64,000 nt of DNA, taken from assembly GCA_950295325.1 (NCBI GenBank), contig OX485804.1, forward strand, positions 56,532,429 through 56,596,428, read 5' to 3'. The translations under genes and the position numbers were made by a program. Below, one piece after another: positions 1 through 64,000 of this stretch; within the stretch, counting starts at the first letter, position 1, and every line of letters begins with the position of its first letter. A model generated the notes under the pieces. The model was given only the letters and a program-made list of their open reading frames with translations. It made no database searches and was not told the DNA's origin. The DNA comes from Polytrichum commune (taxonomy: Eukaryota > Streptophyta > Polytrichopsida > Polytrichales > Polytrichaceae).

Positions 1-1762
1 ACATCAGATACCGTAAGGAAAAGCTTACCAGCAATCGCCATCAGGTGACCTCTCCCCCACCGATCGCACACCACCAGGCTAGCCCGAAGAGAAATCAAGA
101 AAAAAACATCTTCATACACCAGCAGACTAAAGACGACCTAACTCCCCCCGCTACCCCACCAAAGGCTGGATTCAAACGCACACACAAGAAAGCATCACAC
201 AACACCAATGCGCTTCCCTATCCCCGAACAAAACAGACGCTACCTCCCCACTCAAAGACACCCTCAGCCCTCCAAATCCCTATGTACACCCTAAAGCAAC
301 TACCTGAACAACGAAGGTTACTTCAGAGAAGACCAAAACCCCTGGCTCCGAAACTTCGAAGCTTGCGAAACCTCCCACCCGCTCAAATAAGGTCGCTCGC
401 ACAAGGGCTCAGCACACCACCGCTCCACAATCAGCGCCGCCTCCACAACAATCACACAGCTCACACACACCACCCACACCACGAATTAGAACCTGCCACA
501 AACCAACCAGAATTACCCACAAACAGCCGCACAACGAACTCCGAAACAGACAGAGCCAACGAAGACACACACGAAGGAGCCCGAATTAGCAAACATGCCT
601 TCCTACTTAACAACCCCACCCCCAAGCATTGCATCATCCACCTCTCATCTCTCCAACAACGCCACATTCACAACACTCTACCACCTAGCACCCTCCCTCC
701 CCCTGCACACCCTTCACACTCCCCTCTCAGCTTTACTCTACTACATACGGCACCCTCCTCCCACTCGCCTCTCACCTCAAGCACCACCACTCTTCCTCCT
801 ACCCCCAGACACACAGCTGCCGAACAAGGGATCAGCAGCCCAGAGACATCACCAACACGACATCCATCAAGACACAACGCCACCCTCACTGCTACAAGAT
901 CCAAGACAGCTCCTGACGCCCCCGACATCCAACATCGAGCAAACAAAGACCAAAGACCAGCAACACCATTCATCAACAAGCTCCACCGATCGACACACCT
1001 GCACCTGCCACATTGAAGGTAAGCTCTGTACCCACCCACCTCAATTACACTCGCACCACAACAAAGGTAGATGCTGAACCCACTCACCTCAATTCCAATC
1101 GCACCTCACTGGGCAATAGAAAGTCTGATGAGAGATTGATCTGCAGAACAACTACAGTCACAACAAAGCCATCCCACAGCTGCCAAACGCATACACTCCT
1201 TTCAATTCACACATCCGACAGCAGACTCCTTCAATGTAGCCAAAATAGACCCAACATATACACTCGGCCACAACGGCGCACAGACGCACTCGACCCAAAA
1301 ACCCCACACCGACACTGGAGCACCCGACAATCCTCCCCGCCAGCACCGCGATTCCACACCCCAGCTGCCATACGCCAGTCCTCCTTCGAACTCCCAGTCA
1401 CCTCATAACAACAACAAGCAGAGCGAATTACACCACCCTGCCCCGAAGACTCGTCCCACTCCACAACGCCACACCACCAGCCCCCTGCGCACAAAGCAAC
1501 ACACATCAACACTTCACCAAAAACAGGACAAATCAACAGCGATACACCAGCGCCGCAGCAATACAACATTGACAGCCGAACACTTGAATTCCGACCAAGC
1601 ACCAGACCAGCTCCCACTCCAACACACACCACGCCCAACCCCCCTCAACAAAAAGCAGCACAAAGCAAGCCAACAACAGCAGATCAGTTCATCCCAACCT
1701 CGGCCAGCCCCCATAACTTATACACAACTACAGGTAACTTCTCAATCAACCCCCTCACTCCC
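1..1762 (+). other. LINE 5' region, C-rich, no secure ORF
   Basis: This stretch has very little G on the + strand, so several frames stay open by composition alone (for example 45-1016). One short stretch in the frame of the ATG at 208, around 298-390, reads like real protein (NYLNNEGYFREDQNPWLRNF, rich in aromatic and charged residues) but is bounded by stops. It may be a decayed N-terminal part of ORF1 or a separate leader ORF. I see no terminal repeat or element start, so the element probably begins upstream of the window. Confidence 0.5.
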
Positions 1763-3373
1763 ATGGAGCACATCCACTCGAATGCAGGTACTCCACAGCC
1801 GCAACCCTTGGACCTTCAATACCAAGAGTTTCGACAACAGATGTTCGCGCCGCCCCCGGCCCCCATCAACTCACAGACATCCCATCAGACTCCTCACTTC
1901 AACGATGAAGAAGCCGAAGAAGACTTGGACATGGACGCCCAACTCGAGAACGTCTCCCCGGAAAGGGGAAGTAGCTCCCTACAATTGACATATGAACGAA
2001 ATTCGAAGCAAGCCGCCACAACACTCTCCAAGCCCATCCACACCCCCGAGAGCACGCCGCCAACATTACAATACCGAAACCCAAGGATTGCCGACCCATC
2101 GGAGAGCCAAACTAGCAAGAGACGTAAAGCCGAGGACTTCACCGCAACATCCACACCCGAGGTGCCAAACAAGTGCACACCACCACTCTCACACACAAGA
2201 GCAAAGAGGATAGCCACTCTAAGCATTGACATGCTAGGCCAAATGTGGTTAGGATTCCAAATGCAAGAAGCTCTCGCCATCCAAAGAGGCAAGAAGGAGT
2301 TGAGAGAGCGTCGCACCGATGAGGAATTCACCAACATCGATACACCCGCAAGCGAAATTCAAGAATTCCGATCACTTCGGAGAGCATTCCCAAGAACGAA
2401 GCAAATCCTCTTCCCCACCGAACGTCCGGATGCGGTACCCGGTCAACATCTACATTTCACACAAATCCCCATGTACGAGAAGATTTCTCAAGAGACGGGC
2501 CTCACCGAAGGCTTCCATGTGACCATACGATTTGACGGAGAATACAAACAACTCAATAGGAAGGAGGTCAAGCTTGCATGCATAGAAAGGCTCCGCACCA
2601 TGAACATTCCTCTTGGCATCACCTACTCCAATCCCATAGACATCGGCATCAACACGGTCACACGGAATTGGGCCGGATTCATCAAAATCCACCTCTCACA
2701 TCCAAAACGTGATGGATTGGCGCTACTTCGAGGAGAGCGCGCTTTCGTCATGACCATGGGGGATGGGGAAATAATCATTGGTAAGGTAGAGAAAGGTTTC
2801 GAACTCATCACCAAAGCTCGGAACATGCGATTACACCTCAAAGGAAACACCCTCCGGAACAACACGGCCACCGACATACTTAGAAATCTCATGAGAGATT
2901 CTTACTACGACGGCCGTGAAATCGAGATCCTTTCACTCACCAAATCGGACACCGACAAGGACTTTGCATTCATCACACTCACCACCGAGGAAGCTAGAGA
3001 TGACATTCTCAACAACGGCCTCACCTACCATTCCGAGCGCCTCAAGGTAAGCATCACCAAAGACAAAAACGTGGGCAACCCATCAGAGCTAAGAATTAGC
3101 ACCACTCTTGTTGCAAACAACCTCCCACAACGGGAATCGCAATCAACGATTGTCAAATCCCTCAAGAGGCTAATAGGTGAGGAGAATGTCACCGGGGTCA
3201 CATTCGGACACCAAACCAAGCAAGAAGATGATAGGCAAGCCGGATGGTGTCACATCCAGTGCCTCAACGCGGCCGTTTACACGGAGTGGTTACATAAGTC
3301 CACCGACATCCTTGGAAGGCGAGTTGACTTTGTCCCGCACAAAGGTAGCATAGATGGCTCCGCATCCGGCTAG
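1763..3373 (+). CDS. LINE ORF1, RRM-like RNA-binding protein
   Basis: A 536-residue ORF placed where LINE ORF1 belongs. Residues 1-150 are Pro/Ser/Thr-rich and low in complexity, with a basic patch (KRRKAED). The C-terminal half has two stretches with RRM-like beta-alpha-beta-beta-alpha-beta spacing. The first is near GREIEILSLTKSDTDKDFAF. The second runs from LRISTTLVANNLP to GRRVDFVPHKGS. Such proteins bind LINE RNA and form the cytoplasmic RNP. The frame ends at TAG 3371-3373, but the +1 frame is open across the junction (from at least 3361) and leads directly into the next ORF, so the natural product was probably longer. The ATG at 1763 is the first in frame with good coding character; the real start could lie upstream. 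The RRM assignment rests on spacing and is inferred. Confidence 0.7.
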   Translation: MEHIHSNAGTPQPQPLDLQYQEFRQQMFAPPPAPINSQTSHQTPHFNDEEAEEDLDMDAQLENVSPERGSSSLQLTYERNSKQAATTLSKPIHTPESTPPTLQYRNPRIADPSESQTSKRRKAEDFTATSTPEVPNKCTPPLSHTRAKRIATLSIDMLGQMWLGFQMQEALAIQRGKKELRERRTDEEFTNIDTPASEIQEFRSLRRAFPRTKQILFPTERPDAVPGQHLHFTQIPMYEKISQETGLTEGFHVTIRFDGEYKQLNRKEVKLACIERLRTMNIPLGITYSNPIDIGINTVTRNWAGFIKIHLSHPKRDGLALLRGERAFVMTMGDGEIIIGKVEKGFELITKARNMRLHLKGNTLRNNTATDILRNLMRDSYYDGREIEILSLTKSDTDKDFAFITLTTEEARDDILNNGLTYHSERLKVSITKDKNVGNPSELRISTTLVANNLPQRESQSTIVKSLKRLIGEENVTGVTFGHQTKQEDDRQAGWCHIQCLNAAVYTEWLHKSTDILGRRVDFVPHKGSIDGSASG

Positions 3374-3384
3374 CCCATGCATCC

Positions 3385-3846
3385 GTGAAGGAGGTCATAG
3401 CTCAAAAAGCCCAAGCCATGCACAGCACCGCCGCCGCCTCTCCACTAGTCTCGGAGAAACTCTTCACTAAGGCCATAAAGAAGCTCACCGAGACCATGGA
3501 CGACAAGCTCAACACTCTCACTAGCAACATCAACCTCAACACGGATAAGCGTATCGAAGCATCAACGGACACACTCAAGTCACATGCAACCAACATCCAC
3601 AACATTATGAGCGCGATGGCCATGGAGTTTCAACAATCAAATCATCGCATACACAATATAATGCAAACACTAGCCGCCACCTCACCGGACCCCCCACACG
3701 CCAACACCGCAAGACTTCCACACGGACCACACAACACCACGGGAGAGCACAACATGGCACAACTAGCGCCACCGGGCTTCAACAACGGACACTATAGGAG
3801 CTCCCCATCAAGCTACCACAAAGGCCCAAACCATCCCCATGAATAG
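3385..3846 (+). CDS. LINE ORF1 distal part, coiled coil (frame-shifted)
   Basis: About 153 residues in the frame after a frame change from ORF1. The frame has no ATG at its left edge and is open back to at least 3361, so it is read here as the C-terminal continuation of ORF1 and not as a separate gene. Residues KLFTKAIKKLTETMDDKLNTLTSNINLNTDKRIEAS and the following stretch have heptad-like spacing of hydrophobic residues, consistent with a multimerising coiled coil. The tail is His/Pro/Asn-rich. Whether the frame change is a recent indel or a programmed shift cannot be told from one copy. It lies in front of an AT-richer spacer (3847-4077) that separates it from ORF2. Confidence 0.55.
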   Translation: MKEVIAQKAQAMHSTAAASPLVSEKLFTKAIKKLTETMDDKLNTLTSNINLNTDKRIEASTDTLKSHATNIHNIMSAMAMEFQQSNHRIHNIMQTLAATSPDPPHANTARLPHGPHNTTGEHNMAQLAPPGFNNGHYRSSPSSYHKGPNHPHE

Positions 3847-4077
3847 CACACCATTAGTACATGCATGGACGATACTCACACATATTCTATGTATTCTCCT
3901 ACTTATAAATAAAAATTTCCCACCACTCTCATTGCTACATGCATTATATCAATAACATATGGCCATTACAACATCCCAACTTCACATTACACACCAAATG
4001 TAACAATACGCCCAAATAACATAAATCACTCACACCACAAAGCCTCCATCACCTCTCATCAAAACCCCCCTAACAAC

Positions 4078-6186
4078 ATGTACAACACAATAAGCAACTC
4101 CCCAACCTTACCACTAGAACAACCCAAAATTCTAATTCCACCCATCAACACCACAACATATATAGGCAACTTCCGATACATAACCCACATAAATCTAAAA
4201 AACCCCAAAAGCAAAGCCTTCCAATACTACGTATGGAACAACTCTATAATCATCCTCTTAGGAGGAGATATCCAAACGAACCCGGGCCCTCAAATACACA
4301 TCCCTAACAACCATACAATAGACTACACCCAAAACAAAAAACAATCTCTCACACACAACATAATCATCCTCTACGCATACTTTAAAAATCTATTTGAACA
4401 ATACCTCAACCAACATACACCTATACCCCAAAACCATAACCTTAACCTCCTAAAAACTAGCAATACTCCAAATACATCCAAAGACACAAGCAACATGAAT
4501 ACACCACCAAACTTTTCCCCACTACACACGAACCAACCTAAACCCGTTACACAAATATCCCACAAGAAATCACAATTAAACATCATATTAAAATCCCATA
4601 TTCAACAACAACTACTTATACTTCAATGTGGTGATATCCACCCTAACCCAGGCCCTATGCCCAACCTCACACGAACACACCCCACCGCCCACAAAAGGCG
4701 ACAAAATACATACTTCCTACCAAGTACGATCAAATTTCAACCCGAATACCAACATCTAGCCAAAACATTCAAACCCTTTTTTCAAGCCACACACCAATTA
4801 CATGCACAAACAATATTTTCACTCCCACACCTACACAATTACATACAACAACACACAGACCACCCCCCCGCACGAATCATCTACGCATTAGTTGTAACGA
4901 TTAGCCCCTCAACGAAAATATGCAACACATATCTACAACAACCACCCCCACAAGACTGGACATCACATCTACTAGAAAAAATGACAACACTACCCAATCC
5001 CCCAGAAAGACACATAGACACCCCGCATCCATACATACAATTTCACAACATATACAAAGACATTATCACCCCTCCTAACACAATACACAAAAAACTATAT
5101 GACTGTATACACCTAAATCCCAATACACTTAACATCCAAAACATAAGTGAAGTATTCCCATATCTACCAAGGCAACTCCTCATAGAAGCATTAAGATATA
5201 ACGAACCCATAAATGAATACATACATCCTAACCCCCCACCGATACAAAACCCATCATACCCAAATAGACCAATCCCACTAACAAGTCAAGAAACATATGC
5301 TATAACATGGAATGCCTCCTCACTTAACACCGCCATGCCATGCCTACAGGACTTAATTACAAACCCCCAAAAACCCCCCTCCATTATCAGCATACAAGAA
5401 ACTAAACTATCCGCCACTAAATCCACAAAGCATATCCAAATATTGTTCCCACATTACAAACTTTTCTTTAATAACACGCACAACATCACACGGGTCACAC
5501 GCCAAAGAATGACCTACAGAGGTTATAGAGGTGGCTTACTACTACTAGTCCATAAGAAACATGCATTCCCAGGTAACCTTGCCAAAATCCCTACATCCGC
5601 AGAGATATCTCCGTTCCTTCAAATAACACGCATAGCAAACCAACCCTTACAACCTTGGCTTTTAATCAATATATACATGCCCTCACATGAGGAAGACATT
5701 CCTCTCATCCCTATCATACAAAATACCATAACTAATCAAATAAGTCTACACCCTAATCACACATACATATTATGTGGCGACTTTAATAGGGACATCGCCC
5801 TAATTGGAAGGCAAAATGACCTACAAACAACACCTCCACAACCGGAGGATCATATGTGGCGATCATTCACAACCGGCCTAGAATTATCCTACATCCCGAC
5901 AAACACCAAATTCTCAAGACAAGGAGGACACAACTACGCACAAAATAGTTTAATTAACGGCTTCTTCATCAAAACCCCCAACAACAACCAATACACCTCC
6001 ACTACAAATCAAAGTATTCAATTAAATTCCGACCACCTTCCCATACATTTACAAATCCCCCCAAACATACTCATTGCCAAAGACCCACTTACAACTTCCG
6101 AACCCCCACCTAGGATACTCAACCCCATACCAAAGGAGAACCTCGACGAATTCCACACAATTTTTTTTGAAAAAAACTCCAACTAA
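4078..6186 (+). CDS. LINE ORF2 N-terminal part: two 2A-like motifs and AP endonuclease
   Basis: 702 residues. Two NPGP motifs of the 2A type lie at residues 62-71 and 184-193, each just after a short hydrophobic run. From about residue 405 an AP-endonuclease domain is recognisable by its ordered motifs: TWNASS (N412), QETK (E441), INIYMP, CGDFNRD (D568, N570) and NSDHLP (D652, H653). This domain nicks the target DNA for target-primed reverse transcription. The usual signature residues are present, so the domain looks chemically complete. The frame is interrupted by TAA at 6184 and continues in the same frame into the RT region, so this is the first piece of one polyprotein. A C-to-T change of a CAA codon would explain the stop. 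The ATG at 4078 gives the longest frame and places the first 2A at a typical distance from the N terminus. Confidence 0.85.
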   Translation: MYNTISNSPTLPLEQPKILIPPINTTTYIGNFRYITHINLKNPKSKAFQYYVWNNSIIILLGGDIQTNPGPQIHIPNNHTIDYTQNKKQSLTHNIIILYAYFKNLFEQYLNQHTPIPQNHNLNLLKTSNTPNTSKDTSNMNTPPNFSPLHTNQPKPVTQISHKKSQLNIILKSHIQQQLLILQCGDIHPNPGPMPNLTRTHPTAHKRRQNTYFLPSTIKFQPEYQHLAKTFKPFFQATHQLHAQTIFSLPHLHNYIQQHTDHPPARIIYALVVTISPSTKICNTYLQQPPPQDWTSHLLEKMTTLPNPPERHIDTPHPYIQFHNIYKDIITPPNTIHKKLYDCIHLNPNTLNIQNISEVFPYLPRQLLIEALRYNEPINEYIHPNPPPIQNPSYPNRPIPLTSQETYAITWNASSLNTAMPCLQDLITNPQKPPSIISIQETKLSATKSTKHIQILFPHYKLFFNNTHNITRVTRQRMTYRGYRGGLLLLVHKKHAFPGNLAKIPTSAEISPFLQITRIANQPLQPWLLINIYMPSHEEDIPLIPIIQNTITNQISLHPNHTYILCGDFNRDIALIGRQNDLQTTPPQPEDHMWRSFTTGLELSYIPTNTKFSRQGGHNYAQNSLINGFFIKTPNNNQYTSTTNQSIQLNSDHLPIHLQIPPNILIAKDPLTTSEPPPRILNPIPKENLDEFHTIFFEKNSN
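4261..4290 (+). other. 2A-like ribosome-skipping motif 1
   Basis: Codons 62-71 of ORF2 read GGDIQTNPGP, matching the 2A consensus core (G-D-[VI]-x-x-N-P-G-P) with the hydrophobic run NNSIIILL just upstream. 2A peptides make the ribosome skip the Gly-Pro bond, releasing the upstream peptide. The invariant N-P-G-P is intact. The usual Glu after D-I/V is Gln here, so activity may be reduced. Confidence 0.75.
4627..4656 (+). other. 2A-like ribosome-skipping motif 2
   Basis: Codons 184-193 of ORF2 read CGDIHPNPGP after QQQLLILQ. The core G-D-I-x-x-N-P-G-P is complete. It lies 122 codons after motif 1 and well before the endonuclease. If both work, ORF2 would yield two small peptides (about 70 and 122 residues) and the enzymatic part starting at Pro193. 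Confidence 0.75.
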
Positions 6187-8150
6187 ATAAACGAACTTAC
6201 ACAACTCTTACAAAATAACCAATTGATAAGCGAACAATGGCAACTAGCTTGCAACTCATTTGACACACTCACCGACAACATCACTACCACCGTCCTAGAA
6301 ACATGTAGCACCCCACCAATACCCATACTACCAAACCATATCGCTAAACAAGGAAGATACCTACCAAAGAAATCCCAAAAACAATGGAAACTAAACCTAT
6401 CGACCTACCACCTAATCCGTAAGACAATATATATCATAAAAAACAACCCGAATTGGCGCACCCATCCTATTGTCACTCACGAATTAATCAACCACTTCCA
6501 CACTACTCTACCCCCACCACCCGATCCCTCACTAGAATACAACTCATGGATCGCCACACTAGCCACAATAGCAAAGGAAGCTAAACACAAAGCCCGAAAA
6601 ATTACGAGTGACTATACTAACACACAAATCAAAAAAACCATATCCAAATACCAACAACTCTACGATAAGAGCCCCAAGAAAATAAACAGAAAAGTCTTCA
6701 AGAGTAATGGCACCCCCTCACTAGACTGTCTCATAGATAGAAATAACAACATCCTCACAAACCCGAAAGATATCGCACAAGAAATACACGTCCAACAATC
6801 AACTAGTAATAGACCCACCGTTCCAACATGTTACTATCAACCCGACCACACACCACAATGCATATGCGGAGTTAGACAATAACCGTGGCACGATTTAAAT
6901 GGATACACCATTGAAAAAAGAGGGGACGCGCTAATTCCCTTACATACATATCTAGATCAAGAGACATATGACATATGCCTCAAAAATTTGGCCAATGGAA
7001 AAACCCCCGGACCCGATAAAATACCCAACGCCATATTGAAAAACATGCTACCAAGATTCCACAAATTGCTCCTATTATTTTTTAAACATTGTTATAAGCA
7101 AAAATAAATTCCCGAATCTTGGAAAACAAGTCTCACGATACTTCTATACAAAAAGGGAAACCCTCACAACCTTACCAACCATAGACCCATAGCACTCGCT
7201 AATACAATATATAAACTATTCACTAGTACACTTACAAGCATCCTCTCCGCATACGGAGAAAAATACCAAATCCTACATGACAGTCAAGAGGGCTTTCGAG
7301 CCGAAAGATGCACCGCCTGACAACTACAAACTATAATCGCCGCATTAGAAGATGCATGATTCACCAACCAAGACATCTACATCCTATACATTGACTTTAA
7401 AAATGCATTTGGATCTATTGACCACGCTAGACTCCTTGTTATTATGAAGGACCTAGGATACCCACAAGACGCGGTGGCACTAATAGGCAATATTTACGCA
7501 CAATCCACTACTACATTTACCAGAGAACATTTTGGTAAAACTCAACCTATACCCATACAAAGAGGAATTATACAAGGAGATACATTAAGCCCGTACTTTT
7601 TCATCATCTTCCTTGAACCATTCCTTAGGTGGTTACAAAGGGGAAATAACGGCTACACCCTTAATACCTCCAATACTAAACTAAGTTCTGCAGCCTACGC
7701 CGATGACCTAGCCGCAATATCCAACAACCTAACCTCCCTCCAACTCCAACTAAACAAACTCGACAAATATTGCGAATGGGCAGGAATGGACCTTGGCATC
7801 TCAAAATGTGTCGTCATCGGATGTCCTAACAAATCGAAACAAAATTCCCAAGTCTTTAAAACACACCTCGAAAACGCTAATATCAATTTCCGGGACCAAC
7901 CCATCCCTACCCTAAGCCAACACGAACCATATGTCTACCTAGGCATCAATTTAGTTCCATCACTACAATGGAAAATACAAACACACATAACAACAACCAA
8001 ACTAGCCCAACAATGCAAATTACTAACCTCATGCCCAGCCACTATGAAGCAAAAAATACAAATGGTTGATACAGTCATAAGAGCCGGCATTGCCTATAGC
8101 TTTTATGCGGTCCCCTATTCACTTCCCGCCATTAAAAAACTTGATAAAAA
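6187..8150 (+). CDS. LINE ORF2 middle part: reverse transcriptase (interrupted)
   Basis: Same frame as the endonuclease piece. Recognisable RT motifs are NGKTPGPDKIPNAIL (near 6991-7040), the LYKKG...NHRPIALANTIYK block, YIDFKNAFGSIDH (near 7390), QRGIIQGDTLSPYFF (near 7557) and YADDLAAI (YADD at 7696-7707), followed by thumb residues. This enzyme copies the LINE RNA onto nicked target DNA. In-frame stops at 6880, 7105, 7318 and 7357 break it, and the frame shifts at an eight-A run near 8144-8151. The TGA at 7318 sits in an otherwise conserved stretch and fits C-to-T decay of a CGA codon. Motif order and catalytic Asp residues are intact, so decay is recent. Confidence 0.85.
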
Positions 8151-11100
8151 AAATAATTGCTCTACACAAAACTATATGTGGTCTCCCAAAATGTATGTCA
8201 AACGCGGTCACACAACTCCCCCAAGCTATGTTTGGCATGGAAGCATTCTCACTAAAAAATACATACATCACATGTATCGGAGAACAACTCATAAATGCCC
8301 TCAATGACAAAGGAAGACTCGGGAAAATATATAACGGACTAACAAAATACATACTTGCCAAACATGGCGGATTGCTAAACCTACCACGCATAACCCAACA
8401 TGATTGTATAAGATCGTCAATTACAAGAACCCTATACCTACTCAAAACAACTAGCGGAGCCCATTTAAAAAGCACTCTTGAAAAAATTCCCCTCCTTCCC
8501 ACACCACTCGAAACACAATGGATGCAACAAGCACAAAATATACCGACATTAACCCCTACAACCTCTCTAAAATACCTGCATCAACTAATACTACACAACA
8601 TAACCGAGCTCAAACACATAACCCACTCTAATGGCACACAATTAATGACCAACGATGAATTCAAAAACTACTATGTCACACCCACTAAAACAATTAAAGC
8701 CGCCTTAGACCAAGCCCGAATACTTTTTTGTGAACCACCATGTCCAAATCAATGCCCGAACACCCTAAAAAATGCATACAAAATACTAAATCGTCATATA
8801 GATACAAGAACTAGTAACCACAATGTACACCCCCCGCCACCACCTCCTCCACCCGAATATCCAAAACCACCACCGCACATCCTAAAAAACCACATACAAT
8901 TCCCACTCCACTCCATAATAAAGGACCGTTCCCACACCTACAAAGATAAAAACAAAATTACAAAAGAATATACATCCTATCTATGTCAATGGATACTCCC
9001 AAATGAATCAATATACAACAAATGGCTTCCTCAAAGAGAATTATTCCCATGGGAGAACCAAAATACCATAAACCATAACATACTACTACTAACACAATAC
9101 TATACTCACAAACAAAATCAACACTTCACCAACATCCTAAAATTAAACTTCGATGAAACACAAATAAAAGACACAAGACACATCCCCCCCCCCCCCCCCA
9201 CACAAATCATACATCAATGTCAAATCAATATTGGTGAATGTAACCCCGATAGTGACATCGCATGCACACAACCCATCATCCAAAGCCAACACGGTGCATC
9301 ACATATTTATGACAAGGATGGGCGCCATATAATTACCATTCCGGAACAAAGATTACAATGGCTATGGAAACAATATCAAAACGCACTCCATCAATCGCAC
9401 GATTTAGAACCCCCCACACAATCCTTTGAAAAGGAAGTAGTATGGTTGTACCAACGGTACAAATATAGAATTCCTAAAAACGACCCCCTTAAACTCTCCC
9501 ACTACACACTACCACATGCCATCCTTGAACACATCATTGATTCATTCGAAATCACACATTCACACTTCTCATCCCCAGTAACATGTCCCACATCACTAAG
9601 ACAATTCTCCTCCCCATTCCCTAGAGATAAAGTCTTTGGGTCAATAGGGACAGCCTTCCAACATAAATGGATTGGGAATGGGTATGCCCACCCTCATTCT
9701 GAAAAAGACACCCAACAAGCCCTCCATTGGGCACGACTTGCAGCTCAAAATGACCCAGATACAATAACAATACTTATAAACACCGACCCCGACTGGTACC
9801 ACAACCTACACCCCCATAATGGTCATTTTTCGGACTCGCATGTCATCACACATTTTAAAGCAGATACCATTACATACGATGAACCCACAATACCACCCGA
9901 ATTACAAATCGAACCCCGAATAGAAAGCCGCGACATTCAAGTATTATGCATACACCACAAAACCTCTCCCCCTCGACCAAGAAACTATGCATGTCAAATG
10001 GACATCATTGGCACCACACTACAAATACCCACCATATTCACCACAAACGTACCACCAACACCATTTAATACCACAGTAAATCGAAGTAAGAAATGGTCCC
10101 AACTCGCATACCCCCCTTCCCCACCGTCGATCCAAATTGCTAACACCCCCCTACTCACCAACCACAACATATGCCTACCCCTCAAATACCAACCACAATT
10201 TTGTTATTATACGGATGGATCATTCATACCCCCCAAAGCAATAACCCAAGAACACTGGAGGCGAGAAAAAGCAGGGTATGGTATATACAACCCTTTCAAA
10301 AATCTCAAAATCGCAGAAAGATTACCAGGACTCCAAAATATTTTAAGAGCAGAACTCATGGCTATACACCACACCCTCCGCCTCCTTACTACCACATATC
10401 ATAATGAACCCGCACATATTTTCACAGATTGTCTCAATGTTTTATATCTCATCAACACACAAACAAAACACCCAACTGTACATAATAGTCACCCAGACAA
10501 GAAAATACTCGAATCTATAGTTAAAATGTTACAAGACCGCACACAAACCACCACACTTCATAAAGTCAAAGCCCACACGAATATTAGTGGCAACGAGCAA
10601 GCGGATAAATTAGCCAAAATGGGATGTGAATTAGCACATAGAGATGCACTAGCAACACACGAACATGCACACCCCACTCCATATTATCTCCACAAACAGT
10701 GGTGGCACTCAATGCAAGACACACCCGATAAAGGTCCCATACGACACCTTGGAAAATACATCCTTAAACACGACAAAAAGCACAACCTAACAATTATGGC
10801 ATCCCAAACACACCAATTACACAAATGGTTGGACAACAAAGACATCGACAAACCATTATCAAATGCTTTTTGGAACAACCCGGTTATCACCGATAAACAA
10901 AAAACATGCCTAGTAAAATTTAGAACCGGCCAATATATGGGACATGCCAGGAAACAACTCTTCTTTGGTAGAACCGCATACCCATCCCACACATGCCCTA
11001 TCTGTAACTCACCAGAAGCAGATACATGGTTACATGTACTCCTTAAATGTAAACAACAACACATCCACGCACTAATCACAAATAGACATAACAAAGCGGT

Positions 11101-11668
11101 ATGGGAAATCCGTAAACTTCTCATCTCAAACAAACTTACTAGATATTATACACTTATGAACGCAGGAACACACAACGATTCCCCACAAGAAAATACAGTA
11201 CCTACATGGCTATTACCATGCACATGCAACACCCAACGATGTCATTGCAATGCTCGGCTCAAACCCGACATATTATGTGTCATTGGTCATCCATACAATT
11301 CCCCCCCACCAGAAGCACCCACACAAGAAGTCACAATACAATACATAGAATTCACATATTGTAATGACAGGTTTTCGGCCGAAACACTAGAAAGAAAAAC
11401 CATGAAATATCAACCACTTATTAACACCCTCACTACAAAAGGATGGAAGGTTGCCCCACTTATAGTACTAGCATCCGGCGCTAGAGCCACAACTCATATC
11501 CCCTCGATGAAGGCACTAGAAACACAACTCAAACTTCCCACAACACAAATTAGGCACACATTTCAACAAATCAACATAATCGCCATACAATATGCACACT
11601 CAATACTAATCCACAAAAGACGAATAGAAAATAGACAACCCATCACAGACCTACAAAATCATAATTAA
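8144..11668 (+). CDS. LINE ORF2 C-terminal part: MTase-like domain, RNase H, CCHC finger, RLE-like motif
   Basis: An open frame from 8090 to 11668 (1192 codons), genuine from the shift at about 8144. After the RT thumb and a Pro-rich linker comes a block at about residues 505-625 (FSSPFPRDKVFGSIGTAF ... TILINTDPDWYHN ... VLCIHHKT) that resembles PCIF1/N6-adenine methyltransferase-like domains, though its NPPF-type site is replaced by AHPH. RNase H follows with D709 (TDGS), E755, D780 and D839 (ISGNEQADKLA), complete. Then comes a C-x2-C-x9-H-x4-C finger (from residue 969) and KPD (1058), EFT (E1087) and K..KY, the order seen in restriction-like endonucleases of R2/RandI LINEs. RNase H and the finger are certain by motif, the RLE is likely, the MTase link is tentative. 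Confidence 0.85.
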   Translation: MKKIIALHKTICGLPKCMSNAVTQLPQAMFGMEAFSLKNTYITCIGEQLINALNDKGRLGKIYNGLTKYILAKHGGLLNLPRITQHDCIRSSITRTLYLLKTTSGAHLKSTLEKIPLLPTPLETQWMQQAQNIPTLTPTTSLKYLHQLILHNITELKHITHSNGTQLMTNDEFKNYYVTPTKTIKAALDQARILFCEPPCPNQCPNTLKNAYKILNRHIDTRTSNHNVHPPPPPPPPEYPKPPPHILKNHIQFPLHSIIKDRSHTYKDKNKITKEYTSYLCQWILPNESIYNKWLPQRELFPWENQNTINHNILLLTQYYTHKQNQHFTNILKLNFDETQIKDTRHIPPPPPTQIIHQCQINIGECNPDSDIACTQPIIQSQHGASHIYDKDGRHIITIPEQRLQWLWKQYQNALHQSHDLEPPTQSFEKEVVWLYQRYKYRIPKNDPLKLSHYTLPHAILEHIIDSFEITHSHFSSPVTCPTSLRQFSSPFPRDKVFGSIGTAFQHKWIGNGYAHPHSEKDTQQALHWARLAAQNDPDTITILINTDPDWYHNLHPHNGHFSDSHVITHFKADTITYDEPTIPPELQIEPRIESRDIQVLCIHHKTSPPRPRNYACQMDIIGTTLQIPTIFTTNVPPTPFNTTVNRSKKWSQLAYPPSPPSIQIANTPLLTNHNICLPLKYQPQFCYYTDGSFIPPKAITQEHWRREKAGYGIYNPFKNLKIAERLPGLQNILRAELMAIHHTLRLLTTTYHNEPAHIFTDCLNVLYLINTQTKHPTVHNSHPDKKILESIVKMLQDRTQTTTLHKVKAHTNISGNEQADKLAKMGCELAHRDALATHEHAHPTPYYLHKQWWHSMQDTPDKGPIRHLGKYILKHDKKHNLTIMASQTHQLHKWLDNKDIDKPLSNAFWNNPVITDKQKTCLVKFRTGQYMGHARKQLFFGRTAYPSHTCPICNSPEADTWLHVLLKCKQQHIHALITNRHNKAVWEIRKLLISNKLTRYYTLMNAGTHNDSPQENTVPTWLLPCTCNTQRCHCNARLKPDILCVIGHPYNSPPPEAPTQEVTIQYIEFTYCNDRFSAETLERKTMKYQPLINTLTTKGWKVAPLIVLASGARATTHIPSMKALETQLKLPTTQIRHTFQQINIIAIQYAHSILIHKRRIENRQPITDLQNHN

Positions 11669-12176
11669 AATTAGAGAGGGGTAGTGGTCAGACCACTAGT
11701 TATTAAGTTACCACCTATAGCTCAGAAAGGCGGGGAGTAGCCGGCTGGTTGGCATAACTTTCCTGCCTATGATTAACTCACTTGCAGCACCAAGTCACAG
11801 TGTATTGCACTAACACGCTCAGACGGATTCAACGAGAATCGAACCCGGACCGTATTAATATAACACGCATGTCCTTATCCAACCAACCTTGGAACCATGA
11901 CTTGGCGACCAACTATACAACCAACCACCACTTATACTCCAAACAAATAAGCACGCTTCTCGTCCCAAACAAAGTAGCAAGACCCACAGAAAATTCTAAA
12001 TTAAAACCCATGCACCCTACACACCCCCTCCCCCCCCCCCCCCCCCCGGTTTAACCGGTTAAAACATCAGTTACTAACATAGTGTCTACTCCCTGCAAAG
12101 GGTGAAGTAGTATTACACCCAACGCCGCTACCCTGGGGTACGGCCACGGTTGTCCTACGAACAGACACTTTATTCA
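11669..12176 (+). other. LINE 3' UTR
   Basis: Noncoding region between the ORF2 stop and the terminal hairpin. It includes a C-rich run with about 17 C at 12031-12048, a small inverted repeat around GGTTTAACCGGTTAAA (12049-12064) and a tRNA-like segment on the minus strand. Confidence 0.7.
11820..11900 (-). other. tRNA-like segment inside LINE 3' UTR
   Basis: Read on the minus strand, the segment has a box A/D-arm-like stretch (CCAAGGTTGGTTGGATAAGG), a possible anticodon stem (CGTGT/ATACG) and a good box B/T-arm core (CCGGGTTCGATTCTCG). The acceptor ends do not pair and the anticodon loop lacks the expected T33, so it is not a functional tRNA. It could be a tRNA-derived SINE head or a tRNA pseudogene captured in the LINE tail. 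Confidence 0.4.
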
Positions 12177-12201
12177 CTCCGGTCCCTAGTAGGGACCGGA
12201 G
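12177..12201 (+). other. Terminal stem-loop of LINE RNA
   Basis: A perfect 11-bp stem (CTCCGGTCCCT / AGGGACCGGAG) with a 3-nt loop (AGT) ends the element just before the TTC repeats. LINE families with stringent 3' recognition carry such a stem-loop as the RT docking site. Confidence 0.75.
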
Positions 12202-12218
12202 TTCTTCTTCTTCTTCTT
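12202..12218 (+). repeat. (TTC)n LINE tail
   Basis: Five TTC units plus TT follow the terminal hairpin directly. Short microsatellite tails instead of poly(A) are common in LINEs whose RT slips on a terminal repeat. It marks the 3' boundary of the element. Confidence 0.8.
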
Positions 12219-12925
12219 AAGTAACCACGCTAATAGAAATCTTGAAATTATGAAAGCATATCCTTACGTCATTGTCATTGGTGATCCACTACTAGCAGTG
12301 GTCTGTGTCAAGAACATGATGCAGTAGAATTTCCTATTAAATGCAGAATGCACATGGTGCTCCAAGTAGACTGTGAAGAATGGTTGTTTACCTGCAATAG
12401 TAGTACAAGGAATATTGCTTGAATGGAATGGGCTGAAAGTTTTAGGGATGTTATATTATGTCATTCTTTGATTTCAATACTGTCAAGCGACTACGACTCT
12501 CATTTTTCATGATCACCAGTGAAATTTTTGTCAATATCATCCCGCATGTCAGTGTGTGAATGGCAATTCTTTTTCTATTTATATTTTCTAAGCTTTTGTA
12601 GTGAAGGTACAGTGCCAACACCTGTAGAGGTAATTGTTATCTTTTATAGTTCTCTGATACTTACTAGGCATTCATTTGTGGGACGCCTTATTTTCCTGTC
12701 TATCCTTGTGCTGTTAACCGTATAGAATGTGCACAATCATTTTCAAGAGGAGGTGATCACCTTGTACAGCCTGGAAATAGTTGAAACTCTAAACTGTGAT
12801 GAATGATGTTTTGGCAATGATAAAACATAACTTACTTGGCAATGGAAGATAGAATTTGATGCAAAGATGGAATGCTGAGAACTCGTGAAACCCAATAACA
12901 TGCTACACGGCAAACAGTGGAATAA
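12219..12925. other. Intergenic, nothing recognised
   Basis: AT-rich DNA without a credible ORF or repeat pair. It begins at the LINE 3' junction and ends at a MITE. Confidence 0.6.
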
Positions 12926-13339
12926 GGGGGAGTTTCCATGTAGGCCGCTCGCCCATGAGATTCTAGTGTGAATAACGACAAACTTGCCCAAATGTAGAGG
13001 GAATCTGATGGGGTAGGGGTTTTTGTATGTGTGAGCTAGCTACTCCCATCTTCTCAAATTTGGACTCGTCTACTAACCTCCACCTCTCGGTTACCAAGGA
13101 TGGGGTTCAAGACCGTCATTGGTTTTTTTGAGTCTTAAAGCAATTCTAATCCTTTGATGACCGACACTTGTAGGTTAAAGATATTCTAGTGGGCACATGG
13201 AAATCTAGCGTCCCTTCATATTCTAGCACACCACCATAATGTGGTTGGATGGAGGCTTGTGCTTAACAATATGGAAACACCTCCGACCCACTATTATCTA
13301 GAATCTAGTGGGCAAGCAGCCTACATGGAAACTCACCCC
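12926..13339. mobile_element. MITE with ~45-bp terminal inverted repeats
   Basis: Left end GGGGGAGTTTCCATGTAGGC and right end (reverse complement) GGGGTGAGTTTCCATGTAGG match and continue inward through GCCCAYKAGATTCTAG for about 45 bp with few differences. The interior has no ORF. At 414 bp it is a non-autonomous DNA transposon. The flanks (TAA left, AAG right) do not give a clean target duplication, so the superfamily (Tourist-like is possible) is uncertain. Confidence 0.75.
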
Positions 13340-14295
13340 AAGCATGTGAAAAACTCAACTAACAAACTAACATGATGTCAAAATACTAAGGACTTTCAGT
13401 ACACTAAACATGTGTTTTAGAATGGCCCCACCCTATTCATCACGGACCCACATTCATTGTCTTGCAATCGATATGTGGAAACTAGGAGGGTGTCACATGG
13501 TACTTAACATGGCACATCAAACCTATCATATGTTTAGAGTAGTTGATGAGAGGGGTGCAATTTTGACAACCCTCACAACACGCACACGAGTCCTAGGCAA
13601 TCGTCCCATGACATTGGAAACTTGTCATGTGTCATTGGGAAATCTACATATGTGCTAATTTTCATTATTCTCTTACCAACACATGATACTTGCCTAGGAC
13701 TCATGCTGATAGAACCTCTTAATAGACATGTCTTTGCTCAATTCTGCTTGGTATGTGGTAGTGTACGTTAAATCTAGTTTTTGTGTCAAAGGCCAAGTAA
13801 ATGTTGACTTTTATACTTATTTGGGGCTCCTATAAACTATTAGGTAGACTAAAGAAAGTATGCCATCACCTAGATTAAGGATTTAACATAGGTTAGGATT
13901 CCTCCAATGCACTCTTTTGGTGTCTCTCATGTTGTTCGTAGTTGATGTCTACTAGCATGCCAACACCAGGTCCAATTGTAGCTCCTTGGCAGCAGACATC
14001 CTCTTGATAGGGAAAGTTCATTTGCTTTTCGAAACATATTCACTTATGCACTGGAGAAAACACCAAATCTACCATCCTTTAATTCCTGTCACAACTAGGT
14101 CATTTATGTACCACTACACTGCCTATGGTATTTAGTGTGACGTGCCCAATTGCGTCAAATTGTGGACATGACATTTCTATAATGTTGTAGACACTTTAGT
14201 GCCAGTAATGTACATGACAATAAATTCCATAAACGCTGTACCTAGTGTCACACGCAGAGGTAAGTTGAGTTCCAGACTTTTGATTCCACGGCAGA
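13340..14295. other. Intergenic, nothing recognised
   Basis: No coding signal or repeat pair found. A short open frame at 13410-13658 has no recognisable protein character. Confidence 0.5.
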
Positions 14296-15300
14296 TTTGC
14301 TCTTCAATCTCCCCCATAACACCTGGACAGAATGAGGAAGACACCATGAAAACACAATAGGCACCAACAATTGCATTCAGAGGAGCTGGCTACTTTCAAT
14401 TCCCTGTCAAGAATGTTGACAACAGAACACGTCCATCTTGACCCTAATCCCTATATACTGCTGCACTGGAAACAATCCTGCTTGACTAGTAGTACACATG
14501 ATGGGGTTTCATGATTGAAAGCAGGTGCTTAAGTTATAGAAGCAGGCTCATGATACAAAAGACCCCCGAAGTATGCTTTCAAATCTTGTTGTGGAGGCTT
14601 GAGAACAAAACTTGCAATCAGACCAGCTGGCTACTTACAGTTTCCTGCCAGGAATGGTTGATACCGAAACACAGGTTCGTATTCATGCCGGAAACACAGC
14701 TGCACCGGAAACAAACCCGTGTGACTAGTAATACAAGTGAAGATGATCCATGAAACTAGAGTTTGTGCTCAGAACACAAACTTTGGCAGGTGCTTGGGAA
14801 GTTCTAAAGGATCATAGTACAAATCCTGTACATCCAAAAACCATAGTGGCGGACAAGATGCAGGAGGCTGTCTGTCTGCGACCCCCGAAGTACGCAGTCA
14901 GATTATTTTAGTCTTCTGCTTCAAGTGACAGAATCTCCCCATAATCACTGCACATGTGCACAGAGAACACATGTTGTACAGAAGTACTGACGATCAGATA
15001 AGCTGGTCCATTTACAGTAGTTTCCTGCCAAAAATGTTGATTCCAAAACGCGGATGCATCTTGATGCTGGAAACACAGCTGCACCGAAGGGAAAATCCTA
15101 TTTTGACTAGTACATTTGATGATGTTTCATGCAAAGTGAAATCTGAGTTACGAATACAAAAGCTGGTGCTTGAGAAACTTGTAAAGGCTCATGATACAAA
15201 TCCTGTACATCCAAAACCGAAATGGCGGGCAAGATGCACGCTCCTGAAATACGCTATCAGATCCTGTTGCTGGAGGGTCATCTTTAAATCGGTGACCTAA
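14296..15300. repeat. Three degenerate tandem copies 3' of the ET gene
   Basis: Units begin near 14296, 14540 and 14918 and share ordered landmarks: AGCTGGCTACTT, TTTCCTGCCARRAATG, GAAACACAGCTGCACCG, TGACTAGTA, GGTGCTT...GGCTCATGATACAAA, and CCCCCGAAGTACGC. Spacing differs by insertions of about 100 bp. The array lies just past the ET stop codon, so it may form the 3' UTR or its flank. The copies are clearly diverged, so the duplication is not recent. Confidence 0.75.
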
Positions 15301-15309
15301 CTTCTGCTT

Positions 15310-18300
15310 CTAAGTGCTAGATAGTGGCATGTTATTCGGTGACTGGATCTCGATCGGAGACCGCAACCCACTGTTCCGCATCCCTTTGTGCGCGAAGCAT
15401 CGCTTCCTGTCCGGCCTCGGTGCCACTATACACACAGTACCATCCTCTAATCGCAATCCACAAATTCCTCTTCGACTGGCAGGAACCTCATTCTGTGCCT
15501 CTGTCCATGTCGAAAGGGTACTCTGGTATGTTACACTTCGCTTACCGCCCTCGATTGAATGTCGGGGCCGAAGTCCTATGCCACCACCGATGCCCTCCAT
15601 CTCATCCATGGCTGTGAGCCATTCGGTGCCTTTGGATTTTCGAAGCTCCGAAGTCCGCAACCACGTGTTGAACGAAATGCTTCCCCTTCGCTTGGGCTCT
15701 TGTGGCACACTTACAGGTGGCTTCGATCCGGATGGTGTAAAAAACGGGAAGCATGACTCAAACATCCATGATTCCCTTGCAGTTCTTAAATTAAATTTAG
15801 GGTTAGAATTCGGGGCTCTGGTTTGAAAGGAGGAATTTCGTTGCGAAGGAGGAGTGCTTTGGACTGTGTGAGCTACTCGAATTGGCTTCCTTTGGCTCCG
15901 CCTCTTTGCATTCTTGTGCATGAGGCAGCGCTTCCGACCTTTCACGGGAAGAGCACTGCATGGTAGCCCGCTGTCTAAGATAGCCCCGCACCGCTCCACA
16001 GGTATGTCAAGCATGGTGAATTCGGAGGTTTTGGCTGCCTTCCGTCCCCCCAGCAGCATGAATGCATCGCCTACTTTGTTTGTTCTGTCTCCGTAAATTA
16101 CCTCCGGTCTTCGTGCAGGGATCCAGATGCCAGGCCTCTTTCTCCTGAAGAAGAACCACCTACGTCTCGATGATCTATTCCCGAAACAGCATGTGGAGGA
16201 TTCTTTGTTTCCCGGTGCCCCTCCCATGACGATCTTCGCCAATATGTCCGGTGAGCGTTGCCGCACATTTCCCCGGTTCCATGCATAGTCAAAGACTAGC
16301 ATGAGCTGAGACTCTATCCTCTCGGCTACGAGTTTACTATCCGTCTGCACAACAGACACAATGCCGCTCTGAGCACAAGTATTGTAATATATTGAAAGAG
16401 CTATCTACCGCGCTACTGCTTCCCTCGGGTGTTTTCGATACCTAAGAGGTGGTATTACGCAATTTCCATCCACATCCTCTTCAACTACGTCCCAGATGCA
16501 AAACCAGAACAGCACTGGAATTAAGTTGACACACGATTTAGCTCAGCCAATTTGCAGGGTCAATTGCCGTGAGCACAAGAATTGGCACACACTGATCAAA
16601 CTGGGAGCTATCTACAACGGCATTGCTTCCTTCATGGGGTTTGGTATCATCTAAATTCCTCTCCAACTAAGTCCCACATGCAACACCAGAGCGACACTGA
16701 AATCTATACGTTTAGCTCAGCCAATAGCAGGGACGCAATGAGCACAAGCATTGGCACACATTGATCAAATTAAGGGTTATCTACCACAGGAATTGCTTCC
16801 CCTCGTATGATTTGCATACCTAAAAGATTCTAATGCAATTTCCATCCACGTCCTCTTAAACGTAGTCCACGGTTTAGCAAACCCAATTGCATGGAACATC
16901 ATTCTAGCGAACAAGCCAGCATCAGTGTCTGAATGAAGATGGAATACTACACTACCTGGAAGATTAGGAGAACGAAACTTACAGCTGCCCATCGGTAGGC
17001 TATGGAACAACCCAAGGCAAAAATCTCTGAAAAGAGGCGAGGGCCACGCGGTGAGCGATTTCCACGTTCATGTTGACGTTCGCGTTCAGGTCCAGGAGAC
17101 ATGAGCTCAGCGAGGTTTGGTCGTCTTTCGTCTGTGCTAAAGCGACCTCCATCAACAGCATCCTTTCTTTCATCCTTACCCATTTGCTTGAAATCCATGT
17201 TGATCCATGCTTCATCAACGCTGGTCCTCCGTTCATCCGAATTGACTAGTCGGACGGAGCTTGTTCGTCTCTCATCTGTGCTCATCCGCACAGCATCAGC
17301 ACTTGAACACCTCTCTAGGGATCTTGTGGGCCTGTCGTCTGTTCTCATACGCCCATCCTCCACGGTTTGTGGATTGCTTGCCATTTCATTCTTGGCAAAA
17401 AACAATCTGGTTGACCTACAGGGGGATCACACACACACAATTGGTCTCAGTCTCACTAAAACAAGACCATGCCAAGCTTTCACATACATGCTTCATACAT
17501 GTGCCCCTGCATCGTCAACAGCGTCTGAGAGCTGTATGCTCGAACTTGATGCACCGACATCCGAAAGTCGTCAATTGAGAGTTTGATCTCAAAAACCTCC
17601 TGGTATTCGTTCACCACGTGATTCTCGGATAGCAGTTAGAGTGCACACGAGGGCCTGGGACCTACTGGTATGTAGGATCACATCAATACTGTAAAGGTCC
17701 AACAACGATGCACGCATTGCATGAGTTGGACCTTAATCCTCATGGCATCAATATCCATTCTGTTTTGCTTTGAAGCTTAGCTTCAGATCAATTTCACATA
17801 CATGGTGCACACTTGCGTCCCTGGATCATCAATAGCGTCCGATAAGTCCATGATCGGAACTTGATGCACTGAAATTCAGTATTCGTCGATTGAAAGTATG
17901 AGCTCAACAACCTCCTGGATTTCGTTTGCAATGTCATCCTCGGACAACAATTCGAAGAAACACGAGGGCCAGGAATCTACTGGTAAGTAAGATCACGTAA
18001 ACGGTGAAAAGATCCAACAAGAATGCAGGCATTGCGTGGTTTGGACCTTAACCCTGATGGCAATACCCCTTCTGTTGTGATCCTTTAAAGCTCAGTTTCA
18101 GATCAATTTCTTAGTGACGTCTCTATTCCCACTCTATTGCTCGTCCCTGGATGCACCCAGAAATTTGTACAGACAGGAGTTAGGGTGCGGGAAGTGTAAC
18201 TGACCTTGAGCCTTCGAGGTGAGCACCAGCTTGGCCATAGCGCTGCAAACGCTGGCAAATGTTATCAGCGTGGCCGACATACACAACAATCACATCTCTG

Positions 18301-19932
18301 GGCCGGAGAAAACTAGTTCGGCTGCCACCTTGAGCTGGCAGCCATGCAGGTGCTGTTACTCCCAGTTCATACACACCTGGCCCAACATGGCCGGTAGGTA
18401 GGTTGCAAGCTCGGAACCTCTGAGCCCCTTCCTTTCCTGAAGCATGCTCTTTCCAATCGGAAGGGCCGACCAAAATCTGCGACAAAACATTCGGCAATAC
18501 CTCTATCAATCACCCGGACTACCGATCAACTCTACTGCTGCACACTCTGCCATAACAAAGCCTCGAACGCACAGAGCTTGAGGACTCACTGACATCATAT
18601 AGCATTCTGTCCCCTAATCAGGCAAAAGTCCAACCTGCAAATTTAGCAATTAGAGCAAATTGCAGACAGAAGAATTTCTGGACAGCAATGTCGTCACCCT
18701 ACAGCGACGAGTTTTAGAAATGGCAACTACAAGTATATAGGGCGTATTGATATATGTTACCATGCGCCAGCTACATCGGGCATTTCATTAACCAAAAGCA
18801 CATAAGCTTACCATACCATACCTTACCTTACCAAGAATCAGAATGGATACAGTAAGACCTCATATACCAGAAGCATGCAATAGCAGGACTTTGCAATTCA
18901 CAGAAAGTATTCCAAAATATTGCAAGGTGTGAATGAAATAGATATCCCCTTATTAGCATACTATGGATCTGTTGGATTTGCACCGACTTCACAACACATT
19001 ACTACTTCCCAACACCTTGACTCACCAAGTCATGCTTTATCTACTACCTCGGACACAATCTACGGAACAACAGGACCAGACCTAACTTATAGAGTGGCAT
19101 GGTTCACTCAACTGGTATAAGCCAGAACCATGTTCATCATCATCATCATCATCTTCTTCAAAGTTGCGCAGATCAGTTGAGTCATACCTTGGTCGTCCTA
19201 AATTAAGCTGTACACGAGGAAACACTGGTAAGATTAACCTTCAGACTACAGTGTTCTGGGTGGGGCCCTATTAATTCTCGGTATCATTAACATGTACATA
19301 GTTTTCAAAGGATAGACAGAAACAGAGGATCCACCTTCAGTATAAACTGGATAAGTGGCGGATAATGTTAAGCAGATTCACTGAGAATGTGGATGAGGTA
19401 TGTCAGGGTTCAACCTTTGAAGGGCAGTCAGCAGGAAAATGGCTGTGAATTCCTCAAAAAATTTGAGACCTGACAGTATATCAAAACTGAAATATCATAC
19501 CTTGGCAATAACATACCTACCAGAAATACCCAATTCTGATAAGGAGGAACCTGCCGACTACTACTATACCAGGGGGGGGCATGCAGAAGGTACCGAGAAA
19601 GAAAGCATATCCACGAGAAATTGCGATGATAGAACATTGGGAACAACCATGAGTCAAGAACAGTAGGATACGTCATCCCATCTCCCCTTCCTCGTAGGTT
19701 CAAAAAGGTTCACAAGAAAGCGTGGAACTAAACTAAACCAATATATCTGAAATAACTAGGGTTTAAAGAAACTGTGGCATCTCTACTTGATCTCTACCTT
19801 CCATTCCGAGAAGACCTTGTCATGCTTCACGAATTCACAATCCTCCCGCTTCAACCTCTTCTTCGGACCTTCACGAGCACTGGTGGCCGCCTGCTGCGGT
19901 GGCTTCACACTTTCGTCAGGCACCGACCCCAT
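15310..19932 (-). CDS. ET: EFFECTOR OF TRANSCRIPTION-like protein (GIY-YIG plus two ET cysteine repeats), 4 exons
   Basis: Exons on the minus strand: 19932-19798, 18476-18205, 17415-16983, 16344-15310; 1875 bp, 624 codons. Introns have GT..AG ends (AAG|GTAGAG, AAG|GTCAGT, GCT|GTAAGT; acceptors TCGCAG, TGTAG, TGCAG) and every junction keeps frame. The N terminus has KREDCEFVKHDKVFSEWK then ILVGPSDWKEH, as in Arabidopsis ET proteins. The GIY-YIG domain follows: GPGVYELG, VVYVGHA and the Arg of RLQRYG, ending at SEIFALGCSIAYRWA and VFDYAWNRG. Two ET repeats C-x9-C-x10-C-x2-H sit in exon 4 (CGAILDSGLPC..KGRKRCLMHK and CGLRLEDGTVC..DRKRCFAHK). Family members are nuclear regulators linked to gibberellin responses and DNA modification. 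Exon 3 carries an unusual charged insertion with repeated DERR motifs between the two GIY-YIG halves. The start ATG at 19930-19932 is the first in frame after a stop and has a purine-rich GAGGAG leader. Confidence 0.9.
16371..16900. repeat. Triple tandem repeat in ET intron 3
   Basis: Three copies begin at 16371, 16571 and 16740 with GAGCACAAGNATTG, then AGCTATCTACC, TTGCTTCCYTC and TTAGCTCAGCCAAT. Unit lengths are about 200, 169 and 160 bp. The array fills almost all of the intron between exons 3 and 4. The sequence is unrelated to the repeats in intron 2 or the 3' flank. Confidence 0.85.
17478..18106. repeat. 314-bp tandem dimer in ET intron 2
   Basis: Two units (17478-17791 and 17792-18106) share TTTCACATACATG, CATCAATAGCGTCYGA, GAACTTGATGCA, AACCTCCTGG, ACACGAGGGCC, AACAAYRATGCA and AGCTTAGYTTCAGATCAATTTC. 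They occupy most of the intron between exons 2 and 3 (18204-17416). Neither unit contains a copy of a known exon. Confidence 0.9.
18811..18834. repeat. Short CCATA/CCTTA microsatellite in ET intron 1
   Basis: CCATACCATACCTTACCTTA-type pentamer run. It is low complexity and lies in the first intron. Confidence 0.6.
19135..19158. repeat. (CAT)n/(CTT)n microsatellite
   Basis: About seven CAT units followed by CTT units, in ET intron 1. Confidence 0.8.
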
Positions 19933-21344
19933 CTCCTCCTCCTCCTCTCTGTGCACTCACACTCAGCTCCCGCATGAATTTAGCCAAAGGGGAAAGCATA
20001 TACGCCCGAACGACAGAACAATAGAAGGCCACAAGCTTTGCTCCCGCTTTGCTAACAACCCTTCGAACCTCCGAAACTACACCGGGAGACGTCTCTTCGC
20101 ACATGCCATGTCCATATGAGAATTCAGGGAACTACATCCTCAAGCTGCCTCAATGGTCTCCGCTAAAAAGCTCCAAATCACTCACTCGGCACCACGGCTG
20201 GTATGTGCAAGCAAGCTTCTAGCTTGCACCAAGTCATCACTTTCACCATCACCATCCTCACCAGCATCATCATCAGCAGCAGCAGCATCATCTTTCAATC
20301 CATATCCGCCGCAGACACAGTGTAGTACTGATTTCCAGATTCCGTATCCTAGCTTGCAGAAACAGAAACAGTCTAGCCATGACCCATCCTCCTTCAAAAA
20401 AGATTGCTCATTGCATCACACCATGCTGCTCCTTGCCGCCCATAATTCAATCCCAAAGAGACCAGAAGACCTCCGTACTTCCCTCTGCTGCTGATGATGC
20501 TCGCAGACCGGCCAATCCACCCCGATACGAAATGCACGCACTCCCAGTAAGTTCAGTTAAGTCAGCCTCACCTCCTAACCTCCCATTGGAGTGTCTGCTT
20601 AACAGACGGGGGGTGTCGCATCTACGGTGCGATCAGATACACCTATGTCATTGAAGACAGATCCGAGAAGTGGCCACAATTTGTCTGATGCAGTTGGCTG
20701 TTCCTGTCCACAATTTCTGATGAGTCCCACCCGTAGCTAGTTCTATCCCCCTAGTCCTAGAGCTGCAATTCAACCCCACCCTACCTACGCTTGCACTAAC
20801 GTATCTATCTAAGCTGCGACAAACCTGGCACGCTTGTAGCAGCGGCCCTCCCTGTCAGATGCAAGCTCAGTTTACTAACGTGCAGCCATGACAAGAAGGT
20901 CGGATCACTCGCCAGCGATCAACCTAACTTTAAACTTAGCAGCAGCAGGCCGAAAACAAAGTTAACTTAAGTTAATCAGCAAGGCCGAAAACAAAATTAA
21001 CTTAAGTCAATCATCAAGCAAGTTAACCAACAAAGTTAACTACATAGCTAAGCTTCGCTCCCATCCCTCCTCCTACGGCCAGGCCACGGCACTCATCAAC
21101 TAAATTCTGTCCACGCTTGCAGCCATGGGAACACCAATCACTGACACCCCGCATTATACATGCTCCTCCAATCGTCACCCTGGTCTGGCGAAAGTGCCCC
21201 ATGTGTGTTGCATCAGCAGCAGCAATGCAAACAATGCCTTGCAACGGCACAGGTAAATTCATCAGCGTCACAATTTCATCAAAGAACTCATTTTCACAAA
21301 ATGATCTCAGATTTCACAGACTATGTACATGGAGCTCTAGTCTA
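19933..21344. promoter_or_regulatory. CpG- and GC-richer region upstream of ET; probable promoter/5' leader
   Basis: This stretch keeps more CpG and has higher GC than surrounding DNA, as expected for an unmethylated gene start. It includes a purine-rich leader right before the ET ATG, a CAT/CAG trinucleotide run near 20255-20292 and repeated TTAACTTAAGTTAA-type motifs near 20930-21030. Short ORFs on both strands (for example 20153-20494) show no family features. No TATA box or start site could be assigned. Confidence 0.4.
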
Positions 21345-22880
21345 GATATCACACTGTTTTCTTTCAGCATTATTATAATAAGCAGTCTCGGTAAGTTTGA
21401 TGATGAGTCATCGCGGAGTGAGTCCTCCTCTGTGTGAATTGTTAGAATTGTCATCAGCCCGGGATGGCAACTCTTCTTTCAAAGACAGCTCCTTATTATT
21501 CCCTTCTAATGCATCTAAGAATTTACAATTTGTTATTGTGTAAAGACAAACAACATGTGTAGAAAGAGGACATTGAGAGGAATTCAATGACACCATAAAT
21601 GTCCAAATTAAAAAGTGTTGGACCTCCAACTATTTATTTTAGGAACTTATTATAAGTAGTTTCTCTTAGGCAAGGGTCGTCGTCCAGACCCCCAAGTTTG
21701 AATTTCTTTCTTATAATTAATATTTTTATTACAATATTCTAAAAAATCTTAAAATTTATGAGAAGGGCAACTTCCAAGGGGACTTAGAAAGAGGTCTAGG
21801 GTTTGAGGGTTGCAAGGGGGCTTGGGCTTGCATTAGTGTTGGAGTTGTTGGTGTTTGTGTGTGACTTGTGTGTGAGCAAGGGACATGGGCAACTGCTTGA
21901 GTAATAATTATGTCCTTGACGAGTCAACAGAGTCAAATTTCAAAGAAGTCATCTTGACAATGTTCTCATCTGACAAATTATGTAGCTCTACTAAGCACGA
22001 TTTATTTTGGGGGGGGGGTTGTTGGTTTTAAGAGTACCTGCACGTTGGTTGCACAATGAAGAATGTTATTTTCTTTTTGTTTGTTTTAGTGCATCCAAAT
22101 GTAAAGTTGGAGATAGGATACAACTTTTTTCCTACAAGTTCGAGTTAGGTTACATGGGAAGAGCTAGTACAACTAATGTGTTGGTGACAACATAGGTTAC
22201 GTATGTGACATTTGATACGGAGGTGTCACCAATCCCACCAAACCACGTTGCTTCATTGATTTTCCATATCCGATTCGTCAAATTTTTGTTTTGATAGGAA
22301 GAGAAATCACTTGACTATTTTTGGTGCAATTTGGCCTCATGAAGCCCACGACTGAGCTGTAGGTATCACGATTGTTTTCTTTCAGCTTAAGAAGCTCTGT
22401 TAAGTTGATGATCCTTCTAGGTGAATAATATTATTAGGGTTGTCATCAGTGGCCAAAGATTTATTCTTTGGCAGTTTCAAGTAAGAAAAAACGCAAAGGA
22501 CAACAATCAGCAGGTTCGAAATCCGAGGAACTCTCAATTTCGCCAATCTCATCTGACAAACTACTGTATCACCACCATGTGCTTTTATCAAAAGATCTAT
22601 TTTGATTCTTCTGTATGAGCACTAGGGTTGCCATCAGTGTCCTAAATTTGTGCTGTGGCAGTTTCAAATACTACGCAATACCTGCTGGTCACTACACAAA
22701 AGGCAACAAGGAAAATGCCTAGTATCCGCTTTTGGGAGGATATTTAAGAAAACAGAAAGCAAATAAAGCCCCAAAATCAGCAGAAATAAATCCTGCTGAT
22801 TGAAACTAAAAAGGGCAACAAAGCAAATGCCTACCCATCAGCTTTTGGAAGGTAGGTGAAGATATTTGAAGGAACCATGG
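21345..22880. repeat. Diverged duplications in ET upstream flank
   Basis: Segment 21345-21470 (TATCAC..TGTTTTCTTTCAGC ... GATGATG ... TTGTCATCAGC) recurs at 22366-22455, and the TTGTCATCAG-like part again at 22625-22680. CTCATCTGACAAA near 21966 recurs near 22549. A separate tandem pair with GGCAACAARGNAAATGCCTA lies at about 22695-22790 and 22810-22880. No coding content. Confidence 0.55.
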
Positions 22881-24192
22881 TTGTGCAGAGAGAGTGAGAG
22901 TGATGATAATGAGAAATTGCCCGGCCTGATTTTGATGCAGTTATGAACAACCACATGTGCAGTTAGGTTGCCCTGTGCTACTTTATCAACATCCCACACT
23001 ATTTTGGATGTTCATTATCACATAAACATAGCACCGATAATTTTGTTTACTATGATTGCTAGATGGATGAATGAACAGTCATGATTTTTTGTGATTTAAT
23101 TTTCACCTAAGGTAATTTGCATGAATAAAGAGGCAACCTATTCGCAAAGGCATCCTAGTTGCACATATTGGTGTAGAGAATCGCTTAAAAAATGGCCACT
23201 ACATGATTGGGACCAAATACCTATGTAGTAATTGCATGACATCTTCATTGTTGTCTCAAGTGGGAAAAAAATAAAAAATAAAAACCTTGAATATAGTAAT
23301 TTAAATTTTGAGTATGAGGATAGTGCGGCAATTGACACTTGCCACTTTTGATGACTTATGAAAGTTTTATATCTTTGCCTTGAATTTGGGTGAGAATTGA
23401 ACCTCCTCTAGAAGGGTGAGAGGAAATTGTTGCATATGAACACACGTCTTATCTATCCATGTTAAAAGACATGCCTACATGTTTGTGTGATTAATTCATC
23501 TCAATTTGGCTACCTAGGCTAATATGCAGTTTGTGATGCTACTTCTAGTGTCCAACAATTTTTTCAAAAGTAACCTCTTATGGAAACATTAGATGGTTGT
23601 TTTATGTGTCCACAAATTTTCTAGCTAGTCTCAATATAGATGAGAACATGTACAATTGGGTGCTAAAGGAACACTAGTCCATGTTACCAAAGTAGTCCCA
23701 ACAAGCACCCAAAATGTACTAACCTAGAGAGTTGTCAGTATGGCAACATTTGGCAACATATATACACAATTGGTTTGGTTTTCTAATGCCTACCAAAGGG
23801 GGTACTAATAAGTTAATAAAATCCTACCCTATGTAGGTTGGTTGATGATTCATCCCAATTTAAGTACATTAGACAAATTCAAGATCTTTAGCCTTAAATA
23901 TAGGGATTCATTTGGTTTAAATAACAATCATCGATATCTACATTAATAATAAGCGTTCTTATCTTCTCCTCCCTTAGGTAGGTGTTGTGAACATTTGTAC
24001 GGTACACATATTGCAAATCAACAATATATACATGTTAAAATGTATGGTGCGTGTTCACGGATTGTATCATACAATCGAATTGGGCTAATATCGTGCCACT
24101 CAAGTAAGTTGAACATGAAATTGTTTGGAACCTCTTATACTCTAAAAATTATTTTTTTCTTAGCAGAACTCACAACAAAACTAGCTTAATAA
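22881..24192. other. Intergenic, nothing recognised
   Basis: AT-rich, low CpG. A 30-bp piece near 23147 (CCTAGTTGCACATATTGGTG) resembles one near 27758, which hints at old dispersed repeats, but no element could be bounded. Confidence 0.5.
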
Positions 24193-25129
24193 CATTATGA
24201 ATTAGAACACCGGTTTCATTAAAAGTGCACATTAGCATGTGAACTTTTTTGGGGGATTATTTTTTAATATTTTATTCTCAACTTTTGGAATGATTGCGCA
24301 ATAAATTCGTACTTTGACACAAATATTTTCAAATATTATTAGTTTCAAATAATTCCAAGACAATGTTTATACACTATATGACCATCATATTTATATTGTG
24401 TTTCACTTTTTTAGTAAAAAAATTTAGGTTATGAAATAAATCAAAGGAATAAAACACATCCGTTTGTGCATAACTTAAAATAAATTATTTCTAAACCTAA
24501 TGAAAAGTGTGATACATACACCTCACCCTTGGACCAAACACATGAAAATAAATTGAAACTAAGTGACACAACATTTGCTTCACCGTAGAAGTAATAATAT
24601 TGAAGTTGATGGTTCCAAAGAAAATAACGACATACTTGTGTCATCTTATATTGAAATATCAATATATAATATAACAAACATTTTTTTCCAAACTATATAA
24701 AAACTTTTCAACAACATCTCCAATGATGTTGGCGCATTTCAAAACATAAGAAGAAATTGCATTTGAGGCTTTTCAAACAACGAATATCTCGCAAGAATCC
24801 ATATCATGTGTATAGGCAGGAGTAACAATTTTTTGAACAATTTCTCATTTAGACCATGCTTTAGAACACCATACTTGTTTTCCATCCACGGATAAGTATA
24901 AAACTTTAGGAGCACATATTTGTCATCGCGTGTAAGAAACCATCCATAATCCTTAAAAGCATTCGAAGGCTTCAATATTTATTCCGGGGGCCTTGGAAGG
25001 CCCACCCCCCTTTCCCGCATGATATCACCTCCAACCTCACTTCCTACAAGCATACATAAATCATTTTAAGGAGATAAAAATATCCTCTAAACACATTACA
25101 TTTTATGCAATCATAACAAAATTCGATTT

Positions 25130-25775
25130 TCTCACTAAGGCATGTACCTCACCTCAAAAATACAAGCATAAGGAAAAATTCAGATTTCTTAAGGAGGGTG
25201 ATGCATGTGCCTCATCCTAAAACACAAATTCAAAACATAAAATTTTGTTTCATAAGGGTGAGACATGTGCCTCAACTCTAAGCACAAGCTTAAGGAGAAA
25301 TTTAGATTTCTCAAAGGGGGTGAGACATGTGTCTCATCCTAAAAAAACAAATTCAAAACATAGAATTTTATTTCATAACGGTGAGGCATGTGCCTCACCT
25401 CTAAGGACAAGCTTAAGGAGAAATTCATATTTCTCAAGGAGGGTAAGGCATGTGCCTCATCCCAAAAACAGAAATTCAAAACATAAAATTTTGTTTCATA
25501 AAGGTGAGGCATGTGCCTCAATTCTAAGCACAAGCTTAAGAAGAAATTCAGATTAATTTTCTCAAGGAGGGTGAGGCATGAGACTCACCAAAAAAAAAAA
25601 TTCAAAATATAGAATTTTGTTTCATAAGGGTGAGACATGTGCCTCACCTCTAAGCACAAGCTCAAGGCGAAGTTCAGATTTTTTAAGGAGGTTGAGGCAT
25701 GTGCCTCACCCCAAGAAAAAAAATTCAAAATATAGAATTTTGTTTCATAAGGGTAAGGCATGTGCCTCACCTCTA
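25130..25775. repeat. Subterminal array 1: palindromic GTGAGGCATGTGCCTCAC motif
   Basis: About eleven copies of a motif with 8-bp arms (GTGAGGCA/TGCCTCAC) separated by 2 bp, spaced about 60 bp apart. Two alternating spacers (one with AAGCTTAAGGAGAAATTCA, the other with ATTCAAAACATAGAATTTTG) give a higher-order period near 122 bp. The copies start near 25136, 25200, 25258, 25321, 25381, 25445, 25505, 25569, 25629, 25691 and 25752. Confidence 0.9.
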
Positions 25776-26599
25776 AGTATAAGCTTAAGGAGAAATTCAT
25801 ATTAAAATACGATGTTATTTGAATATTGAATAAGAGTTGGTATTGAAGCGCCTATGTAAGTAGAAAGTAGAGTCGAAGATCAGTTGAGCTGCAAAGGAAG
25901 ATATTATAGTTATTGGATAATGGATTGAACGCAATAAGATGATAGAGAGTTGAAGAATCAAAAATATGCAGCAATAGGTTAGATGATGTAGTACTAGAAA
26001 AACTTTTAAACTTTGGAGGAATAATAATTAGAAGAAGGAGTGAAGAGGTACCATCGCAAAAAAACAAGAAGGTGTTGGAATAAGAGTTGCAAGAGTAAGA
26101 GGCGCCGAAGTAGATCAGTGTTGGAGAATAGAGGCATTGGAAAAGAGCGGTGGTGGAGAAGAGCAACGTTGGAATAGAGTGGCGGCTGAAAAACTTGACC
26201 TAACCCTAAGCGGCGTTTTAGGTTAGTTCAAACGTTTATTTTTTAATCTTATATGTGTGGACAAACTTTGTATTGGTCTATCATCCACAAATTTAAGAAT
26301 TTACACTTGAATTTTTTTAGGTGGGTTGGTGGCACTATTCTACTCATACCTAGCAATGTTTTTAGTTTTTGGGAAAAAAATAGATTTTATATAAATATTT
26401 GATTTAATTTACATAAATATTATAAATACAACTTCAAAATATATTTTATTGTAATATATATTATAAAAACATATTCACATCAATATCCATATTTGTTCAA
26501 ATTTAATTCAAGTATTGCTCATTTCAACTTAGGGGTAATGGGAGGTTGTTTATATTATATTCTCCCGTATTTGGTTTTTACCCTTACATATTTTAGAGC

Positions 26600-26848
26600 G
26601 ATGAAGCACATGCCACACCTTGTGAAGCCTTAACTGGTTTTTTCAAGATTTAAAGGGGTGAGGCATATGCCACACCTTGTGGAGCCGTAATTAATTTTTG
26701 TTCAAGTTTTAAGGGGGTGGGCCATATGCCTCACCTTGTGGAGCCGTAATTAGTTTTTGTTCAAGTTTTAAGGGGGTGGGGCATATGCCTCACCTTGTAA
26801 AGCAGTAATTAATTTTTTTTCAAGTTTAAGGGGGTGGGGCATATGGTC
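26600..26848. repeat. Subterminal array 2: palindromic GTGGGGCATATGCCTCAC motif
   Basis: Five copies of the same kind of palindrome, again about 58-60 bp apart, with spacers of the type TTGTGGAGCCGTAATTARTT. The centre is AT instead of TG, so the site is a perfect palindrome here. Located 100-350 bp from the right end of the CACTA element. Confidence 0.9.
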
Positions 26849-26946
26849 ATATTTTAATTGAAATCTATGCGTTTGCAATAATTTGTTTATGTGCACTTTT
26901 ACATATTGAATTGCACTTTTAACAAAACCGGTGTTTTAGTCTAGTG

Positions 26947-28355
26947 AGATTTAGTTGGAATGAATCATTGTTTACCAACATGGGATATGTTTTTGCTGAC
27001 CCCCCCCCCCCCTTACATGAGTGCCATGAATCCTAAGCCATCATATCAAACATTCATTCACACGATTATTTCCAATTGGATGCAAGTTGTCAAACTTCAC
27101 ATCAAAATATGTTGTCTTTGGTTGCATTTCAATATTTGTCGTCATTTCAAAGAAGAAGGCATACCCATGTAGAAGCACTTGTACCATGTGTTGTATAGCT
27201 CCTAAATACGTGCACTTGTATAGTGACTTCCAGTGTGGCATCAACACCCGCAACCAAGTCATGTACCAACATTCCATCCTAAAAGGGCCTAAATACACAA
27301 CATGTAATTTTATCGATCATAGGTTTTTAATCAATCGTTTAGATTTATTCTAAATGTCATCTTTGCGAATGTGAGTTGGTTGCCATTCGATGAACCAACA
27401 CCATAACCTTATTCAATCTCAATAGCCTTGCATATATGTGGGGCATGTGCCCTTCAAGAAGCCCCTGCAACATCATATTCAAGGCTCTCATGCATGGAAC
27501 ACCCAATGAATTTGTGTCATGGCAAACATATTTCATGTAGAAGGAGAACTTCACTAGTATGTGCAAATAGGTTGACCTCATGAATAGATTGACTCTTTAC
27601 TCATGCAAACTACTTGGATTAAAATTAGATCACAGAAGCTTATAAATTTATTTATTCGTCCATATAACAACCATAGTAAATAATACTAATAATACTAATA
27701 AATATTTAACAAACTCTCAAAAAAGGATAATACGTTGATTTACTAGCGGAGGTCAACCTAGTTGCACATATCAATGTAGAGATACGATTGATTGGTTGAT
27801 GTTATGGGTGACATTAATTCATGACTATTAGTGTTGAACATTCATTTCGAGGGTAATGGAATTGGATACATTAAATCTACCCTCGAAGTGGTGATCCTTG
27901 TAGTAGTGGATGGGATGCCAACACGCCACGGATTCACTTTCATCTCCAGAAATTGACTCGATTATCTATGGCAATGCACAAGACCAGTTTCATCTGGATG
28001 TTCATCAAGTGGCTGGTCTCGAATTTCAAAACACGACTCAGATCGAATTCAAATTTCCAGCCATGTCTGCACTTTCTAAATTCGTCTTCGTCAATTGCGT
28101 CGTCTATAAACAGAGATGTGTTAATCATTATGCTTGGAAGTTAAAGACACCAAACCTCCTTATCCAAAGGACGCGCGAGGCAGCAAATGAAATTGCGTCC
28201 AGCGTTCAAGATGTGCACCTCGATTTCCTGGCCTTGTCACCGATGGACAGACCTTGCTAATCAAGGTGGAATACATTTAAGCTTAAGTCACGATTTGCAC
28301 TTGAAGTTTAAGCTTTTCTTAGAAATACGCACACCAGATGAAATGTACATTAATA
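26947..28355. other. Intergenic with weak minus-strand ORF fragments
   Basis: Open frames at 27041-27298 and 27357-27581 (minus) could be relics of a transposase, but no family motif is visible. A frame at 27910-28260 (+) is also unrecognised. A 12-C run occurs at 27001-27012. Confidence 0.35.
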
Positions 28356-28360
28356 CCCTC

Positions 28361-28428
28361 CCCACACATACTGGTGGCGGGGGGCAGTGAACGGACGAAG
28401 TCCGTTCGCCGCCACCAGCATGTGTGGG
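28361..28428. repeat. Long hairpin at the left end of the element
   Basis: Outer arms of 20 bp with one mismatch (28361-28380 and 28409-28428) and an inner perfect stem GAACGGAC/GTCCGTTC with loop GAA (28389-28407). An 8-nt bulge sits on the left side. Confidence 0.85.
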
Positions 28429-28751
28429 CCAGAGTTCGGGAAGTTTTTGAAGCCTCAGTGGCTAATTGCCGGTAGTTGCTACGAAGGGTCGGATTTTTTC
28501 CAATTTACATCGGTAAGAGCCGGTCTTCTGTAAAATCAATCGGCCAATTGCCTATATTTTCATATTTTCATTGGCCAATATCCGATTAAATGGAATTCAT
28601 ATCGGCACTAATTGTTTTAAAAATGTATGAAAAGTTATTAGAAATCATTTCTTAGTACAAAATCTTGAATAAGTGAAATGAAAGGCATGTTCGAAATTTT
28701 AAATTTGAAGAGTTAATATCCTTGGCAGGAATTGAACCCGTAACTTACCAT

Positions 28752-29256
28752 TTTTAATTTTTAATTTTTTAGGCAAACAAAGTCAAGAATTTCCAAAAAG
28801 TTTAGGTAGATTTGTAAATAATTATTTTCTGCCTAAGATGCTATTAACCTATGGTAGGACTTCAACCAATTATGCCCAAAAATCTCCCCGAACACGGGCC
28901 ACTAAACTCAAACCAATGATCGGGGAGAACCGGCAGTTAGTTACAAATGAACCGGTTGAGTTTGAGAAATAAACGGTTGAAGTTGAAGACTATAGGAAAA
29001 TTACCGATCATTTAAGAGGAATCTATAGAATCTATAGAATATCATCGAGTTCTAGGCTTTAGACTTTAAATTACTTGGGTGGCTAGCTAACCCAATTTTA
29101 ATTTTTAATTTTTTGAGCAAACAAAGTCAAGAACTGCCTAGGTGTTAAGGCACACTTGGTAATAATTATTTTAAGCCCAAGCTTCTAGTAACCTACGGTA
29201 GGATTTCAACCAATATGCCCAAAAATTTCCCCGAACACGGGCCAATGAACTCAAAC
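28752..29256. repeat. Internal direct repeat, two ~165-bp copies
   Basis: Copies at 28752-28917 and 29093-29256 share TTTTAATTTTTAATTTTTT, GCAAACAAAGTCAAGAA, GTAATAATTATTTT-like and CCCCGAACACGGGCCA. They lie inside the hairpin-ended element. Confidence 0.8.
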
Positions 29257-29447
29257 GGCCGTTGTCACTCTTGCGCACTTTAGTAAGTTTCTGGTCCTAA
29301 ACCCGAAAACTTACCCGGGCTACCTGCGAACGGCCAAATATTAAGGGCCTTGCGCCCAGTCGCTGGTGGGTCAACTTTTTGGACGAAAAGTCCCTCCCTG
29401 CTGGTGGGGGCCTTCCACTGCCTCGCCCACCAGCAGGTGTGGGCAGG

Positions 29448-30054
29448 CCTTAAGTGTCATTGTTTGCATTCATTGTGACTTGCACTAAGGTAGAAATACG
29501 TACTAGACCTGTGAAAATAAGGTGATTCTCATTGAAGATCTGGTCTGACAATCATGAGATAATTTCCCAAGATATATAGACGAGAAGGATTCATGAAGAA
29601 TGCAAGTTGTCTCGGTTTTTTTGTTGTTTTTTTTTTTTGCCCTATACAGAAAAATGCTACAATTTTTCAAAGTGGAAAGTTGTCCAAACCCCTACTCATT
29701 CATTAGATTCTCCCTACACTAAACACATTAATCCGCATTTCCAAACATAACATCGCTTAAATTGGTTATCTCATGAGTACATCAACACTTGACTCCCATT
29801 GGCTTCACTAAGTGTACACGCATTGAAGTTGTTGCCGAGTCATGATCAGTTTTAGAAATGACACTTCACCATTATGACGGTGGTCTAGTGCACGGCTAGA
29901 GGGTGGTTAATGGGTTATGATATTTCTACCTTATACACCTTGTGGGTCTTCAAGAAAAACAAGTTGTTGGGTGTCTCTCCATTCGTTGCCAAGCGTTTGG
30001 TTAGGATTCAAAGTTTCGACACAAAGAAAGAAGGTTGTGGGCACTTCCAACTAT
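29448..30054. other. Intergenic, nothing recognised
   Basis: No gene or paired repeat found. A T-rich run lies near 29618-29638. Confidence 0.5.
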
Positions 30055-30420
30055 GTACTCATAGTCCTGCCACACGAGGGGATCAGCGGGCCACCTAGCC
30101 AGTTCACATGGTTCGAAGCCCCCATAGCAAGCGGTGACCAACTAGGGAGCATGGGACGAAGACCCAAAAGTGCTATGGCTAGTTGGTTGCAAGGCACCCC
30201 CCTGTAACCAGCCAACCAAAGCACATGCACGTTGATTAAATAATGTGAAGACAAATCAAGCAAGAGCTTAAATGTGTAGATGTGAAATATTATGTTTATA
30301 TATTAGCTAGAGCAATGGTTGGTGTTGCCACACCGAGCTGGCCTAGCCAAATGCCTCCCTAAACGGGGCCACCAACTGGCTGTCCCAACCAGCCCTGGTG
30401 TGGCAAGGCTATCAGAGAGT
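30055..30420. repeat. Dispersed repeat X with GCCACACC/GGTGTGGC inverted arms
   Basis: Its 3' part is a foldback: TTGCCACACC at 30328 pairs with GGTGTGGCAA near 30399. Its 5' part (CTAGTTGGTTGCAAGGCACC) resembles 60116-60135. A second copy (Y) lies at 59990-61950 and is split by a solo LTR. The identity of the family is unknown. Confidence 0.55.
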
Positions 30421-30754
30421 TATTGATGTTGGATTGGCTGAAGAATAAACTCAATTTTTAGCAATTGTAAACCATTAGGATTATCATTTTTTAGTTTCCA
30501 AATCAGAGTTGAAATGCATAAGTTCTAAAACTTCAAACTTGGATTTTGTTTTTGAAAAAAATCCCATGCCCCCCCCCCCAATTTATATTAGCAATTAAAC
30601 CTATAATTTATCTATATTTTGAATACATCGTCCAATCTCATTTTAAAGCACATTACTCTAGTCTTCACTTTTAACTAAAAACCCTGTCATACACCACTCA
30701 AGTATAGGGATCGAATTGAGAAGGATAACCGCACAAGGCTCTCTCACATACTTA
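30421..30754. other. Intergenic, nothing recognised
   Basis: AT-rich with a 10-C run near 30570. No ORF or paired repeat. Confidence 0.5.
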
Positions 30755-31227
30755 GGTCCACTTTACACTAAAGCTTGAGAGTTCTTGACCCGTGATATAC
30801 AAATTATGTGATTGCAATCCAATTTCACTTTACATTAGATCGCGAAGGCTTCAAGGACCAAAGCAGTTCAAAATGGATAAAAAATGTACGTGGTATCTTA
30901 CATGGCACCAGATGGATAAAGTTGTGTGGTCTACCAAATATAGCGTTAGGGCACTATCAGAAAGTGGGTCTAACTCAAAACATGAGCTGTGGCAATCAAT
31001 TAAATTGCCATTGGCTCCTTCAAATATTATAGTGTCATAATGGGGACCGGAACCCAAACATAAGTTGCGATCCCTCAACATGGTCCATGTTCATTTCACA
31101 ATGGTAAGTTGAGGACCCATCAATTACATGATCGGAATTTTTATTTCCCACGATATGGCCTTTGAATAATTTTCAAGGGCCCTTATATTTTCATGGTCAT
31201 GGCTCTTGGTCTCTGTGTAAAGTGGCT
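30755..31227. mobile_element. Tourist-like MITE, 473 bp, TTA target duplication
   Basis: Left end GGTCCACTTTACACTAAAGC; right end on the minus strand AGCCACTTTACACAGAGACC. The ends stay similar inward (TTGACCCGTGATAT versus ATGACCATGAAAAT). TTA flanks both sides (30752-30754 and 31228-31230). A 3-bp TTA duplication with G-rich TIR fits PIF/Harbinger-type MITEs. The ends are related to those of the two larger elements downstream. Confidence 0.7.
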
Positions 31228-32549
31228 TTAGCCTCTCTTGCAGCTCTAGAGCTTTTTGCTCATTTAGAGAAACATTCATCCCTTCATTTACCACCTTGCG
31301 ACATGCCTTGAAGGTTATATAGTTGGTTCTATACCTACTTAGAAACAAGATCAAGAAACATGATTAAACCCTCCATGATTGTCATTTCGTGCATAAATAT
31401 TTCTAGTCATAAATGAGTATAATTATTGTGTGCCGTGTGGCGTGTTATCATTGATTAAGAGTGCTATTATATCCTATCTGGCACCTTGGAATTATTGTTT
31501 TTTTTTTGTCACATGGGGTGCCTAAAAGTGATCACAGTGCATTTAGACCAAGTTACATATCAAGATCTAGAGGCCTAGGAAGAGAGAAAGAGATGAAAGA
31601 CACTTCTTTTGTAGGAGGAGCTTTAGGGCCACTTCACACACAAGCAAAGAGCCGTGACCATGAAATTGTGAGATCCCAAAAGAAAGTGTCCAAAGGCCAT
31701 CCCAATACACCTCCAAAATCATTTAGTGTGGTCACCGACCCTCAAGTGTAGTGTGAAGTCATATGTAAACGGGCCCTCAACCAAATGCTATTTCAATGAA
31801 TGTCTATTCACGCGGGTCCTCACACATGATAGAATAAAGTAAACCAACATTCGTGAGCGTTCAGATTGCCATGGTCTCCCAATTTTGTGTTAGGCCTACC
31901 TCCAAGAGGTGCTTTTTGAAAATAATCCAAGTGACCATGAAACATGATCCATTTGATGCCATGTAGGAATCCGTGTAGACTTTACATCCATCTTGCATTC
32001 ACATACTCCGTTGGTCCCTCAAACTTAGTGTGAAGCAAACTTGGACCAGCTTCACCTTTTCCACCAATGAGAGTGCTCGAACTGTAATTGTTAGGGGCTC
32101 TCAGGGCCGCTTTACACTACGGTGGAGAAGTGCACCGGTTGGTCAAGAATTTTCGCCCAAGACATGGTTGTTTGAGGCGAGGGATGGTATGCCGGAGAAG
32201 ATGAAAAGACAATAAAATAATGCCTTAAGAAGTCTTGACCGGCCGTAGTGTAACCACCTATAGGAGAAGTGTATTGGACAACTTCACCAAGAGGAGAAGT
32301 CCACCAGACTACTTCACTAAACGGTCAAAGCCAGCCATAGTAGAAACCTTACCCACTAAATGACCATTGTATTGATATTTAAACAATTTAATTGATAAAA
32401 AAATAAAATGTATATGGCAATGTTTTAGAACTTCTTTCATGACAATAATTTATTTGAATATGTTCCACCTCTATAATACATCCAAATTAAGGTAAATAAG
32501 TAGGTAACATTATCTTCTTATTGATTTTTAAAGATATTACACGTTGGTA

Positions 32550-33318
32550 TAGTCCAACCTCCTTAATACGACACTCGTTTATACGACACCCTCAATATTA
32601 CGACACATTTTTACGAGACGAAACTTTTTAGTTCCAAACTCCCTCTTTTATACGACTACAACACTTGATGATGCAACATATAGAATATGTGTTTTGTCAT
32701 ATTAAAGAGGTAGTTAATGCTACAATTCCTTTCATCTACAATGTACATCTAAAATACATCCATTTTCACTTGGGAACCACTTGGGAACTTCACTTATTAA
32801 TGGGAACTTAATGATAATTAGGGTTACTAGTGTAGGATGGACATGGTTAGGGTGAGAGTGGCCTCATGCCTAGTATGTTGCCTTGTACACGGGTGATATA
32901 ATATCACCAGTATCTTGATGCTAAACGTCATGCATCATTGTAGACTAGTTTCTTATTAGAGAACTCTTTATATTTTGGTGTTCATGAAATTATTAGTTTC
33001 CAAAAGTTAGATGGGAATTTAGATATGATGACAGTTGCTAACTTGGGTAGGCAACACCAAAGATCTTTGGACTCTTATTTTAAGAGTTCTTGAGAATATT
33101 TGTAATTGTTTGGAGGTATAAGTTATTATTTCATACCATCTATATTGCTTAAACTCATTGTATATATTTAAAAGCTCATATTACTTATGTTTTCATATTC
33201 CCTCAATAATATGACAACTTTACGTCATTTTTCATATTAATGAGAAGATGACAACTCGATAATACGACTTTTTTTGGATTACCCAAAAATGTCATACTAA
33301 AGAGGGAGAAAAGTAGTG
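32550..33318. mobile_element. Pogo/Lemi1-like non-autonomous element
   Basis: Left end near AGTCCAACCTCCTTAATACG followed by ACACTCG and ATACGACACC. The right end on the minus strand is CACTACTTTTCTCCCTCTTT then AGTATGACATTTTTGG and AATCCAAAAAAAGTCG. The AACCTC-(T)TWATACGAC style of end resembles pogo-type plant elements. A TA lies before the left end. Boundaries are approximate and no transposase is present. Confidence 0.5.
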
Positions 33319-33375
33319 CAAAGATTTCTCTCGGGCCATCACACCCGCTTACCTTCATAACTGCGTGCAATAAAA

Positions 33376-33698
33376 GTTTGATACCCTATAATATATGCCA
33401 TATGTAATTTAATTTTTTTTCTACATATGCAGAACCATTGATAATATCTTTTGTATATATTTTTTGAAAATTTTAGGCATCTTAAATTTTGTAGTACTTT
33501 TTTCAAGTCAGTTTTGTGTCAATATTTTATTTTTATTTTAAAAAAATCATCAAATTTGGTTTTTTTTACTATGTAATAGATACTATGTATATCTACTCAT
33601 GAAAAACAATTGATAAAATTTTGACCCATCTTGGTGATGTTATATGTAAAAAATAGATTTGTTTTATCGCACGTGGTGTTCAACTTGACAATGGAATG
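33376..33698. mobile_element. MITE copy 1 (CACTYCATTGTCAAGTTGA family), left end degraded
   Basis: Matches 45747-46098 over about 320 bp (CTACATATRCANAACCATTG, ATAGTATCTTTTGTATA, GATAAAATTTTGACCCATYT, GCACGTGGYGTTCAACTTGA). Only the right inverted end is clear here. Confidence 0.75.
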
Positions 33699-33744
33699 CA
33701 CCCCCCGAGAGATTTCTCTAAGGAAGAAATATTTTATTGAAGTT

Positions 33745-33818
33745 GGAGTTCTCCGGAGGCCAAGTTTGTTGTCCGAGGCTTTGAGGTTGCCCAAGAAACT
33801 TGACCTCCGGAGAACTCC
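33745..33818. repeat. 23-bp inverted repeat with 28-nt loop
   Basis: Arms at 33745-33767 and 33796-33818 (core AGTTCTCCGGAGG / CCTCCGGAGAACT) differ at one position. It lies inside the inner TIR element beside MITE copy 1. Confidence 0.85.
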
Positions 33819-34036
33819 CCTTGGAGAAAGTGTCGCCATGTTGCCAACCATGTCATTATTTCATCCATGTACAAAGTTCTCCACCAAAGGACTCTTGGCT
33901 GTAGTGTAAACCACCACTGGACAAGAGTGTCACTCTTGGCCAATCACATTTTAGAATTCCCCTAGAATTCTTGACCGGAGGACTTCTCCACTATAGTGTA
34001 AAGCGGCCCTCAGTCTCGTGTGTGAAGTGGCCCTAA

Positions 34037-37000
34037 ACCCTTAATGCACTTGAGCAATTTGGGGTGAATATCGGTGAAAATGGATCGGTAAACTTGGGTT
34101 TAGAATTTTTTTTTGAAGGTGATTTATGCATGTTTAGTGGCATTTACTTGTACGGATGTGAGCTATTTGCAGTCTATCAAATTCGTAATGTTTTGAGGTC
34201 GTCTACATGTCATAATTGTGAATACTATAGTAATATTCTAGGAAGTAGTATGATATATGCATTATTGACAACTTATTTTATGAGTGAAAAGATGAAGACT
34301 TCTCTATTGTACTAATGAATTTTACAATAAGTTATGGATTTTTTTAATCTCAATACAAATTCACTACAAACACAAAATAAATAATACGCTTTAATGTGCA
34401 TAATGCACTACGAAATAAACCTAGCATGCCTAGGATATTGAGAAACAAATCAAAATATTTGGCCCTTGCCCGCACTTCAGTCTTTAGATTAATTGGCAAC
34501 ATCATGATTCATGATTGATGGAGATCATGCATTGGAAACAACAATTTTGTAAGATATTGAACCTAGTCAAATCCAATGTTCATAATGTCCAATATTTGGC
34601 CCTTGCCCACAATTAAGTGGACCTAAGGTCATAATTCAAGCCAACCTACTCAAATTGTAACCAATATTCCTTGTACGACATTCTATCATATAATAAAAGG
34701 TTGCGTTCTATGTTCTTGGTAGCCTATTCAACCCAAACCAGGCATGGATAAATGAGTTGGTTAAGCCATGCCTTATTTGTTAGAACTTGGCCATTTAAGT
34801 GTTTTAGCAAATTGGTTGCCAACAATTGGCATTTTGAGAAAGATGTTTGAATATGTGTCTTCAAAGGTAAAGTCGATCCCTACCCTCTCATGCACTACAT
34901 GTACCTAGCCAAATTTGTTCAAAATCAAGTGAACTGACTGCATTGTTTTCATATCATTTAAATCTATGAAGTCCCTCAAAGAGCTCAAAAAGGGACCAAA
35001 TTATGGATTTCATCCTACTTTGAGGAATTTAATTATTTGGTGTATACATGACAAGTTGCTTCAAATTCTAAGGATAAAAATTTTGAGGCTCAAATTTGAA
35101 GTATTTCAACCTTGCAGCTTGCCTTGAAAGTGTGATTGACTTTTGAATATAGAGTTGTTATTGCACATAAATACTCAAAGGGTTCAGCACCCAACTCTTC
35201 GCACACAGGGTTTGCCACCTAAGGTTTGACTCATATCATTCAAATAAAAATTTATGTTATAAATTTAGAAGTCACCACACATAGGGTTCATGGCCATCGA
35301 TTTGGCTCATAGGCTTTCAACTCATAGTTATTATTCTGGAGTCAACATTCTATAACTTGGCCCAATCAACACTTCGCTAATTCTCTCACATTTCAACCAA
35401 AGATTTGGCAATTCTCCAAATGATTAAACCATCTATAAGCGCATTTAATCTTTTGGTGAAAACATTGCAATGTACCTCTGAATTCATATTTGAGTGGAAT
35501 TCAACTCTTCAAATTAAGCTTCCAATTTTGGGAGTGACTTTTACTTCTTGTAATCTCTACTTCTTACCTCAAAGTCAAAAATGATGGGTTGCAACATGGA
35601 ATGAACTTGCCAGAACAACAATTGAAATTCATAACAAAAATTGATGAATGTGTGAATAAAAAAATTCTTTTGTCTCAATATAAAATATTTTCATGTTTAG
35701 AGATACGGAAGTTGACAATTTTATAATTGATACATCTATTATTATCAAGGCATTGAAAAAAATTGTACATTCAATTTACTTTAAATTTGCATTAAATTTT
35801 TTATGATGAAATTTTGGAATATTTTATTTTCATTTATTTTATTTTTTGATTCATTGATATTCTTCTAACATTTATCATCACATTTTGTCCAAAGCTGGAA
35901 TTACAATTGAATCACGTATATGATAAAGTAATGTTATTGGTTGATATAATGTTAATTTTAATCATCGTGTGAAATAAAGAACCTCATGGATCAAATTCTT
36001 CAAAACATGCATACTACGTGTACTTTTAATGCTTGATAAGTACAGATTACAAAGATTGTCATTGTAGATGGTTTGGTAATACAAATATAACTACTTGAAA
36101 AAGAAAAAAAATCAATATCATTTGCTAGCTGCAAATTAAATTTCATGTTGTATAAATTGAAGAATAGTTTGATTGAATGTAATGTCTATACACATCATTC
36201 ACATTTGGTAAATATTTACCATGTCTTATATAGATGAATATACAAATGAAATTTATAAAGCTTTGTTAAGGTAAATTGTTATCAATTTTTTCATTTGATA
36301 CATGGACCACTTATGATTATGCATCGTTTGAATATGCCAAATATTGATCGACAATCACAACCCACAATCATCAATATGAGTGCATGAATTTTGATTTGTT
36401 TATTGAATTTTTACATATATATATATATATACTATAATATGATAATGTTTGAGAATATTATTGTGAATTAATTTCTAATGGATAAATACAATACTGATAA
36501 TATGGGGTTTGATAACGATCATAATCATGTTGTACATTTGTATACGTACACATAAGATGACTGAATTATGAGTGACATTGGTATTTTTAGTAATATATAT
36601 TGTCAAGTCATTCATAAATTTAAGAGCTCTGATTATGAAGTCACGGATGTCATGTATGGAGACGAGTAGAATCTATTCTAAATACGTGAATATTAAAGAA
36701 TACTAATATAGTATAAAAAATTGCATAATTGTTGGAATGAATAGATTTATTCTAAAACTAAACATGTTGACAAACACTTGTTTAATTGTTTTAATATTGT
36801 GCAATTTCTCTCCAAGTTCACTTGACCATTTACGTAAAATTATAAAAATAAATTTCTCAAGTCACTTGTTCAATTATGGTAGTTCAAATAAGAAGGGTGA
36901 GATTCAAAGAACGAAATCAAACTTTAAAAATTGAATGATGACAACTCCAAAATTAGATTTTCTCAAGATGATGAGTTGCTCAAGCAGTTGTCATAAACTG

Positions 37001-37203
37001 TCAGTTACATTACATGTAATAAATTATAAATAAATAAATAAACATTGTAATTAAATGCTTTATGATGCAATCACCAACTCCTACCCCGTCAGTCGTTGTA
37101 TACACTCTTTTATAATTAGCGAAGATAATGTTTTATACCGTTTCTTTCACATCCTTAGATTGTGTTGCAATAATATGCGAGATTTTTTCTACTATAGGAA
37201 TAG
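34037..37203. other. Gene-free AT-rich DNA
   Basis: No coding frame above background, no bounded element. There is an (AT)n run at about 36414-36430. Phrases such as GGCCCTTGCCC recur at 34461 and 34599, suggesting old duplication. CpG is scarce, as expected for long-methylated DNA. Confidence 0.5.
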
Positions 37204-37830
37204 TCAATAAATACATAGATAGGTTTTTGGATTGGGTTCCGATTAACAAAACCACACAAGGATGGCCGAATGGGTGTCAGATTGAACTCTAGAGGTCATA
37301 ATTAGGTTTAATTGATAGGTCATAATGACTTTAGAATGAATTTAGTGTGCCAAACCTAGGTGTGAGACCTTAATTGATATGAATTTTATGAAATAAAATG
37401 ATCAAGGCGAGGATTAGGATCACTCGGTGCAGTTCATGCAATTGCTCGGTTTCTCCCTCGCAACCATAGTCTTGTAGTAACGACTCGCTATACCAGGGTT
37501 TTTAAAATGCAGGGAGTCACGGCTCATCAATAATCTTTTTAGTATCAAGTAACCACATTTAATCAGGGCCAAGGGTCCCCCGATTAGATCCATAACCACT
37601 CCTTAGTTGATGATGTAATGGATCAAGAATTACTGTAGAACAACCCCGTAGGTTAAAGGCATTCTTTAATCTTATCTTTGATTTTAATGTAGCAATAGGG
37701 CCATTGTCCTTACCGAAACCGAATGAAGTACCTTTTTCTGCACCGAATGAAGTAATTAGGGTAAGAAATAAGGCAATGGGGTATGTGAGGATGTGGCTAG
37801 GGATAGGTCAAGTGGCAATAGTCAAGACAC
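37204..37830 (+). repeat. Dispersed repeat R, copy 1
   Basis: Shares GGTTCCGATTAACAAAACCA with 51640 and long stretches with the minus strand of 52500-53110 (for example ATTGATNNGTYATAATGACTT, GCARTYNCTCCCT, ATCAATAATCTTTTT, AGNACAA). It may be part of an LTR element, but no terminal structure was confirmed. Confidence 0.65.
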
Positions 37831-40250
37831 GTTGTGGAATGGACTAATTTGAGGTACATGTTCTCGTTAATAGCCCTTGATTTCCTTTCTTTTATATATG
37901 TCTTGCACACTTACCACAATCCGTATGGGACAAACCCACTCTTCAAGACTCCATCCTCTTGTGAATAGCCACTCCTCTTCAGAAGACCATGACCAATTGA
38001 TAGTATTTGGTTGACAACTCTGTCTGAATATGACTTGCTCTAACTTATGATTTCTCCAAGGCAATTAAAAATCGGCTCATTGAGGGTCAAACTCATTTTA
38101 GCACCGCATGCGTTGCTTAAATGAGTTTGACCCTCAATTCCTTGATATAGAATGTTATTGGTTCAAACCTCCACACGACCTCCGACGCATGCACCTCAAG
38201 CTTGCCAAACATGGAAGGTTTTGTAAGAAACTCCCTACCAAACTCCTTTGAATTAAAGGATAACTCTAATGGCTTGGCTCAAACCATTGTGTAGAAAAAA
38301 TACTAATTTTTAGGTGGCGAAGACTTCATACCGCTATATTACTTTAGACAATTACACTGGAAATATCTCAAATCTTTTTCAAGTAAATCATGTAAGATCA
38401 TGGCGTGTACACTTGCACATTGACATTTGTCATTCCCACCAATGATCATAGAGACTTTTGGGCATAATCGGTTGAGATCCTCGTGTTTATGAGTCCAACC
38501 AATTATATGTTGACATCCTTCAATTTATCCTTATTAAATTGGTGTATATTCTATAAATTCCTCAAAAATGATCGGTAATTTCCACACAATCTTGAACTTC
38601 AACCAATTCATATGTAACTAACTATTGGTTCACCCTAATCACAAATTTCCATAGTTAATGCCATGACCAATATTATCAAGAAAAATCACTCGAAAGGTAT
38701 TTCTTAGATGGTGAACTTCAATTTGATGAAAGAGACCCCAACTCCATCACTTTTGACTAAAAGCCAACAAGACTAAAGAAATGAACTGCAATCCTTTATT
38801 AATTCTCACCCGATACTCAATTTGGAATTTTGACATACAATAGTCTCACATTCAAGTAAAGCAAACTCGTAATACTTAGATCCCGACAACATTGGGTTTC
38901 ACACCTGAAGATAAAGTGCACTCAAATTCCCTTGCTTCCACACAATGATTCTCACAAAACATTCAGATAATGACATTCACAATTTCACAAGTCCATTGAT
39001 TACAATCAAATACATGTATATTAATAACGGAAATCATCACACGCAAAACATGGCTTCCCAACCGAATACTGACATCACATTACAACACGATCATTTAGAC
39101 AGATTTACCACCAAACCTCTCACTTCTCGAGAGGAAATAACGTTCACTTCAAAAATCAGACAAACCCCCGGAGCTTTTTACAACTGTCCTTTACTATTGC
39201 CTCATGAATCCCATAGAGGTGACCATAGAAGAATTCTCCACCCCAAGAGGTACATCTGTCCATAGCCCAATTCAACAATTGCTCTTGATTTCCCACATGT
39301 CTTTTATAGCTTATTGACCTCTTCCAATCCCAACCAATAATCAAAACATGGACTACAAACATGACCCCCTCCTTTATTGGTTGGCATCTCTGCCAACCTC
39401 CACTCACTTGGTTGATCTTGCCGCATCGTTGTCATCATCTTTTTGGGTTTTTTGACCTTCTGGGCTTCCTCGTACTACGCGCCGTTTGGCCTCTTTTGAC
39501 TCCCACTTGATAATCACCTTTTGCAAATCTTCATCCTAAGCCACCACATGTGGATTTTTTTTCATTGCCATTTCATAAATCGTTCAAAGGGGCCAACTCG
39601 AGTGAAAGAGAACTCATTGATAAGATTTGTATGGGCTCCCTAGATGGAGTGGGTAATCACCATTGTTTCAACCAGCCGGATCCAATGAGACGGCCGATAT
39701 TGCAGCTTCAACAACATCAAGAACTCTTGTTGTGATTCATTGTGACGATTGACATCAATCACAAAGTTCCACCTCGAACACCAATCAACTAACACCACAC
39801 AAAAGATAGTTGCTTTGAAACATAATGGATCCTTGTGAATGCAGTGGCTCCTAAAAATTTGTTGATATGCATTATGACATTGAATAGGGGTGACATTGAC
39901 AATAAATCCAAGAGGTCTTGAGATCTATGGCCAATTATACTCCACAAAGGCTATGGTTGCATTCGGGGCCCATTCATGTCTCCTTTCGCACGGACAAAAT
40001 GAGGATGAACCTAGACTGTAGAAGGTGGCTCAAAAGACCATGGTCCACACATTTGTTTATACACCATATCCACATCTATGGGTTCAATTTTGGGTGGACC
40101 ATAGTCTTCTAAAATCCAAGCAAGGGTAGGCCATGTGGGTATAGGTTGTTCATGTTCGTCGTCAAAAAACTCATGGTACTGGCCTAAATAACGTTGATTG
40201 GCCACTGATCCTCCCACCAGAAGGGAAGTGGTACTTTGGTGTTGTAGACT
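37831..40250 (-). other. Decayed DNA with retroelement-like minus-strand fragments
   Basis: Open stretches on the minus strand at 40011-40217 (an acidic, Trp/Pro-rich frame) and around 39430-39970 (one part reads like a retroelement internal protein) lie next to a partial LTR in the same orientation (40300-40734). This suggests the internal region of a broken LTR element. The evidence is weak and no conserved motif was confirmed. Confidence 0.3.
38080..38137. repeat. 24-bp near-perfect inverted repeat, 10-nt loop
   Basis: Arms 38080-38103 and 38114-38137 (core GAGGGTCAAACTCATTTTA / TAAATGAGTTTGACCCTC) differ at one position; loop CCGCATGCGT. GAGGGTCAA also occurs at 51108. Confidence 0.9.
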
Positions 40251-40299
40251 ATAGCTTTGGGGGGCACCAAAAATTAAAAGTTCTCAGACTGAGGTCTGA

Positions 40300-40734
40300 T
40301 TTTAAGCTTAAATTATTTAGTAGTTAGGAGTCAATAGTGATTGGATTTAGTGAATTAGTGGAATTTAGTGAGTTAGGCCTAAGTGATTCAATGAGGATGG
40401 ATGGTTACGTATGGCGGCCAATTGTGTAATCTGGTGCCGCCTAATGCTATCAAGATGTAGTTTAGGTTAGTTAGGTAGTTCATAATTTGGGTTGGAGAAT
40501 TGGATAGGGGATGTTGGTGTTTATTATGTGACTTGTTCGGGAATGCACACCCAGGGGAAGAGTATTTCTAAATATTGTGGCCTCATGTGCTTTGAATAAA
40601 GTTGTGTGTTCAGTGCTCATGTTGTGGAAGTGTTGGGAGCTAAACTCCAAGGCTAAGGAAGTCAAACAAGTACATGTGAGCCATGAGCTTTCACCCGGAC
40701 TACGACGCATAAGGGTGGGGGTTTATGTCTAACA
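40300..40734 (-). mobile_element. Partial LTR (family S), fossil
   Basis: On the minus strand it starts TGTTAGACATAAACCCCCAC and continues with TTATGCGTCGTAGTCCGGGT, as in the three solo LTRs at 43684, 55976 and 60300. It also shares ACACAACTTTATTCA and GGCCACAATATTTAGAAATA with the copy at 60300. The far end was not found, so it is broken or truncated. Confidence 0.65.
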
Positions 40735-40739
40735 TCTAA

Positions 40740-42469
40740 CGAGCTCATAGTTTTTTCCTTCCTCTGTTTATATTTAATTTTTTTAAACTTCCTCTTGTTG
40801 TTTGTGAAGATCCTATTTCTTTCTTTAAAATCTATCACTTGGCATGATCTAATTATCTCCCTGACATCTTTTGTGGAAGTAGAATGTTTAATTCCGAACT
40901 ACATAAGCTACCACAAGCTTCTTAAGACCAATTTTCTAGTGTTTATCCATTTGTTCCACTCTATAAGACATCTAAGATAATTTGTCACAAGAAAAAGAAA
41001 CTCAATAAGCCTATGGTTTGTCTCACTAGTGTTTCTCTTTATGACCTCGCTTTTACATGTGGTTTGGTAATATATATATATAATTGTTTTTTCTTAGCCC
41101 AACTCATGGCCTTTTCTCCATAGTTGATAATTTGTTCTCAGACAAATAATAAATTGTATTGGATACTATCTTGATGTAGCAACAAAATTTGTGATAACAA
41201 GATCATATTCTTTTGAGTTTGACCACATTGATCTAATGTTTTCTCTGCTAAAAAATTGATGTAGTTCCAGTTCATTTTTTAATTCTCATTTGGTATTTTT
41301 TCTAGTTTTTTTTATTTTCTCTCAATATTCTAAATCTTGTTGCCTCTCTAAAATACATGTAGGTCTCTCTTATTTGAAGAGGAAGGAGATTTAGTGATGG
41401 GGATGAATTTTTGTGGCTTCAGGTGACCATCTATAAGAAGAATCCACTCTCTTTTTAGACTCCCAATTTTTCAAAGATTCAAAACTATCTGTAGTAGTTC
41501 ATGCTATGACCTATGTCACTTGGCAATTTTTTTTTCTCTCATTTTATTCTCAATATCTTATTCTTTCATATGACAAGTCTTTAGTCCAATCCTACTCAGA
41601 GTTTTGAAGATATTTGACATAACTCAGCTCTTTATATACATTCACAATTTCTTTATATCCCAACAACCAATTGGTGATTGGAACCACCATGAGACTAGTT
41701 GTGACTATGTCCTAGTCCATTGCATTCTACTGATTCTTTTTTCTCCAACTACAATTTCTTGTGGAGTTCTCTAATTTACTCACAATTCTTACTCTGCTTC
41801 TTTTTTTCTCTCTAGCACTTTCACTCTCCAACTCTATCACTCTTATTTAGGTGTCCTTTGTTTTTATCTCCCTGATAGCTCTTTCATAAGATAGGTTAGT
41901 TGGAAATAAAACAAGACAAGTCACATGCAATTGATTTTCTCATTGCTTATAATTTCTACATTTTTCTGACATTCAAGCAATTGCACTCTACATTTCTCAA
42001 TAGATCTACCATGGGTCTGGCCATTGTCTCTTTGAATCACAACACCAAAGCAAATACTTTAGATTTATTTATGGTTTCTTTAGCTGAGATATTAACCTAA
42101 CAAGATCAATTCTCCTTAATTTAACACAATCATTGTTGCTTACTTGCCAGGAAGAGTAAATGCCATTTTGAATACCTGAAGGAAGATACTTCTACAATCA
42201 CAGATCAACTCAGCAATCAATGTGTTTTTGTGGATTCTCCTTTGGCAGCACAAGCTTCACCAACCTTGTTGGTATGACCCAACAAAACCCATCCAATAAA
42301 TTAAACATTTCAAAAAACATGTCACAACGGTGGCAATGATGACCAATGAAAAAATGGAGTACAACATTATCGTCACCAATCACTACCCAAATTGGGCAAA
42401 TGGATCAAACTCACAAACAAACATTCAATTTCTTGAATACGGGGAATCACATAAATATTGAATTACAAA
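40740..42469. other. Gene-free pyrimidine-rich AT-rich DNA
   Basis: The + strand is rich in T and TC runs with no convincing frame. A short (TA)n run lies at 41072-41082. Confidence 0.5.
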
Positions 42470-42770
42470 CACTACAAGGAAAACACAAAGAAATGACTAG
42501 GGACATATGACCGGATATGACTAACAATTGCAAAGAAGTCATATTGAACCAAAGTACGGACTACAACTAACTTTAGTCATTATATGACTAAAGTTTTAGT
42601 GAGATCGGACAAAGACTTGCCGGGAACCCTACAGAGAATGTGTTGGGAACATGTTCTCCCAATAGTTTATATTTTTATTGTAGTCATAACGGTCTATATG
42701 ACTAAGATTGATACTCAGTTGACTATAGTTTCCAGACCCCAATAGCAAGTGGTTGTTGCGATGCATTTGG
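42470..42770 (+). mobile_element. Left end of a CACTA element with subterminal repeats
   Basis: CACTACAAGGAAAACACAAA at 42470 is the classic plant CACTA terminus. Within 270 bp there are about six TATGACTA/TAGTCATA motifs in both orientations, typical of subterminal transposase sites. A matching right end was not found. The Tnp2-like relic at 46206-46960 may belong to it, which would place solo LTR A inside it. Confidence 0.6.
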
Positions 42771-43038
42771 ATTTCTTTTGTGCTTGTCCTACAGGGTGTC
42801 CCCAATGTTATGTGGTTTCATGAATTGTTTGTTGGCAATGACATTTTTGTTGCTTTTATGTGCATTTGTCGTAGTATAACCATATTTTAACTCGTTTGCA
42901 ATGCTCATGAGTTTTATTAATTCTACACAACATCATAGTTTATTTATTGTTTGTAAAAAATGCACATACATAGTCTATATAGTACATGTAGAACAAGACA
43001 TGCACGTAGCAACTGTCTTTGCCGTGCAACCTTCGTTC

Positions 43039-43431
43039 TTAGTATTCGGCAACAATGTCTTTGCAATGTGGATCTTCCTCCATGACTTCCAACACTTTGT
43101 TGTCATCTTCTGCAATTAAAACCCTACATCCTGCCAACACATGGATGCCATGTGTGTTGTGAGTGTCAGTGCATATATCCCTAAGGCCGTGGTGTTCTAC
43201 GTCGCTGCCTATTTGCAATGCTTGCAAATTTGGTCCTCCATCCACCTTTGATAAGACTCTGCAACTTTGTGGCCCTCTCTGCAAAACAATTTTCCTCCCA
43301 TCATTCTTCCCATCATCCACAAAAAAACTTGTTGCACATGAAAGGGAAATGCAAATGAGTCCCGCTGAATAAGGAATCAATTGATCAAATTTGAAGAGTG
43401 TGAATTCGAATTCATATTCATCGCATTTCAT
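43039..43431 (-). pseudogene. Unidentified ORF, possible response-regulator fragment
   Basis: 130 codons on the minus strand. The segment LAGCRVLIAEDDNKVLEVME resembles the first strand and acidic pocket of receiver domains (usually LxGxRVLIAEDN). The remaining sequence lacks the phospho-acceptor strand and the conserved Lys, so this is at most a fragment. There is no neighbouring exon with similar content. The resemblance may be chance. Confidence 0.25.
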
Positions 43432-43683
43432 TGTGGCGCGGGCTGCACTCCTATTTGCTTGTGCTCATGTGCAATACAACACAATAACCTCAAATTTTTC
43501 ATAGTCCATGCTTATTATCTCCTCCACCTACTCAACATATTCCAAATTGGTCATCCTCATGTTCCTGTTGTTATTGCTAGAGCGACAAGACTGTAAAAAT
43601 GTGGCGGCAACACCATTGTCACAAGTAGAGAAATCCACTTCAGCTCTACGTATTTTTTTATGATTGCCATACACATACATCAA

Positions 43684-45265
43684 TGTCAGCCATAACCCCC
43701 ACCCTTATGCGTCTTAGTCCGGGTGGGAGCTTTTGGTTCACATATGATTAAATGGATTCAATACACCATCGGATTTGGCCCTCCACCATTTCAACAATAT
43801 GGATCCCACACACACACAATTTTACTCCCAATGAAATGAGATTACAAGCATTGAAGAATGTTGTTTGACTTTGTGGGTGTCACCCCAATTAGCCCAACAT
43901 GTTTTCCACACCTTGTTCTCAAACCCTACATCCTACCACACAAAAGCTCCTCTTAACTTGGCTTAGGGTAAAACCCCACGTGAATATTTAAGCACTAGCC
44001 ACCTTCCACTACCTTTCAACCCTTTAATATGTCCCCCCAATATCATCTCTCTGCCCACACTATAACTAATTAGTCCAACCAAATGCAACACACCCCAGCT
44101 GCCCTTGAATTCCCTAATCCCCTGTTCTGTCCATCCCTCCGCTGTTCCGTGTCATCTGCCAGCTGCCTGTAGTCCCCTCAGTCCGCCCGATTGCCTTTGC
44201 CACCTCCCTCAGCCTTAAGGGTACCAGTCACCCCTTCGACCCACATTGAGTGCAGCTACCTAATGTCCAGCAGTCCCCAATCTGAGTTCTCCCGGCCCTG
44301 AATGCACAATTCTGAAACCCAATCCCTCGCAAGTGAATCACCAGGCTTCAAATCTTCAACTGTTGTGCAATTACGTGCACCTCCTTAATTGCCCTGCACA
44401 CATAACTTTAAGGAGGCTAAACCCTTTGAATCCAGGACCCGTGCGGCAGCTGAACTTGCCGAATATGTTGTGCCTGATCAATGTTGATTCCTTCTCCCTT
44501 GTGCTCTTAGGTGTGAGGCCATGAATTCAGTGCGGAGGAACCATGATTCTCTCTGGCCCAGCCTGCATTTTAGCTTCCTTTGAATTTCCCTTCCGCCCTC
44601 GAACGCATTGGCACTGGCACTCTCCTTCAACCCAATTAGCATGCATTCCCTTTCACGACTAGATCCACTCACCCTGGCTTCCCCATTTATGCTCCGCTCA
44701 TCCCAGAGCATCAACTTGGCTTCCTTCACAGTCACAATGTTGGCCTCTCCTCGGCTAGCTGCCGCCCCGAATCATCCAACCCCCTTGCGTCTTTTTTTTC
44801 CTCCACCTGGTTACGGCTGCCTTCCTGCCGAGAGAGAGTTTCTTCCAAAACCAACCTCAACATCCAGGGGACCCCCGCCTGGGATCCGGAGATCCCGGCT
44901 CTAATCCACAAGGGAAGGAGACCCCCCCCCCTTAAACCAACCGTAACCAAGGCCCAAAACGAACAACATCCTAAGCCTAATCCACCATGAAACTAGCCCA
45001 AGTCGAACAATTTACTTGCCTCGGGCCACTTGAGCCCTTTGAAACTATCCGATACTTAAGTTAATCAACTTGTTTTTTATTTTCTTTAAATTCTAATAAC
45101 TCAACTCAACGCCTAAACCAACTAAATCTACAACCACTCGAACCACCTCTAAATCTCAAGCATCATACCCGTTATCACCTAGACAACACAAACAACCCCA
45201 ACTGCTAATGTGTTTTTTATGATTTTGGTGTTAAGTTGTCCTGTGAGCACGATATTGGGCTCACA
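43684..45265 (+). mobile_element. Solo LTR A (family S), fossil
   Basis: Starts TGTCAGCCATAACCCCCACC and ends ATATTGGGCTCACA, 1582 bp. Flanks ATCAA (43679-43683) and ATCGA (45266-45270) form a 5-bp target duplication with one difference. It shares the TTATGCGTCNTAGTCCGGGT box near its start and a C-rich second half with LTRs B and C. No internal region remains, so it is a solo LTR from recombination. Age is old judging by low similarity to its relatives. Confidence 0.8.
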
Positions 45266-45710
45266 ATCGACCTATACCCTTTTGCATCTCTTGAGGGTGG
45301 CAATAAGAGTGCTCGCACATCATCGAATACAACATCCCCCTTCGCAATGTCCTCATCCACTGCGCTATGGAGCCAACCCATGAAGGTTACATGTCGAGTA
45401 ACGTTTCCGAACTCTGCACGTCTTCCTTTGCTTTGCCTTTTTTTCCTCGTGTTAGGCTTGTTATCTTCTCTTCATATCATTCTTGTGCCTCCTGCAGTGT
45501 CCAAGATTACCTCCAGTTAGTCACATAATTGTCCCATTTCTTCCTCTCATTTCCACTTCATTACGTCATGTGAAACATAACTAGTTATCTTCTCCAAATA
45601 TGTAACTACAGATAATGCTTATATTTCTTGTTGTTATTACAAAACACATATGGTGCTGAGGTGCTTACTCCCTATAATCTTCAAGTATTTCAACATTGCC
45701 ACGGGGAGGT

Positions 45711-46098
45711 CACTTCATTGTCAAGTTGACACCACGTGCGGACAAAGTTTGCTACCCCTATATTACATGCCATATATAATTTTAAAATTTATGATATTTT
45801 TTCTACATATACATAACCATTGATAGTATCTTTTGTATACTTTTTTGAAATTTTTAGTCATCTTTATTTTTTTTAGTAATTGTTTTAGTTCAATTATGTG
45901 TCATTCTAGTTAGAAATGGTATGTTTTATGAAAAAAACAAATCATCAAATTTAGTTACTACTTTTGACTATGTCATAGGTACTGTGTATATCTTCTCATG
46001 AAAAAAATTTGATAAAATTTTGACCCATTTTGGTGGTGCAACTTACCAAAAGAAGATTTTTTTTGGTCGCACGTGGCGTTCAACTTGACAATGGAGTG
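45711..46098. mobile_element. MITE copy 2, complete, 388 bp
   Basis: Inverted ends CACTTCATTGTCAAGTTGAC and (minus strand) CACTCCATTGTCAAGTTGAA, continuing to CCACGTGCG..CAAA, about 32 bp. The interior matches 33376-33698. No ORF and no clear target duplication. The CACT terminus recalls CACTA-derived MITEs but is not proof. Confidence 0.75.
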
Positions 46099-46205
46099 AT
46101 CTACCCATGAACATTGCTTATCACAAACTTGTGAATCCAGTGTTGTAAATCTGCCGTCAATACACGCCGTCCCCCCTTGCCTTCTAAAAGTTCGTCATTC
46201 ACAAT

Positions 46206-46960
46206 GGGCTCTTCGGTGTTGTCCATACACGACGAGCCATCACATTACAATTCTGCATGTATATGTGCAGAATCCAAGTGCCTTGTCCATGATGTAGCCT
46301 CTTGCCATGGAACCCTCTGGTTGCGCGCGTTGGCATATGTACCCCTTAAATGTTTTGAGGTACCGTTCAATTGTATACATCCATCGTGTGTGGACTGGCC
46401 CACAAACGATCAATTGTTGCACTAAGTGAATTGGCATATGGGACATCACATCGAAGAATGATGGTGGGAAGACTTTCTCCAGCATGCACATGGTCATCAT
46501 TGTTTCCTCCAACAACCTTGCCATTGTTGACGGATCCATGGACTTTGATCCAAGTATGCAAAGACCCAACTTATTCGTATGATTGCCACTTGAACTTCCT
46601 TAGGTAGTAGTGTTTGCAAACATAAGGGAAGAATTTGTTGCATCAAAATGTGGTAGTCGTGTGGCTTGAGCCCTCGCAACTCTCAACTACTGTGATTTTC
46701 TTTGACAATTGCCCCACGTAATTATTTGGAGTCTTCAGCTCGCAAATAGTCTTTATGAACATTGTCATCTCTAATTTGGACAACACATATGGAGCATCCG
46801 TTAACAACGTCATCCCATTTCCATCATCATCCACTAGATGAAGCTCCGGCCTTATGTTCGCTTCTTTCATATCCAATTGCACTTTCAATGTATCTTTCAA
46901 GCCCTAGATTATCTTCATGATGGTCTTGCACAAGTTTTTTTCATAGTGCATTGGATCTAG
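46206..46960 (-). mobile_element. CACTA transposase relic (Tnp2/DUF4218 region)
   Basis: Minus-strand frames contain the order expected of the Tnp2-type transposase C-terminal region: KDTLKVQLDMKEANIRPEL, then GLKPHDYHILMQQILP...LLPKEV, then ARLLEETMMTMCMLEKVFPPSFFDVMSHMPIHLV, CGPVHTRWMYTIERYLKTFKGY and RPEGSMARGYI-like residues. These are spread over at least three frames with stops between them, so the gene is dead. It follows MITE copy 2 immediately. It most probably derives from an autonomous CACTA element. Confidence 0.85.
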
Positions 46961-48200
46961 GACATGCTGAACCAATAGATATTGCCACCATTCCCCACAC
47001 CTTGTTAGATCAGTCATTTCTTCTCCTTTCTACACATTATATATATGTTTGTTTGGCCATAATTTTAGAGACAATGACTACTGACAGTCATCATAAAAAT
47101 TTTAATCATCATAGAGACATGCAATATCTACAAATAGTAGTTTGTTTCATGCACTGCAAGTTTTGTGCATGGAGGGCCTCACACTGACCTGCCAATACAG
47201 GAGAGTGTATAGGCCTAACAACCTCTGCACTCGTGTTTGTGTACTAGATCGTTGTCTCCTCCTGGTTTGTTGTCCTTCAGGCATTTAGCCACCTTTCCCT
47301 TGCATGAGCATGTTGATAAGCAATAGAACTCCACTTGTTGCCCCAAATTTTCACTATATTGCAATTCAAATTCCATTAGGAACATAATTGCAACTAAACC
47401 TGGACATTGAAGGATTCCTTCAAGACACATTGACCAAAAGTCATGAACCTCGTATTGTTTCCGTCCATGCACTTGAACTAGAACATGAGGTAACAATTCA
47501 GCAACTAAGTCATTACAATCTTAATGATGGATGGTAGATCACGAGTCAACATGATAGCCAAACCACTACTTGAACAATAGGGCCTCCCCGAGCCAAACAA
47601 AGCAACTATTGTTGGCCAATCACACTAGTGTACAACCCTTGGGCTTAAATATACATGCACGTACAAATACATGCAACTTGCTAGTCACATATGTCGTGTT
47701 AGATTTACCTCCTGAGAGCACGTTTCTATAAATTCTTGGAAGACCGTGGTTACATGATAGCAACGATACCCATGATTGAGCCACCAATGTAATTATGATT
47801 TACCCCTTCAGGAAAAAAATACGAATTCTAATAGAAGAGAACGTCCCAAACAACGCTATCCAACATGTTCACAAAATAACCACAATTTGTATGCGGCAAC
47901 AATATTGGCACATGAACAATTCCTAACCACACATAGTAACCTCATAGAAATTCTCAAAATTATATTACGTGAAGTTATTTATGCCAGGATGTTTCATACA
48001 ATCATGACAATTGATGGTTTATCAATTTTTTTAAAACGTCCAACATCAAGACATGAACCTACATGAAACTCCCACATCCCAATCACTTCAAAACAAGGAT
48101 ATCATTGCATGGATGTTATGCGGAAATGATCAATTAGAGCTTGTTAATATAAGCTCATTAGGTAATTCATACATTAAAAGTAATCTTCAAGCACCACTAG
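46961..48200. other. Gene-free; possible further transposon debris
   Basis: A minus-strand frame at 47215-47496 with several Cys is not recognised. A frame at 47776-48066 (+) is also unassigned and lies before the Ty3 fossil. Confidence 0.35.
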
Positions 48201-48229
48201 CTTTAAAACAATCGGCCATAAAGGTTTTT

Positions 48230-50880
48230 TCATAAATATTGCGACGTCTATGCATGGATGTATGGCGATTTAAGTTATTGTTGAAAACAAAATTGATTTA
48301 AAGCCCAATGCCATTCCTACTCAACAAAGGAGATATAGGACGAATCCTAATTACTCGGCCACAGTAAAAATAGAGCTCGACAAACTATTAGTAGCCAAAT
48401 TCATTTCATTGATTGATTCAATACCATGGTTATCACTCTGTGATGATTATCCCAAAGAAAAGTGGCACCCTACGAATATACGTCGACTTTCGCACACTTA
48501 ACGCCACCATACGAAAGGATCATTAACCACTACCAAATATGGAGGAAACTATAGACGAAATAGTTGGACGCATAATTTATTCATTCATCAATTGTTTTTC
48601 GGCTACTACCAAGTGATTGTGGCCACATAAGACAAAAATAAAATTGCATTCATCACGGAGTGGGGCCCATATCAATTCAAATGTATGTCGTTCGGGGCAA
48701 TGAACGGCCCAATGATATTCCAACGAGTAATGGAATTAAAACTTAAAGATATATTTCTAAAATTCTTTAGAATATATCTTGATGATAGGGCTATATGTGG
48801 GCCTATGCAAGACCACATCATCCATCTTGAACAATGTGTTGCATCAATAACATTAGTTTGAACATGGAAAAATGTTTGTTCCTATGCTTTTCCAAAGTTA
48901 TCATGGAATATATCATGTGCAAACAAACAAAACTTCATGATCCCCACTAAAATCCAAAATATTTATGATCTACCCCCACAAACAAATCAAAAAGTCTTAA
49001 ATGTTTGTTGGGATTGGCATAATTTATTCATATGTTCGTAAAGGATCTTGAGGCTATCAATAAACAATCTTAAACTTAAATTGGCCATATGGTGATTTTA
49101 GAAGACATTGGGACGAAAACGCAGAAAACACATACGACAAATAAAAAATGTGTATACCAATTATCCCATACTAATCGCCTTAAACTGGACATTAATGTTC
49201 CGCGTTCACATGGATGCATCTCGAATGAATATTGGCGTTATGTTAGCTCAAAATCCCATAGCAAAAGTTGACCAACCTCATTTCATACACAAACCAAATT
49301 TTGACTCGAATTGGATGAAAATACTCCACCACATAATGAAAGGCATTAGCTATGATGTATGCTACCAAAAAATACCGTCATTACCTACTCGAAGAACGTT
49401 AGCAATTCATAGTCGATCGTCACATGCTAATGCACTTGGTGAACCAACCCATCATAACAAGACAAATATCATATTGGAAAATGCTCCTCATGGAATATTC
49501 ATTTGAGGTTATCTATAAAATTAAAAATTAAAAAACAAAAGCCTCATGTTGTCCTTTATCTCCTCCCTTTATAGCAACTGCAACCAACAAAAATGATGGA
49601 TGTGAGATTGCATGATGTCTATCTCTCCATCCTTCATCCTCAATATCCATGGACCCAAGACCTCACCATGTATCGACAAACAACATGGTGCTTGTAATTG
49701 CTCAGGATCAAAACTTATTCAATTTGTTCACGCTCCATTGCCCCACTTTTAATGAATGACAAATAATACAAACTAGGTATTGATAACATAGTACAAAAAT
49801 GCCTCACCACTTTCAAGCCTTGCAAGTCATGCAAGAACTACAAGTTGGACCATTTGAAGGTCACTTGACATGAAAGGCAACAACGCAAAAATACTTCAAG
49901 CTAAATACTACTAAAAACGTTATATAGACACATATATAATTTATGCCAAGCCTGCCCCGTATGTTAAGTCCACCCAAATTTTAAGAAATCAAGAAAGGCA
50001 CCATTTTGACCTATTGACCTATTAGACCCCTTTCAACGATGGGGCATGAACTTTGTAAGGCCTATCAAATATGTCACACGATATGTGCAAAATTGTAATA
50101 TGCTTATATTAACAAAATATGTCACAAAATGATTGAAGCTCGTGCCCTACGCACAAACATAACCGCGGTCATACCATAATTACAAAATTCGGGTACCCGT
50201 TAGAAGTTGTCTCTAACCAAGGCACCGATTTCGTAAATGATGTAATCACGGAACCCATGATTTTTTTTGTAATCAAACAATGCACGTTAACTCCTTACTA
50301 TCCCCAAAGGAATGACCAAGCATGAATAAAGAAACAAAACATTAATCCAGATGCTACTTAAATCGTTAGTGAAAACAAAAACCGACCATGATGAATGCCT
50401 CCTAGCCTATACATTATCTACATGATATACGCCTTTCAAGTTGGTCTATGAAGCCCAACTCCTACTTCCCACCGAATATGTCGTATCAACGTTTTTTTGC
50501 CATCACCTCATGATTACAATCAAAATCTAGTGCATTATGAACCGAAGATCTACTTCGAAGACGAAGCATACCACTTGGCCCAATCCAACATCCTTGAAAA
50601 TCAACCCAATGTATCCGCTTAGTCGCAACAACTATCAACACACATATGTTTAGCGGAATTGTGCAAGGACACAAGGTAGCGTGGACATAGGAAATGTGCC
50701 ACAAAAATGTAACATTGCAGCTGACATAGACATCATTTTTGCACCTTGGCATGAGCTCCCTGCACCTTACCACTCGCAAATTATAAATAAAACAAATCTT
50801 ACCACCCAAGGTCATTATCCAATTGCAGCAATCTAAACAATTGGGGGAATTAGTTGATAGCATCCAAAAATTTGCCCATA
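48230..50880 (+). mobile_element. Ty3-type LTR retrotransposon pol fossil
   Basis: Reading along the + strand there are remnants of the RT (IPKKSGTLRIYVDFRTLN, GPYQFKCMSFGAMNGP, a decayed YLDD-like box), RNase H, and integrase (WGMNFVRPI near 50040, then a stretch near 50195-50310 with YPQRNDQA). The order fits Ty3/gypsy. It is heavily broken with many interruptions and no LTR pair was matched to it, so it is an old fossil. Confidence 0.75.
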
Positions 50881-52499
50881 ATAGCTAAATTTTGAATTTT
50901 GATGAGATATTAGCAAAAAAATCTTCTTCATAGACTCTAAAATAATGAGACAACACTGGGATAGTGATCATTCAATATCAATGAATTAAAGGATTGAATC
51001 TTTCCAACTATGACCAGGAGATGGTAGCAGTTTTAGTTAAGGGCCATAAACATGTGTACAAAGTGGAGAAATGGTTGGAATTAGGTTATGAACATATACG
51101 TCCTTTGAGGGTCAAGCTCCTTGTTCCCCTCACTTTGACATTTTATTTTGGCCATAGTCAAAGAGAGTCGAGAGAAAGACTCAAAAGAGAGTGTAAATTT
51201 TTATTTTTATTTTTAAAAAATCCTAGAGATCCCTCTAGGATTTGTGGGAAGAGAATGGATTTGTGGGATGTAAAACTTGAGTAATACAATTGTCTCATGA
51301 TGAGTATTGGGTGGGAAGCCCTTGCCACTCTTAAGATAATTTTGTATGAGTTTAATGTGTGTGTGGCAATTTGCTTAGTATTTGTGTAACAATTATCTCC
51401 ACTTCCGGGAAGAAAGTGAACATTCTCCATGATTGTGAAACTTGCCCAAGGGCCATAATTTGATTGCGACCAAAAGGTGTGAAGCCTTTGAAACATGTGC
51501 AATTCTCTTTGAAGTTTGAGCTAATTGTGATAATTAGCTTGTAATAGATTGTCTAAACAATTGTTGTGCCTCTCGGGAAGAAAGCAAAAGTATAGAGTTG
51601 AGATAATGGGTCCATAGATAGGTTTTTGGTTTGAGTTCCGATTAACAAAACCACACAAGGAAGACTAAATATGTGTCAAATTGAACTCTAAGTGTCATTA
51701 TTAGGTTAATTGATAGTTTACAATGACTTGGGACTGAGATTAAAATGATAATCACGGGAAAACACCTTTTTATTATAATTTTATTTGTAAGTTAATGAGT
51801 CAATAAGATCATCATCCTTACCGGGTTTCTACAAAGTTACATCCTTGTAAATATCCACTGACTATAGGCCAAACCACTTTAGGAGGAACAACCATGACAC
51901 CTCTAGATTAACTATCCACAAATTTATCCTAGTTGAATAAGTTGAAAATGTTCAATTTAATGGTTCTTCAATTTCCATTAAATTGTCCTGACCGTGGTTT
52001 TACTCCTAGATAATGAAAAAATACATTCTCTTGTTGAGAGGAAAGTCAGAGGTTTTTTTTCCTACTTAAGTCCTTCCTGCCTACTTTTACAGTGGCCTTC
52101 TCGTTGACTATAGTCTTTAGGCGAACACAAATCCTAACCGCTGCACATGCCCATAGTCATATCCATAATTCATGCATAATTAATCACATGGCTACGGTCT
52201 TTCACATATGGCTCTCCCGATCTCGACTACGGTCAATGAGTTCAAAAGAATCACTTTCGCTTCACTTTCATTACAAAATCACTAATTGCTTCTTTTTTTT
52301 CATTGTTTCATAGCTATATCTCTAATTTTGACCCTAAAATGCATCAAAATTAACAAAATTAACCTACTATGTCCAAAAAAATGTATTATAGGGTTTTCCT
52401 TTGGACTAAGTAGAATAGGAATTATATATGTATTATTTCTTTTCTTTTCTTTTCTTTTCTTTTTTGAATGCCATAGCTAGAGACAAATTAGTGCGATGA
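50881..52499. other. Gene-free with part of repeat R
   Basis: 51612-51740 matches repeat R (GGTTTTTGGTTTGAGTTCCG, ATTAACAAAACCACACAAGG). The rest has no recognisable content; a (CTTTT)n run lies at 52437-52460. Confidence 0.5.
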
Positions 52500-53110
52500 G
52501 AAGTCCCCGACATTTAGCATATGGGTTTATACCCCAATAACTATGGGAACTTCTATGATATTCTTCTTTATTTGGTCCAGGTGAGGATGATTGTCTGACT
52601 AAATAATTAAATAAAAAATAAATGTATGAACGTCGCAACTCACAAGTTTGTTCTACAATGAATCATGATCCATTAAATCATCATCTAATCAAATAAGATT
52701 ATGGTTCATATTGGGGTGCCTTTGGCCATGATTATGTGTGGTTATTAATACTCAAAAAGATTATTGATGAATTCACACTCCCTGCATTGCAATCCATGGT
52801 ATAGCAAGTCGTTATTATTGGACTATGGTTGGTCGTAAGGGAGAGACTGCGCAATTGCATTAACTACATTTAGTGACCTTCATAATCCACCCCTCAATCT
52901 CATATTATTTCCTAAAAATCACATGAAACAAAATCTCACCTAGGTTTGGTATCCAACTCCTATTCCCAAGTCATTATAACTTATCAATTAACCTAATAAT
53001 GACACTTAGAGTTCAAAATGACACTTAAGTGACCTTCCATGTGTGGTTTGCCTTCAGTGGAACCCAATATGAAAACCAATCTACAGTTGGGCAACCTGTG
53101 TCGTTGGTAT
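52500..53110 (-). repeat. Dispersed repeat R, copy 3
   Basis: The minus strand matches 37204-37830 in order: TGACACTTANNGTTC-type box, ATTAACCTAATAATGAC, CACCTAGGTTTGG, TCATCAATAATCTTTTTGAG and GGATCATGATTCATTGTAGA. It faces the 51612 copy in opposite orientation, which could reflect terminal repeats or independent insertions. Confidence 0.65.
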
Positions 53111-55225
53111 TGTCAACATAATTTGGTTTAGATACAAAAATAATCACATCTTTTTTGGACACACTAGAATATATCTTGAGTGTTGATGCAAGGGCTTGAA
53201 TTAACTAGGTCTAACCTCATTTTAAGATGTTTTTTAAAAAAATTGTTTACCTTAAGGCCAACCCCGTATCCATATATGCTCTAGCACTAATGCTCATATA
53301 ATTTATATAAAAACAACTAGCCTCATCCCTTGTTTAATGCCAAACGATGTTGCATTATGTTGAACCGAGTCCTAAATGTCTCAAACGGTTGTTGGCTCCG
53401 TCAAATGCTACACCCACAACTTGAGTCAATTTAGCATTTGAGGTCCAAAACATTACAACATTGTTCGAGGATTATATGAGAGCACGTGAATTGCTCATGA
53501 AGACAAAGGTAGAGTTACACAACCTTGTCGTTGACCTTCAGACAACATAGCATGAATAATGCCTACATTGCATGGAATGTGATGCAAAAGTATGCAAATT
53601 AGAGCAACAAATTGCGCAAGCCAAGGAAATAACCAATATGGTGTTAATGCAAAAGTTGAGAGTGAATGCGGTAAAGGATGCCAATGTTAATTACATGATT
53701 TCAAGTTGCTCAAGGACTAATTCAACAATGCACAAACCACGCCCACATTTCAGCAAAGACAAATTATTCATAACAACATAATGATGAACCAACAATACGA
53801 GATGGTGAAGTATGCATTGGAGGAGTACATGCGAATCTACTGCCAATTGCAAAACTACATCCAAAAGGAGCTCGAGGATTTTGAAATGCCAATTGAGGAG
53901 TCACAATCGCACGTGAAGCGATCTACGCCACCACTTGATGGGGGAAAAACCATAGCAATGTCCAAAGACAAGTCAAGTGTAGTACAAGCCAATTATAGAG
54001 GAAGAGTTTAATTATGAGGAGTTGCCAAACACCATTCCCAACTTGTGAGGCATGAGTGGACAAAATAAAGACACGCATGTTAGCATCGAGTTGGTAATCA
54101 CAAACCCTCTCCCTCTCGCTCCCAATTTTGAGTTGTTGCCAATCATTGACCCCCCCCCCCCCCAACTCCACAATTAACACACATACTACATTGAAATGCA
54201 TTAATTGCGTTAATTGCGTTAAAAAAGAGCACAATTTCATGGACCAAAAGGAGGATACCGCCTTGACCACCCAAGGGTAGAAAGTTAATTCGAAAACTTG
54301 TGGAAATTGTAATGTGCGGGTTTCATGAATTCCTTGACTAGGGGAATCAATTCATCTACCTCAATACGTAGGTGTCTTGCCCTTTGTGTAACACCAAACC
54401 ATTATGTTCCCATTTTTTACGTCTTCATGCATGCCCAAACAATGTCACATAAATGGATTTTGCATGAGGCTTTGTTGTAGTGGTGAAACGGCTATATCAA
54501 AATAATGACCCCTTGAAGACTAGCACATTTCAAGATAGAACGTGAGTTTTTAGCCGTGCTAATGTTAAGGCCTAGGTAAATCAACATGGTAAAAATTGAG
54601 ATTAACTAAGGACCTAGGACAAGATTTCACCTTGGCCAATGGCCGCCGTTGAACATGATCATGAAGATAAGGTGCAACATAGTATAAGTAATGTTAGATG
54701 GGCAGAGTGGACAACACGAAGATATACTCGCACAACATTGCTACCATGATGTAAAGAAATAATTAGCAAAAGTTGAGCTAGTGTTAGGAAGTCAATGTTA
54801 TGGAACATGGGTGTCTCAACAAAAGACTCCACATTGTGTGTGGCCTTTCATCAACAAGTAAATACCTTAGTGTAACTTTCTTTGTGTGCATACTATATTT
54901 TGATGTGTCGTAAGTCTCATATGGGTTGCTTTCTCTCAAACATCTTAAATTGACAACATGCTTGACATACGCATCCTAGATGCCCTTGGATGCAAATACA
55001 AACGTTATATTTTGATGGCCAATCTAAAGTTAAGGACATATCAACATTCTCCATTGTTAATGGGTTTTCAAACTCCTTCCTTGCTCCATTAACTAGTTTG
55101 CCGCTAGTCACGCCCAAGCCTTGCAAAAACACCTCTCAAGCTAGTCCATCATTCCTACAAAGGTCCTTTGACGTACAATCCCCTAAAACATCCGATTAAG
55201 ACTTGATAATATGCTTTGCACACTA
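53111..55225 (+). other. Decayed ORF remnants, possibly gag-like
   Basis: Frames at 53572-53781 and 53781-54011 encode Gln/Glu/Lys-rich, helix-prone peptides (KVCKLEQQIAQAKEITNMVL; MVKYALEEYMRIYCQLQNYI) suggesting a coiled coil. No zinc knuckle, protease or transposase motif was seen. It may be a remnant of a mobile element. A 14-C run lies at 54150-54163. Confidence 0.25.
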
Positions 55226-55492
55226 CCTACCAGCTCGCGTTTTTGGCCCGATTGGCCAATTTCCGGATGTTGTTTTCACAATATAAGCTTGGATTTGGCA
55301 TTTCTAACCTTCTGCCAACCTATGATAGAGTTTTCGGGTCATTCTGACTACTTTCATAGTTCTGACCAACTCACATTTTTAGTCAAATCCGCTAAATTCC
55401 GGAGGTGGTTTTCACAAACCAAGTTTGGATCAGACCTCTCTAATCTTCTACCAACCTATGGTATCTTTTTCAGGTCATTCTAACTACTTGCT
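55226..55492. repeat. Tandem dimer, ~133-bp unit
   Basis: Copies at about 55226-55353 and 55367-55492 share ATTTCCGGA, GTTTTCACAA, CTTGGAT, CTTCTRCCAACCTATG and GGTCATTCTRACTACTT. No coding function is evident. Confidence 0.85.
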
Positions 55493-55975
55493 TTGGACGT
55501 CTTCCCATGAGCGTCACGTCCATGCATACCCACCCATTCTACTTTGTAATGCATTTCTTGGTACTAAATCATAAGCTATCCGATGCACCTTTTCAGTAAC
55601 ACATTCAACACCTATGTCTTGTCAACACTAAGGACTAAGTAAACTTACAAGAAGAGCAGTAATAGGAGTATATTCACAATGAAACTATTCTTCAAATCCC
55701 TTGTTCTGCATTTTACTGCTTGTTTTTTCAGGACTGCCATACATTTCTACGACGCTATCTGTCCAGATCTCAAACTCACAAGAATACAATCCTTCTCTAA
55801 GAGTCTAAGCTATCTTCGCATATGTGAACTAAGAGAGCCAGAAGGCTCTAGGACAATCCTTATATACTTCAAAACAACTACCTACTAGGTGGGTCAACTT
55901 GGTAGGTTGCCACCCTGTCAAAACATTGCAACTAGTTGTCTTGACGCGTTTTCGCCCTTGGTCCAGTTCATGACT

Positions 55976-57581
55976 GTAAGCCCTAAACCTCCACCCTTAT
56001 GCGTCGTAGTCCGGGGGGAGGCCTATGACTCACACTCAGTTCTCTCATTCACCAACCTTCCCGGTACAAAGGGGAGAGGCCACTCACAATTGTCACACAA
56101 AATCCACACCTTAAATTAAATTCAAAGAGTACAAGCATTGACAAATGCTCTTCCTCCTTTTGGTATCCAGATTCACAACCTAAGCATTAGGTACCCAATT
56201 CATTTTAGCTATTGGTTTTAAAGGCCACATTTGTGATTTTCCACCACCATGTTCCACCACACTCCTACCAGCCTTGGTTGAGGCCCTACTTAGCCTAATC
56301 CTAACCCCCTAATCTTACGGAAACCTCAATTAGCCTAAGTTGGCCTCGAAGTTAATCATACCAGCCTATGGGCCCCTACCCCCTACCCCCAGTCCCCAAA
56401 AACCCCCTTAGTTCGGTATCAGTCTCCCTTGGTGATCTGGAATTCTATGTTGTCCGATCGATGGGTCTCACCCGTCAACGCCCGTCAGATGGCCTCCCCG
56501 TCAAGCCGTCAACCTTCGATCAAACAAGGGGGGGGGGGGGGGGGAAGGGCGACCTCGCTCATGGTGCGGCACCGCACCCCTCCTTTGGCACTCCTCTCCC
56601 TTCTCATGAAAGGGTTAAGCTTATACGAATCCAGGGGAATTCGCTACCCCCTGGACCTCAATGCAGCGGTGAATGCTGCTTAGATTTTGCATTGTCAAAT
56701 TCGTGAATCTACCTTATAAGTGTGCCGAACACATTCAGTAGCGATTGTTGGCCGGTGGCATCGGAATGCTAGTGTCTTGCACTGGCTCCCCCTCCAGGTA
56801 AATTCTTCTCGGAAACACGCTCGCCTCGATTTCCCATCCTATCCTCTCCTGCTCCAGCTAAAGAATTCCCCTTGGCCGCCTCAATGCGGCCGAGTCTGGT
56901 TTTGTTTCTCCACTCCAGATTGCACTGGTACCAGCCTCCTTCCTTCACATCCCAGCTTCGACCCATCAAAACTCGTTCGCTCCCCTTAGGTTGCTGCCAT
57001 TCCCATCTACAACCATCTTCATCCTCTTTTGAGGATGCCTCCGTCTCCTCACCTCATAGCTCTCCCATGGTCCTTTTTTTCTCCACACCTCAGCCGCCGC
57101 GCTCTCTCTCCTCTCGCTGCAACTCTACCTGGCTTCCCCGCTACCCCCAATCCCGAGCTGGGATGGTTGTTGTTACAGGGGCAGTCCCCCCCCCCCTCAA
57201 TTCAAACACCCAGCAGTCTCATTCGGTGCCCAACCCGCCTCAATGGGTTAATCAACTTAGCCCTTTTTCCTCTTTTACTTGTTGGTTTCCCCTTCTCTTG
57301 GGAACTGGACTAGCTTTACTTTGGTTCCCTAAAAAATAAAGATCCTACCTCTAAATTACTCACCGCTCCCTATCCATGCTTAACTAGTCCCCTAATTCCC
57401 ACTTAACCCTTATTAGGCCAAAACAACACAAGCCTCTTTATTGCATTCCCTCCCTCAATTTAAGACTAACAACACACATTCACTCTTTTTATCCTTTTTT
57501 TTTACTACGAAACTGAAACCCAAACATAGTGTTATGGATTTTAGAAGTAAGAGCCTATGAGAGCACAAGAAAGGGCTCACA
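55976..57581 (+). mobile_element. Solo LTR B (family S), fossil
   Basis: Starts TGTAAGCCCTAAACCTCCAC and ends GAAAGGGCTCACA, 1606 bp. Perfect 5-bp target duplication ATGAC (55971-55975 and 57582-57586). The start carries the CCTCCACCC...GGGGGGAGG box. The second half is C-rich and includes an 18-G run near 56529. The LTR is alone, with no internal sequence beside it. Confidence 0.9.
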
Positions 57582-57798
57582 ATGACCAACATGCACACTA
57601 AGGTCATGTAAAATGGTCAACTAGTAAAAAACTCGCAATGCTATTCTTATAACTTTGGATCTACAAGTCAGTTTATGACCAACTAAGTTACTAACATCAA
57701 ATAATTACTACTACCAAATAGACTGTTCAGTAGTAAAACAATATAAACCAACTAGTGGACGTTCTAACCACTAGTTGCATTAGGGACAAATTTTACGT

Positions 57799-58139
57799 CT
57801 CGGGGGGGGGGGGGGGGCAGTGTGTTAAAAAATTAAGGATATAGGTGCGAACAACCACTATTTTATAGGGGGGTATTACTTTCAATTCTCTTATGTTTTT
57901 TACATGCTATCATTATGTAACTTTGGGTTAATAGAGAAATGTCTTGCATTACTCATAATTCCAAATTACCTATTATTCCATATCCTATAGTACTTTAAAG
58001 ATGTCCACTGCCATTTTTGATACCCTACATTACTCTTAAGTCCATTTATAATTTTTTGCCCCCATGTATTAAAATACCCTATCATTTGTTCGCACGTATA
58101 TTGCTACTCCAACCAATGACTACCCCCCCCCCCCCCGAG
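57799..58139. mobile_element. hAT-like MITE with poly-G/poly-C ends, 341 bp
   Basis: The element begins CTC followed by 16 G and ends with 14 C followed by GAG, giving palindromic ends. A perfect 8-bp duplication TTTTACGT flanks it (57791-57798 and 58140-58147). Subterminal GTGCGAAC also occurs in inverted orientation. An 8-bp duplication is the mark of hAT-type insertion. No ORF. Confidence 0.8.
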
Positions 58140-58147
58140 TTTTACGT

Positions 58148-59989
58148 CAACTAGTAAACTGGCATTTTTTGGCCTTTTGACAATTTGTAACTAGCTAGTC
58201 AATATTTGACGGGTTGGTTTACCATGGACATTTATGTTCCTAAAACACAATGCTAAATTCTACCTTAACATCCTTGACATAAAGACAACTATTTGTAATT
58301 GGTTGTGAGGTATATGGGTGTTATTTGGTTTGTCTTCATGTTCTCCAACTTGTATTGATTAGATTTACACAATATAACTTGTGTTGCATTAGCAAATCTA
58401 TGATACAACATCTCCGAAAATTGGATCGAAATTGGAACTCCCTTAGTGTCGTTATCTATTTTGGAAGTGCATGATTGTTGATTTCTAAATTGGATACATA
58501 GGTTAAATGACAACATGCTATCCTCATTCAAGAGAGGGGAAATATACTACTCAAATCAACTCAGAAATCTTGAAACTATTATTTTGTGACTTTTTGGGAA
58601 GCTTTGTAATTTGAGGCAGCGGTGCCACAATTGTGCACCTTTCCATATGGATTTACACCCACCAACACATGTCCAACTATTATTTTTTTCACAAGTAGAT
58701 GTTTATGATATGTTGCATTGGAGTGTCATGCAAAATTTCAGATCAATTGCAAATCATTTGCACATAGGATATATTGCCCCTAAACCGCAAAGGTGACAAC
58801 TGTCAAGTTTTGGTTTGTGGATCATTTCATTGTAATTAGTTGAGAGCACACCCCCATATATGAATTGATCCAAAAAAAACCTAACTTTGTTGAATCAAAA
58901 TTAGCCATGTGGCAAAACACAACAAAGTTAAACACAAAGAAGAGGAGTAGTTGAAACAATCAAGAAACCATCCAAACTAGTGTGAAAGGGGTTAGAGCGA
59001 ATTGCTCACAACCATATGATTGTCGCACACCTCTCCATGAGGAATGCCCGCAACACCACGGGCACAAGAAGGACCCTGGAGTGACACCTGAGACTTGTGG
59101 CGTCATTGGTGAGAGGGCCCAAGTGATCCTAGTGTGGGTGAGGGCCCTGGGCGTTGAGAACACCTCCCACCCACAAAGTCTAGGAGTCGCGAGGGTAAGG
59201 CCATGAGCTCTGAGTAGCTTATGGCATCGGGATTCTAGAATGCTCAAGAACACCTTAATCGGAGGTGAGAGCTAGGAGACATGGCTCTTTGAGTGGGGCA
59301 CTGCCTAGGGACAACACCCCGGGACAACAATGACCTGGGAATGGCACCCGAGACTGCCAAGGCTTAAACATGAATAACTTCCTTAATATTTGTCTGAATG
59401 AGGCAAGTGGGAAGACCATCAGCATCTACACAAAGAATAGATGTCAACAAAGTAGTGGCTTGATAACGTCAGAGGTCATGGGAAGAAATTATGGTGGTAT
59501 GTAGCTGCTAGGGGGTTCTAGCCCAATGGCTAAGGGAAAATGTCTACTTGGCCCCAACCCTTGTAGAGAGACAAAAAGATACTTGACGGTGGGGTAGGGG
59601 CCCTGCCCAAAGTCCTAGGGACTTATATGGGTGAGGCGGCTTAGCCAACCGACCCCACCCGGAGCATACTTGGTAATTTGCTCTGGGTTGTTGTAATGTT
59701 GTTTTGGCAACACCATGATCAATTCAAAAGTGGACTTTCATGGATGGAAGTCCACATTAACCATTGGCTACCTACTAAGGGGAGAGTCCCAAATGCATGT
59801 GTAAGATGGTTTGGTGACCAAGCCATGAGCTTGGAGGTCTGCGGTATGGGGAGCTAACCATGCATGTGCGTGGGATGGGCAAGTTAGCGCTAGCTCATGG
59901 CACTTGCTAGAGTTGGAAAGCGGTCAAGATAAGTTAAGGAAATCTAGCAAGGGATCGCGACAATGATGGTCACATAGGATAGTAGGGGT
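58148..59989. other. Gene-free intergenic DNA
   Basis: No credible gene. The part from about 58980 to 59900 is GC-richer, with short frames on both strands that lack any family signature. Confidence 0.5.
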
Positions 59990-60294
59990 GAAAACCCAGG
60001 CACCTCGGATTAAGAGCCAGGCCACACCAAGACGGCGGTTGGCCCAGCTAGCCAGCCTGCCCCGTCCGGTGGGCCCTGGGATACTTGGCGGCCAACTAGG
60101 CCGGGCTTGAGCCTCTGCTGGTTGGTTGCATGCCCCCTCCCTACAACCATCCAACAAGGGTCTTGCCCGGTGCGGCCAGCCGGGCAGGTTGGCGGGCTAC
60201 CCCAACAGCTAGCGCCAAGCCTGGCCGGGCCCCTTTTATTATTATTATTATTATTATTATTAATTTATAAATTTATAAACATTAAACTTTCTAG
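59990..60294. repeat. Dispersed repeat Y, left part
   Basis: Carries GCCACACC and CTGGTTGGTTGCATGCCCCC, resembling repeat X at 30055-30420. It ends with an (ATT)n run (about eight units, 60235-60262). The right part continues at 61792 after the solo LTR C. Confidence 0.55.
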
Positions 60295-60299
60295 TCTAG

Positions 60300-61791
60300 T
60301 GTGAGCCCAAAACCTCCACCCTTATGTGCGTCAGTATCCGGGTGAAGGTTCGTGACTCACATTAGTTCAAGTAGCATCACACACTCATTGAGAGTGTCGC
60401 CATCACACCATAAAATAGACCAATCCACACAACTTTATTCAGTGGTTAAGTGGCCACAAATATTCAAAAATACTCTTTGTTCCCATGGATGGCGATGCCC
60501 TTGAAAGTCATTCAGCTTTAGCACCCACATTCTCAACCCTTCGCCCCCTAACTTGGACCATCCTAACCTAGTTAATGCCACGCCTTGGTCATGTAATTAT
60601 GCTTGACCACACCCACTAACTCCCACACTAATAATTCAATCTGAGTCCTTAAGGACTAGCTTACACAACCCTGTAAGCTCTAGGCCAATTGTGGTGCACG
60701 GATTAATTTATATTAGGCTAGAGGCTGGTCCAACCTCCCTTCTCACTTGATGGCATCCCCTACTTCCTAGATGTGCCCCAATCGCTTACACTACTGATCC
60801 TCGCCTCCCCTGGCGGCTCTCCCTTGCAATGCAGCCTCTGCCCGAGGACTGCCGATACTAGATCTCACTCCAGATATGAAGGAGACAACCCCTTGCAACC
60901 ACATTGCTTGTTCTCTTCCCCGAAGTCTGTTGGGTTGCCTTCGGCAATCACCCCCCTTGCTCTTTCCAGGGAGTCGGCACTCCTGGTAGTCTAGGCCATT
61001 GCAGTTAGCCACTCTCCTCCTCTCTAGCGACGAATCCAGGCAATTCGGGGAGCTGCACTGTCCACACACACACACACACCTTCCCAACCGCGGCAGGTAC
61101 TCTTCTGCTCGCTCAATTTTGCCATTCCAACACCAATGGCCTCATTTTTGAGCACCCAACACTAGTTAGGCACCAGGCCGCAACATTCCGAGCTGCCCAT
61201 TGCAATTCGCTTCCAGAATTCATCATAGATTCCTTCCAAAATCAGGCCGCAACCTCCTTCCTTGTTTTTGATTGTCGCACTCCTTGTGCTGGTCCTCGCA
61301 TTGCCAACAACTTCTCTCCTTCTCACATGGCCACCTTTACCTTCGTTCGGCATTAGCGGCCTCCTCCCTCAACCTAGAGCTGCCATGATTGTGGTTTGAC
61401 CTCCTCTCTGAGGCGGCTCACCTCGCCTCCTCCCCTGTTTCCTCTTCTGTTCGAACTGAGACCCCCCCTGGTTGCTCCGGCCGACTAGAGAGCCGACCTC
61501 CGAGAACAGCCACACCCTTGGCCCTCCAGTCCGAGGGTTATCCTAATCCTAACAGCCCCCCCTAAATGGACAGTGGTAAATCCCACTTTAAATACCCTTC
61601 TAACCTTTTTCAGTTCTAATTCCACCCATTTCACCAAGGTTAAAGCCTTTGCTTCCGCTAATCCCACTGTGTCTTAATTAATTCGACTTCCTAACTCTGT
61701 TTATGTCTTTTTACTCCAAGTGGATGTGACTTTTAATGCTCTGAGTCTTTTTAAGGTTAATTTATAATGTGGACACCTAATTGGGCTCACA
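60300..61791 (+). mobile_element. Solo LTR C (family S), fossil
   Basis: Starts TGTGAGCCCAAAACCTCCAC and ends CCTAATTGGGCTCACA, 1492 bp. Inverted ends TGTGAGCCCA/TGGGCTCACA and a perfect TCTAG target duplication (60295-60299 and 61792-61796). It interrupts repeat Y. The second half is C-rich as in LTRs A and B. Confidence 0.9.
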
Positions 61792-61950
61792 TCTAGGCAA
61801 CAGATAAAATCGGGCCGGGCAACCTATTGGCACTTTCCTTTTTAGGAGCTAAATGGCCGGGTGCCACACCGGAATAGGTGAACCAATTGCTCCCCAAGCC
61901 CAAACCACCGGCTGGTTGGGCCTGGCCACCCCGGTGTGGCTAGGGTATCG
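61792..61950. repeat. Dispersed repeat Y, right part
   Basis: Contains GTGCCACACCGGAATAGG and CCCCGGTGTGGCTAGGGTAT, the same inverted GCCACACC/GGTGTGGC arrangement seen at the end of repeat X. Confidence 0.55.
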
Positions 61951-62274
61951 AGGCCCTTGGTCCTTCAAGGTTAAGCTAAAGGGTGTTTTGGACCCCAAGT
62001 TTGTTGGATCCAGAGCCCTAATGGAAACCTACCTTAAGGGTCAAGGTGGGGCTACCCAATGGGACTCGGAGGGCAGTAGGACGACTGGGAGGCCGTCACA
62101 GGCTAGCATGGCGAATAATGTTAGAATAGTGGATTTTAGGTCCGAATGATTCCCAAAAGTGAGGGATGGTGGTTTGTCTTCCCTGTCCTGTCCTGGGAAG
62201 CTTCAAGTGTCGCAGCTTGTCCACCGGTTGCTCCTCCGACTCTGTATCGTGATCTTCCTTCGACATAGCCGGCC
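61951..62274 (+). promoter_or_regulatory. Probable promoter and 5' leader of plastid-protein gene
   Basis: GC-richer DNA between repeat Y and the ATG at 62275. CpG content rises toward the ATG (CCACCGG, CTCCTCCGACTC, CTTCGACATAGCCGG). No TATA box could be assigned with confidence. Confidence 0.35.
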
Positions 62275-63578
62275 ATGGCCATGGCAGCGCTCAGCTTCTC
62301 TCTCATCGCCCCAGCCTCCCTTGCGCCTGCCAATGGATTGCGCCCCTCGCCCCGCAGGTCTGTGCTATTCCAGATTTTTTTCCCCTAATTTCCTATTTTG
62401 GTTGATTTTGGTTGATTTGTTTGTAGTCCTTGCTCCTCTCACTTGAAACATTGCAATAATGGATCCACTTGTGACCATATTCTAGCTGTAGCAATTTTAC
62501 GATGCTCTCTACACAGGGGATTGGTGTGGATACTAAGCGAAGGGATTTTTTAATTCAATTTAATTTTAATATTTTTTTAATACCTTGTGTTGCACTCTCG
62601 ACTCTCTGTGGTCCTTTTGCAATTGTGTTCGTGTAAAATGTGATATGGCTCTTCATTTCATTATTTTTTGCAATTATTCGATGTGGGTTTCACTACACGG
62701 ATTGCAAGATTCAATCTTCGTTGCAATTGCGGGCTTCTCATGGCTGAAAAGTACCTGTTATGGAGGTTTGTGAGGGTAAGGAAAAGTGGGGTTGTAACGG
62801 ACAATGTCTAAGTGTTCGAGTTCGCATGGCTGGAGGAGATCTATTTCTACGTGTATAGGCGTTGGTGTCCACCCAAGATTGAATGCCAAAAGTTTCTAGG
62901 AAGTAAATGATTGCAATGAAGAGTTTGCAGTGCGTCTGGTTGCGGGTGCACAACTCAAAGAGAGCTGAATGATTTATATTTTAGGCAATTTTTGAGATTT
63001 GATAAGTAAGAGTGTCGCCATGCAGAGAGACTGGTGGATGGTTACTAATGGCCAATTTGGTTATAGATGAGCAACCTTTTAGTTTCTGAGCTAATGGGTA
63101 AATGTTAAGCACTATGCTCATTAAGAGTGACCGCAGATTTGTGTTTGTATTAGATAGAGTCAAGCAGACAGTTGTGTTATGCATTTACATTCTTACCTAG
63201 CATCTTGGGATTTTGTGAACAATTTCCTTTCTACCCTCACTTGTTTTTTCTATGTGCTATTGCTAGTGATCAGAGGTTGGTGTGAATTCTCAATGGGTAT
63301 ACTGCTAAACTTCTTCCGAGGGTGGATTCTATTCCAAGGTGGCAAGTGAATATTCGGATGATAGAGCTGAAAGTGACCTTATTAAGATGGTGTTCATGCA
63401 TTTTAGGATGTGATATCTTGCGATCCTAATTATTGAACTAACAGGATCATCGAGCTATATGGATGTCTATATTTATTTATTAGTATTATTTTCTGGCAGG
63501 AATGCTGCGTTTCAGGGACCTTTTGGAGGGATTGTATGGCAGCGACAACTCCAAATGCCCAAGAGAATAGTCCCAATG
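62275..63578 (+). CDS. 5' exons of a probable plastid-targeted protein gene (continues past window)
   Basis: Exon 1, 62275-62357, encodes MAMAALSFSLIAPASLAPAN then GLRPSPRR: Ala/Ser/Leu-rich, no acidic residue, ending in Arg, the style of a chloroplast transit peptide. The ATG has G at -3 and G at +4. The donor is CGCAG|GTCTGT. A plausible exon 2, 63500-63578, follows the acceptor TTATTTTCTGGCAG and ends at CCAATG|GTATGC; in frame it adds RNAAFQGPFGGIVWQRQLQM. Another frame of the same exon reads CMAATTPNAQENSPN, which also looks like a mature plastid-protein start, so phase is unsettled. The 1142-bp intron has no other exon-like stretch that I could see. No family could be named because the mature part lies beyond the window. 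Confidence 0.5.
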
Positions 63579-64000
63579 GTATGCTCAATTTCATATGGAT
63601 TGCAATAGGTTTTTTTGATCAGTCATTTATCAGTCATACATTGAATGAAATGGCTTTCTATTGTCAAACATACTCTAGAACATAAATTTCATGGCAAACA
63701 CTTGAAGGCACCTAAAATTGCGCTCACGAAAGTTTGACAAGAAGTTCAATGTTTTAATAATTGTCTCTTGGCTGAAGTCAAACACCTGTGATTCAATCCA
63801 CCAAAATTGGGGGTTCCAACACCAATTGAACTCTCCTTTAACATTATGAATTGTGAAAAGTGGGGCGATACCCCTTACTAAAACAAGAGTTTTTGAGGGA
63901 CTTTTAAGGATGACTCTACTGTATCTATAGTTATTTGACCAATTAGCTGTCTTAGCAGCACATGCTTCGAGGTTAGGTTTTGGCTAGAGTTTAGATTTTG
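63579..64000 (+). other. Probable intron 2 of the plastid-protein gene
   Basis: AT-rich sequence after the putative donor at 63579, with no clear further exon before the window ends. Confidence 0.3.

Follow-up and report, generated by a model that had tools for sequence, protein, structure and literature searches.

2A-like sites of APE-type non-LTR retrotransposons were reportedly described by Odon in 2013, and the 2A-like site of L1Tc from Trypanosoma cruzi is said to have been described by Heras in 2006. According to the part of a 2026 survey on which we draw (PMC12846837), StopGo is wide among RNA viruses and rare in cellular genes; natural use by plant viruses is not recorded in that part, and the mechanism works in plant cells. 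The N-terminal 2A signal of sea urchin separates proteins in Nicotiana (Roulston et al. 2016, PMC4981915, in the portion cited here). Natural 2A use in plants is hardly documented. Among the papers listed by our literature search, none described a 2A site in a plant LINE, and an earlier report in Rao 2025, the main survey of cellular 2As, or in Odon 2013 is still possible.

The window, that is the whole 64-kb stretch of Polytrichum commune DNA analysed here, carries two motifs of this kind on the plus strand, both in the N-terminal part of the ORF2 protein of a moss LINE. The plastid psaB protein of the genome also points to a moss: it scores 1701-1705 bits against 8htu, 6l35 and 7ksq, photosystem I structures of Physcomitrium patens, 1667 bits against the next entry and at most 1630 against the others of the 60 entries listed. 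GGDIQTNPGP lies at 4261-4290 (core 4267-4290) and CGDIHPNPGP, which we call the anchor site, at 4627-4656 (core 4633-4656, with MPNL immediately after). They share one frame, 366 nt or 122 codons apart, and each follows a hydrophobic run, SIIILL in the first case and LLILQ in the second. The original prediction had named two 2A-like motifs with hydrophobic leads, 122 codons apart at 4261-4656 in a plant LINE ORF2; positions, frame and leads were confirmed, and the element is indeed such a LINE, with APE, RT and RNase H domains. The frame that holds both sites is open over 3913-6186 and continues into the APE endonuclease domain (PF03372, E 3.8e-7). Judging from the sequence, both motifs are likely to be natural sites of 2A-type (StopGo) ribosome skipping that a moss LINE family carries in its ORF2, and skipping there would release the enzyme from the leaders.

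A six-frame search of the 64 kb found D[VI]xxNPGP at these two places only; the third NPGP of the window, at 44429, is without the remainder of the pattern. On the plus strand the pattern was absent from all 300 second-order Markov sequences modelled on the first 11.7 kb. When the genome was scanned (407.8 Mb; 64 contigs, of which seven are large), the DNA pattern GGNGAYRTHNNNNNNAAYCCNGGNCC for GD[VI]xxNPGP gave 425 matches (230 + 195) and its backwards control gave 0. Chance or base composition as the source of the motifs was rejected on the strength of both controls.

The LINE reads along the plus strand. ORF1 (about 1409-3846) consists of open frames 1409-3373 and 3349-3846 and ends in PPGF...NHPHE-stop, and at 3839-3846 the ORF2 start ATG overlaps the ORF1 stop TAG in the sequence ATGAATAG. 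ORF2 opens with a hydrophobic N terminus, MNSTPLVHAWTILTHILCILLLINK... (3839-3952). The leader domain IGNFRYITHINLKNPKSKAFQYYVWNNSIIILL (4162-4260), of the pattern GN.YITH.H.K.PK...YYTWNN..ILL, ends in the first 2A-like site; a weakly constrained linker or second leader of 122 residues (4288-4653) follows, and after it comes the post-2A domain PMPNLTRTHPTAHKRRQNTYFLPSTIKFQPEYQHLAKTF... (4654-5300), for which tblastn gave a match in 50/50 copies. Further downstream lie the APE-type endonuclease domain (5302-6045; PF03372, PF14529), the reverse transcriptase domain with its C-terminal part in an open frame (7369-7950; PF00078), a PCIF1-like region between RT and RNase H (9377-9718; PF12237, E 1.2e-9), the RNase H domain (10199-10627; PF00075) and the ORF2 C terminus (10631-11668, stop at 11666-11668), where a CPIC...H...C knuckle and KPDI...IEFTYCNDRF were recognized by eye. 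PF03372 and PF00078 both score over the cut-off in the window, and PF14529 and PF00078 do so in one frame of the homologue L025, as befits an APE-type LINE. The element is multicopy and dispersed: contigs C1-C7 hold at least 57 more distinct homologues of the ORF2 N terminus. The window copy itself is broken: ORF1 changes frame near 3349-3373, the ATG at 3839 leads just 38 open codons before its frame is shut, and in-frame stops stand at 6184-6186 and 6880-6882. Our conclusions therefore apply to the LINE family. At 4001-12000 of the window the element's coding strand is very poor in G (GC skew -0.35 to -0.58), so that the G-rich 2A codons stand out.

Leaders and post-2A domain hit no Pfam family at cut-off, the window leader having two weak sub-threshold matches; the post-2A domain matched nothing in Pfam at E values up to 0.5 and nothing in the PDB at values up to 0.1. 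In L025 (2630-7054, minus strand) the RT has R2 as its best solved-structure match, with 88 bits, and L1 ORF2p scores 46 bits. The ORF2 C terminus, by its KPDI...IEFTYCNDRF motif read by eye, is possibly a restriction-like endonuclease; a PDB search with it gave no match. NPPF is the catalytic motif of PCIF1. Because no NPPF box was seen in the PCIF1-like region at 9377-9718, and G[YF]AHP stands at about its place in 13 aligned copies (judged by eye), the region may be derived from the cap-adenosine methyltransferase and be non-catalytic. Structure models of this region and of the C terminus were poor (mean pLDDT 37), below use for fold search. Elsewhere in the window, an open frame at 15310-16404 on the minus strand has a weak GIY-YIG match (PF19239, E 4.4e-5) and presumably resembles plant EFFECTOR OF TRANSCRIPTION proteins, a tandem array at 25138-25805 comprises 5.4 copies of units of about 123 nt, and no tRNA genes were found in the 64 kb.

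Conservation was followed in 50 copies, the window plus 49 of the 57 distinct ORF2 homologues, picked by homology and not by motif; each of the eight left out has a site of the genome list about where it is expected (by arithmetic). The anchor position was located in 50/50 copies through homology of the post-2A domain. Its core is intact in 40/50, namely 37 in frame and three (L023, L037, L039) beside a frameshift, and each of the remaining 10 carries a single NPGP substitution. Where 5´ sequence suffices for counting by hand (39 copies, the window and L009-L046, once-changed sites included), at least two sites are present in 28 and one in 11. Three intact cores occur in L032, L037 and L039, and L014 has four sites, two of them decayed.

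Selection was measured as dN/dS by Nei-Gojobori counts. The pairs are non-independent, decaying copies are included and synonymous positions approach saturation; even so, adjacent stretches within the same copies differ strongly. For the anchor, the 47 copies with an in-frame D[VI] (three frameshifted ones excluded) were de-duplicated at 95%, which left 34. The ratio is 0.068 in the core, 0.19 at -14..-9, 0.92 at -30..-16 and 0.17 at +1..+20; a first run with 26 copies chosen of 50 gave 0.055, 0.092, 0.85 and 0.185, in the same order. With L040 and L062 excluded as shifted, 24 de-duplicated upstream sites gave 0.085 in the core, 0.22 at -14..-9, 0.50 further up and 0.70 after. Five of the 38 upstream sites came from motif-picked places; with such places removed, 19 sites gave 0.097, 0.17 and 0.54, and 0.77 in the 20 residues after, and before de-duplication 31/33 cores were intact. 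Over 20 copies whose two sites share a frame, dN/dS in the linker is 0.58 for all pairs and 0.65 for near pairs; it is 0.056 in the 2A stretch p6-p19 and 0.30 in the next 100 codons. The check proposed with the original prediction, conservation of both NPGP motifs while the linker varies, thus came out in its favour (anchor core, upstream core without motif-picked places, and linker over all pairs). The sites are under strong purifying selection as translated protein, the constrained part being the octapeptide and about six preceding residues, and the sequence beyond it is loose or exchanged.

These values bear on a reading in which the anchor 2A alone works and the upstream sites are leftovers of leader swaps, no longer relevant. 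It accords with an anchor that is intact or recognisable in 50/50 copies, with upstream sites that are missing from some (the 11/39 single-site copies) and with the Q at p14 of the first window site, for which the cited part of PMC12846837 reports 26-56% activity. However, constraint on the upstream cores comes close to that on the anchor, the 20 residues after them are loose, and we regard this reading as unlikely.

The residue at p14 needs separate consideration. Neither window site, DIQTNPGP or DIHPNPGP, has the canonical D(V/I)ExNPGP: p14 is Q or H, and the other fixed positions fit. Because p14 departs from the canonical E, we term them 2A-like variants. Among the 425 genome sites p14 is the canonical E in 256, H or Q in 144 and another residue in 25 (by subtraction), with R in one listed site; among the 47 in-frame anchors it is K in three. 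The variant p16 = H is also present, as DIEPHPGP in L038 and L046. In the cited part of Li et al. (2026, PMC12846837), variants with p14 = H and with p16 = H exceeded 95% activity when assayed within natural contexts in reticulocyte lysate, and the activity of E14Q was 56% or 26%. In the same part, L-rich leads ending in (A/S/C)G accompany p12 = D, and an L-rich lead ending in CG before D fits the published motifs 2/6. The anchor site has just such a hexapeptide lead with p12 = D, LLILQCG before D; the lead of the first site, IIILLGG, is L-rich with final GG instead of (A/S/C)G. Going by the published p14 activities, the anchor (p14 = H) should be efficient and the first site (p14 = Q) partial.

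Conservation alone would equally fit a protein feature, such as a protease site or a binding motif, with no skipping signal, and H, Q or K at p14 in many copies is in keeping with it. Yet the fixed residues together with the L-rich (C/S)G lead match StopGo, the constraint lies in p6-p19, the motif stays while the surrounding leaders differ entirely, and both the p14 = H and p16 = H variants are active in the cited part of PMC12846837. We consider such a feature very unlikely.

Another way of obtaining a separate enzyme is translation that begins with the Met immediately following the anchor NPGP, without any skipping. An ATG does directly follow the core in 46/47 in-frame anchors and in 268/425 genome sites. 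Against this, the motif ahead of the ATG is selected at the protein level, a second LINE clade of the same genome (L052, L057, L059) has Leu after the core, and in eight copies (L011, L013, L015, L016, L018, L021, L023, L027) ORF2 is open from a ATGAATAG-type start through the anchor. Internal initiation at this Met thus seems highly improbable.

Sites of the genome list were further sampled for variety at 14 places (15 sites). In 14/14 the post-core residues read MPN[ILV]... or L[ST].IL..., which are two forms of the post-2A domain; some of the sampled copies are degenerate. On contig C1, for which the list is complete, 94 sites fall into 80 clusters (68 single, 10 double, 2 triple). Genome-wide, single sites are thus the rule and the tandem pair is not typical, and since 68/80 C1 clusters are single we regard tandem sites as a subfamily trait. 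The spacing of neighbouring sites is divisible by 3 in 13/14 pairs on C1 and in 14/19 H/Q pairs picked by eye on C2-C4, the five out-of-frame ones being expected for decayed copies. The same LINE copy, with identical scores, was found at C3:869579 and C24:6792, which is probably assembly redundancy. A search for relatives in viral contigs gave 20 pattern stretches, none of them confirmed.

We turn to the leaders. The original prediction took the paired arrangement for a duplicated module, which does not hold: the first site ends its own leader domain and the sequences upstream of the two sites differ, so we rejected a simple module duplication as the origin of the window pair. An apparent module duplication is seen elsewhere, in L059 (C2:36080200-36082200), where two similar 2A plus post-2A modules lie 801 nt apart in one frame. 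The window-type leader domain also stands ahead of a single 2A in L052 and L057, and similar leader segments occur in many copies, an intact or once-changed 2A core being nearly always next. Because the leader occurs before a single 2A elsewhere and the number of sites varies by copy, leader modules must be both stacked and swapped.

Copies about 93-97% identical after the anchor bear three unrelated leaders, and the break falls at the 2A codons in several pairs. Over the 3 kb after the anchor, the pairs L027/L013, L027/L016, L016/L013 and L021/L013 have 94-97% identity; the same four have 56-80% at -400..-60, 49-52% at -1000..-500 and 60-78% with many gaps at -3000..-1300 (mostly ORF1). L013/L027 and L013/L032 have 93-97% after the motif versus 60% and 52%, respectively, at -400..-60. 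In ungapped 30-nt steps, identity over the final 30 nt of the motif is 90-97% for L013/L027, L014/L027, L013/L032 and L027/L032, with 90-93% among L013, L027 and L032, and it drops to 40-50% in the 30 nt preceding; an indel would also lower identity in ungapped steps, and the gapped comparison gives the same picture. The break of L013/L021 lies about 120-150 nt ahead of the motif end. The window copy and L010 behave as close relatives should and have no break, with 93-98% identity as far as -400 and about 88% at -1000..-500. The simplest reading of these alignments is that template switching or recombination attached different 5´ parts to the same enzyme body, at the 2A codons or close to them. 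Since near-identical enzyme bodies carry unrelated leaders, 2A-tipped leaders are both swapped and stacked, with up to three intact sites in a copy. More tentatively, and as a serious possibility that we stop short of calling probable, we propose that the 2A codons are the joint between self-releasing, interchangeable 5´ leaders and the LINE enzyme body in mosses. They might both free the leader and offer a short shared sequence for joining new leaders, so that several 2A-tipped leaders could stack and N termini, possibly targeting or host-facing, could change without harming the polymerase.

The mechanism we envisage starts at the ORF1/ORF2 junction. Other LINEs such as SART1 are known to use stop-restart coupling. 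ATG[AG]ATAG, the ORF2 ATG overlapping the ORF1 stop, is present in 16/20 copies examined, and ribosomes would start ORF2 through stop-restart at ATGAATAG. The Gly-Pro bond would then be skipped at each 2A, in the first site at the predicted point between Gly 4285-4287 and Pro 4288-4290, and one or more leaders would be released. The APE-RT-RNase H protein would be made as a separate chain with the N terminus Pro-Met-Pro. Because each leader would remove itself, 5´ modules could be stacked or exchanged with the enzyme undisturbed. Two small leader peptides had been suggested; release of leaders fits the scheme, and the smallness is not general for the first one, as the first site stands 153 to 425 residues from the ORF2 ATG in the eight copies open through the anchor and L010, and 187-425 residues from it in the eight alone.

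The first released leader would usually have a hydrophobic N terminus. In the first 30 residues of ORF2 the best 15-residue hydropathy is at least 1.6 in 12/16 copies and 1.0-1.3 in four. The 2A-leader might therefore double as a targeting signal, unskipped enzyme going to membranes or ER and skipped enzyme to cytosol and nucleus, as with the sea-urchin NLRs, for which the cited part of PMC4981915 gives a precedent in plant cells. This N-terminal segment is, however, weakly constrained (dN/dS 0.66 in 8 copies), and we find the targeting role possible and rather doubtful. Several points also count against skipping itself, our preferred explanation: p14 is non-canonical at both window sites and K in some anchors, the window copy is broken, and the N-terminal segment is weakly constrained and clearly hydrophobic in only 12 of the 16 copies.

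If the explanation is correct, a moss genome with 425 sites, of which those sampled belong to LINE frames, would provide a StopGo system native to a plant. Its naturally varied sites (p14 E/H/Q/K, p16 H) would test the motif rules, and plant-native 2As, if working well, would also be useful tools. The moss LINE would also exemplify recoding that apparently allows protein modules to be exchanged.

There are parallels in several known systems. Like the moss LINE, Paavivirinae picornaviruses have several tandem 2A-NPGP, about 50-150 residues apart and varying in number between relatives; unlike it, they are animal RNA viruses, and their sites occupy the 2A region, which separates the capsid from the replication proteins, instead of the N terminus of a retroelement enzyme (PMC11512398, in the part cited). 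The sea-urchin NLR 2A is likewise N-terminal, has signal-sequence ability and is active in plant cells, whereas NLRs are cellular immune genes (PMC4981915, in the portion cited). Dualen/RandI resembles the moss element in having APE and RNase H, a likeness we draw because the moss RT, by the L025 bit scores nearer R2 than L1, goes together with APE and RNase H; Dualen/RandI has APE plus a restriction-like endonuclease, whereas the second endonuclease of the moss element is a candidate by eye, and no 2A is described for Dualen/RandI in the cited part of PMC4640811. With the APE-type non-LTR elements of Odon 2013 and with L1Tc, the moss family shares a 2A-like site in an APE-RT LINE protein. Unlike these elements, it has one to several sites per copy, many of them p14 = H/Q variants, and it exchanges leader domains at the site.
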